From assembly GCA_012519205.1 (NCBI GenBank), contig JAAYQR010000012.1:1-64000 (forward strand): 64,000 bases of DNA, written 5' to 3'. Numbering within the stretch: the first letter of the stretch is position 1; the number at the start of each line of letters is the position of its first letter. Position numbers and translations under genes: made by a program. The DNA comes from Candidatus Epulonipiscium sp. Lineage in GTDB: Bacteria > Bacillota > Clostridia > Lachnospirales > Defluviitaleaceae. Positions 1 to 64,000 of the stretch are shown here, piece after piece. The notes under the pieces are model-generated. The model saw only the letters and a program-made list of their open reading frames with translations, was not told the origin of the DNA and ran no database searches.

Positions 1-575
1 AGACTTTCGCATGGGTCCTCTTGCGTCGCCTTCTTTTCCTGAAGGGATTGCAATATTTTCTGGTAGTGCTTTGCTTCGTGGGTATCATGCTTTAACATTT
101 CGAGATATAAAGGAATGAATATTTTACATTCAGAAACTAAGGTAATTAATTTCTCCTGAAATATGATTACCTTTTTAAGCTGGTTTAATGTTCTGGCATT
201 AATATCGAACACTACACCTTCTAACCATTTCATATATCCGCGGTTTTGATTGCCAATCAATCTAACTTCCGATTTGGTAATCTCTGTATTAAGGCTTGCT
301 CCTGTCAATTTCTTGTTGATTTCCTCTGCCTTTAGGGTGTAAGGTGTTACAAATTCACCGGATTTAATAGCACTTTCTGATACATTCCCGTTAGCATGGG
401 TTACCGTTTCAGCTAGAAGATCTTCAAATACTTGCTTTAACCCATTGGCTTCTCTTATATACTCAGGATTTGTAGGTTGTAAATTAACCTGAATAAAAAA
501 CAGATGTTCCTTCATAATTCTTTGAAAGAAAAGATTTGTTTCTATAGAAATCCTTATAAACTCCTCAATTGGCAA
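1..575 (-). CDS. DUF2935 ferritin-like protein, C-terminus cut by window edge
   Basis: From a TTG at 575 the minus strand stays open for about 191 residues and runs off the left edge, so the C-terminus is missing. The product begins MPIEEFIRISIETN and continues with helical, Glu- and His-containing stretches such as FFQRIMKEHLFF. I match this to the DUF2935 family, which is frequent in Clostridia and bacilli, usually has two ferritin-like four-helix domains, and has no established function. The start was chosen because GGAGGGG (584-590) lies 8 nt upstream; the adjacent TTG at 578 is an alternative. The gene is divergent from the MATE exporter gene. Family assignment is from residue pattern only and is moderately sure. 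Confidence 0.7.
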   Translation of the reverse strand, partial: MPIEEFIRISIETNLFFQRIMKEHLFFIQVNLQPTNPEYIREANGLKQVFEDLLAETVTHANGNVSESAIKSGEFVTPYTLKAEEINKKLTGASLNTEITKSEVRLIGNQNRGYMKWLEGVVFDINARTLNQLKKVIIFQEKLITLVSECKIFIPLYLEMLKHDTHEAKHYQKILQSLQEKKATQEDPCES

Positions 576-622
576 CAAAAAGACCCCTCCATTCTTATAT
601 TATATAATTATATTATTAATGG

Positions 623-643
623 AAAAGGCGGAATATGCCTTTT
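623..643. promoter_or_regulatory. Inverted repeat overlapping the -35 of the MATE promoter (candidate operator)
   Basis: AAAAGGC (623-629) and GCCTTTT (637-643) form perfect 7-bp arms around a 7-nt centre. The right arm overlaps the TTGACA -35 at 642-647. The repeat lies between two divergent genes, where a terminator would have nothing to terminate, so a repressor site is the more likely reading. No regulator can be named. Confidence 0.4.
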
Positions 644-670
644 GACAAAATTGGATATCTATGCTATCAT
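642..670 (+). promoter_or_regulatory. Sigma-A type promoter of the MATE exporter gene
   Basis: TTGACA at 642-647 and TATCAT at 665-670 are separated by exactly 17 nt. The predicted start near 677 leaves a leader of about 115 nt before the ATG at 791, which is long enough for the attenuator described next. Confidence 0.65.
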
Positions 671-763
671 TGAAGTTCTTGTGGGGTGCCACCGGGTAAC
701 CTGCATGAATGCTTAACTTTATCCCTTTAGGTCTTGGTAGGGATAAGCGTTAGGTATTTTTTT
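671..763 (+). promoter_or_regulatory. Structured leader of MATE gene; candidate guanidine-IV (mepA motif) riboswitch
   Basis: The leader can form GTGG/CCAC (681-684 with 689-692), a GCAT/ATGC stem (703-706 with 709-712), and then a terminator hairpin. ACCT at 698-701 could pair with AGGT in the terminator loop (729-732), a loop-loop contact that would give a switch between forms. A short aptamer followed by a terminator, in front of a MATE exporter in a clostridium, is the described setting of the guanidine-IV (mepA) riboswitch. I assign the class from this context and a remembered resemblance, not from a verified consensus, so the class name is tentative. That the leader is a structured attenuator is more certain than its ligand. 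A T-box and a TPP element were considered and do not fit. Confidence 0.55.
712..763 (+). terminator. Intrinsic terminator (attenuator) in the MATE leader
   Basis: TTATCCCT (719-726) pairs with AGGGATAA (739-746), and CTTAAC (712-717) can extend the stem with GTTAGG (749-754). The hairpin is followed by TATTTTTTT (755-763). It lies between promoter and start codon, so it can only act as a conditional terminator for the gene at 791. Confidence 0.65.
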
Positions 764-790
764 ATGCACTATTTAAAAGGAGCTGATAAA

Positions 791-2119
791 ATGAATACAA
801 AAAAGTCTTTTTTACAATATGTATCAGCAAATGTTATGGGGATGATTGGTCTTTCATGTTATATTTTAGCAGATACATTTTTTGTTTCTAAAGGATTAGG
901 GGCAGATGGATTAGCTGCTCTTAATCTATCCATCGCTATCTATAGTTTTATTAGTGCTGCCGGACTTATGATTGGCATAGGTGGCGCTACAAGGTACTCT
1001 ATCCATAGAGCCCGAAATGAGCAAGATAAAGCAAATGTATTTTTCACACATTCAATAAAAATTGGTATATTATTTGGTATTGTATTCTCCCTAATTGGCT
1101 TACTTGGCTCCTCAACCCTTAGTGCTTTATTGGGTGCCAATAAGGGTATCCTTGATAAAACAAATATTTACTTGAAAACTATTTTAATCTTTTCGCCCTG
1201 CTTTATTCTTAATAATATTTTCATTGCCTTTATTAGAAATGATAATAGTCCCAAACTATCTATGATTGCTATGTTAATAGGAAGTATATCAAATGTTATT
1301 TTAGACTATATTTTTATTTTCCCCCTTAATCTGGGTATGTTTGGGGCAGCCTTTGCCACAGGACTTGCCCCTATAATAAGTATGTCTATCTTAGCACTTC
1401 ACTATATAAAAAAGAAAAACAATTTTCATTTTGCCAAGTCAAAATTAAAAACTGCAGATATTGTTAATATCTGCAGCCTAGGGGTATCCTCCTTTGTTTC
1501 TGAGGTTGCATCTGGAATTATTCTTATTGTATTTAATTTGCTTATCCTAGGTATCGCCGGAAATATAGGAGTAGCTGCCTATGGCATCGTGGCTAATTTG
1601 GCATTAGTAGCCACTGCTATTTTTACCGGAATCGCCCAAGGAACCCAACCCCTTTTAAGTAAAAATTTTGGTAGGGGGAATTATGATAACATCAAAGATT
1701 TACTCCTATATGCAATATATCTATCCCTTGGAATTTCACTATCTTTGTATGTTTTAATTGTGATTTTTAATACTTCATTGGTAAATATATTTAATAGAGA
1801 CAATATAGATATATTATCTAAAACTGCTGCTTATGGACTAATTATTTATTTTGCCGGCTTCTTCTTTGCTGGGGTTAATATTATCATTTCTTCTGTACTA
1901 AGCTCCATAAACAAAGCAAAATCTGCCCTTGTTATATCAGTACTCCGCAGTGGCTTTCTCATTATTCCTTTGGCTATCATTCTATCTATTTCCTTTCAAA
2001 TGACCGGTGTATGGCTTAGCTTCGTTCTATCGGAAATGATAACTTTGGTTGCAGCAATCTATCTAGTTAAAAAGAATTGTTTTAAATACCTATACCCTTC
2101 ATTTGCCTATGATAAATAA
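791..2119 (+). CDS. MATE family efflux transporter (MepA-like)
   Basis: The 442-residue product is an inner-membrane MATE-family exporter, a Na+- or H+-coupled drug/cation antiporter. Hydrophobic segments fill almost the whole length, as expected for 12 helices in two homologous halves. Features typical of the family include the early GADGLAALNLS stretch and a conserved second half around FTGIAQGTQPLLSKNFG. The ATG at 791 was preferred over an in-frame GTG-type start further up because AAAAGGAG sits just upstream and the leader hairpin would otherwise be inside the gene. If the leader is a guanidine-IV switch, the likely substrate is guanidinium or a related cation; this is inference. It ends 6 nt before the convergent symporter gene. 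Confidence 0.88.
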   Translation: MNTKKSFLQYVSANVMGMIGLSCYILADTFFVSKGLGADGLAALNLSIAIYSFISAAGLMIGIGGATRYSIHRARNEQDKANVFFTHSIKIGILFGIVFSLIGLLGSSTLSALLGANKGILDKTNIYLKTILIFSPCFILNNIFIAFIRNDNSPKLSMIAMLIGSISNVILDYIFIFPLNLGMFGAAFATGLAPIISMSILALHYIKKKNNFHFAKSKLKTADIVNICSLGVSSFVSEVASGIILIVFNLLILGIAGNIGVAAYGIVANLALVATAIFTGIAQGTQPLLSKNFGRGNYDNIKDLLLYAIYLSLGISLSLYVLIVIFNTSLVNIFNRDNIDILSKTAAYGLIIYFAGFFFAGVNIIISSVLSSINKAKSALVISVLRSGFLIIPLAIILSISFQMTGVWLSFVLSEMITLVAAIYLVKKNCFKYLYPSFAYDK

Positions 2120-2125
2120 ATAGGG

Positions 2126-3499
2126 TTAAGCAAACTTTTCTATATAACCTAGGATGAAAATTGCTAGGACTAGTATAGGTAAAACAAATGTTAAATAAGG
2201 CCTTAGCCATTTAGGAAACTTTAATCCCGTGCCTTCATTGGCTTCCCCAAGGAAACTATCCCAACCCCAACCATAACGGCTAACACAAAACAAAACATAC
2301 ACTAATGAACCTAAAGGCAAGATATTATTACTTACAATGAAGTCTTCTAGATCCAATATGGTACTGCCTTCCCCTAGGGGTGCGAAGCTACTCCAAATAT
2401 TAAACCCAAGGGCAACTGGTATAGATAAAATGATAACTGCAATCAAGTTGATTAGCACTGATTTTTTTCTTGACCAATTTGAAAGGTCCATTCCAAAAGA
2501 AATAATATTTTCGAATACTGCAATCACCGTAGATAAAGCTGCAAATACCATGAATATGAAAAATCCTATTCCCCAAATCCTTCCAAGGGGCATATGGTTG
2601 AATATATTGGGTAGGGTTATAAAAACAAGTCCAGGCCCGCTCCCGGGATTAACACCAAAAGAAAAGCATGCAGGGAAAATAATAAGTCCTGCCATAATTG
2701 CTACAAAAGTATCAAGAATTGTAATGCTTAGACCTTCTCCAAGTAATCTTCTATCTTGAGAAATATAGCTTCCAAATATAGCCATGCAGCCCATACCAAT
2801 ACTTAGAGTAAAAAAAGATTGACCCATGGCAGCATAAATTGTTGACCAAAGTCCATTTTCCCTAATGCTATCAATATGAGGTAAAAGGTAAAATTTGAGC
2901 CCTTCCCCCGCATTAGGAAGTGTAACAGAGCGAATTACTAAGGCAGACATTATAAATAAAAGTGCCAACATCATTGTTTTGGTCACTTTTTCTACTCCTT
3001 TTTGCAGTCCTAAGGAACAAACTCCAAATCCCAAAAGACAAGCAATAATCATCCAAAGGATGCTTGCCCCAGCATTTGCAGTAAGATTGTCAAAAATAGT
3101 TTCTACTTCTGCTGATGTGATACCTACAAAATCTCCCCTGATCATAAAGAAAAGATAAGCCAACATCCATCCCGTAATGGTGGTATAAAACATCATAAGC
3201 AAGTAATTCCCCGCCATCCCAAACCATTTGAAAAAATGCCACTTGCTACCCTTTGGCTCTAAAATATCAAAGGACGTAGCAATACTTTTTTTGCTAGCAC
3301 GGCCAACAGAAAATTCCATAACCATGATGGGTAAGCCAAATATTATAAGGAACAAAAAATAAATTAATACAAAAATTCCTCCACCATATAACCCCGTAAT
3401 ATATGGGAATCTCCATACATTACCTAATCCTATAGCACAGCCTGCAGAAATCAAAATGAATCCCAACCGCGATGAAAATTTTTCCCTTTCTTTTACCAC
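2126..3499 (-). CDS. Sodium-dependent transporter, neurotransmitter:sodium symporter (NSS/SNF) family
   Basis: The 457-residue integral membrane protein carries the NSS signature near its N-terminus (SAGCAIGLGNVWRFPY, residues 18-33), where the family binds Na+ and substrate in helix 1. Bacterial members of this length import amino acids such as tryptophan, tyrosine or leucine with sodium; the substrate cannot be read from the sequence. The GTG at 3499 was chosen because AGGAGGG lies 5 nt upstream and homology begins there; an open frame continues upstream but looks non-coding. It converges on the MATE gene and is divergent from the 68-residue gene, with an inverted repeat between them. Confidence 0.88.
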   Translation of the reverse strand: MVKEREKFSSRLGFILISAGCAIGLGNVWRFPYITGLYGGGIFVLIYFLFLIIFGLPIMVMEFSVGRASKKSIATSFDILEPKGSKWHFFKWFGMAGNYLLMMFYTTITGWMLAYLFFMIRGDFVGITSAEVETIFDNLTANAGASILWMIIACLLGFGVCSLGLQKGVEKVTKTMMLALLFIMSALVIRSVTLPNAGEGLKFYLLPHIDSIRENGLWSTIYAAMGQSFFTLSIGMGCMAIFGSYISQDRRLLGEGLSITILDTFVAIMAGLIIFPACFSFGVNPGSGPGLVFITLPNIFNHMPLGRIWGIGFFIFMVFAALSTVIAVFENIISFGMDLSNWSRKKSVLINLIAVIILSIPVALGFNIWSSFAPLGEGSTILDLEDFIVSNNILPLGSLVYVLFCVSRYGWGWDSFLGEANEGTGLKFPKWLRPYLTFVLPILVLAIFILGYIEKFA

Positions 3500-3553
3500 A
3501 AAATCCCTCCTAAATATAATATATTTCTTTATTATACTGTATTTCTTTATCCA

Positions 3554-3575
3554 TTTAAACATGAACCTGTTTAAA
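3554..3575. promoter_or_regulatory. Candidate operator, TTTAAACA-N6-TGTTTAAA
   Basis: Two perfect 8-bp arms, TTTAAACA (3554-3561) and TGTTTAAA (3568-3575), flank a 6-nt centre. The site lies in the divergent interval between the NSS symporter and the 68-residue gene, about 55 bp upstream of the symporter start. The size and symmetry suit a dimeric repressor, but the protein is unknown. Confidence 0.4.
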
Positions 3576-3649
3576 TTTATATCCTGTCGATTTCTACACA
3601 TACTATATCATGGGTATTAAATCATAATTAGTAAATTGAGGTGATTTTT

Positions 3650-3856
3650 ATGTCAGAACAGTATTTTTTAGAGAAATGTATTATAACTGTTGAAGATACA
3701 AAGGGAAGTTACGAAGCGATGGCTATCTTGGATATTGATGTTGAGGTAAAAAAGATGTACAGGAATATGCTCACGGATATTACAAATCATCTTTATACTC
3801 TAGATAATAGACTTAAGCACTTAAAACAAGCTAATAATCCTAATACCCAACAATAA
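3650..3856 (+). CDS. Small hypothetical protein, 68 residues
   Basis: The ATG at 3650 is preceded by GAGGTG at a good distance. The product is acidic to neutral and predicted mostly helical (MSEQYFLEKCIITVEDTK onward), with no signal peptide or membrane segment, and ends in an Asn/Gln-rich tail (ANNPNTQQ). I do not recognise a family. It stands alone between the divergent symporter gene and a perfect palindrome that probably ends its transcript. The clear ribosome site and terminator support a real gene. Confidence 0.6.
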   Translation: MSEQYFLEKCIITVEDTKGSYEAMAILDIDVEVKKMYRNMLTDITNHLYTLDNRLKHLKQANNPNTQQ

Positions 3857-3880
3857 ACAGGCTTAATTAAGCCTGTTTAT
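3853..3880. terminator. Perfect 28-bp palindrome, probable bidirectional terminator
   Basis: Arms of 14 bp (ATAAACAGGCTTAA and its complement) meet without a spacer and overlap the stop codon of the 68-residue gene. The stem flanks contain A and T tracts on both strands. It lies between that gene and the end of the convergent hydroxylase operon. Confidence 0.6.
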
Positions 3881-3951
3881 ATGATTTAGGATTATTCTGG
3901 ATAAATAATTTGATAACTGTCTTTATTATTCATGAAGAACCCTTTACAAAA

Positions 3952-4416
3952 TTAACGATTTATGACTGATTTAATAGCTTCTCTTATTTCATGATAGCCC
4001 GTGCACCTGCAGAGGTTAGATTCTAGCCACTCCTCTATTATTTTTCCAGTAGCATTAGGAAAATTCTTAATCAATCCATGGCAATTCATAATCATCCCAG
4101 GGGTACAATAGCCACATTGAATGGCAAACTTCTCCACAAAAGCATTTTGTATAGGCTCATTTTTCAATCCCTCTATGGTGACTATCTTATGACCTATTGC
4201 TTCAACGGCAAGCATAAGGCATGACTTTACAGGCCAATCGTCTACCAATACAGTACAGCCATCACAATCTCCATTTTCGCATCCATTTTTAGCCCCTGTA
4301 AGCCCTAGTTGATTCCTAATCACATGAAGAAGTGTATCTGCCGGCCTTACCATTACACTTTTTATAGTCCCATTTATGTTAATATCGATTATACTCTTAC
4401 CTTTTATCTCTAACAT
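3952..4416 (-). CDS. Xanthine dehydrogenase family, 2Fe-2S subunit
   Basis: This 154-residue protein is the iron-sulfur subunit of a three-subunit molybdenum hydroxylase and passes electrons from Moco to FAD. It has the plant-ferredoxin-type cluster motif (Cys46, Cys51, Cys54, Cys66) followed by the helical second cluster domain with Cys101, Cys104 (CGYCTPG) and Cys136, Cys138 (CRCTG). The length is normal for the family. Its ATG overlaps the end of the FAD subunit gene, and GGAGGAG lies just upstream, so translation is coupled. It is last of the operon. The substrate (purine, nicotinate or other N-heterocycle or aldehyde) cannot be decided. Confidence 0.92.
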   Translation of the reverse strand: MLEIKGKSIIDININGTIKSVMVRPADTLLHVIRNQLGLTGAKNGCENGDCDGCTVLVDDWPVKSCLMLAVEAIGHKIVTIEGLKNEPIQNAFVEKFAIQCGYCTPGMIMNCHGLIKNFPNATGKIIEEWLESNLCRCTGYHEIREAIKSVINR

Positions 4417-5249
4417 AAGACTCCTCCCAGTTTTTCTAAAGCTTCGTCTAATGTATTTCGTGTTACAAATTTACGGTATTCAGCTGTGCCTAATATATCC
4501 TCCATTATGGGTGAGGGCAGAAAATCCATAATATTATTAAATTCTATCTTAATTTCATTGTTTATATTGTTTTGGTTGTCTTCTATTTCATATAATCTAA
4601 AGGGATAGGAACATAAACCACTAAAGGCAATTCTTATTTTATTATCCTTTTTGATAGAAGCTACTGTAACCAATGGATAATCGACCTTTCCCTGCTTTGT
4701 CTTTTTGATGTTAATATAGGGTAGGAAAATATACTCCTTATTAATGGTAATTTGTATTAGAAATTCTCCCTCCTCAAGTTGTAGCTCTTTATCAAAAATC
4801 TGTGTAAGGGGTACGGATTTTACTCCTTCTCCATCGGAAATAACCGCCTCTCCGTCTGATAACAATAAAGGAAGAAGGGGCTCTTTATAGATAATCTTGC
4901 CACAGATGTTCCCCCCTATAGTTATTTTATCCCTTGCTGTATGGTCAGCTGTATTTCTGCAAGATTGGCTAAGCAGTGGAAAAAATGCCGAATCTGATAT
5001 TTGGGTCAGAGTGGTGGCGGCGCCTATTATAAGTTTATCTTCTTTAAAGCCATATATACTGCATTCAGGTATTCCCTTAATATCAATTATGGCATCAAAG
5101 TGGATCTGATTTACCCTAGCCTTACTTATAATCTCTGTGCCTCCTGAATAATAAATTGCAACTTTTCCTTGGCTTTTCAAATCTTTATATGCCTTTTGGG
5201 CTTCTTCTATAGAATTGGGTTTATAATAATCAAAATCAAATCCTATCAT
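4410..5249 (-). CDS. Xanthine dehydrogenase family, FAD-binding subunit
   Basis: The 279-residue protein is the FAD subunit. It shows the pyrophosphate-binding loops of the family: YYSGGTEIIS (residues 33-42) and TIGGNICGK (110-118), followed by the C-terminal CO-dehydrogenase flavoprotein-like domain. The ATG at 5249 was preferred over one 27 nt upstream because it overlaps the stop of the molybdenum subunit gene as ATGA and AGGAG is correctly placed. The second loop reads GKIIYKEPLLPLL rather than the usual Ala/Asn-rich form, which suggests a divergent subfamily. It transfers electrons to NAD or another acceptor. Confidence 0.88.
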   Translation of the reverse strand: MIGFDFDYYKPNSIEEAQKAYKDLKSQGKVAIYYSGGTEIISKARVNQIHFDAIIDIKGIPECSIYGFKEDKLIIGAATTLTQISDSAFFPLLSQSCRNTADHTARDKITIGGNICGKIIYKEPLLPLLLSDGEAVISDGEGVKSVPLTQIFDKELQLEEGEFLIQITINKEYIFLPYINIKKTKQGKVDYPLVTVASIKKDNKIRIAFSGLCSYPFRLYEIEDNQNNINNEIKIEFNNIMDFLPSPIMEDILGTAEYRKFVTRNTLDEALEKLGGVLC

Positions 5250-7582
5250 ATAGTTTCTCCTGTCTTTGTCCTCCATATGGTCTCTGGAGTTAGTGGTAAT
5301 CTATTTAAATCAGCCTGTGCTGCTATCGATAGACTATTTAGTAATGCCCCAGGTATGCCAACAAGACCATGTTCTCCAAGTCCACGGGCTCCGTAAGGTC
5401 CATCCCCTTCAGGTGTTTCAATAAATTCTACCAAGTATTCCGGTTCTTCACCAAATCGTATAGATTTATAGGTACGCAGATTCGGATTTAAGATAACTCC
5501 CATATCGTTATATATGAATGCCTCGCTACTTGCTATACTCAGTCCCATAGCCATACCCCCCATGGTTACACCTTTGGCTGCCATTGGATTTATAATTTTC
5601 CCCGCATCGATAGCTGAATTTGCCTTAACAACTTCATAGGTATACTCCTTCGTATCAAACTCTACTTCTATTCCTTGAGCGCCTATGGTCCAAAGCGGTC
5701 CCGGGGTGCCCTTGCCTGTTTCCTTATCCATACCGCTAAGGTGCCTCATAATAAAACTTCCCCGTCCTATAATTTGTCCCCCTATGGAATTGCCATTGGG
5801 GTACCTATATCCGTGGATAACCTCGGTGATATCGATATATTTTTTGGGATTGTTTTTTAAAAATGCCTTACCATCTGCAATTTCAATATCTTTGGCCTCA
5901 CATCTTAGAACAATGGAGGAGATAGCCTTTATCTGCTCTATCACATCCTCGGCTGCTGCAATTACCGCATTACCCACCATATAGGTTGTACTGCTAGCAA
6001 CTGTTTTCCAGTGCTCTAGATTATCCTGGGTATTCACATCTATAGAAACATTTATCCTACTAATGTCTAATCTTAATTTTTCAGCTAAGATTTGTGCTAA
6101 AGTTGTTTTAGAACCTTGCCCTAATTCAACTGCGCCAATGCTTAGATTGGCACACCCATCAGGACTAAATGTAATAACAGCCCCCGATGCAGCATCCGGC
6201 GGAGTGCTCGATGTCTTCCAAAAGCAGGCTATTCCTTTAGCCCTTACTTTGTTATTTCCAATATCGATCCTTTGTCCTTCTTCCCAATTCATTACATCCT
6301 TAAGCCTTCCTATGCATTCTGGTAAGTTCCCAATATTCGATCTAGTTAACTCTACCTGAGTTGGAGTAGTATCCCCTGGAATTATAGCGTTCTTAAGTCT
6401 TAATTCTATCGGGTCAATCCCTAGAGCGTGAGCTAATTTATCCATGGTTCTTTCTATAGCAATTGTATACTCTAGATGCCCAAATCCCCTAAAAGATGTT
6501 ACGTAGGGGTGATTAGTATAAACACACATGGAATCACACCATACATTTTCAATATTGTATGGACCCGTGCAATCAGAGGCGATAGATTTAGTAATAACAG
6601 CCCCCATATCTGAATAAGCCCCGTATCCACGAGATAGGTAATTTCTGCTGCCCTTATTTTCCCATCCCTGGAAGCCCCTAATTTAACTTTAGCCTCAAGA
6701 CCTATACGGCAAGGGGAGCTTATCATATCCTCTTCCCTTGAATTTACAATAATAACTTCTTTACCATCCACCGCCTTAGATGCAAGATATGCTATCATCT
6801 CTAACTGAACTGCAGCCTTTCCTCCAAAAGCTCCCCCTACCATAGGTGTATGTACAGTAATTTTGCCCGTGTCAATATTAAAGTGTCTGCTCAACTTTTT
6901 CCTTATAATGTACGGTCCTTGTGATGTAGAATGGATAATAATATGCCCATCAGGTCTTATTTCTGCCCTAACCGAACGGGTTTCCATAGCTATATGATCT
7001 GATTGAGGGAGAAAAAAGTCCTCTTCTACTATCACTTCACTCTTTCTCCATCCTTTTGTCATATCACCCTTTCGAATCTTTACATGGTTGGCATTATTTG
7101 TCCCTGGAACTGGAGTACATGCCTTCATTATCCTGTAATTTCCTAAATTCTCGTGAACTAATGCTGCCCCCTGCTTTAGAGCATCTCCAGGCGAGTTAAT
7201 AACAGGAAGCGGATCATATTCTACTTTTATCATTTCTACGGCCCTAGAAGCTTCCAGTTCACTTTCTGCAATCACTACAGCAATAGGTTCTCCAAAATAT
7301 CTTACCTTTTCAACTGCAAGGGGAGGGCGGTCTTCAACAAAGGTTCCTGTGAGAACCCCGCCGGTGTCACTCCCTGTTATAATTCCTTGTCCCCCCCGAT
7401 GCTTTAGATGCCCGCGATATATCTATAGCCTTAATTTTAGCATGGGCAAACTTGCTTGTAACCATTTTACAGTACAGAATTCCCGGGATAATGACATCAC
7501 TATTAAACTTTACCCTACCACAGGCCTTATCCATACTATCTATCCTAATGACACTTTTTCCTACTGTTACTGTGGTTTCCAA
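5246..7582 (-). pseudogene. Xanthine dehydrogenase family, molybdopterin-binding subunit; two single-base frame breaks as sequenced
   Basis: Three consecutive minus-strand frames together give a complete catalytic subunit of about 778 residues, a normal length. The first break is the 7-C run at 7391-7397 (6 expected) and the second the 4-C run at 6619-6622 (5 expected). Correcting both makes one frame with the expected Moco-binding loops: GGAFGGK, GAVELGQGS and the C-terminal GLGEHGLVGIP containing the catalytic-type Glu. The start is probably the TTG at 7582, which has AGGAGG 7 nt upstream and opens with METTVTVGKSVIRID; an in-frame ATG lies at 7654. Neither the reading nor the decay status can be settled from the sequence. 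No molybdenum cofactor insertion gene lies nearby. Confidence 0.82.
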
Positions 7583-7694
7583 TATGCAACCTCCTATATA
7601 CCCATATCTGCTTATTTTACAGATATATTTTCCATTTATTGAAATTTTATTCATTGGTGGTTTGTTCCAATTTCTACCTTACAAATAGTATGAA

Positions 7695-7721
7695 TACCAC
7701 ATTTGACATGCATTACCACAT
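7695..7721. promoter_or_regulatory. Direct repeat TACCACAT in hydroxylase/ctc divergent region
   Basis: TACCACAT occurs at 7695-7702 and again at 7714-7721, with starts 19 nt apart, close to two helical turns. The copies flank the -35 of the ctc promoter and lie about 115-140 bp upstream of the hydroxylase start. This could be a binding site for a regulator of the hydroxylase operon. Confidence 0.3.
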
Positions 7722-7731
7722 ATGGTATAGT
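7703..7731 (+). promoter_or_regulatory. Promoter of ctc (L25)
   Basis: TTGACA (7703-7708) and TATAGT (7726-7731) are separated by 17 nt, a good vegetative promoter. No sigma-B-like GTTTAA/GGGTAT pair was seen, although ctc is stress-controlled in bacilli. Confidence 0.6.
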
Positions 7732-7816
7732 ACTAGAAGGCACTCCATCATAAATAGATATGCCTTCTAATATTTTCAACTCAATACATACTATCATTTG
7801 CCAAGGAGGTTTTAAG

Positions 7817-8347
7817 ATGTCTGTTAATCAAATTACTGCATTAAAAAGAACTGAGAATGGTAAAAAAACAAGAAACCAAGGATTCATACCAGCTGTTGTT
7901 TACGGTAGGGGCATAACCACTGAAACAATAAAATTAGATAAAAATCTTTTAGTTAATATCCTGAAAAAATGTGGTGAAAAAGCAAAGTTAAATCTAGTTA
8001 TAGATGAAGAATCCAGGGTTGCAATCATAAAAGATATAGACAAAAAACCAATAACCAACGAAATCCTACATATGGATTTACAATTGGTTGATAATGAGGA
8101 AATAGTTCGTTGGGATATCCCTATTGTTTATGAAGGCAAAGAGCAACTTGAGGCAAAAAGATTCCTCTTGGTGGTTAATGAGCCGCAAATTGAGGTGGTT
8201 GGTAAGGTAAAAGATATACCCGATTCAATCACTGTGGACATAAGACAGAAAAATAGAAATGATATCATAACTATTGAAGACCTAAATCTTCACCCAGAAG
8301 TTAGCCCTATCAAACCTAATGAAACCATCGTTAGTGTTATAAAATAA
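7817..8347 (+). CDS. ctc: 50S ribosomal protein L25/general stress protein Ctc
   Basis: The 176-residue protein has the L25 5S-rRNA-binding domain (residues 1 to about 90, with the early signature RNQGFIPAVVYGRG) followed by the longer TL5/Ctc C-terminal beta domain, which distinguishes it from the short enterobacterial RplY. It binds 5S rRNA in the large subunit and is linked to stress in bacilli. The ATG at 7817 follows AAGGAGG (7803-7809); an upstream in-frame start lacks a ribosome site. It is monocistronic, with a promoter and a strong terminator. Confidence 0.9.
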   Translation: MSVNQITALKRTENGKKTRNQGFIPAVVYGRGITTETIKLDKNLLVNILKKCGEKAKLNLVIDEESRVAIIKDIDKKPITNEILHMDLQLVDNEEIVRWDIPIVYEGKEQLEAKRFLLVVNEPQIEVVGKVKDIPDSITVDIRQKNRNDIITIEDLNLHPEVSPIKPNETIVSVIK

Positions 8348-8350
8348 TAA

Positions 8351-8382
8351 AATAAAGACTCCCTTTGGGGAGTCTTTATTTT
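8351..8382 (+). terminator. Terminator after ctc
   Basis: AATAAAGACTCCC and GGGAGTCTTTATT form 13-bp arms around a TTTG loop, followed by a T/A-rich tail. The A-rich left side lets it also serve the convergent DHHW gene. Confidence 0.8.
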
Positions 8383-8401
8383 ATATATATCTGGTACCAT
8401 A

Positions 8402-9529
8402 TTATAGCTTTATTTTTGATAAGCTTGTATCTGTTGTAAACCCGGATACGTTATACAAAATAAGTATTGTATCTATATGGTTTTCTTTTATATATTTTTC
8501 TAAACTTAGGTTATAGTATCTTGGGTCAATTACATGGATGGTTTTATAATGACTTGTCAAAAAAGGAATCATTCCATTGGCAAAGGAATCCTTTATAATA
8601 AGCAAGTTCTTATCACTATCAATATCTGTAGTAATGGTTAGTAACCCATGATTCCCATCCAAAAACATAGCATATTTATCTTTTTCTTCTAGATGATTTA
8701 ATTCATATATAGAATGAGTTTTTTTGTTTTCGTCTTTATAGTCAACTATGGTTTTAACAGGATTTTCAGGTGTAAAAATTTCTATAGTATCTCCTGTTTT
8801 TCTACTCTGTCTAGCTTTTGAATAATAACTCCCAAAGAAATTGCTGCTTACAGCTTCCTTATTAAAATCTTCTAAAGGAATAGGGGTGAGTCCTTCTGTC
8901 TCCATAAAGCTTCTATAGCCATAATAAGCGCCTTCTGTGGTCCAGTGGTGGTCTGTCTTATAAAAAATATAGTCCTTCTTATTTTCCAATAGAGAATCAT
9001 AAACATCAACAAATTTTAAACTATCTTTAGTTCTACCTTCGATATACTCCAGTATTTTTTCTTGGGGATAGGGGGCTGCATAGTTTGGTAGCTTATCCTT
9101 GTATATGGCTACAGAATTGGGGACAAGAAGCAAAAGTATATCCTTAAAGCTTTTCTTAGAAAATTGCAAAATACTTTCTATATTTTTATCTAATATCTCC
9201 TCAGAAGGCCTTTCAAACTTTTCTAATAAAAAGCCATCTTTCCCAAAGTATATGCCATTATTCTCGTTTTTGCCTATGGATATTTCAATCTTTGACTTCA
9301 AATCTATCCAAAAATCTCTGGCAACAAACTGATCTGCCACATAGTCTTCCACTTCATCTCTTAATTTCCCCGATATAAGGGCCTTCCTCGTTATCTTAGG
9401 CCTTTGCTGAAGCATACGATTCTCAAAGGTGGAAAACCTACGGTTTGGCAGAATTAAGTTGAAGATAAGACCCATATATATAATACCACAAAATATCCCA
9501 ATGGTGAGTTTGTCCTTATTAACAGTCAT
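8402..9529 (-). CDS. DHHW family (AlgX/AlgJ-like) protein, partner of MBOAT acyltransferase
   Basis: The 375-residue protein has a single N-terminal membrane anchor (about residues 8-27) and an extracytoplasmic domain. It carries the name-giving motif TDHHW (192-196) and a later KDSFA segment, which correspond to the catalytic Asp/His and Ser of the SGNH-like AlgX/AlgJ fold. Such proteins work with AlgI-type MBOAT proteins in O-acetylating extracellular polysaccharides. The MBOAT gene lies directly upstream on the same strand, which supports this role; the target polymer is unknown. The start has AAAGGAG upstream. Confidence 0.82.
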   Translation of the reverse strand: MTVNKDKLTIGIFCGIIYMGLIFNLILPNRRFSTFENRMLQQRPKITRKALISGKLRDEVEDYVADQFVARDFWIDLKSKIEISIGKNENNGIYFGKDGFLLEKFERPSEEILDKNIESILQFSKKSFKDILLLLVPNSVAIYKDKLPNYAAPYPQEKILEYIEGRTKDSLKFVDVYDSLLENKKDYIFYKTDHHWTTEGAYYGYRSFMETEGLTPIPLEDFNKEAVSSNFFGSYYSKARQSRKTGDTIEIFTPENPVKTIVDYKDENKKTHSIYELNHLEEKDKYAMFLDGNHGLLTITTDIDSDKNLLIIKDSFANGMIPFLTSHYKTIHVIDPRYYNLSLEKYIKENHIDTILILYNVSGFTTDTSLSKIKL

Positions 9530-9590
9530 TAGATATTACTCCTTTTATAAAGATGCTTTATGGTACAAAGGGTCTAAAGATACAAACAAA

Positions 9591-9617
9591 ATCCTTTGCT
9601 ATGCTCAGGATAACAAA
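9591..9617. repeat. Intercistronic palindromic repeat of the ATCCTTTGC-GCTCAGGAT type
   Basis: On the plus strand ATCCTTTGC (9591-9599) is followed by GCTCAGGAT (9603-9611) and then AACAAA. It lies between the MBOAT and DHHW genes. It resembles a short dispersed element that I remember from many Firmicute genomes, in which ATCCTTCGC and GCTCAGGATGACA surround a small loop. Only one copy is evident here, so repeat status rests on that knowledge. Confidence 0.4.
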
Positions 9618-9642
9618 AATGCAAATATATTAATGGGAGATA

Positions 9643-11015
9643 TCAAAATCTAAAATATAAGAAAGGATTATAGGTACTATCAACTAGATAGGCTATGGAA
9701 AAAATCATGATTATCAGTAAACTACACCTAAGAAAATACCTTTTAACCCTTTAAATATTGGCGTAGAGCAAAATACTGATAAAAGTAAAATTACCCCATA
9801 GCTTGTTAAATAGTATAAAAACCTTTTATCATAAAGGGGTAGTCCCACATATCCCAGCATTACTTTAAAATACCTAAGCCCATCTACTATATTTTCAAAA
9901 GCAAAAAGTACCCATCCAAATATTATTAAAATTATGGCATAAATATGTCCGATTATAGGATGTACTCTGTTTAACATCTTTAGAACAAAGACTTTTTCAA
10001 GGCTTAAAATAATTCCAAAGTATATTCCCCACAATATATAATTCCAACTGGCTCCATGCCAAAATCCAGTTAAAAACCAAACGATAGCAATGTTTCTAAA
10101 AAGTTTTACTTTTCCTACCCTATTGCCTCCCAAGGGAATATATACATAATCCCTAAACCATGACCCTAAGGATATATGCCATCTTCTCCAAAATTCCGTG
10201 ATGCTTTTTGAGATATATGGATAGTTAAAGTTTTCAAGAAAATCAAATCCCAGCATTTTGCCAAGTCCTATGGCCATGTCTGAGTAGCCACTAAAATCAA
10301 AATAAATTTGAAAGCTAAAGGCAATAATCCCTAACCAAGCAGTAAGAATTGTCATATTATTTATAGATAGTCCACTTATCTCATCCCATAGCATACCTAT
10401 ATTGTTAGCTAACAATACTTTTTTGCCCAAACCGATAACGAATCTTTCTATGCCCGAAGTAAACTGTAAGGTATTTTCCTTTCTGTTATCCAGTTGATTG
10501 GCGATGGTATTGTATTGGACAATGGGTCCTGCTATTAGTTGTGGGAATAAAGTAACATAGGCTCCAAATGAAATAATGTTTCTTTGAACCGGGGATTTGT
10601 TAAGATACACATCTATTGTATAGGACATCGTCTGAAAAGTATAAAATGAAATCCCAATTGGCAATGGCAGGTCTACATAAGCAAAATTAGTACTAAATAA
10701 CTCATTGATATTTTGAATAAAGAAATCTGAATACTTGAAGAAGGCTAGTAGTCCCAGGTTAATCGCAATAGAGGATAAAAGTAGTAACTTTGTTTTTAGT
10801 TTATTACCTCTATACTTATCAATAAGAATACCATGGCTGTAATCTACGAGAGTAGAAAAAATCATAATAGTAATATAAATTGGTTCTCCCCATCCATAAA
10901 AAATAAGGCTTGTAATAAACAACACTGCATTTTTAAACCTTCTAGGAACTGCATAATAAATCAAAAGTACAATCGGCAAAAAATAAAATAAGAAAAAAAT
11001 GCTACTAAAAACCAT
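9643..11015 (-). pseudogene. AlgI/DltB-type MBOAT O-acyltransferase; C-terminal frame break as sequenced
   Basis: This polytopic membrane acyltransferase carries the MBOAT hallmarks WRRWHISLGSWFRDYVYIPLGG and FWHGASWNYILWG, whose histidines form the active-site region. As sequenced it stops at 9714 without the final helix. In the next frame the DNA continues with LVDSTYNPFLYFRF and a stop at 9643, which is the usual family C-terminus. One extra base, most simply a fifth A in the A4 run at 9733-9736, joins the two into about 457 residues. The ATG at 11015 was chosen from the AAAGGA spacing. It probably moves acetyl groups across the membrane for the DHHW partner. Confidence 0.83.
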
Positions 11016-11122
11016 GGTTATCATCCTTTTATCTATGAATATAAAAGAAGTACCTCATAGATGAAGTCACTAAATAGCTTAATAATGACAAGATTGATAA
11101 TTATTATTAGGCTTTTTCAGGT

Positions 11123-11596
11123 TTATTTAAAATAACTGTTAAATACCTCCTGTGCTTTGTCGGCATCCTCATCGATAACAAATAAAATATACTTCCCCTT
11201 AACTTCTAATAAATAATTTTTTGCAATTTCATATTGATCCGGCAAGTAGTGTTCAAAGCTTTGCTTTACCATTTCTGCTCTTTGTTCAACATTTTTCTTA
11301 ACCTCTTCAACCTTTGCTTCATCTTTAACTTTAATTACCGCTAATTCATTGGTTTTGATATTCATCATAGGGATTTTAACCGCATATTCTTCCAATAAAC
11401 TTAAATCAATGCCATAAATTTCATTTAAGGTCGTATCATCTAGGTCCATAAGTATAGGCCATTCCTTCTCCCCCTGAATTTTATCGACGATTTCGGATAC
11501 CGGTGCACTGGCTTCCTTACCAGTTTTTGTGCCACACCCTACTGCTGTTAAAACCACTAAAACCATTAATCCTAAAATTGATATTATTTTTTTCAC
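11123..11596 (-). CDS. DUF4358 lipoprotein
   Basis: The 157-residue product starts at a GTG (11596) behind AGGAGG. It has a lipoprotein signal (MKKIISILGLMVLVVLTAVGC), with the lipidated Cys at residue 21. The rest matches the DUF4358 family, small exported proteins of Clostridia with no assigned function. It lies upstream of and on the same strand as the MBOAT/DHHW pair, separated by about 107 nt, and may be expressed with it, since DUF4358 and MBOAT genes often occur together. That link is from memory. Confidence 0.75.
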   Translation of the reverse strand: MKKIISILGLMVLVVLTAVGCGTKTGKEASAPVSEIVDKIQGEKEWPILMDLDDTTLNEIYGIDLSLLEEYAVKIPMMNIKTNELAVIKVKDEAKVEEVKKNVEQRAEMVKQSFEHYLPDQYEIAKNYLLEVKGKYILFVIDEDADKAQEVFNSYFK

Positions 11597-11672
11597 TTTT
11601 ACAGCCTCCTAATTTTATGTCTATGGATTTATACATATATTTGACGTAATCTCGTAAAAATATGTTCCATGA

Positions 11673-12197
11673 TTATTTTATTTCGAAATCCTTATATAAT
11701 AAGCTTGGTTGGATACCGGTATTGTTTTGGTATTTGCCACTTTTGTATTTTTCGTAGGTCCCTTCTATGGCATGATAATAGATTTGACAAATTTCGATAT
11801 TAGGATAAATTTTAATGGGTTGGATACAGTGAATTTCTAGAGTCCAGTATCCGGAAAACCCAATATCTCCAAAGCCCGCTGTGACATGGATAAAGAGTCC
11901 TAATCTTCCTATGGAAGACCTCCCCTCAAGCATCGGGATAAAGTTTTCTGTCCTAGTGTATTCTTTGGTTCTACCAAGATAGAGTTTGTTGGGCTCTAAA
12001 ATCATTCCGTCTTCTGGGATTATGATACTTCTTGCCTTATTTTCCTTTTTCATATCTAACACATTATCTTCATAGACTAGTAGTTCGTTATGAAGCCTTA
12101 GATTATAACTGTTGGGATTAAGTTGATTTGAATTAAAAGGCTTTATAAATATATCTTTTCCAATCCTATTTTGTATTTCTTTTCCCGATAAAATCAT
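11673..12197 (-). CDS. dcd: dCTP deaminase
   Basis: The 174-residue protein belongs to the dUTPase/dCTP deaminase family and converts dCTP to dUTP for dTMP synthesis. The central nucleotide-binding segment GRSSIGRLGLFIHVTAGFG and the TLE motif, which holds the catalytic Glu position, are present. The length is normal. Whether it is mono-functional or also hydrolyses dUTP cannot be told. It is the last gene of the suf-isp run, 15 nt after ispG, an unusual companion for Fe-S genes. Confidence 0.87.
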   Translation of the reverse strand: MILSGKEIQNRIGKDIFIKPFNSNQLNPNSYNLRLHNELLVYEDNVLDMKKENKARSIIIPEDGMILEPNKLYLGRTKEYTRTENFIPMLEGRSSIGRLGLFIHVTAGFGDIGFSGYWTLEIHCIQPIKIYPNIEICQIYYHAIEGTYEKYKSGKYQNNTGIQPSLLYKDFEIK

Positions 12198-12212
12198 TTT
12201 GGTCTCCTTAGA

Positions 12213-13262
12213 TTATAACTTTTCGATTTCTTTTAGTAGTTCATCTACTAGATTTTCTTCTTTTACTCTTTTGATGATTTCACCTTTTTTAAATATGAGC
12301 CCCATACCATTGCCGCCAGCTATGCCGATGTCTGCTCTTTTGGCTTCCCCAGGACCATTTACCGCACATCCCATCACTGCTACTTTTATAGGTTTATTCA
12401 CCTTTGCCAATTTTTCTTCTACTTCTTTTGCTATTTCGATTAAGTTGATTTGGGTCCTGCCGCAGGTAGGGCATGAAATAAATTCTATACCATCTTCTAA
12501 AAGGCCTAAGGACTTTAGGATATCTCTTCCTACTTTGATTTCTTCTACAGGGTCATCGGTAAGGGATACTCTTATGGTATCTCCTATGCCTTCGGCTAAA
12601 AGAGCACCTATGCCGACACTAGATTTTATGGTTCCCATCCTTCTAGTTCCTGATTCGGTAACACCTAGATGGAGGGGGTAATCAACTTTTTTGGATAGAA
12701 GCCTGTAGGATTCTATCATTTCCATAACATCTGAAGATTTAACAGATATAGCAATATCAAAAAAGTTAAACTCTTCTAGTATATCAACATGTCTTAGGGC
12801 GCTATCTACTAAGGCTTCAGGGCATACTTTTCCATAGCTCTCCAAAATATCTTTTTGAAGGGAACCAGAATTTACCCCTATTCTAATGGGTATTCCCTTA
12901 TCCTTAGCTGCCTCGACAACTGCTTTAACCTTATCTTTATTTCCGATATTTCCTGGATTTATCCTAAGGGCGGCTACTCCGTTTTTGATAGATTTAAGGG
13001 CTAGTCTATAATCAAAATGTATATCTGCTACTAGGGGTATTTTTATTTGCTTAATAATTCCACCTAAAGCCTCACTGGCTTCCATATCGGGGACTGCACA
13101 TCTTATAATATCACATCCTGCTTCTTCCAAAGCCCATATTTGAGAAACCGTAGTCCTAATATCCCTTGTATCCGTATTGGTCATTGACTGGACTTTGATT
13201 GAAGCGTCTCCGCCAACATAGGTATTTCCTACTTTGATTTTTTTTGTACCTATTCTTTCCAT
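12213..13262 (-). CDS. ispG: 4-hydroxy-3-methylbut-2-enyl diphosphate synthase (IspG/GcpE)
   Basis: The 349-residue enzyme catalyses the penultimate MEP-pathway step with a 4Fe-4S cluster. The cluster cysteines are seen as CPTCG and, further on, MGCAVNGPGEA. The ATG at 13262 was chosen since AGGAAGTG lies upstream, just after the ispH stop; an in-frame ATG 24 nt earlier overlaps ispH and lacks a ribosome site. It follows ispH in the same run, so both final Fe-S-dependent MEP enzymes are made together and downstream of the Suf machinery. Confidence 0.95.
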   Translation of the reverse strand: MERIGTKKIKVGNTYVGGDASIKVQSMTNTDTRDIRTTVSQIWALEEAGCDIIRCAVPDMEASEALGGIIKQIKIPLVADIHFDYRLALKSIKNGVAALRINPGNIGNKDKVKAVVEAAKDKGIPIRIGVNSGSLQKDILESYGKVCPEALVDSALRHVDILEEFNFFDIAISVKSSDVMEMIESYRLLSKKVDYPLHLGVTESGTRRMGTIKSSVGIGALLAEGIGDTIRVSLTDDPVEEIKVGRDILKSLGLLEDGIEFISCPTCGRTQINLIEIAKEVEEKLAKVNKPIKVAVMGCAVNGPGEAKRADIGIAGGNGMGLIFKKGEIIKRVKEENLVDELLKEIEKL

Positions 13263-13275
13263 GCTTTTACACTTC

Positions 13276-14127
13276 CTACTTTTCATTTTTTATCTTATTA
13301 ATTATATCATTTATAACCCAATCTGGGGTGGATGCCCCTGCAGTAATTCCTATCTTTCGTATATCGTTTTGATTTATTATATCTTTAGATAGTTCTTTGC
13401 TATTTTCTATAAAAATAGTGTTCTTGCAATTAATACTGCATATTTCAAATAATTTTTTGCTATTAGAGCTGTTTTTACCCCCGATAACAATCATAAGGTC
13501 AACCCTTTTTGAAACCTCATCAGCGCTATTTTGTCTTTCTTTAGTTGCATTACATATAGTGTTAAAGGCTATTACTTCTTTACATTTTTTCGAGACGATA
13601 TTAACTACTGTTTCATAATTAATTAATCTTTCTGTGGTTTGGGAAGCGATACATACCTTATCAGGAAGATTATTCAAATCACTACCATCCTTGGTTATTA
13701 TGGCAGTATTATCACACCATCCATTAATCCCTATTACCTCAGGGTGGTTCTTATCCCCTACTATTATTATCTGATAACCTAAATCATGGTATCTTTTTGC
13801 CTTTTTATGAATACTTGAGACAAAGGGACAAGTAGCATCTATCATATTCGCGCCAGTTTTTTTTATTTTATCTATGGTATCCTTAGTCACTCCATGGGAT
13901 CTTATTACTATGTTATCTTTATTACTTAAACTTTCTATTTCATTATTTGTAATAGGATTAATATCATTATCTTTTAGGCGATTGATTACATCACTATTAT
14001 GAATAAGAGGACCTAGGGTATAAGTATCGGTTCCCCCTATTTTTTCATGGTTGACTGTCATCTCCACAGCCCTTTTTACCCCAAAACAAAACCCTGCATG
14101 TTCTGCTATTATTATTTCTTTATCCAT
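13276..14127 (-). CDS. ispH: 4-hydroxy-3-methylbut-2-enyl diphosphate reductase (IspH/LytB)
   Basis: The 283-residue enzyme performs the last MEP-pathway step, giving IPP and DMAPP. Its three cluster-binding cysteines are visible: Cys14 (GFCFGVKRAV), Cys100 (DATCPFV) and Cys192 (NTICNATKERQ). The protein lacks the C-terminal ribosomal S1-like extension found fused to IspH in many Clostridia. It starts 3 nt after the sufU stop and is followed by ispG after 13 nt, consistent with one transcript. Confidence 0.95.
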   Translation of the reverse strand: MDKEIIIAEHAGFCFGVKRAVEMTVNHEKIGGTDTYTLGPLIHNSDVINRLKDNDINPITNNEIESLSNKDNIVIRSHGVTKDTIDKIKKTGANMIDATCPFVSSIHKKAKRYHDLGYQIIIVGDKNHPEVIGINGWCDNTAIITKDGSDLNNLPDKVCIASQTTERLINYETVVNIVSKKCKEVIAFNTICNATKERQNSADEVSKRVDLMIVIGGKNSSNSKKLFEICSINCKNTIFIENSKELSKDIINQNDIRKIGITAGASTPDWVINDIINKIKNEK

Positions 14128-14130
14128 AAT

Positions 14131-14562
14131 TTAGTTAGCTCCTTTTATAGCTTCCTTTAGGGTATGCCATGAAAGAACGGCACATTTTACCCTGGCTGGC
14201 ATATTTGAAATATTTTTAAAGGCTATGGCATCTTCTAGGATTCTTAAATCATCTTCGTTTATAATTTCTTTTTTTATCATAGATATAAAGATATCAGCCA
14301 TATTAATGACTTCCAAGATAGATTTATCCTTAATAATGTCTATCATCATGGAGGTTGAAGCTTGGGAAATAGCACAACCGCTTCCTGTAAATGCTGCCTC
14401 TTTAATTTTATCTTTGTCAAATCTAAGTTCTAGGGTTATATCATCTCCGCAACTGGGATTATGACCCCTCTCGGTACAATCAGCATGGTCTAGCCTTTTT
14501 TTGTTATGACTGCTTTGGCTGTGTTCCATAATCAATTCGGTGTATATTAAATCAAGCTCCAT
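14131..14562 (-). CDS. sufU: SufU-type iron-sulfur assembly protein
   Basis: The 143-residue protein is the Zn-containing sulfur acceptor that takes persulfide from SufS. The three SufU cysteines are present in NPSCGD, GSGCAIS and VKCAVLSW. The ATG at 14562 overlaps the sufS stop, so the two are translationally coupled. This gene order (C-B-D-S-U) differs from Bacillus (C-D-S-U-B). Confidence 0.92.
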   Translation of the reverse strand: MELDLIYTELIMEHSQSSHNKKRLDHADCTERGHNPSCGDDITLELRFDKDKIKEAAFTGSGCAISQASTSMMIDIIKDKSILEVINMADIFISMIKKEIINEDDLRILEDAIAFKNISNMPARVKCAVLSWHTLKEAIKGAN

Positions 14563-15789
14563 ACCTTAACCACTTCCTTACCAGTTTAATACTTTCTATA
14601 AAAATGTCAATTTCTGAGCTGGTATTGTATAAATAAAAACTTATTCTTGAAGTTGCAGACACCTTTAAATATTTCATCAATGGCTGAACACAATGATGTC
14701 CCGCCCTAAGAGCTACTCCATAAGAATCTACTATACTAGCTACATCATGGGGGTGACAGCCCTCAATATTAAAGGAAATTACAGCTCCCCTACTATCCAA
14801 ATCCATAGGACCATATACCTTTACATAGGGTATTTTAGTCATACTTGATAAGGCGTAGGCTGTAAGCTTCCTTTCATGTCTATTTATATTACTAAAACCA
14901 ATTTTATTCAAATAGTTAATGGCCGCTGCCAATCCTATAGCCCCCTCCACATTAGGAGTACCTGCCTCAAGCTTGTGGGGTAGTTCATTAAAGGTTGTTT
15001 CTTGCTCCTCTACATATTCAATCATATCTCCGCCCATAAGAAAGGGAGGCATAATTTCTAAAAGTTCTTTTTTTCCATAGAGCACACCTATTCCCATGGG
15101 ACCAAGCATTTTATGTCCAGAAAACACCAAAAAGTCAGCATCTATATCTATAACATCTGTCTTAATATGAGGGATACTTTGGGCCCCATCAATGACAACT
15201 ACAGCCCCCTTTAAGTGGGCATATTCGGTAATCTCTTTAACAGGATACACAGTTCCTAAGACATTTGACATATGGGCTATGCTCACCAGCCTTGTTTTGC
15301 CAGTAATCTTAGTATACACTTCCTCCATGTTTAAGGAGTAATCTTTATCTAAGTATAAATATTTTAAAATAGCTTTTTTTCTTTAGCTACCTTTTGCCAT
15401 GGAACAATATTACTATGATGTTCCGATATACAAATTACAATTTCATCCCCTTCCCCTATATATTTCATACCATAGGAATGTGCGATAAGGTTAAGGGCTT
15501 CCGTAGCATTTTTTGTAAATATTATTTCCTTAGGGGATGAGGCATTAACAAATTCCCTAACTATGTTTCTAGACTCTTCGTATAACTTTGTGGACATAAC
15601 TCCAAGATAATGGGCCCCCCTATTAGGATTACCATTAAAATTATTATAATAATCTCTCATTTTGTCCAGTACCATCTTAGGCTTATGGGTTGTGGCGCCA
15701 TTATCCAAATATATTAAGGGTTTTCCGTTAACTTCTTGATTAAGAGTCGCAAAATCTCTGCGTATTTTCCTTATATCAAATTTTTCCAT
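14552..15789 (-). pseudogene. sufS: Cysteine desulfurase SufS; single-base frame break as sequenced
   Basis: Two adjacent frames give one class II cysteine desulfurase. The N-terminal part (from ATG 15789 with GGGAGG upstream) contains the YLDNGATTHKP start typical of SufS. The second part has FSGHKMLGP with the PLP-binding Lys and RAGHHCVQPLM with the catalytic Cys. The break is in the 7-T run at 15374-15380 (plus strand); eight bases would restore about 412 residues, normal for the family. As this is normally essential in Firmicutes that rely on Suf, a sequencing error is the likely cause. It overlaps sufD and sufU. Confidence 0.88.
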
Positions 15790-16894
15790 GGAGCAACCTC
15801 CCATGTATTTCTTTATCTATAATTTTTCTTAAGTGTTCTAGAGGAATTTTATCAATAATAGGATTAAAGGAGGCTTGTACTGCAATCTTCATAGCTTCGC
15901 CTTTGCTAAAACCACGGCTCATCATATAAAAAAGTTTTTCATTATCTACCTTTCCTATGCTAGCTGCATGCTGACCCCGAACATCATCTTCGGAACAAAG
16001 AAGTAGGGGTATAGATGTTGTTTTCACATTTTTATCAAATACTAGGACATATTCTTCTTCACAGCCTACTGCTTTACTAGCTCCAGTCTCAAAATCAATA
16101 GTACCTTTAAATACCTTTTTTGCCCTATCTTTAAGGGCTCCTCTTGTTTGGATATTACTTATACTTCTTTTTCCCCTGTGGTTCATGAGATAGTTTAAGT
16201 CTATTTCTCTCTTCCCGTCACCTAGATAAATAGAATCTATATATGCCTCGCCATTATCTTTGAGATTGTTAGTATAATTGGTTACAGCCTTTTTACTTCC
16301 TATTTCTACTTGTATATAATTTACCCTTGCCCCATAATCGATATAGGCAATATTCGAATCAAAATGATAAGACTTATCATTCATTCTTTGTATCTTAATA
16401 AGAGTTATATCGGAGCCTTCTTTTGCAAAAATTTTTGTTATACCGTTATGAAGGGTCTTCGTATAATCTAATGTAGAATAATCAATAATGATTGTCAATT
16501 TAGAGTCTTTCCCTGCTATTATAATGTTTTTATCTACAACTAGATTGTTTTCATTATCCAATTCATACTCTAATCTAATGATATCTTTTGCTTTTATACC
16601 TTCGGGAACATATGCAAATATTCCCGTATTATAGGAGTTTTCCCCATGCTCTGCTAGTTCTTTAGATACTCCATATTCTAATTCATTCCCAATTAAGCTT
16701 CCTGTATAATTTTTTATATCTATGGCATTGTTAATTTTTTTAATGATTATATCCTTATTAATGGTTTCCCTGAGATACTCCTTCACATAGGGACTCTTTT
16801 CCATATTAATGTTTTCGTTTAGATTAAACTCATTTACATTAAGCCACCTATAGGTAGCAACAGGGAGTTTATTCATTGCTTTAGTAATTTCCAA
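15776..16894 (-). CDS. sufD: SufD, Fe-S scaffold complex subunit
   Basis: The 372-residue protein belongs to the SufB/SufD family and has the conserved C-terminal block DVRGQHAASIGKVDNEKLFYMMSRGFSKGEA. In SufBC2D, SufD pairs with SufB to hold the nascent cluster and iron entry site. It lies 11 nt after sufB and overlaps sufS. The N-terminal region is more diverged than the C-terminal beta-helix end, as is usual for SufD. Confidence 0.9.
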   Translation of the reverse strand: MEITKAMNKLPVATYRWLNVNEFNLNENINMEKSPYVKEYLRETINKDIIIKKINNAIDIKNYTGSLIGNELEYGVSKELAEHGENSYNTGIFAYVPEGIKAKDIIRLEYELDNENNLVVDKNIIIAGKDSKLTIIIDYSTLDYTKTLHNGITKIFAKEGSDITLIKIQRMNDKSYHFDSNIAYIDYGARVNYIQVEIGSKKAVTNYTNNLKDNGEAYIDSIYLGDGKREIDLNYLMNHRGKRSISNIQTRGALKDRAKKVFKGTIDFETGASKAVGCEEEYVLVFDKNVKTTSIPLLLCSEDDVRGQHAASIGKVDNEKLFYMMSRGFSKGEAMKIAVQASFNPIIDKIPLEHLRKIIDKEIHGRLLHGKI

Positions 16895-16905
16895 TATTCT
16901 CCCCC

Positions 16906-18289
16906 CTATCCTATACTTCCTTCAAGTTCTAGTTTAATTAAATTGTTCATTTCCACTGCATATTCTAAGGGTAATTCTTTAGCTATTGGTTCCACAAAAC
17001 CTCTAACTATCATACCTCTGGCCTCAACTTCATCTACTCCCCTACTCATTAAATAAAAAATGGCCTCATCGCTAATACGTCCTATTTTAGCCTCATGACC
17101 TATATCTACCTCATCATTATTTATATCCAATACCGGTATAGTATCCGATTTAGACTTATTATCTAACATGAGGGATTCACAAGATATGGTAGCTTTTGAA
17201 TGAAAAGCATTGGGGGCAATTTTCAAAGTTCCTCTATAGATTGCACTGCCTCCATCCTTAGAGATGGATTTAGAATTAATTGTCGATGTAGTATAAGGGG
17301 CAGCATGAATTATCTTAGCTCCCGTATCTAAGTTTTGTCCCTCTCCTGCAAAGGTTACCCCTGTAAATTCTGCCCTTGCTCTTTCACCTTTTAAAATGCT
17401 CATGGGGTACAGCATCGAAACCCTAGAACCAAAAGAACCAGATACCCATTCAATTATTCCATCTTTTTCTACAATGGCCCTTTTTGTATTTAGGTTATAC
17501 ATATTTTTTGACCAATTCTCAATAGTACTATATCTTAATCTTGCATTTTCTTTAACAAAAAGTTCTACGCATCCAGCATGTAAGTTATTTACAGAATACT
17601 TTGGAGCTGAACAGCCTTCTATAAAGTGAAGAAATGCTCCCTCTTCAACTATTATTAAAGTATGTTCAAATTGCCCTGCCCCCGGGCATTCAACCTAAAA
17701 TAGGATTGTAAGGGTATCTCCACACTTATCCCCTTAGGTATATACACAAAAGACCCCCCGACCAAACAGCACCGTGTAGAGCTGCAAATTTATGATCATT
17801 TGGTGGTACACATTTCATAAAATATTTTTTTACCACATCTTCGTATTCCCTGACTGCACTTTCCATATCCGTATATATTACACCTTGTTTTACCAATTCC
17901 TCTTTAATGCTATGATAAACCACCTCTGAATCATATTGGGCACCTACCCCGGCTAAAGATGCATGTTCTGCCTTTGGTATCCCAAGGGAAGTAAAAGTAT
18001 TCTTTATATCCTCCGGTACATCCTCCCAAGAATATTTCATATCCGTATTGGGCCTTACATAGGTTACTATATTCTCTATATCCAGCCCGGATATATCTGG
18101 TCCCCAGTTAGGGATATCCATATTGTTATATATTTCTAAAGATTTTAGACGAAAATTAGTCATCCAATCCGGTTCATTTTTTTCTCTTGAAATTTGTGTT
18201 ACTATTTCTTTTGTTAGGCCCTTGTCGGTTTTAAAACTATAGGTAAATTTATTTTTTTTATCATATAGCCCTCTATTTATATCCTCCAC
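16906..18289 (-). pseudogene. sufB: SufB, Fe-S scaffold; two single-base frame breaks as sequenced
   Basis: A GTG at 18289 behind GGAAGTGA opens the N-terminal part (VTYVRPNTDMKYSWEDVP). After HGAVWSGG the frame is lost at the 6-C run 17754-17759 (7 expected), and again at the 5-C run 17679-17683 (6 expected). Adding one base to each gives continuous SufB sequence including FVYIPKGISVEIPLQ, NARGAGQFEHTLI and FIEGCSAP with the scaffold Cys, in total about 461 residues. The product is the main scaffold on which SufC ATPase activity drives cluster assembly. Decay is unlikely in an otherwise intact suf run. Confidence 0.88.
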
Positions 18290-18304
18290 TTTATCACTTC
18301 CAAT

Positions 18305-19051
18305 CTACATATGACATCTAAATTTATCAAAACCGTCTTTTTCTATTTCTTCAATCAGGTTTAAATTACCGGTTTTTATGATTTTCCCATCGATTAATAT
18401 ATGAACAAAATCGGGTTCTAGATACTCTAGTATGCTACTGTGATGGGTTATAATTATAACAGCATTTTCAGGGTTCATATATTGCTTTACCCCTGTTGCG
18501 ACTACTCTAACAGCATCTACATCAAGACCTGAATCTGTTTCATCTAATATTGCTAATTTCGGCTCTAATATCAACATTTGGAGAATTTCATTTTTCTTTT
18601 TTTCCCCTCCTGAAAAACCTTCATTTAAATATCTAAGGGAATATTCCTGCTGTATCCCTAGAAGTTCCATTTTTTCTTTTAGCATTTCTCTAAAGGCAAA
18701 AATTTTAATGGGTTCACCAGTCTTTGCCATTTTTGCTGAACGGAGGAAACTTTCTACTGTAATCCCTGGTATCTCTTCAGGATACTGAAAAGACAAAAAC
18801 ATTCCAAGTCTTGCCCTTTCATCAACTTTTAAGTCATTAACTGGCTGATTTAAAAAATTGATTAGTCCCTTGGTGATTGCATATTTAGGATGCCCCATAA
18901 GAATATTTGCCAAGGTAGATTTTCCTGCCCCATTAGGTCCCATGATTACATGGACCTCTCCCTTTTCTATTTCTAAATTAAGTCCCTTTAGAATATCATT
19001 TTCTCCAATTTTTGCATGCAAATTATTTATTGTTAATAGTTTATTTGACAT
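18305..19051 (-). CDS. sufC: SufC, Fe-S assembly ATPase
   Basis: The 248-residue ABC-type ATPase contains Walker A GPNGAGKST, the signature FSGGEKKKNEILQ, Walker B LAILDETDSGLD and the switch His in THHSS. SufC dimerises in the SufBC2D complex and drives cluster assembly. The ATG at 19051 was taken over the one 6 nt earlier because AAGGAG is then 8 nt away. It is first of the suf run and divergent from the DUF2249 gene. Confidence 0.95.
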   Translation of the reverse strand: MSNKLLTINNLHAKIGENDILKGLNLEIEKGEVHVIMGPNGAGKSTLANILMGHPKYAITKGLINFLNQPVNDLKVDERARLGMFLSFQYPEEIPGITVESFLRSAKMAKTGEPIKIFAFREMLKEKMELLGIQQEYSLRYLNEGFSGGEKKKNEILQMLILEPKLAILDETDSGLDVDAVRVVATGVKQYMNPENAVIIITHHSSILEYLEPDFVHILIDGKIIKTGNLNLIEEIEKDGFDKFRCHM

Positions 19052-19112
19052 ATTCATAACTCCTTATAATTTATCCTAATGTTTTTACTTTAAATAATAT
19101 ACATTTTTTTAC

Positions 19113-19128
19113 TGTGATTACAGTCACG
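19113..19128. promoter_or_regulatory. CRP/FNR-family binding site, TGTGA-N6-TCACG
   Basis: TGTGA (19113-19117), TTACAG, TCACG (19124-19128) matches the CRP/HcpR-type consensus with one mismatch. Its centre, 19120.5, lies 41.5 bp upstream of the start predicted from the TATTAT hexamer at 19150-19155, the class II activator position for the DUF2249 gene. It also lies about 62-78 bp upstream of sufC, so it could influence both. HcpR, a nitrosative-stress regulator in Clostridia, is one candidate protein. Confidence 0.55.
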
Positions 19129-19149
19129 GTTTTATTACATAATTAAGGT

Positions 19150-19155
19150 TATTAT
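19150..19155 (+). promoter_or_regulatory. Predicted -10 of the DUF2249 gene
   Basis: TATTAT, one mismatch from consensus, has no good -35 at 17 nt. A weak -35 region is what an activator-dependent promoter would show, and the CRP/FNR-type site occupies the activator position. Confidence 0.4.
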
Positions 19156-19224
19156 AGAAACATATAAAATAACAAAAAGTACATAATAACTAAGAGTTTT
19201 TTAAACTATGAGGAGGATTTTACT

Positions 19225-19458
19225 ATGTCAGAATTTACTGCACAGGTAGATGCAAGAATTTATCCATCAAAGGATAAACATGCTGTTATTTTTGATACCT
19301 TTCATAATCTAAAATCAGGTCAAAAGATGGAATTAATCAACGATCACGACCCTAAACCCCTTCATTATCAAATGCTTGCAGAATACGAAAATCAGTTTGA
19401 TTGGGAATATTTAGAGAAAGGACCTGAAGTTTGGAGGGTTTCTATAAGCAAAAAATAA
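19225..19458 (+). CDS. DUF2249 domain protein
   Basis: The 77-residue cytoplasmic protein (MSEFTAQVDARIYPSKDKH; later LINDHDPKPLHYQM and WEYLEKGPEVWRVSI) matches DUF2249, a small alpha/beta family related to TusA-like folds. Its members often occur with hemerythrin-like, nitric-oxide or denitrification genes; the molecular function is unknown. GAGGAGG lies upstream. It is monocistronic, ends in a perfect palindrome and appears to be under a CRP/FNR-family activator, which suits a redox or NO role. That last point is inference. Confidence 0.85.
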   Translation: MSEFTAQVDARIYPSKDKHAVIFDTFHNLKSGQKMELINDHDPKPLHYQMLAEYENQFDWEYLEKGPEVWRVSISKK

Positions 19459-19487
19459 GTCCATGGTTAACCATGGACTTATTTTAT
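19454..19487. terminator. Bidirectional terminator between DUF2249 gene and trkH
   Basis: A perfect palindrome with 15-bp arms (AATAAGTCCATGGTT and complement) covers 19454-19483. It overlaps the DUF2249 stop and abuts the convergent trkH end; T-rich bases follow on the plus strand. Confidence 0.75.
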
Positions 19488-20932
19488 ACCTCATTTCTCC
19501 AACCTTTAGGAACAAATAAAGCTATGATTGTAAACAATTCTAGTCTTCCTAGGAGCATGAGTATTGAAAATAGGGCTTTACTATATGGACTAAACTCACT
19601 AAATGTTCTAGTAGGTCCCACAAATCCAAAACCAGGACCGACGTTTCCGAGGGTTACAGCTACGGCACTAGCAGAACTTTCCAAATCAATTCCCTCAAGG
19701 CAAATGATAATAGTTGATACAATAAAAATAAACACATAAAGGGCAAAAAAACTAGTGATACCGGATATCGTTTCCCCTTGGATTATTTTATCTCCATTTT
19801 TAATAGGTATTATAGCCCTAGGGTGGAATATCTTTTGAATGTCTCTTTTTATAAGCTTTAACAGTACTAAAATTCTAATGCTTTTTATACCCCCTGCGGT
19901 GGAGCCTGCACACCCTCCAATAAACATTAACATGAATAATATTCCCTTAGAAAAAGACGGCCATAAATCAAAGTCCGCTGTAGCATAGCCCGTAGTGGTA
20001 ATGATTGAACTAACCTGAAACAATGCATCTCTTAGAGCAAATCCCATGCTTTTATATATATTTGTCCTTAAACTAATTGCTATTAGTATTACGGATATAG
20101 TAATAATTCCTAAATATAACCTTAATTCCTGGTCTTTTAATACTTCTTTCCACTTACCTTTGATTAAAGAATAATACAACGGAAAACTAACCCCCGATAA
20201 TATCATAAATACAGAAATAACAATATGAATATAGGTACTATCATAGGCCCCAATACTTTTATTCCTAGTTGAAAACCCCCCAGTTCCTACAGTTCCAAAG
20301 GTATGGACTGCCGATTCAAATAAGTTCATACCCCCTAGCATGAGCAATATTATTTGTATAGCTGTAAAGGATAGGTAAGTTATATATAGGAGTTTTGCCG
20401 TATCCTTTATCCTAGGAACAAACCTATCAGCAGTAGGCCCCGGGCTTTCCGCTTTAAAAATTTGAAAACCCCCTACTCCTACCATGGGCAGAAGGGCAAC
20501 GGTAAATACCAGTATTCCCATCCCACCTATCCAGTGGGTAAATGAACGCCAAAATAAAATCCCCTTAGGCATTCCCTCTACATTGTTAACCAATGTAGCC
20601 CCTGTAGTGGTAAAACCCGAAACCGTTTCAAAAAACGCATCCACGAAGGTAGGAATACTCTTTGAAAATACAAAAGGCAGCGCCCCAAAGATAGAAATCA
20701 AAATCCATCCAAAGGTAGCTATAGCTAGTCCTTCCTTTATTTTAATCGTGTCCTTATTTACCTTTAGACTATACATAATGTAACCAATAAGTCCCGTCAG
20801 TAGCATACAAAAAAGAAAAGGATATTTATCTTCCTGATTGTAATATATCGATATTAAGAAAGAAGGAATCATGAATATAGCCTCAAGCATAAGCATGACG
20901 CCTAATATCTTTCTTATTATTTTATAGTTCAT
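19484..20932 (-). CDS. trkH: TrkH/KtrB-type potassium uptake membrane subunit
   Basis: The 482-residue protein is the K+-translocating subunit of a Trk/Ktr system. Four pore loops are visible: GFTTTGATL, FGTVGTGGFSTRN, SIITTTGYATADF and TLGNVGPGFGFVGP, each with the selectivity-filter glycine. Hydrophobic helices fill the remainder. Its ATG overlaps the trkA stop as ATGA, so the regulatory subunit is made first and the channel is coupled to it. Confidence 0.92.
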   Translation of the reverse strand: MNYKIIRKILGVMLMLEAIFMIPSFLISIYYNQEDKYPFLFCMLLTGLIGYIMYSLKVNKDTIKIKEGLAIATFGWILISIFGALPFVFSKSIPTFVDAFFETVSGFTTTGATLVNNVEGMPKGILFWRSFTHWIGGMGILVFTVALLPMVGVGGFQIFKAESPGPTADRFVPRIKDTAKLLYITYLSFTAIQIILLMLGGMNLFESAVHTFGTVGTGGFSTRNKSIGAYDSTYIHIVISVFMILSGVSFPLYYSLIKGKWKEVLKDQELRLYLGIITISVILIAISLRTNIYKSMGFALRDALFQVSSIITTTGYATADFDLWPSFSKGILFMLMFIGGCAGSTAGGIKSIRILVLLKLIKRDIQKIFHPRAIIPIKNGDKIIQGETISGITSFFALYVFIFIVSTIIICLEGIDLESSASAVAVTLGNVGPGFGFVGPTRTFSEFSPYSKALFSILMLLGRLELFTIIALFVPKGWRNEV

Positions 20933-22289
20933 CTAAATAATCCACCTTTCCTCGGCTTTATAAACATCTCTAAGGCCGGAACATCAGAGGATAAGCAGAA
21001 AATAATTAATCTATCATCTGGTTCTATGATAGTATTCCCATTTGGAATAGTAACCTCACCCTTTTGAACTACTGCGCCGATGATGATTCCCTTAGGCAAT
21101 CCCAATTGTGAAAGAGGTTTCCCAATTATCCTTGAATCCTTTATTGCTATAATTTCGGTAACCTCTGCTTGTTCCCCTAATAATAAGGATACTGAAACTA
21201 CCTTACCACCCCTAATAAATTTAAAAACATTACTAACTGCAATATTAACCGGATTCAGGGCAACGTCAATCCCTAAGTTATCAATTATCTTCACGTAATT
21301 AGGCCGGCTTATTTTTGCTATGGTCTTACTTACTCCTGCATGTTTTGCCATCAGGGACATTAAAAGATTTTGCTCATCATATCCTGTTGCCCCAATAAAA
21401 GCATCCATCGAATATAGGCCTTCATCTTCTAGGAGATTGATATCCGTTCCGTCCCCATTAATGATTAAGGCTTCCTCTAATCTTTCAGACAAATATCTAC
21501 ATCTGTCTTCATCCTGCTCTATTATACTTACCTTAATGCCTGAAGATTTAAGTTTATTGGCTAAATAATATGCTATATTGCCCCCCCAAGAATCATCAGT
21601 TTTTTGATTTTAAATCTCTCAATATTAAAATTAAATTTTTCGCTTAAGCCATTAATATTTTTACTACTACCTATAATATGAATTATATCATCTTCGCTTA
21701 ACCTGGTATCCCCATGGGGAATTATCATTTCATCTCCTCTTGATATAGCTGCAATAAGCAAGTTTTCTAGTTCATTAATATCTGCAATTTTCTTACCAAT
21801 AAGATCTGGCATATTCCTTAAACTAAAATCTACAATCGAAACCCTTCCTTTGGCAAAATCTTCCGAATAAAAATTATAGCTCTTAAGCAAATACCTCGCT
21901 ATTTCATTAGAAGTTGCCAGTTCTGGATTTATGATATGATCAATCCCAAGTTCTGTTTTTATAAAGTCTATTTGCTTTGTATACTCGGGATTTCTAATTC
22001 TTGCTATGGTTTTTTTACAACCTAGTTTTTTCGCTAAACTGCAAATGATGGCATTTGTTTCATCACTAAATGTCGTAGTAATCAATAAATCGTAGGATTT
22101 AATATTTAATTCTTTTAGGACTTCTATTTCTATTCCATTAGCTGAAACAGTTAGTACATCTAGATAATCATTTATCCTTTCTAATACCCTAGCATTTCTA
22201 TCTATTAAGGTAACATCTATATCTGCATTTATCATAGCCTCTGCCAGCTTATAACCAAGTTTGCCAGCGCCAACTATAGCTACTTTCAT
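20929..22289 (-). pseudogene. trkA: TrkA, cytosolic K+ uptake regulator; single-base frame break as sequenced
   Basis: Two frames together encode a two-fold RCK protein of about 453 residues. The first half opens with the NAD-binding motif MKVAIVGAGKLGYKLAEAM and ends at LMILGG; the second continues as a second Rossmann unit and RCK-C domain ending GGLFR. The break is at the 7-C run 21581-21587; eight bases restore LMILGGGNIAYYLANKL. TrkA binds NAD(H)/ATP and gates TrkH, so an intact gene is expected next to an intact trkH. A sequencing error is likely. Confidence 0.88.
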
Positions 22290-22313
22290 GATATCATCTC
22301 CTTTAATTTATCT

Positions 22314-22341
22314 ATTATATCACAGTATTTTTTGTATTCAA
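22314..22341 (-). promoter_or_regulatory. Promoter of trkAH
   Basis: On the minus strand TTGAAT (22341-22336) and TATAAT (22319-22314) are spaced by 16 nt, just upstream of the trkA ribosome site. Confidence 0.5.
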
Positions 22342-22495
22342 TATCCGCAAAAATAATATTATAAAATCAAAGTGGAATTAATATAAATAATGTGATATCA
22401 TTTTTATGTTAGTTACCTATTGGACTTAAATTGAAACCTTTAGGGTATATAGGGATAAACTTTATATATTTATAAAATAAGAAAAGGGGTATATG

Positions 22496-23338
22496 ATGGA
22501 TAGCATTATTTTCATTATTAAATCTATACTATTAGGTGTAGTAGAAGGAATAACTGAATTTCTACCGGTATCTTCCACAGGACATTTGGTTATTTTCCAA
22601 AATCTAATTCATTTTAAAGGAACCAGCGGAAACTACGTTGAGATGTATACATACGTAATACAATTAGGGGCGATACTTGCTGTAGTTATTCTTTACTGGA
22701 AAAAGATAAAAGATACCTTAATTCATTTTTTCCCTCAAAAAGTTGGTTATGAGAAATCAGGATTCAAGTTCTGGTTTATGATATTTATTGCCTGCATTCC
22801 TGGAGGAGTTTTTGGAATATTATTTGATGACTTAGCAGAACACTATTTATTTTCCCCTGTTCCTGTCGCGATTACCTTATTTTTAGGGGCATTGTGGATG
22901 ATTTATGCTGAGAAGAATTTTAGAACTACTAAGGGTCGTCAGGATTTAAACGTATCTGTAAAACAAGCTATAGTAATAGGATTATTTCAGTGTCTAGCAA
23001 TCATTCCAGGAATGTCAAGATCTGCCTCAACAATCATCGGTGGCTGGGTAGCTGGTCTTTCTACAGTCGCTGCTGCTGAATTTTCTTTCTTTTTGGCAAT
23101 CCCAGTTATGGTTGGAATGAGCCTCTTAAAGATTATAAAGATAGGAGGCCTAGGGGTTCTTAGTTCCCTAGAAATAATTTCTCTTGGAGTTGGATTCATG
23201 GTTTCCTTTGTTGTGGCTTTGGTAGTCATTGATAAGTTTATCTCCTATCTAAAGAAAAAACCTATGAAAGTCTTTGCATATTATAGGATGGCTTTTGGAA
23301 TTGTAGTGTTACTAGCTGGGATTTTAGGACTGTTTTAA
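22496..23338 (+). CDS. uppP: Undecaprenyl-diphosphatase
   Basis: The 280-residue membrane protein recycles the cell-wall lipid carrier by dephosphorylating undecaprenyl diphosphate, and gives bacitracin resistance when overexpressed. The two active-site regions are present: GVVEGITEFLPVSSTGHL near the N-terminus and PGMSRSASTIIGG in the middle. Two ATGs in tandem follow AAAAGGGG; the second (22496) has the better spacing. The gene has its own terminator. Length is typical. Confidence 0.94.
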   Translation: MDSIIFIIKSILLGVVEGITEFLPVSSTGHLVIFQNLIHFKGTSGNYVEMYTYVIQLGAILAVVILYWKKIKDTLIHFFPQKVGYEKSGFKFWFMIFIACIPGGVFGILFDDLAEHYLFSPVPVAITLFLGALWMIYAEKNFRTTKGRQDLNVSVKQAIVIGLFQCLAIIPGMSRSASTIIGGWVAGLSTVAAAEFSFFLAIPVMVGMSLLKIIKIGGLGVLSSLEIISLGVGFMVSFVVALVVIDKFISYLKKKPMKVFAYYRMAFGIVVLLAGILGLF

Positions 23339-23385
23339 TTTTTATCCTAATTATCTCTTAAGATATATATATTCAAAAAAATTAT

Positions 23386-23407
23386 AGCAGGCTTCCTGCT
23401 TTTTTTT
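23386..23407 (+). terminator. Terminator after uppP
   Basis: AGCAGG and CCTGCT surround a CTT loop, with a T8 run immediately after. The stem is short but the T tract is strong. Confidence 0.75.
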
Positions 23408-23468
23408 GTATAAATTCTACTTAAAAGTGATAACCTATCCTATAAATTGTTTTTTAGGAAGTGATTAA

Positions 23469-25019
23469 ATGACCAAATTTCCTCGTAAAATTCAAAAAAA
23501 GCCAGTAAAACATCCCCCCACAAATAAAGAGATTGGCAGCATTACAAATTGCCTAACCGGTGATTTGAAGATAGACTTAGATAATTTCAAAGGCATCTTT
23601 CATTACCCAAAGAATAAAGACTTTATTGTCCGCCCGATATATATCAATTCTCTTAAACTAAATGGTGTTTTGTTCTATATGAAAGGTACTATTTGCACAA
23701 ATACCCTGACTAGGGATATTATACTTCCCCTAATGGATGTGTCCCCCTATATTTCAGGAGAAGATGCCATCACGGAGATTACAAATAATATCATTACTAA
23801 TAAAAATGTTAAAACGCTGACCGTGCCGACCCAAATTACCACAAATATCGTTAAGGGGAGTACAATACTTCTTATAGAGGGATATAAAGGGGCAATTTCC
23901 TTTTCTACCGCCGATTTTGAACATCGCCCCATCGAAAAACCAGTAATTGAAAATACTATAAAAGGACCAAAGGAGTCCTTCATAGAATGTGCCGATGTAA
24001 ATTGTTCCCTCATACGAAAGTACCTCAAATGTGAAGAGCTAATCACTGAGGAGGTTGAAGTCGGTGTAAGGGGTAAAGATGCCGCCTATATGATGTATGT
24101 AGAAGGAGTTTCAGACCCTGATTTAATCTATAATATCAGAAACAGAATCAATAATATAAATACTGATAACGTCTTAAGTATCTCAATTCTTGAACAATTT
24201 ATAGAAGATAGAAGCTATTCTCTCCTTCCTACCATGCTATATACAGAACGCCCCGATAGAGCTGCTGCCTTTTTACTAGAAGGTCATGTAATTTTGATTA
24301 TGGATGGCTCTCCAGCTTGTTTAATTGCTCCTGCCACCTTTTGGACTTTTTTTCATTCTGCAGAAGACCAATACCAAAGGATGCCCTATGGAAACTTCAT
24401 TAGGACTATAAGATTTATAGCGCTTTTTATTACATTGCTTGTTCCCGGTTTATATGTTGCCATAACCAGCTTCCATGTTGAAATGATCCCCAGTGATTTG
24501 GCTGTATCCATAGCTGCTGCTAGAGAGGTGCTTCCCTTCCCTGTTATTACAGAAGTCCTTCTAATGGAAATATCCTTTGAATTAATTAGGGAAGCCGGGG
24601 TAAGGGTGCCTACTACTATTGGTCCTACCATAGGGATTGTCGGTGCTTTAATACTCGGCCAAGCTGCCGTAGAAGCAAACATAGTAAGCCCTATATTGGT
24701 TATTATAGTTGCCCTTACAGGATTATCTTCTTTTACAATACCCGATGTTTCTTTAAATTACGCGGTTAGGATATCCCGATTTATATTTGTAGCTGCAGGA
24801 GCTTTTATGGGTTTTTTGGGGATTTCTATTTGCCTTAGCATATATCTTACCTATGTGATTAATACTACCACCTTTGGGGTACCCTTTTTATCCCCTGTTG
24901 CTCCCCATTATCCGTCATCTACCGATACCCTTTTTAGGGACCCCATCTGGAAACAATGGCTTAGACCCTTTAATATATCCTCATTAGACCCTAGAAGAAA
25001 AGGTTCTGCAAGAAAGTAG
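23469..25019 (+). CDS. Spore germination protein, GerA family (A subunit)
   Basis: The 516-residue protein is the A subunit of a germinant receptor in the spore inner membrane. It has a hydrophilic N-terminal half (residues 1 to about 310, with VRGKDAAYMMYVEGVSDP and YSLLPTMLYTERPD, typical GerA segments) followed by several membrane helices (VPGLYVAITSFHVEM, then PTTIGPTIGIVGALILGQAAV). It is first of a complete A-B-C set. Which germinant it senses cannot be deduced. It probably needs sigma-G, but I did not find a convincing sigma-G promoter. Confidence 0.93.
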   Translation: MTKFPRKIQKKPVKHPPTNKEIGSITNCLTGDLKIDLDNFKGIFHYPKNKDFIVRPIYINSLKLNGVLFYMKGTICTNTLTRDIILPLMDVSPYISGEDAITEITNNIITNKNVKTLTVPTQITTNIVKGSTILLIEGYKGAISFSTADFEHRPIEKPVIENTIKGPKESFIECADVNCSLIRKYLKCEELITEEVEVGVRGKDAAYMMYVEGVSDPDLIYNIRNRINNINTDNVLSISILEQFIEDRSYSLLPTMLYTERPDRAAAFLLEGHVILIMDGSPACLIAPATFWTFFHSAEDQYQRMPYGNFIRTIRFIALFITLLVPGLYVAITSFHVEMIPSDLAVSIAAAREVLPFPVITEVLLMEISFELIREAGVRVPTTIGPTIGIVGALILGQAAVEANIVSPILVIIVALTGLSSFTIPDVSLNYAVRISRFIFVAAGAFMGFLGISICLSIYLTYVINTTTFGVPFLSPVAPHYPSSTDTLFRDPIWKQWLRPFNISSLDPRRKGSARK

Positions 25020-25026
25020 GGATGAA

Positions 25027-26121
25027 ATGCTTAAAAAATACGATGATAAAATCGGAGCTAGGGAATTTTTTGCCCTTATGATATTTTGTATCGGTACAAA
25101 ATATACCGATTCAACCCCCATCCTACTTATAAGTGAGGGACTTAATGCATCATGGATAATCCCCATTATTTCGGGATTAATCATTCTCCTTCCTGTTTTA
25201 TGCCTTCTTTCCCTGCTGAGGCTTTATAAGAATAAGAATCTGTTAGATATTATCTATCATCTTATGGGTAAGTTTTTTGGGTTTATCATCATTTTCTTGT
25301 TGTTTTCCATTAGTTTTGAGTATCTAGCTGTATCCACAAGAGATTATGCAGATATCATTGGTACAATGTTCTATTTAAGGACTCCCATGACATTTATATT
25401 ATTTATATTAATCGCTGGCAGTACCTACATTGCTAGCAAGGGCTTTTCTACTATAGCGAGCCTATGCTGGCTTGCATTCCCAGTACTACAAATAGTAGTA
25501 GTTGCCCTAGTCATTATGATTTGGAGCAAACTTGATTTAAATTATTTGTTTCCCTTGGGGGGACCTGGTGTTAAAACTATCTTAAAGCAGGGTGTTTATT
25601 TTACCACAATAATTGGTGAAGTGATTCTTCTTGCTATCTTCTTTCCTAAAGTAAGATCCCATAAACAATATAAACTTGGCTCTTTCCTAGGACTTTTATT
25701 TCCTATTTTAAACTTTTCACTATTTCTAATAATTTATACGTCTGCTTTTGGGTATCCCACGTTGGCTTCCCTTAATTATCCTTTCCATCAATTAACACGG
25801 TTAGTACAGATAGGCCGCTTTGCAAGAAATGTTGAAGCATTATTTCTAGGTTTTTGGGTCATAGCCTCCTCTGTACGACTTGCTATTTATCTTTATGTAG
25901 CTGCCGTACTCCTAGGTTATCTCCTAAGATTAAAAAATACCAAAGGCCTAGTCTTTTATATCTCAATCATGGTTTTTCTTATTAGCCTTATTCCATCAAA
26001 TTATACTTCATATATCCTAACTATTAGGAAAATAGAAGTTCATACCTTTTGGATTTACTTCATATTTGTCCCTATTCTCCTATGGAGCATTGCTAAACTG
26101 AAGGGAGAGTATAGGTCATGA
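25027..26121 (+). CDS. Spore germination permease, GerB/endospore amino-acid permease family
   Basis: The 364-residue, highly hydrophobic protein belongs to the APC-related GerB family, about ten helices (IGAREFFALMIFCIGTKY at the start). It forms the substrate-recognising membrane part of the receptor. It begins 7 nt after the A gene and overlaps the C gene by 4 nt (ATGA), so all three are coupled. Confidence 0.92.
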   Translation: MLKKYDDKIGAREFFALMIFCIGTKYTDSTPILLISEGLNASWIIPIISGLIILLPVLCLLSLLRLYKNKNLLDIIYHLMGKFFGFIIIFLLFSISFEYLAVSTRDYADIIGTMFYLRTPMTFILFILIAGSTYIASKGFSTIASLCWLAFPVLQIVVVALVIMIWSKLDLNYLFPLGGPGVKTILKQGVYFTTIIGEVILLAIFFPKVRSHKQYKLGSFLGLLFPILNFSLFLIIYTSAFGYPTLASLNYPFHQLTRLVQIGRFARNVEALFLGFWVIASSVRLAIYLYVAAVLLGYLLRLKNTKGLVFYISIMVFLISLIPSNYTSYILTIRKIEVHTFWIYFIFVPILLWSIAKLKGEYRS

Positions 26122-27344
26122 AAGTTTCAAAAGTCATTTTTTTATTGGTAATAGTTTTACACCTTACAGGTTGTTGGGATCAAATACAAATAGAAGAATA
26201 TGGCTATGTTGCAGCTATTGGCATCGATGAAGGAATAGATGGCAAGCTTAGTGTAACATTCCAAATCACAAATCCCCAGATTGGTACTGCCACGAGGCTA
26301 GAAGTTAATGAGCCAGCCAGTGATACCATTACTTTTTTATCAGAGGATCTTGTATCCGCAAGGGATTTATCTAGTATCTCTATTGCCAGACGATTAACCT
26401 TTTCCCATACCAAGGCAATGGTAGTCAGCGAAGATTTTGCAAAAACAGATAAGTTTTTCCCGCTGCTTGAATCAACCCAAAGGGATAGAGGCATCAGACG
26501 GGAATTTAACCTGATAATTTGCAGAGAAAAAGCATCGGATTTTATCCGAAATAATAATCCCCCCTTTGATACGAGAAATGCTAAATATTATGAATTCATG
26601 ACATCTAGGTGGAGAGATATAGGCTTTGTTCCTTTATCAAATCTTCATAGGTTTTCCCAGCGGGCTATAGATAATTCAAATTTATTTCTAGCAACTTATG
26701 CTACAACACAAAAGATAGATGTAAAAACAGCCTTTGATAGTGAAGGAGATTTTCTTGCAGGGCAGGTTGATAAAATTGATAAAAATCCCATGGAAATGAT
26801 GGGCTCAGCTATTTTTAAGGGAGGAAAAATGGTAGGAACTCTAACAGGGGACGAGACTAGACTATCCCTTATGTTAAGACCTAAGGTGATAACAAATAAT
26901 GTTCTTGCAACCTTCCCTGATCCCTTAAAAGAAGGAAGTAAAATATCTGCAAAGCTAATTAGAAAAAAGAACAAAATAGATATTAAAATAACTGATAATT
27001 ATCCTATTATAGATGTGACTGTACCGGTAGTCATAAGTATAAGTTCTATCCCCAGCCAAATTGATTATGTGGAAAACAGGAAAAATCAAGAGATTCTCCG
27101 TAATTCTATAGAAAAACGCCTACAAAGTAAATCCATGGAGTTAGTTAAAAAAACCCAGAAAGAATTTGAAGGGGATCCCTTTTTATGGGGTCAGCTAGCA
27201 AGGAAAAAGTTTTGGCTTTATAAAGATTTCAAGGACTATAACTGGATGGAAAAATATAAAAACGCTAAAGTAACTGTACAATATCATGTTACAATCGAAG
27301 ACTTCGGAAAACATAGAACGTCTCCTAAAATAGAAAAACCTTAG
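26118..27344 (+). CDS. Spore germination lipoprotein, Ger(x)C family
   Basis: The 408-residue protein has a lipoprotein signal ending in LHLTGCWDQ, with the lipidated Cys near residue 19, followed by the family opening EEYGYVAAIGIDEG. The C-terminal part is the alpha/beta GerAC domain. It sits on the outer face of the spore inner membrane with the A and B subunits. It is the last gene of the operon; the A-B-C order is the ordinary one. Confidence 0.92.
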   Translation: MKVSKVIFLLVIVLHLTGCWDQIQIEEYGYVAAIGIDEGIDGKLSVTFQITNPQIGTATRLEVNEPASDTITFLSEDLVSARDLSSISIARRLTFSHTKAMVVSEDFAKTDKFFPLLESTQRDRGIRREFNLIICREKASDFIRNNNPPFDTRNAKYYEFMTSRWRDIGFVPLSNLHRFSQRAIDNSNLFLATYATTQKIDVKTAFDSEGDFLAGQVDKIDKNPMEMMGSAIFKGGKMVGTLTGDETRLSLMLRPKVITNNVLATFPDPLKEGSKISAKLIRKKNKIDIKITDNYPIIDVTVPVVISISSIPSQIDYVENRKNQEILRNSIEKRLQSKSMELVKKTQKEFEGDPFLWGQLARKKFWLYKDFKDYNWMEKYKNAKVTVQYHVTIEDFGKHRTSPKIEKP

Positions 27345-27420
27345 AATCTATTTAAAATTCTTATGTATAATGCTATAATTAACTTACATCAATAGAAACT
27401 TATATTAAGGGGGACTGAAT

Positions 27421-28869
27421 ATGAACGTAGATATTATGAAGGAACATATTAGAAAAGTAAATAAAACGATGGCATTTTTACTTATATCCCTATCGGTCAT
27501 ACTCTGTTTTTTTGCTTTTATCGGTGAAATGCCAATATTAATAGTTATTGCCCTAGTATACACTGGCATAGCTATTTTTGTAGGGTTATCATACCGAAAA
27601 CGGAAATTTGAAATCTTATCTTCTTATGTGATTATAACTCTTATAAGTATTATAACTATTTTTGTTCTTCCGGATAAGGAGTTTATGTTTGCCATCATTA
27701 TGCCAGTAGCTATCGCTGCTATGTATTTAAATAAGCGTTTATTTACCTTATGCAGTTTGTTTTTGAACATTGGGATAATCCTTAAAGAATTCATTCAACA
27801 TAATTTGGATATCACTTTTCTTTCATCTCTTATTTTAATTGATTTGATTATTATAGTACTTTTTTTCTTATCAAAATGGGGATTGGATATTATAAATCTT
27901 GCTATCGCTGAAAATGAAAAAAATGTCCACCTATTTAAGAACTCTGAATCTGAAGTTGAGATTATTAAAACAAATCTATATGCCTTAAATAGAGATCTCG
28001 GTAACTGCAATTTTAACCTTGAGGCAGTAAAAGTAAATAGTGATGGGGTATCAAACAGCGTTCAGGAAATTGCAAGGGGTGTTATTGAGCAAACAGAAAG
28101 TGTTACAAATATTAGTGAGATGATGAATGATGCTGATAAGAAGGTCGATGAAGTCAGTGTTCTTTCCAAACAGCTATCGGATATTTCTTCTAATACTAGG
28201 GCTATCGTTTTGGAAGGCTCTGAAAAAATCAATATTATGGACAAGCAAATGAATATAATAAATCAGACTGTAACTAAGTCTTTTTCAACTGTTCAGGAGT
28301 TAAATGCTAGTATGGATGAGGTTAATAACTTTCTTTCTAGCATAACTCAAATATCAGATCAAACCAATCTTCTATCCCTTAATGCTGCCATAGAGGCTGC
28401 CAGGGCTGGTGAATCTGGCAAGGGCTTTGCTGTTGTTGCCGATGAGATTAGAAAACTAGCTGAGCAAAGTAGCACTACCGCTGATCAAATTGGTCAAATA
28501 ATAACCCATATAATGTCTAAGACTAGGGATGTTCTCATCGAAGTCCAAGATGGAAATGCAGCAACCAAAGAGGGAGAACTTATTGTCAAAGAAGTTGGCG
28601 AAAACTTTGATAAAATAAATTTATCTTTTAAAGATATAGATACTTTTATTTCTGATGAATTAACTAAAATTGAAAATATGTCTTCCCTATTTTCACAAAT
28701 CCGTTTGGAAACAGAAAGTATTGCAAGCATTTCTGAAGAACATTCTGCTGCCACTGAAGAACTAACAGCGACAACTCAAGAACACAATGCAAATATAGAA
28801 ACCATTTATAATCTCATGTTAGAAATACAAGCCTCCAGTGATAATCTTCAGTCTATCATCAAACAATAA
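27421..28869 (+). CDS. Methyl-accepting chemotaxis protein with membrane-embedded N-domain
   Basis: The 482-residue chemoreceptor has about six hydrophobic segments in residues 15-163 and no obvious extracellular sensor domain, then a long coiled-coil signalling domain. The hairpin tip [20 protein letters not shown] and the following [17 protein letters not shown] (about 312-350) bind CheA/CheW. No HAMP domain is evident, so signals probably come from the membrane or bilayer state. AAGGGGGA precedes the ATG. No other chemotaxis gene is nearby. Confidence 0.9.
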
Positions 28870-28880
28870 ACCTTTAAATA

Positions 28881-28910
28881 AAACCACATCCTGATAGGAT
28901 GTGGTTTTAT
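28881..28910. terminator. Terminator between MCP gene and abfA
   Basis: AAACCACATCC and GGATGTGGTTT, with a short loop, are followed by TTAT on the plus strand and A/T-rich bases on the minus strand. The position between convergent genes suggests use in both directions. Confidence 0.7.
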
Positions 28911-28951
28911 CCTGTTACTATTTAAATTCATTGTCTATTTTAGATTCCTAA

Positions 28952-30433
28952 TTATCGCCCTAAGGCTAGAAGGATAACCGACATTGGAGGGGCATCCAAG
29001 GTAAGAAGCTGATTTTCAATTTTTGCTCCATTAAAGTCTTTAGGAGTTACCTTATTCGGTTCCTCAAAAGTATTATGGGAATCCATCTCCTTTGCTGTAA
29101 TCACTGTTCCTTTTATTTCACCTATATTGATTCCCCTTAGTTCACACTGAATATTGATAATTTCCTTAGGATTAAGATTACATATGGATATGTGAATTTT
29201 ATCCTCTTCATTTATAGAAGCAGATACACTAAGCCCTGGAACTTTTTCTTCTCCATATTTATACTCATTATTATTAATTTCCATAGAAAGGAGTTCCGCA
29301 TCCTGATGAACCTTATACATATTAAATACATGATAAGTCGGGGTTAGTATCATTTTTCCCCCTTCTGTAAGTATCATAGCCTGTAGGACATTTACTGTCT
29401 GTGCAATATTAGCCATGTGTACCCTATCACAGTGATTATTAAAAATGTTTAAGTTAATGCCAGTAACTAAGGCATCCCGTATAGTATTTTGCTGATACAA
29501 AAATCCCGGATTTGTCCCCGACTCAACGTCGTACCAGGTTCCCCATTCATCCACTATTAAGCCTATTCTTTTTTCAGGATCATATCGATCCATTATCGAA
29601 CTATGACGGGTAATAATTTCATCCATATATAGGGTTTTTTTCATTGCCTTGAACCACCTATCTTCTTTGAAGTCCGTGGCAGCTCCTTTTTCAGACCAGG
29701 AATCTCCTGCTATGGTATAATAATGAAGACTGATGCCATCCATAAAACCCGCGGCTTCTTTCATTAATACTTCCATCCAGTTATAATCATCCGCATTAGG
29801 ACCCCCGGCAATTCGATAAATCTTATTGTTTCCATAATTTCTTACATAAGTATTATATCTGCGATATAAATCTGCATAACATTCCGGGCGCATATTCCCT
29901 CCACAGCCCCAGCTTTCATTCCCTACTCCAAAGTATTTAAGTTCCCAAGGTTTTTTTCTTCCATTTTCTTCCCTTAATGATGCCATGGGTGATTCTCCGT
30001 CAAAGGTCATGTATTCCACCCACTGCTGCATTTCGTAAATGGTTCCACTTCCTACATTTCCACAAATATAAGGTTTCGCTCCTAACATCTCGCATAATTC
30101 AAAAAATTCATGGGTTCCAAAGTGATTATTCTCTACTACTCCACCCCAATGGGTATTCACCATCCTAGGTCGATTTTCACGGGGTCCTATACCGTCCTTC
30201 CAATGGTATTCATCTGCAAAGCAGCCCCCTGGCCACCTAAGAACAGGTATCTTAACTTCTTTTAAGGCATTAACTACATCATTTCTAATACCTCTTGTAT
30301 TAGGGATTTTAGAATCTTCTCCTACCCAAAATCCTTCATAAATGCATCGGCCTAAATGTTCTGCAAAATGTCCATAGATGTTTTTATTGATTTTTCCTTT
30401 TTTGATGTCTCCATTAAGGATAATTTTAACCAT
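28952..30433 (-). CDS. abfA: Alpha-L-arabinofuranosidase, GH51
   Basis: The 493-residue enzyme removes arabinofuranosyl side chains from arabinoxylan or arabinan oligosaccharides. The acid/base Glu is in [12 protein letters not shown] and the nucleophile Glu in [12 protein letters not shown], both standard for GH51. There is no signal peptide, so it works in the cytoplasm on imported oligosaccharides. It is 13 nt downstream of manA and has AGGAG before the ATG. The length is typical of bacterial intracellular GH51 (about 500). Confidence 0.93.
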
Positions 30434-30446
30434 GTCATCTTCTCCT

Positions 30447-31430
30447 TTACATTATAGGTACATAACTTTTTATAATACTGCACTCCCCCATTATAATATA
30501 GTCTCCCATGGTGGCAGGGATAAAAAAGGAGTCTCCTGCTTTAAAAGAAACTGCTTCTTTTCTATATTTGATTTCCCCCTTCCCTTCCATAACCATAATT
30601 AAATCAAATCTTTCCCCATTTAAAACTTCCTTACTCTCTTTTTTTATTTTTATAATCTCTGTCGCAAAATATTTACAAGATACCAATAGATTTCTTGTAT
30701 TTGCTTCTTCTTTGATTACCTTTCCTATTACTTTTTCTTTCCCTGTTATATTGGATAAGCAAGTTACATCTAGCGCCTTTTGTATATGTAGTTCCCTTGG
30801 CTTACCTGTGCTATCTACCCTATTCCAGTCATAAACCCTATATGTAGTATCAGAATTTTGCTGGATTTCCGCTATCAAGAGTCCTTCGCCTATAGCATGG
30901 AGGGTACCTGCCGGGATGAAAAATACATCCCCCTTATTGGCATCTACAAAGTTTAAGATTTCCTCAAGGGTACCATCCTTAATTCTTTTTTCAAATTCTT
31001 CCTTCGTAACCCCTGGCTTAAGTCCATATACTAATTGTGCCCCAGGAACTGAGTCTAGAACAATCCACATCTCCGTCTTTCCTAATTCCCCTTCATGTAC
31101 CCTAGCATATTCATCTTTTGGATGGACCTGAACAGAAAGTTTATCAGAGGCATCTATTATCTTTACCAAAAGGGGGAATCTTTTCATAGCTGCGTGAACT
31201 ATTTTATTCCCCAAGGCCTCTACCCCATAAATATCAATTACTTCTTTTAAGGATTTACCTTTTAATTTCCCATTAGCAACCATGCTTGTTCCATTTTCAT
31301 GGCAAGCTACCTCCCAACTTTCCCCTGTAGAATCGGAGGGAATATCCTTGCCAAATACCTCCCTAAGTCTTTTACCTCCCCATATGGGTTCTTTATATAT
31401 TGGATTAAGTTTTATGGGATATAACATCAT
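30447..31430 (-). CDS. manA: Mannose-6-phosphate isomerase, class I (small type)
   Basis: The 327-residue zinc enzyme interconverts mannose-6-P and fructose-6-P. Zinc-ligand segments [10 protein letters not shown] and GTLHAIGEG with the later [12 protein letters not shown] are visible. The protein is of the short Bacillus-type length. Two adjacent ATGs follow AAGGA; the first is used here. It is in an operon with abfA, so it may serve mannose released from glucomannan, although mannose is not a usual partner of arabinose. Confidence 0.9.
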
Positions 31431-31565
31431 ATCTATCCTTCCATTGTAATTTTAATAAACATTATAACTAATCGTTAACTTAACTTTAGTATAATGCTTT
31501 ATAATAAAAATTTCAATATGATTGGGCAATTATCTTCACAAACTATTATTAGGGCAAAAGATTTT

Positions 31566-31615
31566 AAATGTCTAAAAATCACATGATTTTCCTTCATAAT
31601 ACTCTATAGACATTT
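31566..31615. promoter_or_regulatory. Inverted repeat AAATGTCTA/TAGACATTT overlapping yicI promoter
   Basis: AAATGTCTA (31566-31574) and TAGACATTT (31607-31615) are perfect inverted copies. The right copy contains the -35 TAGACA of the yicI promoter. Two separated half-sites, centres about 41 bp or four helical turns apart, suit a looping repressor or activator. The region is shared with the divergent manA-abfA operon. Confidence 0.4.
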
Positions 31616-31635
31616 TAAATTTTACTTTATATAAT
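31607..31635 (+). promoter_or_regulatory. Promoter of the GH31 (yicI-like) gene
   Basis: TAGACA (31607-31612) and TATAAT (31630-31635) are spaced by 17 nt. The -10 is perfect. Confidence 0.6.
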
Positions 31636-31669
31636 GACCGTAATACTTATATTATAAAGGAGGATTTAT

Positions 31670-34021
31670 ATGAAGTTTACAGAAGGATATTGGTGTCTAA
31701 GGGAAGATACTATGCATCATTATGCAACAGAAGCCTATGATGTGGAAGCTACAGAAACTGGTATGAAGGTATATGCCCCATGTAAAGCAATAGGTCATAG
31801 GGGGGATACTTTAAATCTTCCAATGATTACTATTGAATTTTCTATTCCCATGGAAAATGTCATTTCTGTTCGTACTTACCACCATTTAGGTTATACAAAA
31901 AACGAACCCCAATTTGAAAAAAATACTAATCCTCAGCCTTTTGCAGTAACTATTAACGAAGAAGAAGCAATACTTAAATCCGGCAGGGTTGCCGTTAGGG
32001 TTAACCGCAAAATTTGGGGGTTCTATTTTGAAGGGGATGGTAAGGTTCTAACCGGAAGTGGCTTTAAAAATCTTGGGTTTATGGAAGTCGATAGAGATAA
32101 TTCCTCAATGTATCCTGGGGATAATTACCTCATTGATAGAAAAAAACCATATATGATGAATGAATTAAAGCTAGGAGTTGGGGAATGCGTTTACGGGTTT
32201 GGTGAAAGATTTTCACATTTTGTAAAAAACGGACAGCAGCTAGACACTTGGAATGAAGATGGTGGTACATCTTCTCCTGTTGCATATAAGTCCATTCCTT
32301 TTTATATGACCAATAGAGGGTATGGAGTTTTTGTTAATCATAGTGATAATGTTTCTTTCGAAATCGGAAGTGAAAAAGTTGAATATGTCGGTTTTTCCGT
32401 TCCCGGAGAGGAGTTACGGTATGATATAATTTATGGTCCTACACCAAAAGAAGTATTATCCTCTTATACTAAGCTTACTGGACGTCCAGCTCTTCCCCCT
32501 GCATGGTCCTTTGGATTATGGCTTTCTACATCCTTTACCACAAACTATGATGAGGAAACGGCTACATCTTTTATTCAGGGAATGTTTGATAGAGATATTC
32601 CAACCCATGTATTTCACTTTGACTGTTTTTGGATGAAAGAATTTAACTGGTGTGATTTTACTTGGGATAAGAGAACATTCCCTGATCCAGTCGGTATGTT
32701 ACAGCGTTATAAAGAAAAAGGATTAAAAATCTGCGTATGGATTAACCCATATATAGCACAACGCTCCCCACTTTTTGAGGAGGGTGCAAAGCACGGGTAT
32801 TTATTAAAACGAAAAGATGGAAAAGGGGTAAGACAATTAGATTTATGGCAGGCTGGTATGGGACTCGTTGATTTTACAAATCCTGAGGCTTATAGATGGT
32901 TCCAATCTAAATTAAAGCCCCTTATCAATATGGGTGTTGATGCTTTTAAGACTGATTTTGGTGAAAGAATACCCACAGATGTAGAATGGCATGATGGTTC
33001 TGATTCTAATTCCATGCATAACTATTATACCTATCTTTATAATAAATGCGTTTATGAACTACTTTCTAGTGAAAAAGGAGAAGCCGTGTTATTTGCAAGA
33101 AGTGCTACTGTTGGGGGTCAAAAGTTTCCTGTTCACTGGGGGGGAGACTGTCTAGCTACCTATGAATCCATGGCAGAAACCCTTCGTGGGGGATTATCCC
33201 TTGCCAGCTGTGGTTTTGGTTTTTGGAGTCATGATATCTCAGGTTTTGAAAGTACTGCCACCCCCGATCTTTACAAAAGGTGGGCTGCCTTTGGACTTCT
33301 CTCAACCCATAGCCGTTTACACGGCTCTACCAGTTATCGCGTGCCATGGCTTTTTGACGATGAGGCAAGTAAGGTTGTAAGCCATTTTACGAAGCTAAAA
33401 TGCCGACTTATGCCCTATATCTATCGTATGTCTGCTATAGCCCATATCGAAGGAATTCCCGTTATGCGTCCAATGCTAGTGGAATTTCCCAAGGACCCAG
33501 CTACTGACTACCTAGACAGACAATATATGCTCGGTGATAATCTCCTTGTAGCCCCTGTGTTTGATGAAAGCGGCATTGTTGATTACTATTTGCCAGAAGG
33601 GTCATGGACTCACCTATTAAGCGGTGAAATCCGCGGGGGCGGGCGTTGGTATAGGGACAGTTACGATTATTTCTCCCTACCCCTATATGTAAGGGATAAT
33701 ACCCTCCTTGCCATGGGTCAAAATGATACTAAGCCCGACTATGATTATTCTGAAGGGGTAGCCTTCCACCTATACAATTTATCTGAGGATGCAGAAGTAA
33801 AATGCGAAGTTCCTAATCTAAAAGGTGAAACTGATTTAACAGCTACAGCCAAACGAGAAAATAGAAAGTTAACTCTTACTCTCTCAAAAATAAATAAAGG
33901 GGTATCTTTTGTGCTTCACGGTATAAAATCTGTTCAGGCGGTTGATAATGCCGACCTTGAAGAAACGGATAATGGCCTTAAGATTATTCCTAAAGGCATG
34001 GTTATTCGTATCGAAGTATAA
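31670..34021 (+). CDS. yicI: Alpha-xylosidase, GH31 (YicI type)
   Basis: The 783-residue enzyme matches the YicI subgroup of GH31, which releases terminal alpha-xylose from isoprimeverose and xyloglucan oligosaccharides. The nucleophile Asp is in DAFKTDFGERIPTD, followed by DGSDSNSMHNYYTYLYN, both highly characteristic of YicI, and the acid/base Asp lies in HWGGDCLATYESM. An N-terminal beta domain and C-terminal beta modules are expected from its length (E. coli YicI has 772). No signal peptide is present, so it is cytoplasmic. AAAGGAGG precedes the ATG. It is a single gene, divergent from manA-abfA. Confidence 0.92.
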   Translation: MKFTEGYWCLREDTMHHYATEAYDVEATETGMKVYAPCKAIGHRGDTLNLPMITIEFSIPMENVISVRTYHHLGYTKNEPQFEKNTNPQPFAVTINEEEAILKSGRVAVRVNRKIWGFYFEGDGKVLTGSGFKNLGFMEVDRDNSSMYPGDNYLIDRKKPYMMNELKLGVGECVYGFGERFSHFVKNGQQLDTWNEDGGTSSPVAYKSIPFYMTNRGYGVFVNHSDNVSFEIGSEKVEYVGFSVPGEELRYDIIYGPTPKEVLSSYTKLTGRPALPPAWSFGLWLSTSFTTNYDEETATSFIQGMFDRDIPTHVFHFDCFWMKEFNWCDFTWDKRTFPDPVGMLQRYKEKGLKICVWINPYIAQRSPLFEEGAKHGYLLKRKDGKGVRQLDLWQAGMGLVDFTNPEAYRWFQSKLKPLINMGVDAFKTDFGERIPTDVEWHDGSDSNSMHNYYTYLYNKCVYELLSSEKGEAVLFARSATVGGQKFPVHWGGDCLATYESMAETLRGGLSLASCGFGFWSHDISGFESTATPDLYKRWAAFGLLSTHSRLHGSTSYRVPWLFDDEASKVVSHFTKLKCRLMPYIYRMSAIAHIEGIPVMRPMLVEFPKDPATDYLDRQYMLGDNLLVAPVFDESGIVDYYLPEGSWTHLLSGEIRGGGRWYRDSYDYFSLPLYVRDNTLLAMGQNDTKPDYDYSEGVAFHLYNLSEDAEVKCEVPNLKGETDLTATAKRENRKLTLTLSKINKGVSFVLHGIKSVQAVDNADLEETDNGLKIIPKGMVIRIEV

Positions 34022-34022
34022 A

Positions 34023-34055
34023 AATAAAAGGCTGCTTGGCAGCCTTTTATTTTTA
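34023..34055. terminator. Bidirectional terminator after yicI
   Basis: AATAAAAGGCTGC and GCAGCCTTTTATT form 13-bp arms around TTG, followed by TTTTATA. It separates the convergent yicI-like and dehydratase genes and is symmetrical in A and T flanks. Confidence 0.8.
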
Positions 34056-34063
34056 TACATAAA

Positions 34064-35782
34064 TCAGATTTCCATAGCTCCTCCCTCCATGGCAGAGGCA
34101 GCTGTTTTCTTATATAAACCTAAAACCCCTTTATCCTTTATAATCGGCTTTTTAAATAATTTTTTGCGTTCTTTAAGTTCCTTGCCTATCTCTTCTTTGG
34201 TCATCTTTACCCCATTAATTCCTACTATATTTATTCCCCTATTTTCAATATCTATTTCTATAAGGTCATTATCGTTAACAAAAGCTATGGGACCTCCTTC
34301 TGCAGCTTCCGGCGAGATATGCCCTATGACTGGGCCCCTACTGGCTCCTGAGAATCTTCCATCTGTAATAAGTGCTGTGGTAGAAGTTAATACTTCATCT
34401 GCCACTAAACTTTCTGTAGCATAAAACATTTCGGGCATTCCTGCACCCTTTGGCCCGGCATAACGGATTACTATTACTTCTCCCTCTTTAATATCCCTAT
34501 CTATGATTGCATTTCTTGCATCTAATTCATTTTCAAAAACCCTGGCTTTTCCTGTGTGAAATCTCATATCTTTATGAAGAGCCGTATGTTTTATAACACA
34601 ACCATCCGGAGCAATATTACCTTTTAAGACCGCTATTGCCCCATGCTTTGTTATTGGATCATTTAGGGGTCTTATTATCTCATCAGGTTCTAGGCCATAA
34701 TTCATTAGGAAATTTTGCTGTGTTTTTATTTTATTTGATTCCTTATATTCTTCCAGACTTTCCCTAAGGGTTTTACCAGAAACTGTTAATACTTCCAAAT
34801 CCAAATGTTTGAATAGCTTTATCATAAGGGCCGGAACACCTCCAGCATAATAAAAATGTTCCCCGGAATAATTTCCCGTAGGTCTTACATTGACAAGACA
34901 GGGTATATTTCTTTGTATCTTATCAAACATATCTACACTTAAATTTACCCCTGCCTCTTTTGCTATAACCGGCAGATGCAAAAGAGCATTCGTAGATCCG
35001 GAGATTGCCGAATGAATGACTAGGGCATTATGAAATGCAGAATCTGTAAGGATATCCGAGGACTTTATGTTTTTTTCTAGTAACTGAATAATTTGTTGTC
35101 CCGCAGCATCCGCTGCATTATAAAGGATATTGGTTCCATAAGGGATAACAGAACTTCCAAGAAGAGAAAGTCCTAAAGCCTCACTCATAACCTGCATAGT
35201 ACAAGCAGTTCCCATAAACTGACAGGCTCCACAGCTAGCGCAGGCATTTTGCTTTAATAAATTAAACTCCTCCTTAGTTATTTCTCCCCTTTTATACTTT
35301 ATATTATAGGTTCCAATTTGCTCTAAGGTAAGGTGATTTGGCCCCTCTTTCATTACTCCTCCTGGTACGAATATTGAGGGCATATCCAACCTTGCCATGG
35401 CTATAAGATGTGCAGGCACTGCCTTATCGCAAGAAGAAACGCATATAATCCCATCACATGGGGAGGCCTTTGCATGTATTTCAACCATATTTGCAATCAT
35501 CTCTCTAGATAAAAGAGAATAATCCATTCCCTCGTGTCCCTGGGCTATCCCATCACATATATCCGTTGTGTAGAATTTAGAATGTTTAGCTCCCTTAGCT
35601 GCAACTCCTTTTTCTACAAATTGTATTATTTTATCAAGCCCTACACTACCTGGATGACTTTCCCCATATGTCGACTCTATTATTATGTGGGCCTTATCAG
35701 TATCTTCGACACTCCATCCCATACCCATTCTAAGGGCATCCACCTCTGGTGCTATATCTCTTACTTTTTGTGATTTATACAT
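34064..35782 (-). CDS. IlvD/Edd family dehydratase, probably sugar-acid (pentonate) type
   Basis: The 572-residue Fe-S dehydratase carries TDICDGIAQGHEGM and SSCDKAVPAHL, the first two cluster-cysteine regions, then CASCGACQFMGTACTMQ for the third, and GRFSGASRG with the catalytic Ser. The third motif differs from the biosynthetic IlvD form (CSGMFTANSMN) and resembles pentonate/xylonate dehydratases. The location in a hemicellulose locus supports a sugar-acid substrate. A role in branched-chain amino-acid synthesis remains possible, but no ilv gene is nearby. The ATG at 35782 has AGGGAGG upstream; an in-frame start 54 nt earlier lacks one. Confidence 0.82.
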   Translation of the reverse strand: MYKSQKVRDIAPEVDALRMGMGWSVEDTDKAHIIIESTYGESHPGSVGLDKIIQFVEKGVAAKGAKHSKFYTTDICDGIAQGHEGMDYSLLSREMIANMVEIHAKASPCDGIICVSSCDKAVPAHLIAMARLDMPSIFVPGGVMKEGPNHLTLEQIGTYNIKYKRGEITKEEFNLLKQNACASCGACQFMGTACTMQVMSEALGLSLLGSSVIPYGTNILYNAADAAGQQIIQLLEKNIKSSDILTDSAFHNALVIHSAISGSTNALLHLPVIAKEAGVNLSVDMFDKIQRNIPCLVNVRPTGNYSGEHFYYAGGVPALMIKLFKHLDLEVLTVSGKTLRESLEEYKESNKIKTQQNFLMNYGLEPDEIIRPLNDPITKHGAIAVLKGNIAPDGCVIKHTALHKDMRFHTGKARVFENELDARNAIIDRDIKEGEVIVIRYAGPKGAGMPEMFYATESLVADEVLTSTTALITDGRFSGASRGPVIGHISPEAAEGGPIAFVNDNDLIEIDIENRGINIVGINGVKMTKEEIGKELKERKKLFKKPIIKDKGVLGLYKKTAASAMEGGAMEI

Positions 35783-35819
35783 GGTAACCCTCCCTAAATT
35801 TATGGCTTGTAATTCATAT

Positions 35820-37172
35820 CTATAGTATATTTCCATTACTTTTAATAATTTTCTTATAGTGATATCCGGATTCTTTTATGGTGCGTTTAAAAGTGGTAAA
35901 ATCCACATGGACAAGCCCAAATCTTTTGGCGTATCCCCTAGCCCATTCATAATTATCTAGCATGGACCAGTGGAAATACCCTGCTAGTTTTTCCCTATAT
36001 CCTTCATTTGCCAATACCAGTAACTCCTTTAAATATCTATTCATAAAATCAACTCTTTGCATATCATGGACTTTTCCATCTTGACAAACCCAATCATTAT
36101 TTGCCAGACCATTTTCCGTTATATATACAGGTAAGTTATATCTATCAATCACCATCTTTGGCGCCCAATAAAGGCATTTTGGCTCTATTTTCCACTCTAC
36201 GGAAGTTTCTTCTTTCCCTGTCAATGTTTCTTGTCTGACATATCCTAATCTTTCATCATACTTTACATAAAACCCTGTGTATAAGTTTAACCCTATAAAA
36301 TCTAGGGATTGTTTTATTATAGGCATATCTTTTTTATAATCTGTAGGTAGAAGAGAAATAAATCTATCAGGGTATTTTCCAAGTATTACTGGGTCTAATA
36401 GATCCCCAAAGGATAAATTTGTAGTTGCTCCGTCATTTTTATTAAACATCGCCTTAATTGCGGCTTGAATGTCTTTTCCGTTGTTAGTTGCCGGCATAGG
36501 AGTTTCTCCGCAGGATACAATCCCTATAAATGGTTTTAGTTTTGCATGATCCCTTATAGTTTTGACTGCCAACCCATGGGCTATTAAATTATGATGCCAA
36601 GCTCTAATAACTTGCTTTCTTGGAAGGGTTAATCCCGGGGCATGGCGACCAATATCAAGACCATTACAGATATAACATTCCGGTTCATTTTGAGTAATCC
36701 AATACTGCACCCTATCTGAGAATTTGTCTACAATAACCTTAACATACTCTTCAAACCACTTTGGGCTATCTTCACTAAGCCATCCCCCCCTATAATATAA
36801 TTCTAGGGGATAATCCCAATGAAAAAGAGTAACAAATGGTGTAATATTATTTTCTATAAGTGAATCTATAAGTTTATCATAATATGCAATTCCCAAGGGA
36901 TTTATTTCTCCTACTCCTTTAGGAAAAATTCTGGTCCAAGATATAGAAAACCTATAGGACTTCACCCCTAGTCCCTTTAATATCATTATATCTTCTTCTA
37001 ATCTATTATAGCTATCACAGGCATTATCCCCATTATCTCCAAAGCGAGTTTTCCCAGGGGTATGGCTAAATTCATCCCATATGCTAAGACCCCTGCCGTC
37101 CTGATATGCCCCTCCCTCTATTTGATAGGATGCGGTAGCTGTTCCCCAAACGAAATCTTCCTTAAAGCCCAT
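35820..37172 (-). CDS. Beta-glucosidase, GH1
   Basis: The 450-residue protein is a cytoplasmic GH1 enzyme. The N-terminal FVWGTATASYQIEGG signature, the acid/base Glu in WITQNEPEC and the nucleophile Glu in PVYITENGL are all present. It lacks a phosphate-binding signature obvious to me, so it is taken as a beta-glucosidase (gluco-oligosaccharides) rather than 6-phospho-beta-glucosidase, consistent with ABC rather than PTS import. Start has GGAGGA upstream. It lies 37 nt before the dehydratase start and downstream of a strong intercistronic hairpin. Confidence 0.92.
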   Translation of the reverse strand: MGFKEDFVWGTATASYQIEGGAYQDGRGLSIWDEFSHTPGKTRFGDNGDNACDSYNRLEEDIMILKGLGVKSYRFSISWTRIFPKGVGEINPLGIAYYDKLIDSLIENNITPFVTLFHWDYPLELYYRGGWLSEDSPKWFEEYVKVIVDKFSDRVQYWITQNEPECYICNGLDIGRHAPGLTLPRKQVIRAWHHNLIAHGLAVKTIRDHAKLKPFIGIVSCGETPMPATNNGKDIQAAIKAMFNKNDGATTNLSFGDLLDPVILGKYPDRFISLLPTDYKKDMPIIKQSLDFIGLNLYTGFYVKYDERLGYVRQETLTGKEETSVEWKIEPKCLYWAPKMVIDRYNLPVYITENGLANNDWVCQDGKVHDMQRVDFMNRYLKELLVLANEGYREKLAGYFHWSMLDNYEWARGYAKRFGLVHVDFTTFKRTIKESGYHYKKIIKSNGNIL

Positions 37173-37199
37173 ATATATCCTCCTTCTAATAGTGAAATA

Positions 37200-37230
37200 G
37201 CAACAATCAAAGATACTCTTTGATTGTTGC
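37200..37230 (-). other. Strong intercistronic hairpin between GH31 and GH1 genes
   Basis: GCAACAATCAAAG (37200-37212) and CTTTGATTGTTGC (37218-37230) form a perfect 13-bp stem with a 5-nt ATACT loop. In the transcribed (minus) direction no T-run follows (TATTTCAC), so it is more likely an mRNA stabilising or processing element or partial terminator than a full terminator. Confidence 0.6.
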
Positions 37231-37237
37231 CTGAAGT

Positions 37238-39238
37238 TTATAGAAAAATATTTGCGCCTTCTTTTATGAATACTGGAATAGTATCAAGGGGTGCTTCATA
37301 AGAAATAGTGCTTCCTCCCACATATACCTTTGATGTCTTTAAGTCAACCCAATTCGTTCCTGATGGTAGATAGACTTCTCTTTGTCTTTGTCCTTCATAT
37401 AAAACAGGTGCTACTAATATATCGCTTCCAAATAAAAATTCTTCCTGTATATCCCAAGCCTTGTTATCTTTGGGAAAATCATAGAAAAGTGGCCTCATTG
37501 GAGGAGTACCGTTAATGCTGGCAGTTTCCATTTGCTTCAAAATATATGGTCTTAGTTTTTCCCTCATAAACATTGCTTCTTTAATGATTTCATATGCTTC
37601 CTCTCCAAATTCCCAAACTTCGTTAGGACCATTGGTATCATAATCAAACAACCCAGTATCAATTCCGTAGGAACCATGTTTTATCGGTAATCTATAGCCA
37701 TGCAATCTAAATACCGGGCAAAAAAGTCCGTATTGAAACCAGCGAACAATTAATTCTCTAAATTTAGGATTCTTAGGATCTCCCCCATAGAATCCCCCTA
37801 TATCCGTGGTCCACCATGGAATACCGCTAAGCCCTACATTTAATCCCGCCGCAAATTGCATTCTTAGGGATTCAAAGCTTGAGTGAATATCCCCTGACCA
37901 AAGCAGAGCCCCATATCTTTGGCTTCCTGCCCACGCACATCTAACAAGGTTAAGCGGAGCTTCTATTCCTTCTTTTTTCATACCATCATAAAAACCTTTC
38001 GAATACATCATTGGATAGATATTGCCTACTTCCATATTTGTACCTATGTGGTATCTATAAAGTTCAAAATCATATACCTTATACTCGGGTTCCGCTTCGT
38101 CTAGCCAAAATACCTTTATGCCATATTTAAAGTAATTTTCTTTTACCTTATTCCATAAATATTCCCTTGCTCCTGGGTTTGTAGCATCATAGTAAACGGT
38201 GGCTCCAAGACAGGTGTGCTGGGTACGAACTCCTTTATCTGTCCTAACAAGATATCCTTTTTGTTTCATTTCGGCATAATTTTCACTTCTAGGGTCAACC
38301 GTGGGCCATATAGAAACCATAAGTTCTATACCCATGGATCTTAATTCATCCACCATTGCCTGAGGATCTGGCCAATGCTTTTCATCAAACTTCCAATCTC
38401 CTTGCATAGGCCAGTGGAAAAAGTCTATAACAATTACCGATATGGGCAATTCTCTTTTTTTGTATTCCCTAGCAACATCAAGTAATTCTTCTTGATTTTT
38501 ATATCTTAATTTGCATTGCCAAAAACCTGCTGCCCATTCAGGAAATTTTGTGGCCCTTCCTATTACACCCGTATATTGTTCAATTATCTGCGCTGGAGTA
38601 TCCCCTGCAGTTATCCAGTAGTCCACAACTGCCGTTACCTCTGCAGTAAATCTAGTTAGGTTTTTTGCAAAAGTTGCCCTTCCATAAGCAGGATTGTTCC
38701 AAAAAAATCCATAACCTCTATTAGAAAGGAAGAAGGGAATACTTGCTTGGGAATTTCTTTGTGCCAGTTCTAGTTCACAGCCCATCATATCTAAATGCTC
38801 CATTTGGCGCTGACCCATACCAAATATTTTTTCGTCCTTATTCGGCTCGAAGGTCATGGTCGCCTTATACAATCCCCCTAAGATAGGCTTTAGTTCTCGA
38901 CCAAAATATAATAGGGCTTTATGTTCGTTAAGGTCTTGTTTTGTCTGCCATCTTTCTTTTAAAAGGACTTCTCCTTTTTCATTTTCAAACCATATAATAC
39001 CGAATTTATTTATTTTACCGGTAATATTTCCATTAGTAATACTGCAAATTTCCTCTCCTATATCGATATTTGCATTGGTTTTTGGTGGGGTTATAAAGGC
39101 CCAATCTTTTTGGGGCATTTCAGCCATTTTTGTAACCCTAACCCTTAGGCTGTTTTTTCCAAAGGGCTCTATCCAAATTATTTCATCATCGTATTGATGT
39201 ACTAGCTTATTATCTTCAGACCACACTAATCCATTCAT
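37238..39238 (-). CDS. GH31 alpha-glycosidase (alpha-xylosidase/alpha-glucosidase)
   Basis: The 666-residue enzyme belongs to GH31. The nucleophile Asp is in VFWLDEAEPEY, with the acid/base Asp in LLWSGDIHSSFESL. It is only distantly similar to the YicI-type enzyme at 31.7 kb, lacking the TDFGERIP form, so the two probably act on different linkages or chain positions. No signal peptide is seen. The ATG at 39238 fits the AAAGGGG spacing better than the TTG 6 nt upstream. It follows the ABC permease genes on the same strand after a 30-nt gap. Confidence 0.9.
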   Translation of the reverse strand: MNGLVWSEDNKLVHQYDDEIIWIEPFGKNSLRVRVTKMAEMPQKDWAFITPPKTNANIDIGEEICSITNGNITGKINKFGIIWFENEKGEVLLKERWQTKQDLNEHKALLYFGRELKPILGGLYKATMTFEPNKDEKIFGMGQRQMEHLDMMGCELELAQRNSQASIPFFLSNRGYGFFWNNPAYGRATFAKNLTRFTAEVTAVVDYWITAGDTPAQIIEQYTGVIGRATKFPEWAAGFWQCKLRYKNQEELLDVAREYKKRELPISVIVIDFFHWPMQGDWKFDEKHWPDPQAMVDELRSMGIELMVSIWPTVDPRSENYAEMKQKGYLVRTDKGVRTQHTCLGATVYYDATNPGAREYLWNKVKENYFKYGIKVFWLDEAEPEYKVYDFELYRYHIGTNMEVGNIYPMMYSKGFYDGMKKEGIEAPLNLVRCAWAGSQRYGALLWSGDIHSSFESLRMQFAAGLNVGLSGIPWWTTDIGGFYGGDPKNPKFRELIVRWFQYGLFCPVFRLHGYRLPIKHGSYGIDTGLFDYDTNGPNEVWEFGEEAYEIIKEAMFMREKLRPYILKQMETASINGTPPMRPLFYDFPKDNKAWDIQEEFLFGSDILVAPVLYEGQRQREVYLPSGTNWVDLKTSKVYVGGSTISYEAPLDTIPVFIKEGANIFL

Positions 39239-39268
39239 AATCAAAATCCCCTTTCATATTGATATCTT

Positions 39269-40111
39269 TTATCCTTTTACGGAACCACTGGTTAATCCGC
39301 TGATAATATATTTTTGTAAAAACACAAACATACAAACAACTGGAATAACAAGTAAAACCCCATATGCCATAACCATATTCCACTGGGTGCCGAACTCCGT
39401 TATAAGATTGTAAATCTTAGCGGTCATAGGCCTATATGCTTCTTTATTATTAAAGGTCATTGAATATACAAGGTCGTTCCAGCCATGTATAAATGAAAAA
39501 GAAGCAACCGTAATAAGGCCTGGTTTGGACATGGGTAAGACAATCTTCAAAAAAGCAGTGAACCGATTACATCCGTCTATCTTAGCTGCATCTTCAATTT
39601 CTGCAGGATAGGTTTTAAATATGGGCCTTAATATAATAACAATAAAAGGTATAGAAATTGTTGCGACCGAAAAAATAGGTGCAAAAAAAGTATTAATTAA
39701 TTTAAACTTTGAAAACGTTAAAAACAAAGGAGTAAGAACTAAGGATGCTGGAAGCATCTGTGTAACTAAAAATGTTGTAATAATAGCTTTTTTACCAGGA
39801 ATCTTGTATCTGGCAAGCCCATAGGCCGCTGGTATCCCTAATAGCATAGAAGTTGTCATTGCTGAAAACGCTATGATTGCTGAATTTAAATAAGCTCGAA
39901 AAGCATTGTTCTTACCAAATAGCTGTTCTGTATAGTTTGCCCATTCTAGTTCCCTTGGAAAAAAGGTCTGGGGTATTGCAAAGATTTCAGCATCAGTTTT
40001 TAGGGAACTAACTATAATCCAGTAAAGTGGAAATAAAAAGATAACCCCCAGTGCCAAAGCTATAATACTATATATGATTGCCCTATTACGTTCTTTGGAC
40101 AGTATCTTCAT
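39269..40111 (-). CDS. ABC carbohydrate permease (AraQ/MalG type)
   Basis: The 280-residue inner-membrane protein has the CUT1 permease layout, six helices and the EAA loop (AAKIDGCNRFTAFLKIVLPMSKPGL) that contacts the ATPase. It is the second of two permeases in the operon, starting 3 nt after the first one ends. No ATPase gene is present here; CUT1 importers in Firmicutes often share a distant MsmK-type ATPase. Confidence 0.92.
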   Translation of the reverse strand: MKILSKERNRAIIYSIIALALGVIFLFPLYWIIVSSLKTDAEIFAIPQTFFPRELEWANYTEQLFGKNNAFRAYLNSAIIAFSAMTTSMLLGIPAAYGLARYKIPGKKAIITTFLVTQMLPASLVLTPLFLTFSKFKLINTFFAPIFSVATISIPFIVIILRPIFKTYPAEIEDAAKIDGCNRFTAFLKIVLPMSKPGLITVASFSFIHGWNDLVYSMTFNNKEAYRPMTAKIYNLITEFGTQWNMVMAYGVLLVIPVVCMFVFLQKYIISGLTSGSVKG

Positions 40112-40114
40112 AAA

Positions 40115-41023
40115 TTACACATCCTCCTTCCCAATTAGTTTGAGGTAAACTAGAGCCACGGCAAAAAGACAAAGGAATAAGATATTAGCTACTGCGGCAC
40201 CTTGTCCAAAATAATAGTATTTAAAGGAAAGCCTATAGGAAAATGTAGACAGTACTTCTGTTGAATTTACAGGACCTCCGGAAGTCATTACAAATACTAA
40301 ATCAAAAACCTTAAAAGTATACACAAACCCCAGCATTAAGACAGATAAAATTGCAGGTTTTAAGAGGGGCAATGTAATATTTATAAACTTTCTAAATCCA
40401 TTTGCTCCATCAACCGCAGCACTTTCATAAATCTCCTCTGGGATATTTGAAAGCCCTGTTGTTAAAAGAAGCATATTAAAAGGAATACCAATCCAAGAGT
40501 TAGCCATTATAACACCCCAAAGAGCTGTGCTTTCCTGAAGCAGCCAAGGAATCGGTTTATTAATTATTCCAATACCCATCATAATATCATTAATGATTCC
40601 GTTACTAGGACTTAACATGAATTTAAACATAAGTGCGGTTACTGTAATTGGCATCATGTAGCTTATCACCATAAACCCTCTAATTGGTTTTGCCAATCTA
40701 AACTTATTACTAAAAAATATTGCTAAAGCAAATCCTATAGTAAATTGAAATGCAAGACTTGCAAAAGTATAAATCAATGTATTTTTGAATGCAATTGTCA
40801 TCACTTCATCTGATAATACCTTCTTGTAATTCCCAAATCCAATAAATTTTCTTATCCCATTACTTATATTCATGGCGTTTAAATCCTGGAAACTGATTAT
40901 AAAGTTATAGATAATGGGATAGCCTATCAAAACTAGCATAAATATCAGAGCAGGTAATATATATATATATATATATCCAGCTATAATGTCTTTTTTACCT
41001 TCCGTAAGTTTAAAATTCTTCAT
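40115..41023 (-). CDS. ABC carbohydrate permease (LacF/UgpA type)
   Basis: The 302-residue CUT1 permease carries the EAA loop (AAVDGANGFRKFINITLPLLKPAI). The ATG at 41023 has GGAGG 5 nt upstream. Residues near 18-25 read YIYIYI because the gene contains a perfect (AT)10 tract at 40957-40976. Gain or loss of one unit would shift the frame near the N-terminus. It follows the binding-protein gene after about 120 nt. Confidence 0.92.
   Translation of the reverse strand: MKNFKLTEGKKDIIAGYIYIYILPALIFMLVLIGYPIIYNFIISFQDLNAMNISNGIRKFIGFGNYKKVLSDEVMTIAFKNTLIYTFASLAFQFTIGFALAIFFSNKFRLAKPIRGFMVISYMMPITVTALMFKFMLSPSNGIINDIMMGIGIINKPIPWLLQESTALWGVIMANSWIGIPFNMLLLTTGLSNIPEEIYESAAVDGANGFRKFINITLPLLKPAILSVLMLGFVYTFKVFDLVFVMTSGGPVNSTEVLSTFSYRLSFKYYYFGQGAAVANILFLCLFAVALVYLKLIGKEDV
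40957..40976. repeat. (AT)10 dinucleotide tract inside permease gene
   Basis: Twenty bases of perfect AT alternation lie in the first 70 bp of the permease coding sequence. Such tracts are slippage prone; a 2-bp change would break the reading frame. Confidence 0.9.
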
Positions 41024-41144
41024 TATAACCTCCATTCTCCCCTCTGGGTATAGTTTTTAGGTTAAAAATAGCCCCACCACCTTTGTCTACATCCATGTAC
41101 TCCAGTGAGGGGCCTAAGTAATTATTAATCAGCTAATTTTTAAA

Positions 41145-42422
41145 CTATTGTAGTGATGCGTTAATTTCATCTATTTTTACCTGTGCGTCTTTTAGAGCTT
41201 GTGCGGGAGCCTTAACTCCGGAAAGACTTTCTTGAACAGCGTTAATAACTACAGATGAAACTTCAGGCCATTTTGGATGTGGTCCCCTTGGCATTGCATA
41301 TTGCATCTGGTCCGCAAACACTTTCATAATTTCATCATCACCCCATACTTCTTCAGGGGTTACATCAGATCTTGGAGAGAATCTACCAACAGTTTTACAG
41401 AAATCTATATTATTTTCCTTCGATAAGAACCATTTTAGGAATTCCCATGATTCGTCGATTACTTCACTGCTACTTGTAATTACTATATTCTCTCCCCCTA
41501 AGGTAGAAGCAAATCGTGCATCTTTCGGCAATTTCGTCACTGCCCAATTTTTATCCGGTGCATTCTTTTCTAAATTAGGTTTAATCCATGGTCCATTAAC
41601 AATCATAGCTGCATTACCAGATACAAATTGTTTTTCTGCATCTCCTTGAGCCCAGTTTAATACTTCTTTACTTACATATCCTTTTTCAGTAAGATTCGAT
41701 AAATAACTAAGGGCTTTTTCTGCCTCTGGTGAATCAAGATTTTCTACAGTTGCCCCAGTAGACAATAGAAACGGAAGCATTTGGAATGTTCCTTCTTCAT
41801 TCTTGATGGAAGAAAATGCTAGTCCATAGGTGTTCCCACTGGTTAATTTTGCTGCAGCCTCTTCTAATTCTTCCCATGTTTCCGGTGGTTCTACCCCAGC
41901 TGCCTCTAGCATATCTACATCATAGTATAGTGCAAGGGCATTACTAGCATGTGGTAACCCATAGATTTTGTCGTTGTATTTTGCGGAGTTAAGAGGTCCT
42001 TCTAGGAATTTTCCATCTTCCCAAGCGTTTACCTTATCGGTAATATCTGCAAATAGCCCCATTGCAGAGAAGGAAGCATGGTCCGGATTGTCGACAAATG
42101 CCATATCAGGTAGTTCCCCTGAAACTAAGCCAATGGTAAACTGTTTTAGGAGCTCATCTCTTGGAACGAATTCGAAGTTAATTTTAACATCATCTTGCAT
42201 TCCATTATACTCGTCAACATACTTTTGAATCGTTTCACCATTGATACTTGTAAAATAATGCCAAAAAGTAACTTCTTTTGGTTCATCTTTTTTTGATTCT
42301 TGTGCTGGGGTTTTCCCGCTATCCCCAGTAGAGGCAGGATCTTGAGTTTTGCTGCTAGAACATCCTGCAAGTACGGATACGCCAAGCATTGTTGCTAGAA
42401 TAATCGCCACTATTTTTTTCAT
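41145..42422 (-). CDS. ABC sugar-binding lipoprotein
   Basis: The 425-residue protein has a lipoprotein signal (ATMLGVSVLAGCSSS, lipidated Cys about residue 21), then a charged Ser/Thr/Lys linker and a type-1 solute-binding fold (KEVTFWHYFTSINGE at the start of the domain). It captures the oligosaccharide for the two permeases encoded downstream. GGAGGGG precedes the ATG. It is placed directly downstream of the two-component system, which very likely controls it. Confidence 0.93.
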   Translation of the reverse strand: MKKIVAIILATMLGVSVLAGCSSSKTQDPASTGDSGKTPAQESKKDEPKEVTFWHYFTSINGETIQKYVDEYNGMQDDVKINFEFVPRDELLKQFTIGLVSGELPDMAFVDNPDHASFSAMGLFADITDKVNAWEDGKFLEGPLNSAKYNDKIYGLPHASNALALYYDVDMLEAAGVEPPETWEELEEAAAKLTSGNTYGLAFSSIKNEEGTFQMLPFLLSTGATVENLDSPEAEKALSYLSNLTEKGYVSKEVLNWAQGDAEKQFVSGNAAMIVNGPWIKPNLEKNAPDKNWAVTKLPKDARFASTLGGENIVITSSSEVIDESWEFLKWFLSKENNIDFCKTVGRFSPRSDVTPEEVWGDDEIMKVFADQMQYAMPRGPHPKWPEVSSVVINAVQESLSGVKAPAQALKDAQVKIDEINASLQ

Positions 42423-42546
42423 CTTTTCCCCTCCATTTTTTTTGATTTACCCTTTACATCTTTATTATATAGGGGATATTCCATAATCTGAATTATAATA
42501 TCCTATGAAATTTGGACAATTTTGAACTAATTCTCCATCTTTAAGA

Positions 42547-43278
42547 TCACTTTTTTGTGTGTTTTACTATATATTCTTTGGCAGATATGCCAGAAACCTT
42601 TTTAAAAACCCTACAAAAATACTGTACATCATTGTATCCTACCATACAGGCAATTTCATAAATTTTATAGTTAGTATCTATTAACAATTCCTTTGCTTTA
42701 TCAATTCTAAAACGGGTAAGATAATTTGAAAACGTTACCCCTAACTCCTTAGAAAAAATCCTACTGATGTACTCTGGGCTCATTTTAAATTTATCTGCAT
42801 AATCTTCAAGATTAATCTTTTGGGCATAATTATCGTTTATATCCCTAACAATTGCAGAGATTGCAGGGCTATATCGTTTTTCCTCTACTATTGTTTTATT
42901 GTCCTTTTCTGTAAACTTTTTATTGATTCTTTCCATAGTTTCCTTAAGTTTAGATGCAGTAATTGGCTTAAGCAAATAGTCTTCAACCCCTAAGGAAATC
43001 CCCTTCCTAGCATAATCAAACTCCGCGTAACCGCTTAATATAACAAAAACCACATCCATATTGCATTCTCGAATGTTAGATATCATCTGCAAACCATCCA
43101 ACCTTGACATCTTAATATCTGTTATTACTACATCAGGGCTAAACTGCTTTATCATTACCATACCTTCATAGCCGTCTTCCGCTTCTCCAATAAGTTCATA
43201 AGGCTTCCCCATAGATGCTATAAGTTTACTAAGCCCCATCCTTGTGTGAATTTCATCCTCAACAATCAGTATTTTCAT
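42547..43278 (-). CDS. Response regulator with AraC-type DNA-binding domain (YesN-like)
   Basis: The 243-residue protein has an N-terminal receiver (phosphoacceptor Asp54 in VVITDIKM, Lys in LLKPI) and a C-terminal AraC double HTH (about residues 140-240, YISRIFSKELGVTFSNYL and CRVFKKVSG). It lies 10 nt after the sensor kinase gene and directly before the transporter genes, the classic arrangement for sugar-oligomer uptake in Firmicutes. AGGAGGG precedes the ATG. Confidence 0.93.
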   Translation of the reverse strand: MKILIVEDEIHTRMGLSKLIASMGKPYELIGEAEDGYEGMVMIKQFSPDVVITDIKMSRLDGLQMISNIRECNMDVVFVILSGYAEFDYARKGISLGVEDYLLKPITASKLKETMERINKKFTEKDNKTIVEEKRYSPAISAIVRDINDNYAQKINLEDYADKFKMSPEYISRIFSKELGVTFSNYLTRFRIDKAKELLIDTNYKIYEIACMVGYNDVQYFCRVFKKVSGISAKEYIVKHTKK

Positions 43279-43288
43279 ATTTTCCCTC

Positions 43289-45061
43289 CTATTGAACTTC
43301 TTTATATGGTAGCTTTAGCTGCATGCTTGTTCCTTTATCTTCTTTACTTTTTATATCTATATGGGCTGTCCCTAAATAATAAAGTTTAACTCGGTTAATA
43401 ATGTTTTTAATTCCTATATTATTTCCATCAAATAGACCTTCGTTATTTATATATTCTTTTATTTGATTAAGGGTATCTCCCTTCATCCCCTTGCCATTAT
43501 CTTTTATCTCAATACATAGCATATTTTCATCATTTACAAAGGCAGATATTTTAATAATTCCCCCGAACTTTTTCCCCTCAAAACCATGCAAAATTGCATT
43601 TTCTATCGCCGGCTGCAAAATCATTTTATGAACGGGAAATGCCATAGCTTCCTCTGTAATATTGTATATACATTCAAAGGAGTTGTTGAATCTTATTTTT
43701 TGTAGATATACATACTTCTTAAGCCATTCTATTTCCGCTTCTAATATAACGATAATATCTATATTAGAAATACTGTACCTCAGAAGGCTCCCTAGAGTGC
43801 TTAGCATTTCACTTATTGTATCTTGATTATTATCTATTGCAATCCAATTAATCATATCCAAAGTATTATAAATAAAATGGGGGTTTATTTGGGCCTCTAA
43901 GGCTTTTAATTCGGATTTTCTTTTTTGGTCAATCGCTATTTCTGTATCTTTTTTTTGCCTTTCCAATGTGCCTACAAGATGATTAATCTTTCTAGTCATT
44001 GAATTAAATTGATGGGCAATTGCAAATAGTTCATCTTTCTTCTCAACTTCAACCTTAACATCCATTTGCCCTTCCCCAAAAGATCTAATACCCCTAGAAA
44101 TTTGTTTTATGGAGTTAGAGTATCTATTGGTAACCGTAATAATCAAAGTAAAAAATAACACTGTTGTTCCTATACTGATTAAAATTACTAAAATTCCATA
44201 TTCCCTTACATGTTTAAAGATATCATTTTTATCAATAATATTTATAAGTCTCCAGGTGGTATTTATAATCTCTTTTTCTTTGATAAATAACTTACTACTA
44301 GCACCGCCCTCTATAAATTCGGAAAGGTTCTTCCCAATATTAGATTTATCCTGATGGGATACAATATTATTGTCTTCATCAATAATAATATTTTTATTAC
44401 TTATATTAACCCTACTTGAACTTTCTTCAGTAAGAGTTGATAAAATTGATTCGTTAATTCCAATAAATAATACCCCATACTGTCTTTGTGTAATATAATC
44501 CTTTACAGGCATGGCGATAAAAAATATATATTGATCCTTATCCTTAATTTTCCTAAGGTTTCTAGTTGAGATTAAAGTAACACCCTGTTCATCCACTACT
44601 TCCTCTAATAATGCCTTTCGTACTTCCCTATCATAAAAATAGGATTCATAAGATACAAAATTGTCTTTATCATACAGTGCATAATCTAAGGAATTACTGA
44701 TAAATGTAATGCTCCTTACATCCACTTTAATATTTGCATAAGAAATTAATTCCTGAGTCATAAAATATTTACTAACAGCTGTCTCCTTATCTTCTTGGAT
44801 TTTTTGGCTATAATATAAAATATCCTTATCCAATGCCACATTATATAGAAAACCCTCAAAATCCTTTATGTTATCCCCAAGTATCTTTCCTGCTTGATTC
44901 ATGCTATATTCAAGTAATGTATCTATTTGATTTTCTATGCTTCTTGAATAAACAATATTAGAAAATACAGTAATAATAAGAATTGGGATAACCGCCAAAA
45001 GAATATATGCAAAAATAAGCTTAGCCTTAATACTTGTATAATCAAATTTAATTATTTTCAT
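43289..45061 (-). CDS. Sensor histidine kinase, YesM type
   Basis: The 590-residue membrane kinase has helices at about residues 14-35 and 284-306 flanking a dCACHE-like extracellular sensor, then HAMP, the His_kinase motif LEAQINPHFIYNTLDMINW with the phosphorylated His, and an HATPase domain (IENAILHGFEGK, IKDNGKGM). It probably senses extracellular sugar or the loaded binding protein. It is first of the pair; GGAGG precedes the ATG. Confidence 0.93.
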   Translation of the reverse strand: MKIIKFDYTSIKAKLIFAYILLAVIPILIITVFSNIVYSRSIENQIDTLLEYSMNQAGKILGDNIKDFEGFLYNVALDKDILYYSQKIQEDKETAVSKYFMTQELISYANIKVDVRSITFISNSLDYALYDKDNFVSYESYFYDREVRKALLEEVVDEQGVTLISTRNLRKIKDKDQYIFFIAMPVKDYITQRQYGVLFIGINESILSTLTEESSSRVNISNKNIIIDEDNNIVSHQDKSNIGKNLSEFIEGGASSKLFIKEKEIINTTWRLINIIDKNDIFKHVREYGILVILISIGTTVLFFTLIITVTNRYSNSIKQISRGIRSFGEGQMDVKVEVEKKDELFAIAHQFNSMTRKINHLVGTLERQKKDTEIAIDQKRKSELKALEAQINPHFIYNTLDMINWIAIDNNQDTISEMLSTLGSLLRYSISNIDIIVILEAEIEWLKKYVYLQKIRFNNSFECIYNITEEAMAFPVHKMILQPAIENAILHGFEGKKFGGIIKISAFVNDENMLCIEIKDNGKGMKGDTLNQIKEYINNEGLFDGNNIGIKNIINRVKLYYLGTAHIDIKSKEDKGTSMQLKLPYKEVQ

Positions 45062-45217
45062 TGAGTACCTCCGCCAATCACAATTTTATGTCAATCTTAT
45101 TCTTTAATATCAATATAATTATACAGGTAGTTTAAAAATCATACAAGCTTATCCTTTCCACTTTTTTGAAGCCATGATATACTATAATAGTAAAATCCAA
45201 GATAAAGGAGTGAATTT

Positions 45218-45629
45218 ATGTCTTTTCAAAAAATTAATTCCCAAGATACAACTAGAAGTATTGAACAAGTATCTATAATGGCATATGGTTATAATGAAAA
45301 AGAGCTTAAGATATTAAATGATTTCTGCCATAAACAATCCATTAATAATATGATTGTAGTAAATAATGAAATCCTTGATATGACCTTGGAAGATATATTA
45401 AGCGGAACCGTTTCACCGTCTCCTTCCCCCCCTTCCGGTAAAAGCAATTATCATGAATGGATTTTCCGGAAGTGATTTACAGTCATTCCTTAAAGGGTTT
45501 AAAAGCATAAACTTAGAAAGGCCTATATTTGCTACTGTTACTCCCACTTCAAAAACCTGGTCTTTTAAAACTTTAATTAATGAACTTATTAAGGAGCATA
45601 ATATAATGAAAAATAGGAATAAAAAATAA
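45218..45629 (+). pseudogene. DUF3783 domain protein; single-base frame break as sequenced
   Basis: The first frame reads 85 residues and then diverges at the 7-C run 45426-45432. With one C fewer, it continues as LPVKAIIMNGFSGSDLQSFL to a stop at 45629, giving about 136 residues with the DUF3783 pattern (IIMNGFSG, FLKGFKSINLERPIFATVTP, WSFKTLINEL). The function of the family is unknown. AAGGAG precedes the ATG at 45218. It stands alone, divergent from the kinase gene and ended by a hairpin. Confidence 0.8.
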
Positions 45630-45649
45630 AAGCACCCACTGGGTGCTTT
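45629..45649. terminator. Terminator between DUF3783 and MORN genes
   Basis: AAAGCACCC and GGGTGCTTT surround an ACT loop. The T-rich tail is on the minus strand (TTATTTTTTATT), so it mainly serves the MORN gene, and possibly both. Confidence 0.65.
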
Positions 45650-45684
45650 CTGTATTATGATTAGTTCCTTATTTAAAATAAATC

Positions 45685-46773
45685 CTATTTTGGTTCTCCA
45701 TTTTCCCATGTTCCTTTGTAAATTATATTTCCATCTTTATCATATTTAATCCCTTCACCATGGAAATTGCCCTTATCAAACTCTCCTTCATACATTTTTT
45801 CCCCTGTCTCATAATATTCTATCCCTGTCCCATGGGAAAAATCATCTTTCATATCCCCATTGTACCAAAGTCTACCACTTTCGTAGTAGCCCCTTCCCTT
45901 TCCATTTGCTCTGCCTTCTACTAATTCTCCCATATACATTGTTCTACCATTTTCATAATATATCTTACCCCTTCTATTAAAGGTTCCATTTTTCCAATGC
46001 CCTATATAAAAAACACCCCCATTGGGATAATAGGCTACACCTTCCCCATCTGGGCATCCATCTTCTACTTCTCCTTCATAAACCTTGCGACCCTTTTCAT
46101 CATAAAAAACACCTTTTCCGGACATCTTTCCGTTTTTAAAGGTACCTTTATACATTATCTCTCCATTTTTATAGTATCTATCCCCTTCCCCATGGGGAAT
46201 CCCATCTTTCATACTTCCTTCATAGGCCAAGGTTCCATCTCCGTGATAAAGCCTTTTTTTATCTAAAACTTCATTAGTCTTATCTTTCCTATCCAAAGCC
46301 TCAATATTTCTTATGACCATATCGTAAATTTTATATTTATTACCCTTTTTTCTAAAAGTGTATTCAAAGGTATTTCTCCTATCTATGTAATTTTCATTTT
46401 TCGTGGCCTTAGCTAGTATATTGACTTCTGCCTTAATATCTTTCCCTGTCTTTTCTAAAAACTTAATACTCTCCAACTCGTAAACCAATCCATAATAGGA
46501 TAAACTATCAATGGTTTCCTTAAGTTCCGTATAATTTAAAGAGTAAATAGGACTGTCACTGTGAAATAAATAAAGGTAATCCGAGTACTTTTTTTCTTCT
46601 AGTGTTTCTAATAAGTGTTTTAATATCTCTTTTATTTCTCTTTTATTTCTTTCATCTATTACATTTTCCTTAATTTCTGTTTTATTCTCTGTAGCCCATA
46701 GGGTGTTGGAAATGCCAATATTTATACCAAGTACCATGATTAGAAAAAAAGTAACTTTAAAAAACCTACTCAT
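45685..46773 (-). CDS. Secreted or anchored MORN-repeat protein
   Basis: The 362-residue protein starts with a signal peptide or anchor (FFKVTFFLIMVLGINIGISNTLWA). Residues about 30-170 form a helical N-domain with NTF2-like flavour (KEILKHLLETLEEKKYSDYLYLF). From about residue 175 there are some eight MORN repeats with the pattern YxGxxxxGxxHGxGxxYYxxG, for example YEGSMKDGIPHGEGDRYYKNG. MORN repeats bind lipids or mediate protein contacts, but the role of bacterial exported forms is unknown. It is followed on the same strand by a terminator; its upstream neighbour is the rRNA methyltransferase gene. Confidence 0.85.
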   Translation of the reverse strand: MSRFFKVTFFLIMVLGINIGISNTLWATENKTEIKENVIDERNKREIKEILKHLLETLEEKKYSDYLYLFHSDSPIYSLNYTELKETIDSLSYYGLVYELESIKFLEKTGKDIKAEVNILAKATKNENYIDRRNTFEYTFRKKGNKYKIYDMVIRNIEALDRKDKTNEVLDKKRLYHGDGTLAYEGSMKDGIPHGEGDRYYKNGEIMYKGTFKNGKMSGKGVFYDEKGRKVYEGEVEDGCPDGEGVAYYPNGGVFYIGHWKNGTFNRRGKIYYENGRTMYMGELVEGRANGKGRGYYESGRLWYNGDMKDDFSHGTGIEYYETGEKMYEGEFDKGNFHGEGIKYDKDGNIIYKGTWENGEPK

Positions 46774-46806
46774 ATTTACACTCCTTATATATTTATATAA
46801 TTATCT

Positions 46807-47598
46807 TTAACAATTTACCCTTTGTCTAATTACTTCATACATTAATATTCCTGCTGCCATTGCCGCATTTAAAGATTCGGCCTTCCCGGGCATAGGAATT
46901 TTTACTAAGATATCGGTTTTTTTTGCTGTAGTATCTTTGATACCACTGGATTCATTTCCTATTAAAATCGCTATGCCTGCCTTTAAATCGCAATCATAAG
47001 GATACCTTTTCCCTTTCAAATGGGCAGATAAAACTGATACATTGCTTGTTGTGAACTGTTTTATGAGTTCATCCATATCTATATCGATTAAAATAGGAAG
47101 ATGAAAAATCGAGCCCATGGTAGAACGAATAACCTTGGGGTTATATAAATCTACACATTCCTTCGTTAAAAATATGCCGTCAACCCCTGCTGCATCTCCC
47201 GTTCTTATGATAGTACCTAGATTCCCTGGATCTTTGATATCTTCCAATACAATATAGAACCCATTTCTCTTTGTTATGACTTTTTCTAGAGTAAATGTTT
47301 TTTGTTTACAAACTGCTAGAATACCCTGGGGAGTTGTGGTATCTGCTATCTTATCAAATATCTTATCACTCACTTCTATTATAATATCTTTTTTTAAGAA
47401 CAACTCCCTTAAAAGCTTTTCATTTTCTTTTTTGAAGGAGCTGGAAACAAAAACAGAATCAATCTCCCAATCCCTTGGAATTTCTTCAACTATTTTTATC
47501 CCCTCTATAACAAAGAGCTTTTCCTTATTTCTTTGCCTTTTATTCTTTTGAATTCCCATAAGCCATTTAATATGCTTATTTTGTGTACTCTCAATCAT
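46807..47598 (-). CDS. TrmH/SpoU family rRNA 2'-O-methyltransferase
   Basis: The 263-residue protein has an N-terminal substrate-binding domain and a C-terminal knotted SpoU domain with AdoMet motifs EDIKDPGNLGTIIRTGDAAG, GNESSGI and IPMPGKAESLNAAMAAGILMYE. It is of the YsgA/RlmB-like group; the target nucleotide cannot be assigned. The ATG at 47598 was preferred over the GTG 9 nt earlier on spacing from AAGAG. Confidence 0.92.
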   Translation of the reverse strand: MIESTQNKHIKWLMGIQKNKRQRNKEKLFVIEGIKIVEEIPRDWEIDSVFVSSSFKKENEKLLRELFLKKDIIIEVSDKIFDKIADTTTPQGILAVCKQKTFTLEKVITKRNGFYIVLEDIKDPGNLGTIIRTGDAAGVDGIFLTKECVDLYNPKVIRSTMGSIFHLPILIDIDMDELIKQFTTSNVSVLSAHLKGKRYPYDCDLKAGIAILIGNESSGIKDTTAKKTDILVKIPMPGKAESLNAAMAAGILMYEVIRQRVNC

Positions 47599-47909
47599 AA
47601 AGTTCACTCTTTTCAGCTTATATCGTTAAATCTTCGAATTTTCTCTTCCAATTATTATGGCAAATATCCTTATCTCAAGTTTTTCTATAAAATATAACTA
47701 TTTTTGTATATTCTTTGCCTAGAATTCACATTCTAAACATAAACTATCTATGGATTTCAACTTAAATATTATATCATAACAGGCATAAAAATCAAAAACT
47801 TCTTCTAACTTAAGCGGCACATGTTGACAATGAACATATCTTTTGATAGATTTATTATTAAGGGATATTAATTATCATTTATTAAAGATATATTATAAGG
47901 AGTGAACAT
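47599..47909. other. Intergenic region upstream of fprA
   Basis: About 311 bp between divergent genes. Apart from the fprA promoter at 47824-47852 and the ribosome site, it is AT-rich with no open frame or strong hairpin. No clear Fur, PerR or CRP/FNR-type site was found. Confidence 0.6.
47824..47852 (+). promoter_or_regulatory. Promoter of the fprA operon
   Basis: TTGACA (47824-47829) and TAGATT (47847-47852) are spaced by 17 nt. The -35 is perfect, the -10 weaker. Confidence 0.55.
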
Positions 47910-49121
47910 ATGTATAAACCTCTAGAAATTTCTAAAGACCTTTACTGGGTTGGGGTTCTTGACCCCGATCTTAAGATATTCGATATTATTATGGAAACAA
48001 AGTACGGTACTACATACAATTCGTATTTACTAAAGGGCAGCAAAAAAACCGTTTTATTTGAAACGGTTAAAGATAAATTTGCTGATCAATGTATCGAAAG
48101 AATAAAAAATATCTGTAATCCCGAAGAAATTGACTATATAATTGTTAATCATACGGAGCCGGATCATGCGGGATCCGTTTCCATACTTCTTGATTACTGC
48201 CCCAATGCCACCATAGTGGGGACCGGCCCTGCCCTTAAATTTTTAAAAGAAATAACCAACCGTCCTTTTAATGCCCTCCCAGTATCCGATGGGGATACCC
48301 TAGATATAGGAGATAAGACCATACGTTTTATTATGACCCCCTTCTTACACTGGCCAGATACAATGTATTCTTATATCGAAGAAGATAAAATATTAGTGAC
48401 CTGCGACTCCTTTGGGGCCCACTATTGTGATGAAAGAATATTTAACGACGCTATCGAAAAGGAAAAAGAACCAGAAATATTGGATTCTTATAAATACTAT
48501 TTTGATATGATTATGGGTCCTTTTAAGCCCCATGTTCTTCAGGCTCTTGATAAAATAAAAGGTTTAGAAATTAAGACTATCTGCACGGGTCATGGTTTGG
48601 TTCTTAAAACCGAAATACAAAAATATCTTGATTTGTATAAAAAATGGGCAACAACCACCCAAAGAGAGAAACCTTCTGTTGTTATTCCTTATGTTTCAGC
48701 CTACGGATATACTAAAAAGATGGCCGAAGAAATTAAAAAGGGGGTTAAGGCCGCTGGGGATATTGATGTATTATTATTTGATATGGTATATGAAGATAGT
48801 ACCAAAGTAATGGGAGAAATATCTAATGCTAGGGGTATACTATTTGGCTCTCCTACCATCGTAGGAGATGCCCTTCCTCCTATTTGGAACCTTCTTATTT
48901 CCCTTAACCCTGTAATCCATAAGGGTAAAATGGCCGGGGCCTTCGGTTCTTACGGCTGGAGTGGTGAGGCAGTGTCTAATATAGAAGGCCGCCTAAAACA
49001 ATTAAGACTTAAAATACCTGTGCCGGGGCTTAAGATATCCTTCAATCCCTCGGATACCCAACTTAAACAAGCTTACGAATTTGGAGAAAAGTTCGGCTCG
49101 GCCGTACTAGGAAAGGAATAA
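47910..49121 (+). CDS. fprA: Flavodiiron protein FprA (A-type flavoprotein)
   Basis: The 403-residue protein has a metallo-beta-lactamase-like diiron domain (NHTEPDHAGS with His/Glu/Asp/His ligands, FLHWPDTMYSY, TCDSFGAHYCDE and CTGHGL) and a C-terminal flavodoxin domain (about 257-403, VIPYVSAYGYTKKMAEEI). It reduces O2 to water and/or NO to N2O using electrons from rubredoxin, protecting anaerobes. The next gene is a plausible NADH:rubredoxin reductase, and rubredoxin itself is at 53.8 kb. AAGGAG precedes the ATG. Confidence 0.95.
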   Translation: MYKPLEISKDLYWVGVLDPDLKIFDIIMETKYGTTYNSYLLKGSKKTVLFETVKDKFADQCIERIKNICNPEEIDYIIVNHTEPDHAGSVSILLDYCPNATIVGTGPALKFLKEITNRPFNALPVSDGDTLDIGDKTIRFIMTPFLHWPDTMYSYIEEDKILVTCDSFGAHYCDERIFNDAIEKEKEPEILDSYKYYFDMIMGPFKPHVLQALDKIKGLEIKTICTGHGLVLKTEIQKYLDLYKKWATTTQREKPSVVIPYVSAYGYTKKMAEEIKKGVKAAGDIDVLLFDMVYEDSTKVMGEISNARGILFGSPTIVGDALPPIWNLLISLNPVIHKGKMAGAFGSYGWSGEAVSNIEGRLKQLRLKIPVPGLKISFNPSDTQLKQAYEFGEKFGSAVLGKE

Positions 49122-49129
49122 GATAAAAT

Positions 49130-50398
49130 ATGGGAGAAAAACTACTTATTGTGGGAGGCTGTGTAGCCGCTAAAGAAGCTGCCATGGCTGCAAGGAAGAT
49201 AAATTCTGAATGTGAAATTACTATACTGTCTGAAGAAAAGTACTATCCTTATTACAGGCCTATGCTTTCAGAATGTATTACCGGCGATGTAAATGAAAAG
49301 CGATTTTATTTAGCCTCCAAAGAAGATTATGAAAAAAACAATATAAATTTGAAGTTAGGGGAAAAAGCAATAGAATTTTCACCTGACGAAAGGACAATAA
49401 AGACCGATAAAGGCAGCATCTATTCTTATGATAAACTTTTGATAGCAACAGGAAGCAAAAACTTTATCCCTCTCCCTGATGCTATGGACATCCCTGGGGT
49501 ATTCTCTATAAAAACCTACAATGATTCCAAAGATGCCAAGGCCTGGGTCTCTTCCCTCAAAGCAACCTCGGACTTATATTCTAATCTCCCTACAAATGAC
49601 AATACTGATGTTGATGATAGCAACCCCGTGGAGGCAAGTCTTCACCCCAGCTCACATGTCATAATAGTAGGCGGTGGTCTATTAGGCCTTGAAGCTGCCT
49701 GGGAGCTAAAATCTTCAGGCCTTGATGTAACCATAATTGAACTGGCCCCAAGAATTTTACCTGCCCAATTGGATGATGAAAGTTCTTCCTTTTTTTCTAA
49801 TATTATTACCTCCAAGGGAGTCAATATAATACTAAATAAATCTATCAAAGAAGTATTAAATGATAACAACATAAACTCTATTATTCTTAATGATGGCACT
49901 TCCCTAGATTGTGATATGCTTTTATTTTCAGTTGGAATAAGACCTAATATAGATTTGGTGAAGGACTCAGAAATCGAAATAGAGCATGGCATTTTAGTAA
50001 ATAACAAAATGGAAACCTCTCTAAAAAATGTATATGCCGCAGGGGATGTTACAAAAATAAAGGACTGTCCCCAAGGAATATGGCGCCCTGCCTTAGAACA
50101 AGGAAAAGTTGCCGGTACCAATATGGCAGGTGGTGACATTACCTATAATAATCCTCCAATACCCATATTCCTTAACTCCTTTGGCACCCAAATCTATTCC
50201 ATAGGAGAACTAAAATCTGCAAATGAAATAGACTCTATAAAATCAATAGATACACATAAAGGGGTCTATAAAAAGTTATATTTCAATAACGATATTTTAG
50301 TTGGTGGCATATTAATAGGAGATATAAAAAGCTCAACTAAATTATCAAAAGGATTAGAAAATAAGATATCCAAAGAAGAAGCCCTCTCCCTAATATAA
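49130..50398 (+). CDS. FAD/NAD(P)-dependent oxidoreductase, probable NADH:rubredoxin oxidoreductase
   Basis: The 422-residue flavoprotein has two dinucleotide-binding motifs, LLIVGGCVAAKEAA near the start and HVIIVGGGLLGLEAA in the middle, plus the FAD-contacting VYAAGDVTKI. It begins 8 nt after fprA. Its likely job is to pass electrons from NADH to rubredoxin and so to FprA. Between the two Rossmann parts lies a polar insert rich in Asn, Asp and Ser (around residues 140-180, NLPTNDNTDVDDSNPVEAS) that I do not expect in the family; its role is unknown. Confidence 0.88.
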   Translation: MGEKLLIVGGCVAAKEAAMAARKINSECEITILSEEKYYPYYRPMLSECITGDVNEKRFYLASKEDYEKNNINLKLGEKAIEFSPDERTIKTDKGSIYSYDKLLIATGSKNFIPLPDAMDIPGVFSIKTYNDSKDAKAWVSSLKATSDLYSNLPTNDNTDVDDSNPVEASLHPSSHVIIVGGGLLGLEAAWELKSSGLDVTIIELAPRILPAQLDDESSSFFSNIITSKGVNIILNKSIKEVLNDNNINSIILNDGTSLDCDMLLFSVGIRPNIDLVKDSEIEIEHGILVNNKMETSLKNVYAAGDVTKIKDCPQGIWRPALEQGKVAGTNMAGGDITYNNPPIPIFLNSFGTQIYSIGELKSANEIDSIKSIDTHKGVYKKLYFNNDILVGGILIGDIKSSTKLSKGLENKISKEEALSLI

Positions 50399-50428
50399 AA
50401 GCTCTCGCCCAAGCGAGAGCTTTTATAT
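50397..50428 (+). terminator. Terminator after the fprA operon
   Basis: AAAAGCTCTCGC and GCGAGAGCTTTT form a 12-bp stem with a CCAA loop, followed by an AT-rich tail. It overlaps the stop codon of the reductase gene. Confidence 0.8.
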
Positions 50429-50538
50429 TAGGGACTACATAGTTTATTAGGTTATTGTATGTCTTGCCTTTTTTAAAATGAACTCTTTTAAGAATGCTAA
50501 CATAGAATAATATAAACCATCTGTCTGGAGGAATACCT

Positions 50539-51276
50539 ATGTTTATAAATCCTTATCGCAAGCTAAACAACCAAAATCCCTTAATTGTCTTCTCAGTCCA
50601 AGGTGATGTAACGGGTGATGGTATACCTGATAATATTTATCTTACAGGAATTAAAACTGAAGACAGCCCCTTTATTCAAAAAATTACTCTTGTAATTAGG
50701 GACGGTAGAACAAACAATATAGCAACTATTCCCCTTAAAACTAATGCGGGGTATAATCCCACAATTTTTCTCGGGGATTTTACTGGAAATGGGATAAAGG
50801 ATATTCTTATCTCAATTAATTCCGGAGGTAGTGGGGGAATTATGTATTATTATATCTATTCCAATGTAGGAAATAACCCTAGTTTGTTATTTGATTATGA
50901 AACCTTTAATGAGAAATATGACTATGAAGTAATTTACAGGGATTATTATAAGGTAGATGTAATAAATATTACGGAAGAAACTAAATATGTAATAGATATT
51001 TCTAACAGAGAAAAAGACTATTTACAGGAAATATATAAAGAAGATGGCACTCTTAAAGCACCTATAGAAGGATTTGTTAGCCCCCTAAGCGGCCTTTATC
51101 CTATAGATTTCGATACTAATGGGATATATGAACTTCTAGGATTCCAGAGAATTTCCGGTAAGTATGCCGCTGATGCTTTAGGGTATATACAAACCTCCTT
51201 AGAATGGCATATGAATAACTTCAATCTAAGAGATCAGTTCGTATCTATTTATGGGATGAATATAATTACTAACTAA
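50539..51276 (+). CDS. FG-GAP/VCBS-like repeat protein
   Basis: The 245-residue protein has Ca2+-binding-type loops GDVTGDGIPDNIYLTG (about residue 25), GDFTGNGIKDILIS (about 78) and DFDTNGIYELLG (about 195), an FG-GAP/VCBS beta-propeller-like pattern. No signal peptide or membrane segment is visible, so location is uncertain; similar proteins occur widely in Clostridia and bacilli with unknown function. GGAGG precedes the ATG. It is probably monocistronic between the fprA terminator and the repeat-like element at its end. Confidence 0.7.
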   Translation: MFINPYRKLNNQNPLIVFSVQGDVTGDGIPDNIYLTGIKTEDSPFIQKITLVIRDGRTNNIATIPLKTNAGYNPTIFLGDFTGNGIKDILISINSGGSGGIMYYYIYSNVGNNPSLLFDYETFNEKYDYEVIYRDYYKVDVINITEETKYVIDISNREKDYLQEIYKEDGTLKAPIEGFVSPLSGLYPIDFDTNGIYELLGFQRISGKYAADALGYIQTSLEWHMNNFNLRDQFVSIYGMNIITN

Positions 51277-51345
51277 CATGTGCCAGGTACGCAGGCTATA
51301 AGGTTATCTGTAAAGCCCTATTAATCTGTGTATCTGGTACATGTT
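51275..51345. repeat. 71-bp imperfect inverted repeat (REP/MITE-like)
   Basis: The left arm, AACATGTGCCAGGTAC (51275-51290), and the right arm, GTATCTGGTACATGTT (51330-51345), match in 14 of 16 positions when inverted. The 39-bp centre has no coding capacity. It begins inside the stop codon of the FG-GAP-like gene and ends 5 bp before the feoA -35. Terminal TGTGCCAGGTAC-like ends are known to me from clostridial REP/IS200-type small elements; only one copy is evident here. Confidence 0.5.
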
Positions 51346-51349
51346 TATA

Positions 51350-51378
51350 TTGACAGTAGTTTTCATTTGTAATATACT
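51350..51378 (+). promoter_or_regulatory. Promoter of feoAB
   Basis: TTGACA (51350-51355) and TATACT (51373-51378), spaced by 17 nt, give a strong promoter with a start near 51385. Confidence 0.65.
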
Positions 51379-51414
51379 ATCAGTAAGAAATTTCGTTTTT
51401 TTTGTTTATATGTT

Positions 51415-51433
51415 GATAATGATTATCATTATA
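51415..51433. promoter_or_regulatory. Fur box upstream of feoA
   Basis: GATAATGATTATCATTATA matches the 19-bp Fur consensus GATAATGATAATCATTATC except at the central A/T pair and the last base. It lies downstream of the predicted transcription start, just before the ribosome site of feoA, so Fur would block elongation or initiation by roadblock when iron is plentiful. Confidence 0.85.
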
Positions 51434-51449
51434 TACGAGGAGGGTTTTT

Positions 51450-51671
51450 ATGAGATTATCTAATGCACATCCCGGTCAAACAATAGAAATAGTATCCATT
51501 CCTGATTCATCGATTAGGGCTCAGGCTATTCGGTTTGGTCTTTATGAAGGGGCAAAGGTTAAATGTTCCCAAGCTATTAAAAAAGGACCTGTTATATTAC
51601 AAAATTATATGCAAGAGATTGCAATTGGCCATGGTCTTGCCAATAAAATAGAAATTAAACTTGTTTCGTAA
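51450..51671 (+). CDS. feoA: FeoA, ferrous iron transport protein A
   Basis: The 73-residue SH3-like protein (MRLSNAHPGQTIEIVSIPD) is the small cytosolic partner of FeoB in Fe2+ import. GAGGAGGG precedes the ATG. It is followed closely by feoB, and a Fur box lies in its leader. Confidence 0.92.
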   Translation: MRLSNAHPGQTIEIVSIPDSSIRAQAIRFGLYEGAKVKCSQAIKKGPVILQNYMQEIAIGHGLANKIEIKLVS

Positions 51672-51687
51672 CTTAGGAGGAGTAGCT

Positions 51688-53559
51688 ATGAGTTCTTGTC
51701 ATTCTAATATACCTATTGACCTTAAAAGTCATGCCGATAAAACTAAGCTTATCTTAGTTGGAAATCCTAATGTAGGTAAATCTGTTTTTTTTAATGCCTT
51801 AACAGGTCTATATGTAGATGTATCTAATTTTCCTGGGACAACAGTGGATATAAGCCATGGAATATACAAAAATTATGTTGTTATCGATACCCCCGGTGTC
51901 TATGGTGTTTCTTCTTTTAATGATGAAGAGCGGGTTGCTAGAGACGTTATTCTTGAAGGAGATATCATCTTAAATGTGGTGGATGCTGTTCATATGGAAA
52001 GGGATTTGTTTCTTACTCAACAACTTATTGATATGGGGAAAAGAGTAATAATTGCCCTTAATATGATGGATGATGTAAAAAGAAATGGACTTCTTATAGA
52101 TATAAAAAAGCTATCAGAATCCCTAGGGGTCCCAATTATCCCCACAATTGCAGTGGATAAAATAGGCTTGGATGAAGTAAAAAACAGCTTAGAAAAAGCC
52201 TCCATAGGTAATCCCATAAGCGGAATTAAAGGCCTATTGAAAGAGGCCTCCACCTTGGTGTCAAATCCATCCGAAGCCCTCCTTGTACTAGAAGAGGATG
52301 AAAATATAATAACAAGGAATAATATTAAAAATAATGATAAATATGAATCTAGGGAAAAAATATACCGCCAAAGAAGGGAAAAGGTTAATGAAATCATAGA
52401 TTCTGTTGTAACCCAAACCATGGATGGGGCTAATTTTAGAACTCGCCTCAGTCAAATTATGTTAAGACCCCTTACAGGTATACCTATACTTATTTTGACT
52501 TTATATATTATGTACAAGTTTCTGGGGGTTTTTATAGCCCAAACTGTTGTAGATTTCACAGAAGAAGTAATTATGGGTACTTATTATAATAATTTTATAA
52601 TTGATATCTTTGGTCCCCTTGTAGATGGTCACAATTTCTTAAAAAGGTTTTTGATTGGAGATTTTGGAATATTGACTATGGTTCCCATTTATATACTAGG
52701 GCTTCTCCTTCCTTTAGTTATAGGTTTTTATTTTTTACTAGCTTTATTAGAGGATTCTGGGTATCTACCAAGAATTGCTACACTAGTTGATAAAGTTTTA
52801 ACTAAGTTAGGCCTAAATGGACGGGCAATTATTCCAATTATCTTGGGATTTGGTTGTGTTACCATGGCGACTGTTACAACAAGAATACTAGGCTCTAAAA
52901 GAGAAAGATTCATAGCAACCATGCTTCTTGGACTTACAATCCCTTGTTCTGCTCAACTAGGGGTAATTGTTGGGATGATTAGTGCCCTAGGCCCTAATTA
53001 CTTTTTAATTTATCTTATTACCATTATTGCCGTATTTGTAATTTCTGGGACTGTTTTAAATAAGGTTTTACCCGGTCAATCAACCGACCTTTTAATCGAT
53101 ATCCCTCCCCTTAGGATTCCGAGAATAAAAAATATTTTGTCTAAAACTTATACAAAGACCATAATGTTCTTAAAAGAAGCTTCCCCACTATTTTTAATTG
53201 GGGCTATACTTATTACCTTTATGGAACACTTTGGTATCCTAATTGCTATTCAAAATGCTATTTCTCCTTTAACAGAGGGATTTCTAAAACTTCCTAAGGA
53301 GGTAGCAACTGCATTTATCATGGGTATTGTAAGAAGGGACTTTGGGGCTGCGGGTTTATTTAGACTAGTAGACTTAGGTATGCTAAACCAAGCTCAAACA
53401 TTAATTTCTCTGGTTGTAATTACCCTTTTTGTACCCTGTATAGCAGCTATCTTAGTTATTTTTAAGGAAAGAAGCTTAAAGGAATCTATTGCTATTTGGT
53501 TTGGAAGTATGTTTACCTCATTTTTAGTGGGTGGAATTCTAGCAGCTATATTAATCTAG
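51688..53559 (+). CDS. feoB: FeoB, ferrous iron transporter
   Basis: The 623-residue protein has an N-terminal GTPase (G1 GNPNVGKS at residues 25-32, G3 DTPG, G4 NMMD) and a C-terminal membrane region with Gate-type helices (for example LPLVIGFYFLLALLEDSGYLPRIA). It imports Fe2+. It is shorter than the E. coli protein (773) but close to other Firmicute forms. The ATG at 51688 follows AGGAGGAG; an upstream in-frame start would overlap feoA. Confidence 0.94.
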   Translation: MSSCHSNIPIDLKSHADKTKLILVGNPNVGKSVFFNALTGLYVDVSNFPGTTVDISHGIYKNYVVIDTPGVYGVSSFNDEERVARDVILEGDIILNVVDAVHMERDLFLTQQLIDMGKRVIIALNMMDDVKRNGLLIDIKKLSESLGVPIIPTIAVDKIGLDEVKNSLEKASIGNPISGIKGLLKEASTLVSNPSEALLVLEEDENIITRNNIKNNDKYESREKIYRQRREKVNEIIDSVVTQTMDGANFRTRLSQIMLRPLTGIPILILTLYIMYKFLGVFIAQTVVDFTEEVIMGTYYNNFIIDIFGPLVDGHNFLKRFLIGDFGILTMVPIYILGLLLPLVIGFYFLLALLEDSGYLPRIATLVDKVLTKLGLNGRAIIPIILGFGCVTMATVTTRILGSKRERFIATMLLGLTIPCSAQLGVIVGMISALGPNYFLIYLITIIAVFVISGTVLNKVLPGQSTDLLIDIPPLRIPRIKNILSKTYTKTIMFLKEASPLFLIGAILITFMEHFGILIAIQNAISPLTEGFLKLPKEVATAFIMGIVRRDFGAAGLFRLVDLGMLNQAQTLISLVVITLFVPCIAAILVIFKERSLKESIAIWFGSMFTSFLVGGILAAILI

Positions 53560-53600
53560 TATGTAATGGACCTAATTCTTACTTATTGGAAGGTGATAAT

Positions 53601-53756
53601 ATGAAATGTCCAACTTGTGGTAATGAGGTAGATGTAAAGGCAACCTCCCGATGTCCTAGATGCAACTCCATCATCTCATATCCTTATAAGAAATGTGAGG
53701 AATGTAAGGGTTGTTCCGTATTTAGTAAATGCCCTTCAGAAACAAATAAAAAGTAG
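53601..53756 (+). CDS. Small cysteine-rich zinc-ribbon protein downstream of feoB
   Basis: The 51-residue protein carries two CxxC pairs (CPTCG and CPRCN) suggesting a zinc ribbon, followed by a third cysteine cluster (KKCEECKGCSVFSKC). GGAAGGTG precedes the ATG, 41 nt after feoB. Many Firmicute and proteobacterial feo operons end with a small FeoC-type or cysteine-rich protein; this one shares position but not recognisable sequence with FeoC. A role in FeoB stability or as a metal sensor is inference. Confidence 0.75.
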   Translation: MKCPTCGNEVDVKATSRCPRCNSIISYPYKKCEECKGCSVFSKCPSETNKK

Positions 53757-53788
53757 GTAATTTAAAAAATTACCTACTTTTTATTTTT
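53748..53788. terminator. Bidirectional terminator between feoAB and rubredoxin
   Basis: AAAAAGTAGGTAATTT and AAATTACCTACTTTTT form 16-bp arms around an AAA loop, with T/A tracts on both sides. It overlaps the end of the cysteine-rich gene and precedes the convergent rubredoxin gene end. Confidence 0.8.
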
Positions 53789-53805
53789 AGAAAAAACTTC
53801 ATAAT

Positions 53806-53964
53806 TTATTGTTCTTCAAATTGATCCTTTGGCACCCCGCACATAGGACAAACCCAGTCTTCTGGAACATCTTCAAAAGCTGTTCCAGGAGCTACCCCAT
53901 TATCCGGATCCCCATCTGCTGGATCGTAAACATACCCACATACTAGACATACCCATTTACTCAT
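53806..53964 (-). CDS. Rubredoxin
   Basis: This 52-residue protein is read directly from the sequence ([20 protein letters not shown]...). The FeS4 ligands are the two CxxC pairs, [10 protein letters not shown] and CPMCGVP, with the usual VPEDWVCP between. AGGGAG precedes the ATG. It is the likely electron donor to FprA and acceptor from the reductase at 49.1 kb. It is on the same strand as pyk, 124 nt downstream, and may have its own promoter. Confidence 0.95.
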
Positions 53965-54088
53965 AAAAATTCTCCCTTCATAATGTATTATGTATAATTA
54001 TAAATATACCCAAATCTTATACATAATATACCACTATTTTTTTCCTTTGTCAAAGACTTATTACCTGATAAGAATTATTATTTAGCTT

Positions 54089-55852
54089 TTACTTTTTCTT
54101 TTCTGGAACCCCATTATAAACAAACCCTTTTTTACTTTCTACAGTTATTAAGGTCCCACTTCTTATTAGAGCCACAGCATTATCAGCCCCGATAATCACA
54201 GGTATATCTAGAGCTCTTCCGACAATGGCAGCATGAGAATCTTCTCCCTCTTCCCCATCTTCTACGATAATAGCAGAGGCTTTTTTCATATAAGGTAGAA
54301 ACTCATTATTAGTTTTATGAGTTACTAGGATATTCCCTTTTTTAAAATACTTTTCAGCTTCTTCTATTACCTTAATCACACTGGCGGTCCCCGAAACAGT
54401 TTTTCGTCCTATACCTATTCCCTTAACTAATACATTTCCCACAATATGGACTTTTAAAATATTGGTTGTTCCTGATATTCCAACAGGAACCCCCGCAGTG
54501 ATTACAATCAAATCCCCTGATTTAGCCAATCCGATTTCTACTGACTTTTCAACTGCTTGGCTAAAAATCTCGTCCGTTGTTGGTTTTAACTCTGTCATAA
54601 CTGGTACACAGCCCCAAACCAAACTCAATTGTCTCCAGGTTTGTTCATCCGTGGTGCAACCCAGTACTGGAGAAGAAGGTCTGAATTTTGATACCAATCT
54701 TGCTGTTCCCCCAGATTTTGTTACCGTTACAATGCAAGCGGCATTTAAATCCGCAGCAGTTGTACAGGTAGCATGGCTTATGGCATTGGTTATATTTGTT
54801 TGGATTGATCTGTGGTATTCATTCATATTTTTAATATAATCTATAGAGCTTTCTGTCCTTTTTGCTATAGTTGCCATCATCATTACACTTTCTATAGGAT
54901 AAGAGCCCTTTGCAGTTTCTCCAGATAGCATAATAGCATCTGTACCGTCAAAAATAGCATTGGCAACGTCATTAGCCTCTGCCCTTGTAGGTCTTGGGTT
55001 CCTAACCATGGAATCTAGCATTTGGGTGGCAGTTATTACTGGTTTTCCAATCTTATTGGCTTTTTTAATAAGCATTTTTTGAACTAAAGGCACTTCTTCC
55101 GTTGCAATTTCTACTCCTAGATCTCCTCTAGCCACCATTATCCCATCGGCTACTTCTAGGATTTCATCTATATTATTTACGCCATCTCTATTTTCTATCT
55201 TCGCAATAATTGCAATGCTATTTCCACCATTTTCTTCTAGTATCTTTCTAATTTTTATTACATCATTAGCGGAACGGATAAATGAAGCCGCTATATAGTC
55301 AAAGCCCATTTTTATACCAAACTTAATATCTTCTGTATCTTTTTCAGTTAGGGAAGGTAGATTTACATATACATCCGGGATATTGACTCCTTTCTTAGAG
55401 CTAATGGGCCCCCCATTTATTACTTCACATTCCACTTCTGTATCAGTCAAGTTTTTAACCCTAAGTTCTATAAGTCCATCGTCTAAAAGAACTCTACTGC
55501 CCCGCCTTAAATCGAAGGGTAGGTTTTTATAAGTAACACTAACCCTATTTTCGTCTCCTTCTATCTCTTCACTAGTTAGGGTAAAGGATTTTCCTTGTTG
55601 TAAAAAAACCTGTTCCTTGGCAAAGTTTTTAATGCGAATTTCAGGGCCTTTAGTATCTAAGACCAAAGGTATGGGGACATTTAATTCTTCCCTAGCTACA
55701 ATAAGATTTTTAATGGTTTCCCCATGGGATTCATAGGTACCATGGGAAAAATTGATTCTTGCTGCGTTCATCCCATTAGTAATTAATTTCTTTATGGTTT
55801 CCACATCACTAGAGGATGGTCCTAAAGTGCATACAATTTTAGTTTTTCTCAT
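54089..55852 (-). CDS. pyk: Pyruvate kinase with C-terminal PEP-utilising domain
   Basis: The 587-residue enzyme makes pyruvate and ATP from PEP in the last step of glycolysis. The catalytic barrel (KIVCTLGPSSSD, ARGDLGVEI, ATQMLDSMVRNPRPTRAE) is followed by an extra PEP-utilising-type swivel domain (about residues 475-587, with IIVEDGEEGEDSHAAIVGRALDIP), as in Bacillus. The ATG at 55852 has TAGGAG upstream. It lies 10 nt after pfkA; the two form one operon. Confidence 0.95.
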   Translation of the reverse strand: MRKTKIVCTLGPSSSDVETIKKLITNGMNAARINFSHGTYESHGETIKNLIVAREELNVPIPLVLDTKGPEIRIKNFAKEQVFLQQGKSFTLTSEEIEGDENRVSVTYKNLPFDLRRGSRVLLDDGLIELRVKNLTDTEVECEVINGGPISSKKGVNIPDVYVNLPSLTEKDTEDIKFGIKMGFDYIAASFIRSANDVIKIRKILEENGGNSIAIIAKIENRDGVNNIDEILEVADGIMVARGDLGVEIATEEVPLVQKMLIKKANKIGKPVITATQMLDSMVRNPRPTRAEANDVANAIFDGTDAIMLSGETAKGSYPIESVMMMATIAKRTESSIDYIKNMNEYHRSIQTNITNAISHATCTTAADLNAACIVTVTKSGGTARLVSKFRPSSPVLGCTTDEQTWRQLSLVWGCVPVMTELKPTTDEIFSQAVEKSVEIGLAKSGDLIVITAGVPVGISGTTNILKVHIVGNVLVKGIGIGRKTVSGTASVIKVIEEAEKYFKKGNILVTHKTNNEFLPYMKKASAIIVEDGEEGEDSHAAIVGRALDIPVIIGADNAVALIRSGTLITVESKKGFVYNGVPEKKK

Positions 55853-55862
55853 TATATTACTC

Positions 55863-56837
55863 CTATATCGAAAGAATTTTGGATACTTCGTACATTCTTT
55901 CATCTATTGTTTTTTTCATTTTTAATGCCTCGTTGATATCATAGTCTGTATATTTTCCTTCTCGGTAAGCTACGACACGGTTGGTTTTTCCTTCACAAAG
56001 AAGATCCACCGCCATAGCTCCCATCATGGAGGCATGGAGCCTATCAAGGGCAGATGGACTTCCCCCTCTTTGAAGATGACCTAGTATACTAGCCCTGGTT
56101 TCTATTCCTGTAACCTCTTCTATTTTGCTAGCGAGTTGCTCGGAACCTCCAACCCCTTCTGCTGAAATAATCAAATAATGTTTTTTACCTTTTTGTTTAC
56201 TTTCTAGAATTTCTCTTATTATGTCTTCATCAGATGATCTTTCCTTTTCGGGAACCAAAACCATTTCCGCTCCATTGCTTATTGCACTCCAAAGGGCGAT
56301 GTATCCTGCATTTCTTCCCATAACTTCTACAATACTACATCTTTCGTGAGATGTTGAAGTATCCCTTATTTTATTGATAGCCTCCATAGCCGTATTTACG
56401 GCGGTATCAAAACCTATTGTGTAATCGGTGCATGCAACATCAAGGTCAATTGTGCCAGGAACTCCTATTGTATTGATACCTAAACTAGCTAACTTCTCTG
56501 CTCCCTCAAAAGAGCCATCCCCACCTATAACAACAAGACCTTCTATGCCAAATACCTTACACATATTGGCTCCTCGTTTTTGTCCTTCTAACTTAACAAA
56601 CTCGGGACATCTTGCAGTTTGAAGAATAGTGCCTCCTCTTTGAATGGTATCGGATACACTCTTTGTATTCATTTCAAAAATATCTCCATGAATAAGACCA
56701 TTGTATCCTTTTCTTACACCCATTACTTTAAGTCCCCTTGCAATAGCTGTACGCACAACAGAGCGAATAGCTGCATTCATTCCTGGAGCGTCCCCACCAC
56801 TTGTTAGTACACCGATAGTTTTTATCTTCTTGCTCAT
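55863..56837 (-). CDS. pfkA: 6-phosphofructokinase, ATP-dependent
   Basis: The 324-residue enzyme phosphorylates fructose-6-P. ATP-site segments TSGGDAPGMNAAIR and VIGGDGSFEGA and the catalytic GTIDLDVACTDYTIGFDTA region are present, and GGDGS marks an ATP rather than a pyrophosphate type. Length and order (pfkA-pyk) are typical of Firmicutes. GGAGGG precedes the ATG. Confidence 0.96.
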   Translation of the reverse strand: MSKKIKTIGVLTSGGDAPGMNAAIRSVVRTAIARGLKVMGVRKGYNGLIHGDIFEMNTKSVSDTIQRGGTILQTARCPEFVKLEGQKRGANMCKVFGIEGLVVIGGDGSFEGAEKLASLGINTIGVPGTIDLDVACTDYTIGFDTAVNTAMEAINKIRDTSTSHERCSIVEVMGRNAGYIALWSAISNGAEMVLVPEKERSSDEDIIREILESKQKGKKHYLIISAEGVGGSEQLASKIEEVTGIETRASILGHLQRGGSPSALDRLHASMMGAMAVDLLCEGKTNRVVAYREGKYTDYDINEALKMKKTIDERMYEVSKILSI

Positions 56838-57002
56838 TTTATTCCCTCCGTTATTGTCTTTGTTTATCTTATACTTAGTTTATCCCTATTCTCTAATGTG
56901 TATATTATTATGCTTTTAAAATTTTTATCGAAAATCTATATACATTGTAATAAATTTAGATTTTTATTTCAATAAGAATCTAATTTTTGTTTTGCTTCGG
57001 GC

Positions 57003-60000
57003 TTATTTCTCCGTAATAACTACATTTTCTTCCCCTAGTATATGTTTTAATTTATAAATTAAATCCTCCTTAGGGGAAATCCATAGACTTTTAGCAGCTC
57101 TCATGGTTTTATTTAGGGCTTCAATGTGTATTATAACCGGTACATCGCCCCTGCAATTTAGTAAAATTGGCTTAATCTCATCTATTATCTCCATATTTCC
57201 TTTAGATACAGGAATTTTTAAATATAGCTTAGTTTTTTTTATCTCTTTTTGTTCTTTCATCTCTCCAAAAGGGATTATTTCTTCACATATTAGTTTTGCA
57301 TCCTCATCTTCCCTTATGGCAACTCTCCCTTTAGTATATATAATTTCATCTTCTTGTAGGTACTTAGAATACCTTTCATATATCTTAGGAAACACTATAA
57401 TCTCCACTGCCCCCTGTAAATCCTCTAAAGTTACGAATGCCATGACCTGATTGCTTCTAGTTGATTTAATGCTTTTATCGGCAATCATCCCCCCTATAAT
57501 GACCCTTTGTCCATCGACTATAGAAGGTAGTTCTTCCTCCCTTTTAATAAAATCAAAACTTGAGGCGCTAGTATTATTTTTCAACTCCTGAGCATACTCA
57601 TCTAAGGGATGCCCACTCAAATACATACCTAATACTTCCTTTTCCATGGCTAAAAATATTTTCATGGGATATTCGTCCATACTTGGAAGAGTATCTTCTT
57701 TGGTGACTCCCTCTTGCCCAAAGTCAAATAAATTAATCTGACCTTCGATTGTTTTTTTCCTTTGATTATTAATATTATCTGAAACCTGTTTATAAACTGA
57801 AATATATTGGCTTCTTTTTCCCCCCAAGGAATCAAGGGCCCCCGCCTTAATAAGGCTTTCCATACTTCTTTTATTTAAATCCCCGCTATCCATTCTTTCA
57901 AAAAAATCTACTAGGCTTATAAAGCTACCATTTTTCTTCCTTTCTTTTACAATAGCTTCTACCATAGACTTTCCTACATTTTTTATTGCTGCAAGTCCAT
58001 ATCTTATTTTACCGCAGGATACAGAAAACGAAGGCAACCCTTCATTGATATCAGGGGAAATCAAATCAATCCCCATCTTCTTGCAAGCATAAATGTATTC
58101 TTTAATCTTATCGGTATTATCCATTACAGAGGTCATAAGTGCTGCCATAAATTCTACAGGGTAATGGGCTTTTAGCCATGCAGTCTGGTAGGCCACTACA
58201 GCATAGGCAGCAGCATGGGATTTATTGAAAGCATATTTTGCAAAATCCGTCATTTCATCAAATATTTTTTCTGCAATCTGTATGGGAATTCCCTTATTAA
58301 CACATCCAGGAACTTCTTTACCATTGCCATGGACAAAATTTCTTCTTTCTTCTGCCATAACATCGGCTTTTTTCTTTGACATGGCCCTTCGGACCAAATC
58401 ACTCCGTCCTAGGCTATATCCTGCCAAATCCCTTACAATCTGCATAACCTGTTCTTGATAAACTATGCAACCGTAGGTTGTGCTTAAAATCGGCTCAAGG
58501 GCAAGGGTTGAATATTCTATAGCCTCTTTATTTTTTTTACCTTTAATATATTTAGGGATAAAATCCATGGGACCCGGACGATAAAGGGAAATCCCTGCAA
58601 TGATATCTTCAAGGTCTCTCGGCTGAAGTTCTTTCATAAAGTTTTTCATTCCTGTACTTTCTAGCTGAAAAACTCCTTCTGTTTTGGCTGCGGATATTAA
58701 AGCATAAACTTCTTTATCATTAAAATCTATTTTATCTATATCTATTCTTGTTCCATAATTAGATTCTATTTGCTCTAGGGCGCTGCGGATAACCGTTAAT
58801 GTCCTAAGTCCTAAAAAGTCCATTTTAAGAAGCCCTAACTCCTCTAGGGTTGTCATAGTAAATTGGGTTGTAATTACCCCCTCATTAGCATTAAGAGGAA
58901 CATATTCCACTACTGGTTCTTTTGATATAACTACCCCAGCTGCATGGGTTGATGAATGTCTTGGAAGGCCTTCTAGTCTTCTTGACATATCTATAAGATA
59001 GCGGATTCTTTCATCACTTTCATACAATTGTCTTAATTCATTATTAATTTCCAAAGCCCTATCGATTGTTATACCTAATTCTGTTGGAATCATTTTAGCT
59101 ATCTTGTCGACTTCTGCATAGGGCATATTTATAGCCCGTCCGACATCCCGAATAACTGCCCTTGCTGACATGGTTCCAAAGGTAATAATCTGGGCTACTC
59201 TATCTTCCCCATATTTTCCTATAACATAATCTATAACTTCTTGCCTTCTCTCATAACAAAAATCAATATCTATATCAGGCATACTAACTCTTTCAGGGTT
59301 TAAAAATCTTTCAAAGAGTAGCTGGTATTCTATGGGGTCAATGTTGGTAATAGAAAGGCAGTATGCTACTATACTTCCTGCTGCCGAACCTCTTCCAGGA
59401 CCTACCATAATACCATTGTCCTTAGCATATTTTATGAAATCCCATACTATTAGAAAATAGTCCACATATCCCATTTGCTCTATGGTCATTAATTCATATT
59501 CAAGTCTTTTCTTAAGTTCATTATTATGATTAGGATACCTCAGGTTAAAACCTTCTTGACATAGCTTTCTTAAGTATTCATTAGGGGTATATCCCTTGGG
59601 AACATCGTATTGGGGTAATTTTAATTCATGAAAGGTAAACTCCACATTACATCTTTGGGAAATTTTATAGGTATTTTCTATTGCTTCTTTAGCATAGGGA
59701 AACCTTTCCAGCATTTCATTGGAAGATTTTAAATAAAACTCTCCCCCCGGATAAATCATTCTATCCTCATCTTCCATAGTCTTTGCTGTTTGAATACAAA
59801 GTAGTATTTCATGGGCCTTATTATCCTCTTTATAGGTATAATGAACATCATTAGTGGCCACTAAAGGAATACCCGTATCTTTACTCATGCGAAATAGATT
59901 CTGATTGACTTCTCCCTGTTCCCTCATCCCATGATCTTGAAGTTCAAGATAAAAGTTACCCTTACCTAATATTTCTTCATAGCTAAGGGCAATCTCTACT

Positions 60001-60482
60001 GCCTTCTCATAGGAGACTTCCCTTATAGTTTTGGCAACTGGCCCCGCAAGGCAAGCACTAAGCCCTATTAAGCCATCGGAATGCTTTTCTAAAAGTTCCA
60101 AATCAATTCTCGGTTTATGATAAAATCCTTCTATAAAACCATGGGAGACCAACTTAACTAAGTTTTTATAGCCTTTCATGTTTTCTGCCAAAAGAACAAG
60201 GTGAAAATAATTTGCATCTTGTTTTTCCTTATCAAAACGGCTCCTTGGAGCTACGTACACTTCACAACCTATAATAGGCTTTATCCCTTGTTTTTTTGCT
60301 TCTTTATAGAAGTCTATAACGCCATACATAGTTCCATGATCCGTTATGGCTATACTATCCATTCCCAATTCCTTAGTTCTTGTAATTAACTCATTAATCT
60401 TGCAAGAACCATCCAAAAGGCTATATTCTGTATGAACATGAAGATGGGTAAAGGAGATATTGTTTGATGTAGTTTTATCCAT
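57003..60482 (-). CDS. dnaE: DNA polymerase III subunit alpha (DnaE)
   Basis: The 1159-residue protein has an N-terminal PHP domain (FTHLHVHTEYSLLDGSCK), PGRGSAAGS and the catalytic PDIDIDF motif (about residue 404), followed by the finger domain and a C-terminal OB fold (IIGGMIADKSIKSTRSN). It replicates DNA, in Firmicutes alongside PolC. The ATG at 60482 was selected because AAGGA is 8 nt upstream; the ATG 9 nt earlier overlaps it. It precedes pfkA-pyk, a conserved order. Confidence 0.96.
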   Translation of the reverse strand: MDKTTSNNISFTHLHVHTEYSLLDGSCKINELITRTKELGMDSIAITDHGTMYGVIDFYKEAKKQGIKPIIGCEVYVAPRSRFDKEKQDANYFHLVLLAENMKGYKNLVKLVSHGFIEGFYHKPRIDLELLEKHSDGLIGLSACLAGPVAKTIREVSYEKAVEIALSYEEILGKGNFYLELQDHGMREQGEVNQNLFRMSKDTGIPLVATNDVHYTYKEDNKAHEILLCIQTAKTMEDEDRMIYPGGEFYLKSSNEMLERFPYAKEAIENTYKISQRCNVEFTFHELKLPQYDVPKGYTPNEYLRKLCQEGFNLRYPNHNNELKKRLEYELMTIEQMGYVDYFLIVWDFIKYAKDNGIMVGPGRGSAAGSIVAYCLSITNIDPIEYQLLFERFLNPERVSMPDIDIDFCYERRQEVIDYVIGKYGEDRVAQIITFGTMSARAVIRDVGRAINMPYAEVDKIAKMIPTELGITIDRALEINNELRQLYESDERIRYLIDMSRRLEGLPRHSSTHAAGVVISKEPVVEYVPLNANEGVITTQFTMTTLEELGLLKMDFLGLRTLTVIRSALEQIESNYGTRIDIDKIDFNDKEVYALISAAKTEGVFQLESTGMKNFMKELQPRDLEDIIAGISLYRPGPMDFIPKYIKGKKNKEAIEYSTLALEPILSTTYGCIVYQEQVMQIVRDLAGYSLGRSDLVRRAMSKKKADVMAEERRNFVHGNGKEVPGCVNKGIPIQIAEKIFDEMTDFAKYAFNKSHAAAYAVVAYQTAWLKAHYPVEFMAALMTSVMDNTDKIKEYIYACKKMGIDLISPDINEGLPSFSVSCGKIRYGLAAIKNVGKSMVEAIVKERKKNGSFISLVDFFERMDSGDLNKRSMESLIKAGALDSLGGKRSQYISVYKQVSDNINNQRKKTIEGQINLFDFGQEGVTKEDTLPSMDEYPMKIFLAMEKEVLGMYLSGHPLDEYAQELKNNTSASSFDFIKREEELPSIVDGQRVIIGGMIADKSIKSTRSNQVMAFVTLEDLQGAVEIIVFPKIYERYSKYLQEDEIIYTKGRVAIREDEDAKLICEEIIPFGEMKEQKEIKKTKLYLKIPVSKGNMEIIDEIKPILLNCRGDVPVIIHIEALNKTMRAAKSLWISPKEDLIYKLKHILGEENVVITEK

Positions 60483-60560
60483 ATAATGCATCCTTCCGTA
60501 AACTCATACAATATCCCTATTATATCATACTCACACAGGTTTACCTAGCTGGCCAAAATA

Positions 60561-60596
60561 AAAAATATCCCTATTATTATGCTAAGGGATATTTTT
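60561..60596. terminator. Terminator upstream of dnaE, downstream of the 90-residue gene
   Basis: AAAAATATCCCT (60561-60572) and AGGGATATTTTT (60585-60596) form a 12-bp stem with a 12-nt loop and run into T/A. In the minus direction it ends the 90-residue gene. Confidence 0.65.
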
Positions 60597-60648
60597 ATTT
60601 ATATTTTTAAAAATAAATGAGTTTTATCCTATAAAGATATCTTCCCCA

Positions 60649-60921
60649 TTAGTATAATCCTTCCTTTTTGGGTAAGAAAAATATTTTTTTTACAGCTTCA
60701 ATATTTGCATTGATAAAAATATCGGGATAACCTGATGCTCTTAATTCGTTTACATATTTTTCAATCACCGTTTCTTCTACTTCCTCTAATTCAATGTCAT
60801 GATTATCTAGATATTCTGCAAAATGATGCATACCGGATATATATCTTATCCTATTCTCCATAGATGTCTCGTAAGTGCTAAAGGTATTGACAATTTCTTT
60901 ATCCACAATCTCTAAATCCAT
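60649..60921 (-). CDS. 90-residue protein resembling a tyrosine-recombinase SAM-like N-domain
   Basis: The product is helical throughout (NRIRYISGMHHFAEYLDNHDIELEEVEETVIEKYVNELRASGY). The pattern resembles the core-binding (SAM-like) N-terminal domain of XerC/D-type recombinases, but no catalytic domain follows in any frame. It could be a remnant or an independent small protein. AGGAGG lies near the ATG. It stands alone, ended by a hairpin, upstream of dnaE on the same strand. Confidence 0.6.
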   Translation of the reverse strand: MDLEIVDKEIVNTFSTYETSMENRIRYISGMHHFAEYLDNHDIELEEVEETVIEKYVNELRASGYPDIFINANIEAVKKIFFLPKKEGLY

Positions 60922-61004
60922 AACAGGCCTCCTTTTTTATTTATCAGTATCTCCTTTTATAATAAATTTATTAAGGTAATTCTATTATAACACTTCTTCA
61001 AGAA

Positions 61005-61042
61005 ATTTCCATATAAAATACAGGTATCTTTTATACCTGTAT
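61005..61042 (-). terminator. Hairpin downstream of hemolysin III gene
   Basis: ATACAGGTAT (61018-61027) and ATACCTGTAT (61033-61042) form a 10-bp stem with a CTTTT loop. In the minus direction a TTTATATGG tail follows. It is about 80 nt after the stop codon. Confidence 0.55.
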
Positions 61043-61122
61043 TCCATGAGTTTAAAATATAAAATTTATCAAAGATAAGTAATCCTAAATATCCTAAATA
61101 TCTAATGTTTCAAGGCGATTTT

Positions 61123-61773
61123 CTATAAATATAATATATAATGAAGCATAAACCAAAAGTGACACATGCTTCCTCCTAGTACGAACAAATGGAATATTTC
61201 ATGAAAACCTAATAATTCAAAATTAATTTTTGGCCTTTTAGTCCCATAAATTATTCCACCGACAGTATATAATACTCCACCTGCTACCAGCCATCCAAGT
61301 CCCTTAGGTGAAATAGCATTTACTAAAGGCACAAAGGCTACCACTACAAGCCAACCCATTACTATATAAATTAAGGTAGATAATCCTCTTGGGGCGTTGA
61401 ACCAAAATATTTTAAATAATATTCCCATTATTGCAATTGCCCAAATACTTGCAAAGAGGCTCCAACCCCAAATTCCTCTTAATGCGATTAGACATACGGG
61501 TGTATAAGTTCCAGTTATTAAAATATAAATCATCATATGATCTATTTTTTGGAGAATTTCTATTTTCTTTTCTGATAAATTGAGGGCATGATATAAGGTA
61601 CTAGCTGTATATAGTAGGATTAAACTGACCCCAAATACACTAAATGTTGCTATATGCCATGGTGTACCTCTTACTACAGCATAATAAAGTAAAAATACTA
61701 ATCCTATTATTGAAAGGATATCCCCAATTAAGTGGGTTAAAGCATTTATTGGCTCTCTCATTTTTGCAAACAT
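61123..61773 (-). CDS. Hemolysin III family (YqfA/PAQR-like) membrane protein
   Basis: The 216-residue protein has about seven helices and the PAQR-family histidine/acidic motifs (PINALTHLIGDILSIIG at the start, STLYHALN, and HEIFHLFVLGGSMCHF at the end), thought to bind zinc. Despite the name, hemolysis is not a proven function; a hydrolase role is suspected. It probably works alone. AAGGAGTG precedes the ATG. Confidence 0.9.
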   Translation of the reverse strand: MFAKMREPINALTHLIGDILSIIGLVFLLYYAVVRGTPWHIATFSVFGVSLILLYTASTLYHALNLSEKKIEILQKIDHMMIYILITGTYTPVCLIALRGIWGWSLFASIWAIAIMGILFKIFWFNAPRGLSTLIYIVMGWLVVVAFVPLVNAISPKGLGWLVAGGVLYTVGGIIYGTKRPKINFELLGFHEIFHLFVLGGSMCHFWFMLHYILYL

Positions 61774-61941
61774 AAAATCACTCCTTATGTAGTATTGTTT
61801 ACTACTTATAGTATATACATATATAATAATACATATTCATCATAATTGCAATACATTATATCTACACTTTAATATCTAGGGTTGACTTAAATTATATAAA
61901 TACCTACATTCACTTTGTCAATGCAGGTGTTTATATTTTGC

Positions 61942-61969
61942 TTGTTATGATACGTATATATGGTATAAT
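61942..61969 (+). promoter_or_regulatory. Promoter of the DUF1836 gene
   Basis: TTGTTA (61942-61947) and TATAAT (61964-61969) are spaced by 16 nt, with a start about 50 nt before the ATG. Confidence 0.55.
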
Positions 61970-62023
61970 GGTATTAGCTCATTTTAATTAAATTACCATA
62001 TGCATTGAATAGGAGAGATATAA

Positions 62024-62611
62024 ATGGATTTAAATAAGGATATTCTAAATGATTTTATTAAGGATTTTAGTTCTTTAGAAGGAATACCCCTATCGGATAT
62101 ACCTAATATTGATTTATATATGGATCAGGTCACTACCTTCTTTGATGATAAATTAAGCCCTTGGAAGTTAGATGATGAGGATAAAATCCTCACAAAAACC
62201 ATGATTAACAATTACGCCAAAGCCGATATACTTTTTCCTCCTATTAAAAAGAAGTATTCTAAGGAACATATGGTTTTGCTTATATTAATTTATCACCTAA
62301 AACAGATTCTTTCCCTTAGTGATATACATACTTTATTATTTCCTATAATTCAAAAAAACATGTCTAAAGACTCCTTTGATTTATACTCCCTATATGAACA
62401 GTTTTTAGATATTCAAAAAGATGAATTGGAAAATCTTGAAGGAAACTTCTTTAAAAAAGTAGATGCACTTTTTGAGGGATTAGAAACCCAAGAAGATGCA
62501 GATTATCCTTTACTGCTTCTTACTGTTATGAATCTAGTAATAAGTTCTAGTATCCAAAAAAACCTTGCAGAAAAATTAATTTATAAATTTAAAAAAACAT
62601 TCATTAAGTAA
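62024..62611 (+). CDS. DUF1836 protein, probable HTH-type regulator
   Basis: The 195-residue protein matches DUF1836, a Firmicute family with a MerR-like helix-turn-helix N-terminus (TKTMINNYAKADILFPPIKKKYSKEHMVLLILIYHLKQILSL is the most conserved part). Members are presumed DNA-binding regulators, unproven. AGGAGAG precedes the ATG. It has its own promoter, and the hairpin at 62684-62723 may end it. Confidence 0.85.
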   Translation: MDLNKDILNDFIKDFSSLEGIPLSDIPNIDLYMDQVTTFFDDKLSPWKLDDEDKILTKTMINNYAKADILFPPIKKKYSKEHMVLLILIYHLKQILSLSDIHTLLFPIIQKNMSKDSFDLYSLYEQFLDIQKDELENLEGNFFKKVDALFEGLETQEDADYPLLLLTVMNLVISSSIQKNLAEKLIYKFKKTFIK

Positions 62612-62683
62612 AAAGGATAGTAGTTACGAATACCGAATATGGAAATGTGGGCTGACAGGCACCTTTTTAAGGTAATAAAAAAA

Positions 62684-62723
62684 GCAAAGCACTCTACAAA
62701 AACTTTCAAGGTAGGTGCTTTGC
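62684..62723. terminator. Terminator after Crh-like gene (whiA-crh operon)
   Basis: GCAAAGCAC and GTGCTTTGC-type arms, extended by CTAC/GTAG with one bulge, enclose an AT-rich loop. In the minus direction a T7 run follows directly, so it mainly ends the whiA-crh transcript. Confidence 0.75.
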
Positions 62724-62727
62724 TCTT

Positions 62728-62988
62728 TTATTCTTTATGTGAGGTTAAAAATTCCATTAATTTGTTTATGGCCTCTTCTTCATCATTTCCTTCTGCCCTA
62801 ATGGCTAACTCTTGTCCTTCTAGGGCTCCTAGAGACATCATGCCCATTATACTTTTTGCGTTAACTTGTTTGTCCTCCATTAAAACATAAATATTGCTTT
62901 TATATTGACTGGCAATTTGAACAAATAATGCTGCCGGCCTTGCTTCTAAACCTGTTTCAATCTTAACAACAACTTGTTTTTCAATCAT
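62728..62988 (-). CDS. crh: HPr-like protein with Glu at position 15 (Crh-like)
   Basis: The 86-residue protein has the HPr fold and motif TGLEARPAAL at residues 12-21. Position 15 is Glu rather than the phosphoacceptor His, so it cannot carry phosphate from EI to PTS enzymes; Ser46 (AKSIMGMM) is kept, so HPr-kinase regulation may remain. This is the Crh pattern (Crh has Gln15), and the whiA-crh order is the same as in Bacillus. It should act in catabolite control or another non-PTS role. The ATG at 62988 follows GGAGGAAG. Confidence 0.88.
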   Translation of the reverse strand: MIEKQVVVKIETGLEARPAALFVQIASQYKSNIYVLMEDKQVNAKSIMGMMSLGALEGQELAIRAEGNDEEEAINKLMEFLTSHKE

Positions 62989-63051
62989 TTTCTTCCTCCA
63001 TTTCGCCACCCTTTGGCATATTTAAGTGGTGAAAACAACTGTTTTTTGTTC

Positions 63052-64000
63052 TCACATTTTTTCTCCTCTTTGTTCCCTTAATTGTTCTGCTATTATACCT
63101 ATTTTTCTTAATCTATGATTCACCCCTGATTTCCCCACGGGAGGGTTTAGTAGGGCTCCTAATTCCTTTAAGGTAGCATCAATGTACTGGGTTCTATATC
63201 TTGCTGTTTCCTCTAAGGTTTTAGGAAGACTGGATAATCCTATGGTATTTTCTATAAATTTTATATCCTCTAGTTGTTTTACTGCCGCCGAAACAGTTTT
63301 TTTAAGATTTGCTGTTTCACAATTAACAATACGATTGACATTATTTCGCATTTCTTTTACGATGCGGACGTTTTCAAGATCCATTAGGGCTATATGAGCT
63401 CCCATGATATTAAGCAAATCAACTATTTGGGCCCCTTCTTTTAGGTAAACTACTTGATGTCTTTTTCTTTTAATCACTTTTGCATCCATATTAAATAAAT
63501 TAATAAGTTCCATTAAGGCTTGTGCATGTTTTAAATGCTGATTCACAAATTCCAAATGGTATGTTTTTTCAGGGTCACTTAGGGAACCTGCAGCTAGAAA
63601 AGCTCCCCTTATATATGCCCTCTTACAACAGGTAGTTTTTACAATCAGGGGATAAATCCCGTGCCTTCGTATTATCTTTTCATTTTCTTCTTTTATTATC
63701 CCCGTAGCCTTTAATATCTTTTTTGTGTCTTCTGTAGAGGCAACAAAAAGGAAATAAACAGACCTTTTTTTAAGTTGGGTATTTTTTCTTATTAATACTT
63801 CCGTATTTATATTAAAAGTTTTCTTTAATAATGTAAAGTACTTTCTAGCAACTGCTGCATTTTCAGTTTGAAATTTTATGGATATGTTTTTGTCCTCGTG
63901 GATAAAAACTTCTCCACATACATTAATTAAGGCAGCAATTTCTGCTATTCTACAATGCCTAGTCTCATCTATATGGCGGGTTAATTCATTCTTTACTCTA
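63052..64000 (-). CDS. whiA: WhiA, sporulation/cell-division regulator; N-terminus cut by window edge
   Basis: The visible 316 residues start in the N-terminal part (VKNELTRHIDETRHCRIAEIAALINVCG), so about 5-8 residues are missing beyond the right edge. A LAGLIDADG-like domain (RGAFLAAGSLSDPEKTYHLEF) is followed by the C-terminal WhiA HTH (NHRLRKIGIIAEQLREQ). It is a DNA-binding protein linked to cell division or sporulation. The gene is upstream of the crh-like gene by 63 nt, as in many Firmicutes. The frame is continuous with no break. Confidence 0.95.
   Translation of the reverse strand, partial: RVKNELTRHIDETRHCRIAEIAALINVCGEVFIHEDKNISIKFQTENAAVARKYFTLLKKTFNINTEVLIRKNTQLKKRSVYFLFVASTEDTKKILKATGIIKEENEKIIRRHGIYPLIVKTTCCKRAYIRGAFLAAGSLSDPEKTYHLEFVNQHLKHAQALMELINLFNMDAKVIKRKRHQVVYLKEGAQIVDLLNIMGAHIALMDLENVRIVKEMRNNVNRIVNCETANLKKTVSAAVKQLEDIKFIENTIGLSSLPKTLEETARYRTQYIDATLKELGALLNPPVGKSGVNHRLRKIGIIAEQLREQRGEKM

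Follow-up and report, generated by a model that had tools for sequence, protein, structure and literature searches.

DUF2249 domains are common, yet no function is known for them, and at the locus studied here the question is what controls one such gene and which response that control points to. The gene (plus strand, 19225–19458 of the window, the whole 64,000-nucleotide stretch of DNA analysed) encodes a 77-residue protein that matches Pfam PF10006 with an E-value of 4.4e-26 and a score of 91 bits against a curated cut-off of 29.5. At its end, a 15-bp hairpin (19452–19485), a strong terminator candidate, lies between the convergent ends of the DUF2249 gene and a trkH-like gene. Upstream, sequence and conservation mark out a CRP/FNR-type operator, TGTGATTACAGTCACG (plus strand, 19113–19128), of the form TGTGA-N6-TCACG. 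A -10 element, TATTAT (plus strand, 19150–19155), read from its sequence and its kept spacing, follows 21 nt 3′ of the operator, and the plus-strand transcription start predicted from it, 7 nt after the -10, falls at 19162. The operator centre, 19120.5, thus sits 41.5 bp 5′ of the predicted start, and a sequence-based ribosome binding site, AGGAGG, is present on the same strand at 19211–19216.

Class II CRP/FNR promoters have their site at -41.5, a good -10 and no -35. The preliminary description had proposed this class from a site at -41.5 and a missing -35, and each element held: the coordinates and the 21-nt gap agree, the letters at 19126–19132, the place of a would-be -35, are ACGGTTT, and a promoter scan called nothing on the plus strand there. 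The operator thus lies at about -41.5 relative to the -10, and a functional -35 is absent. Within the window, 2.8 matches to TGTGA-N6-TCACR with at most one mismatch were expected and 4 rows (2 places) were seen, which is not above chance. We therefore judge the operator significant because of its conservation and not because of motif rarity in the window.

That conservation is clearest close to the host. We searched 96 relatives, host genome included, for DUF2249 and found a match in five: the host genome (G000), three genomes of the same family (G003, G005 and G006) and one of the same order (G010). The family set comprises eight genomes, and operator and 21-nt spacing are kept in all four that carry DUF2249; in G003, G005 and G006, a gap of exactly 21 nt separates TTGTGATTGCAATCACGG from a downstream TATTAT or TATGAT. 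The core pattern (at most one mismatch) occurs once in each of these four and is absent from the remaining four family genomes. The surroundings vary. From operator centre to ATG the distance is 104 nt in the host and 67, 149 and 165 nt in the other three, where DUF2249 is placed elsewhere with different neighbours; in G003 and G006 it adjoins a rubrerythrin-like gene, and suf is absent there. No operator was found before the DUF2249 gene of G010. In G005 (L038, upstream of 1501), a stretch of the DUF2249 leader matches the 3′ portion of a DUF438-type gene at another locus, L122, with 86% identity over 64 nt, which suggests that a DUF438 gene was deleted and its promoter kept and fused to DUF2249.

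A protein-pattern scan widened the comparison to 49 DUF2249 loci, 48 of them with 300 nt of upstream sequence. We defined a composite as the operator core with at most one mismatch plus a -10 located 20–22 nt downstream. It is present in 24 of the 48 loci, with a gap of exactly 21 nt in 23 of the 24, and dinucleotide shuffles of the 48 gave a mean of 0.14 composites and a maximum of 2. The reverse strand held four, unsurprising for a palindromic operator. Carriers include Clostridium species (among them C. carboxidivorans and C. beijerinckii), Anaeromonas, Herbinix, Mobilisporobacter, a Haloplasmataceae MAG and Cytobacillus. Since the 48 include near-duplicates (L142/L145, L156/L159 and L152/L154) and L121 and family genome G005 are one record, the 24 carriers are not 24 independent events.

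As a control, we examined the other ORFs of at least 100 aa in the same loci, of which 13 of 177 carry the composite. These 13 do not look random: four are DUF438-like genes 5′ of DUF2249 (L122, L124, L128 and L169), one is a DUF438-like gene near DUF2249 (L160), two are flavodoxin-like and one is ric-like. In L122, L124, L128 and L169, a site-less DUF2249 gene follows the DUF438 gene that bears the site and can therefore share its promoter. Such operons account for some, but not all, of the 24 loci that lack the composite; the order-level relative G010 is among those they do not explain. Among 22 of these 24 (L168 included, L158 and L163 left out), a search for FNR-type and HcpR2-type sites returned a single relaxed TGTGA-type match each in L138 and L128; L151 and L155 gave weak FNR- or GTAAC-like matches. 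The names ric, FprA, DUF438 and flavodoxin denote N-terminal resemblance in other genomes, apart from the Pfam-scanned cases: ric, DUF1858, DUF438 and FprA of the host, DUF438 of L124 and the regulator of L138. Geometry and conserved spacing across relatives support the reading of 19113–19155 as a class II CRP/FNR-activated promoter, activation itself being predicted from sequence.

On host contig C2, sites with the same 21-nt geometry precede hcp (C2:31857, CGTGATAAATATCACG, Prismane domain), ric followed by DUF1858 and DUF438 (C2:7972, CATGACTCTGGTCACA), fprA (C2:25160, TATGAATACGGTCACA, ODP and Flavodoxin domains) and an ORF divergent from the hcp-linked regulator (C2:43294). By Pfam, ric is ScdA_N plus Hemerythrin, its neighbour is DUF1858, and the DUF438 protein combines DUF438, Hemerythrin and PAS. 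An aldehyde dehydrogenase gene near hcp (Aldedh domain) is preceded by TGTGA-N6-TCACA with a 20-nt gap to TATAAT (C2:36130–36171), and site TGTGATTCTAATCATA with the same 20-nt gap is kept in G003, G005 and G007. The hcp gene follows a site of this geometry in all eight family genomes; the fprA site is kept in G003 and G007, and in G006 with two mismatches by eye. A strict composite search of the eight genomes gave 18 matches, 12 of them at hcp or DUF2249, and seven in the reversed control.

Two further genes touch this set. The divergent ORF (about 220 aa; G000 C2:42576–43268, L079:5693–6352) begins MSAFLGPIHYWLYNK in relatives and has its own class II site; it matches no Pfam family over the cut-off, and at L167:4476–5108 DUF438 and DUF2249 have a similar ORF close by. 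A second FprA-like flavodiiron gene is located in the window itself (47925–49001), 39% identical to the C2 copy, and no CRP/FNR composite was seen before it in our scan.

The preliminary description had linked DUF2249 to NO and pointed to hcp and fprA as places where the motif might recur. It is found before both at the same 21-nt spacing, and the geometry of the DUF2249 site is common to hcp, ric-DUF1858-DUF438 and fprA. Because the same operator geometry recurs in many relatives and before genes of NO removal and Fe-S repair, the DUF2249 gene is very probably part of a nitrosative-stress and Fe-S-repair regulon under class II activation.

What could the protein contribute? A structure model built from 36 sequences (pLDDT 87.8) is predicted to adopt a TusA-like fold. 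Structural alignment with VIA-align to E. coli TusA, taken from the IscS-TusA complex (3lvj_C), gave a Z of 9.6 over 73 residues at an rmsd of 2.2, and to the TusA-like part of 8k1r_B a Z of 10.2; the Foldseek E-value for the TusA fold is 0.018. The rest of the fold list (Alba, IF3-C and methyltransferase chains) stayed below a Z of 8, and we took these as common arrangements. Comparison with PDB sequences returned nothing useful (best E 0.89), and the fold comparison alone was informative. The active-site cysteine of the TusA sulfur carrier was not found in the 77-residue protein, which is free of cysteine and therefore unable to carry a persulfide as TusA does. Its conserved patch reads NDHDPxPL. 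The protein may act on IscS or an iron centre.

We then considered which regulator would bind. The preliminary description had made its case depend on a CRP/FNR-family regulator in the genome, and the host encodes four over the Pfam cut-off, two of them with an R-E recognition helix. One is a Cys-rich FNR-like protein (G000 C2:7252–7962) that adjoins ric; the other is an HcpR-like CRP/FNR protein near hcp (G000 C2, about 43.36–44.06 kb). The first has four cysteines among its first 14 residues, spaced differently from those of E. coli FNR, and PF00027 (cyclic-nucleotide-binding) and PF13545 (Crp HTH) were matched for it in L021. Its helix, TRETVSR, fits the R-G3/E-A6 rule as given in the relevant part of PMC1274295.

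Regulator tables for 30 of the 49 DUF2249 loci, picked mostly for carrying the site, point to this Cys-rich protein. A match at E of at most 1e-44 is present in 27 of the 30 genomes, and in 26 of the 30 the match has at least three cysteines within its first 60 frame residues. In L138, L146, L153 and L167 the gene is no more than 3 kb away from DUF2249, and a ric-like start was seen by eye in a neighbour at 11 of the 30 loci. On these sequence grounds, we favour the Cys-rich FNR-like protein beside ric over the HcpR-like one.

The same class II promoter could instead be activated by the HcpR-like candidate near hcp, a reading we regard as possible but rather doubtful. This protein has a comparable helix, TTRETASR; a CRP/FNR gene lies several kb from hcp on the same contig in seven of the eight family genomes (in G002 on another contig); and the Desulfovibrio HcpR motif, wTGTGAnnnnnnTCACAw in the relevant part of PMC1274295, resembles the operator. 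The sites themselves also lean this way. Under the favoured reading the DUF2249 site was expected to group with the ric and fprA sites, and it did not: by family PWM, DUF2249 sites are nearer to the hcp, aldehyde dehydrogenase and divergent-ORF sites (A minus B = -4.1 and -6.4), which counts against the Cys-rich regulator. So does the behaviour of classical FNR, which is inactivated by NO, a difficulty for an FNR-like NO response. Against the HcpR-like protein stands its distribution: it occurs in all family genomes, including the four that lack DUF2249, whereas a clear orthologue (52%) was found in only one of the 30 DUF2249 genomes of the wider set; in the other 29, its matches are at 26–36%, and 26 of those 29 fall at the Cys-rich FNR gene itself. 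Its reading frame is also broken in this assembly; in G003 the frame is open. The frame break lies at an A-run near C2:43470, and further splits affect a P-type ATPase (C2:3275–5985), sufS and sufB (window 14552–15804 and 16906–18289, each divided between reading frames); small indel errors in the assembly are therefore likely.

Two other readings concern the DNA on either side of the operator. The site lies in the divergent gap between DUF2249 and sufC (minus strand, 18305–19057; ABC_tran E 3e-24; beside SufB/D/S/U genes), and the preliminary description held it to be shared with the suf operon. That is true only in this positional sense, and we did not judge sufC part of the unit. A bound regulator could in principle repress or activate suf as well, coupling Fe-S assembly to the NO response: 63 nt separate the operator centre from the sufC start downstream of it, and a minus-strand TATATT/TATTAT lies about 13 nt from the site, so a bound protein could cover a suf -35. 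This suf-side spacing does not fit class II activation, and the operator is retained in three family genomes where suf is absent. Among the eight family genomes the suf operon (window 14131–19057) occurs only in the host; SufB/D were not found in the other seven, nor was a close SufC (best 33%), which makes comparative evidence impossible. We consider shared control improbable and dropped suf as a co-target. Of the preliminary description's reading, the class II promoter and the NO idea are supported, and the suf part is not. That the palindrome might be a chance repeat or a transcription terminator has some basis in the window, where the motif is not above chance and a scan flagged the hairpin as terminator-like for the T's 3′ of it. 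Its spacing to the -10 is conserved across Clostridia, relatives lack the T run, and the palindrome stands between divergent genes; we give this reading virtually no weight.

Taken together, the operator is likely a class II site of a nitrosative, probably also oxidative, damage regulon, with the FNR-like protein beside ric as its likeliest regulator. A dimer activating from -41.5 is what the geometry and the conservation favour, and the co-targets speak for damage by NO or O2 as the inducing signal. In the proposed mechanism, an Fe-S cluster would let the Cys-rich FNR-like protein detect NO or O2. A CRP/FNR-family dimer at -41.5 would stand in for the missing -35 contact and recruit RNA polymerase to transcribe DUF2249, within a damage regulon that in the host would include hcp, ric-DUF1858-DUF438 and fprA. 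The Cys-free DUF2249 protein, with the predicted fold of the IscS partner TusA, would then act in Fe-S or iron-centre repair. More tentatively, and short of what we would expect, the Cys-rich protein could be an Fe-S-based NO sensor and master activator of an Fe-S repair regulon widespread in Clostridia (ric, DUF438, fprA, flavodoxin and DUF2249). DUF2249, among its most conserved outputs, would then work with IscS-like enzymes in Fe-S repair or NO handling, a partnership so far unrecognised.

In anaerobes, the conserved class II promoter would place DUF2249 under common control with hcp, ric and fprA, offering a direct, testable function, repair of nitrosative or Fe-S damage, and two candidate regulators. 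In our searches of open-licence literature, which leaves most subscription journals outside, we found neither a clostridial CRP/FNR regulon with DUF2249 nor the Cys-rich FNR-like candidate, and the only two papers there that name DUF2249 deal with nitrate respiration or denitrification.

CRP/FNR regulons of nitrosative stress are themselves already known, as the relevant part of Rodionov 2005 (PMC1274295) sets out. There, Desulfovibrio HcpR1 recognises TGTGA-N6-TCACA and targets hcp. The host resembles it in its CRP-like motif, in its own hcp gene, which carries the operator as well, and in a CRP/FNR regulator with an R-E recognition helix; it differs in phylum, in its targets DUF2249, ric-DUF1858-DUF438 and fprA, and in a favoured regulator that is encoded beside ric and whose N-terminus is rich in cysteine. 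Clostridial HcpR2 and C. difficile HcpR share with the present system Clostridia, hcp, the CRP/FNR family and nitrosative stress. The HcpR2 consensus given in that part of Rodionov 2005 is GTAACnnnnGTTAC, whereas the operator at 19113–19128 is TGTGA-N6-TCACG; for C. difficile HcpR, the corresponding part of PMC12915319 places a putative site, among differentially expressed genes, only before frdX-hcp. Crp2 of Thermoanaerobacter tengcongensis, a clostridial relative, likewise has a CRP-like site before hcp and a regulator that is not HcpR2; that part of PMC1274295 describes Crp2 as an orthologue of B. subtilis fnr and mentions hcp as the sole target, and this description sets it apart from the system here. 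With class II promoters that have their site at -41.5, the DUF2249 promoter shares its layout, with no difference found, and its activation is predicted. Finally, the protein described here shares its DUF2249 domain with Thermus DrpA and with DUF2249 proteins of haloarchaea, for which the relevant parts of PMC6282519 and PMC11218638 describe induction during nitrate respiration or denitrification. Unlike those proteins of nitrate respirers, the present one is a lone 77-residue protein of Clostridia whose co-targets belong to Fe-S repair and NO.
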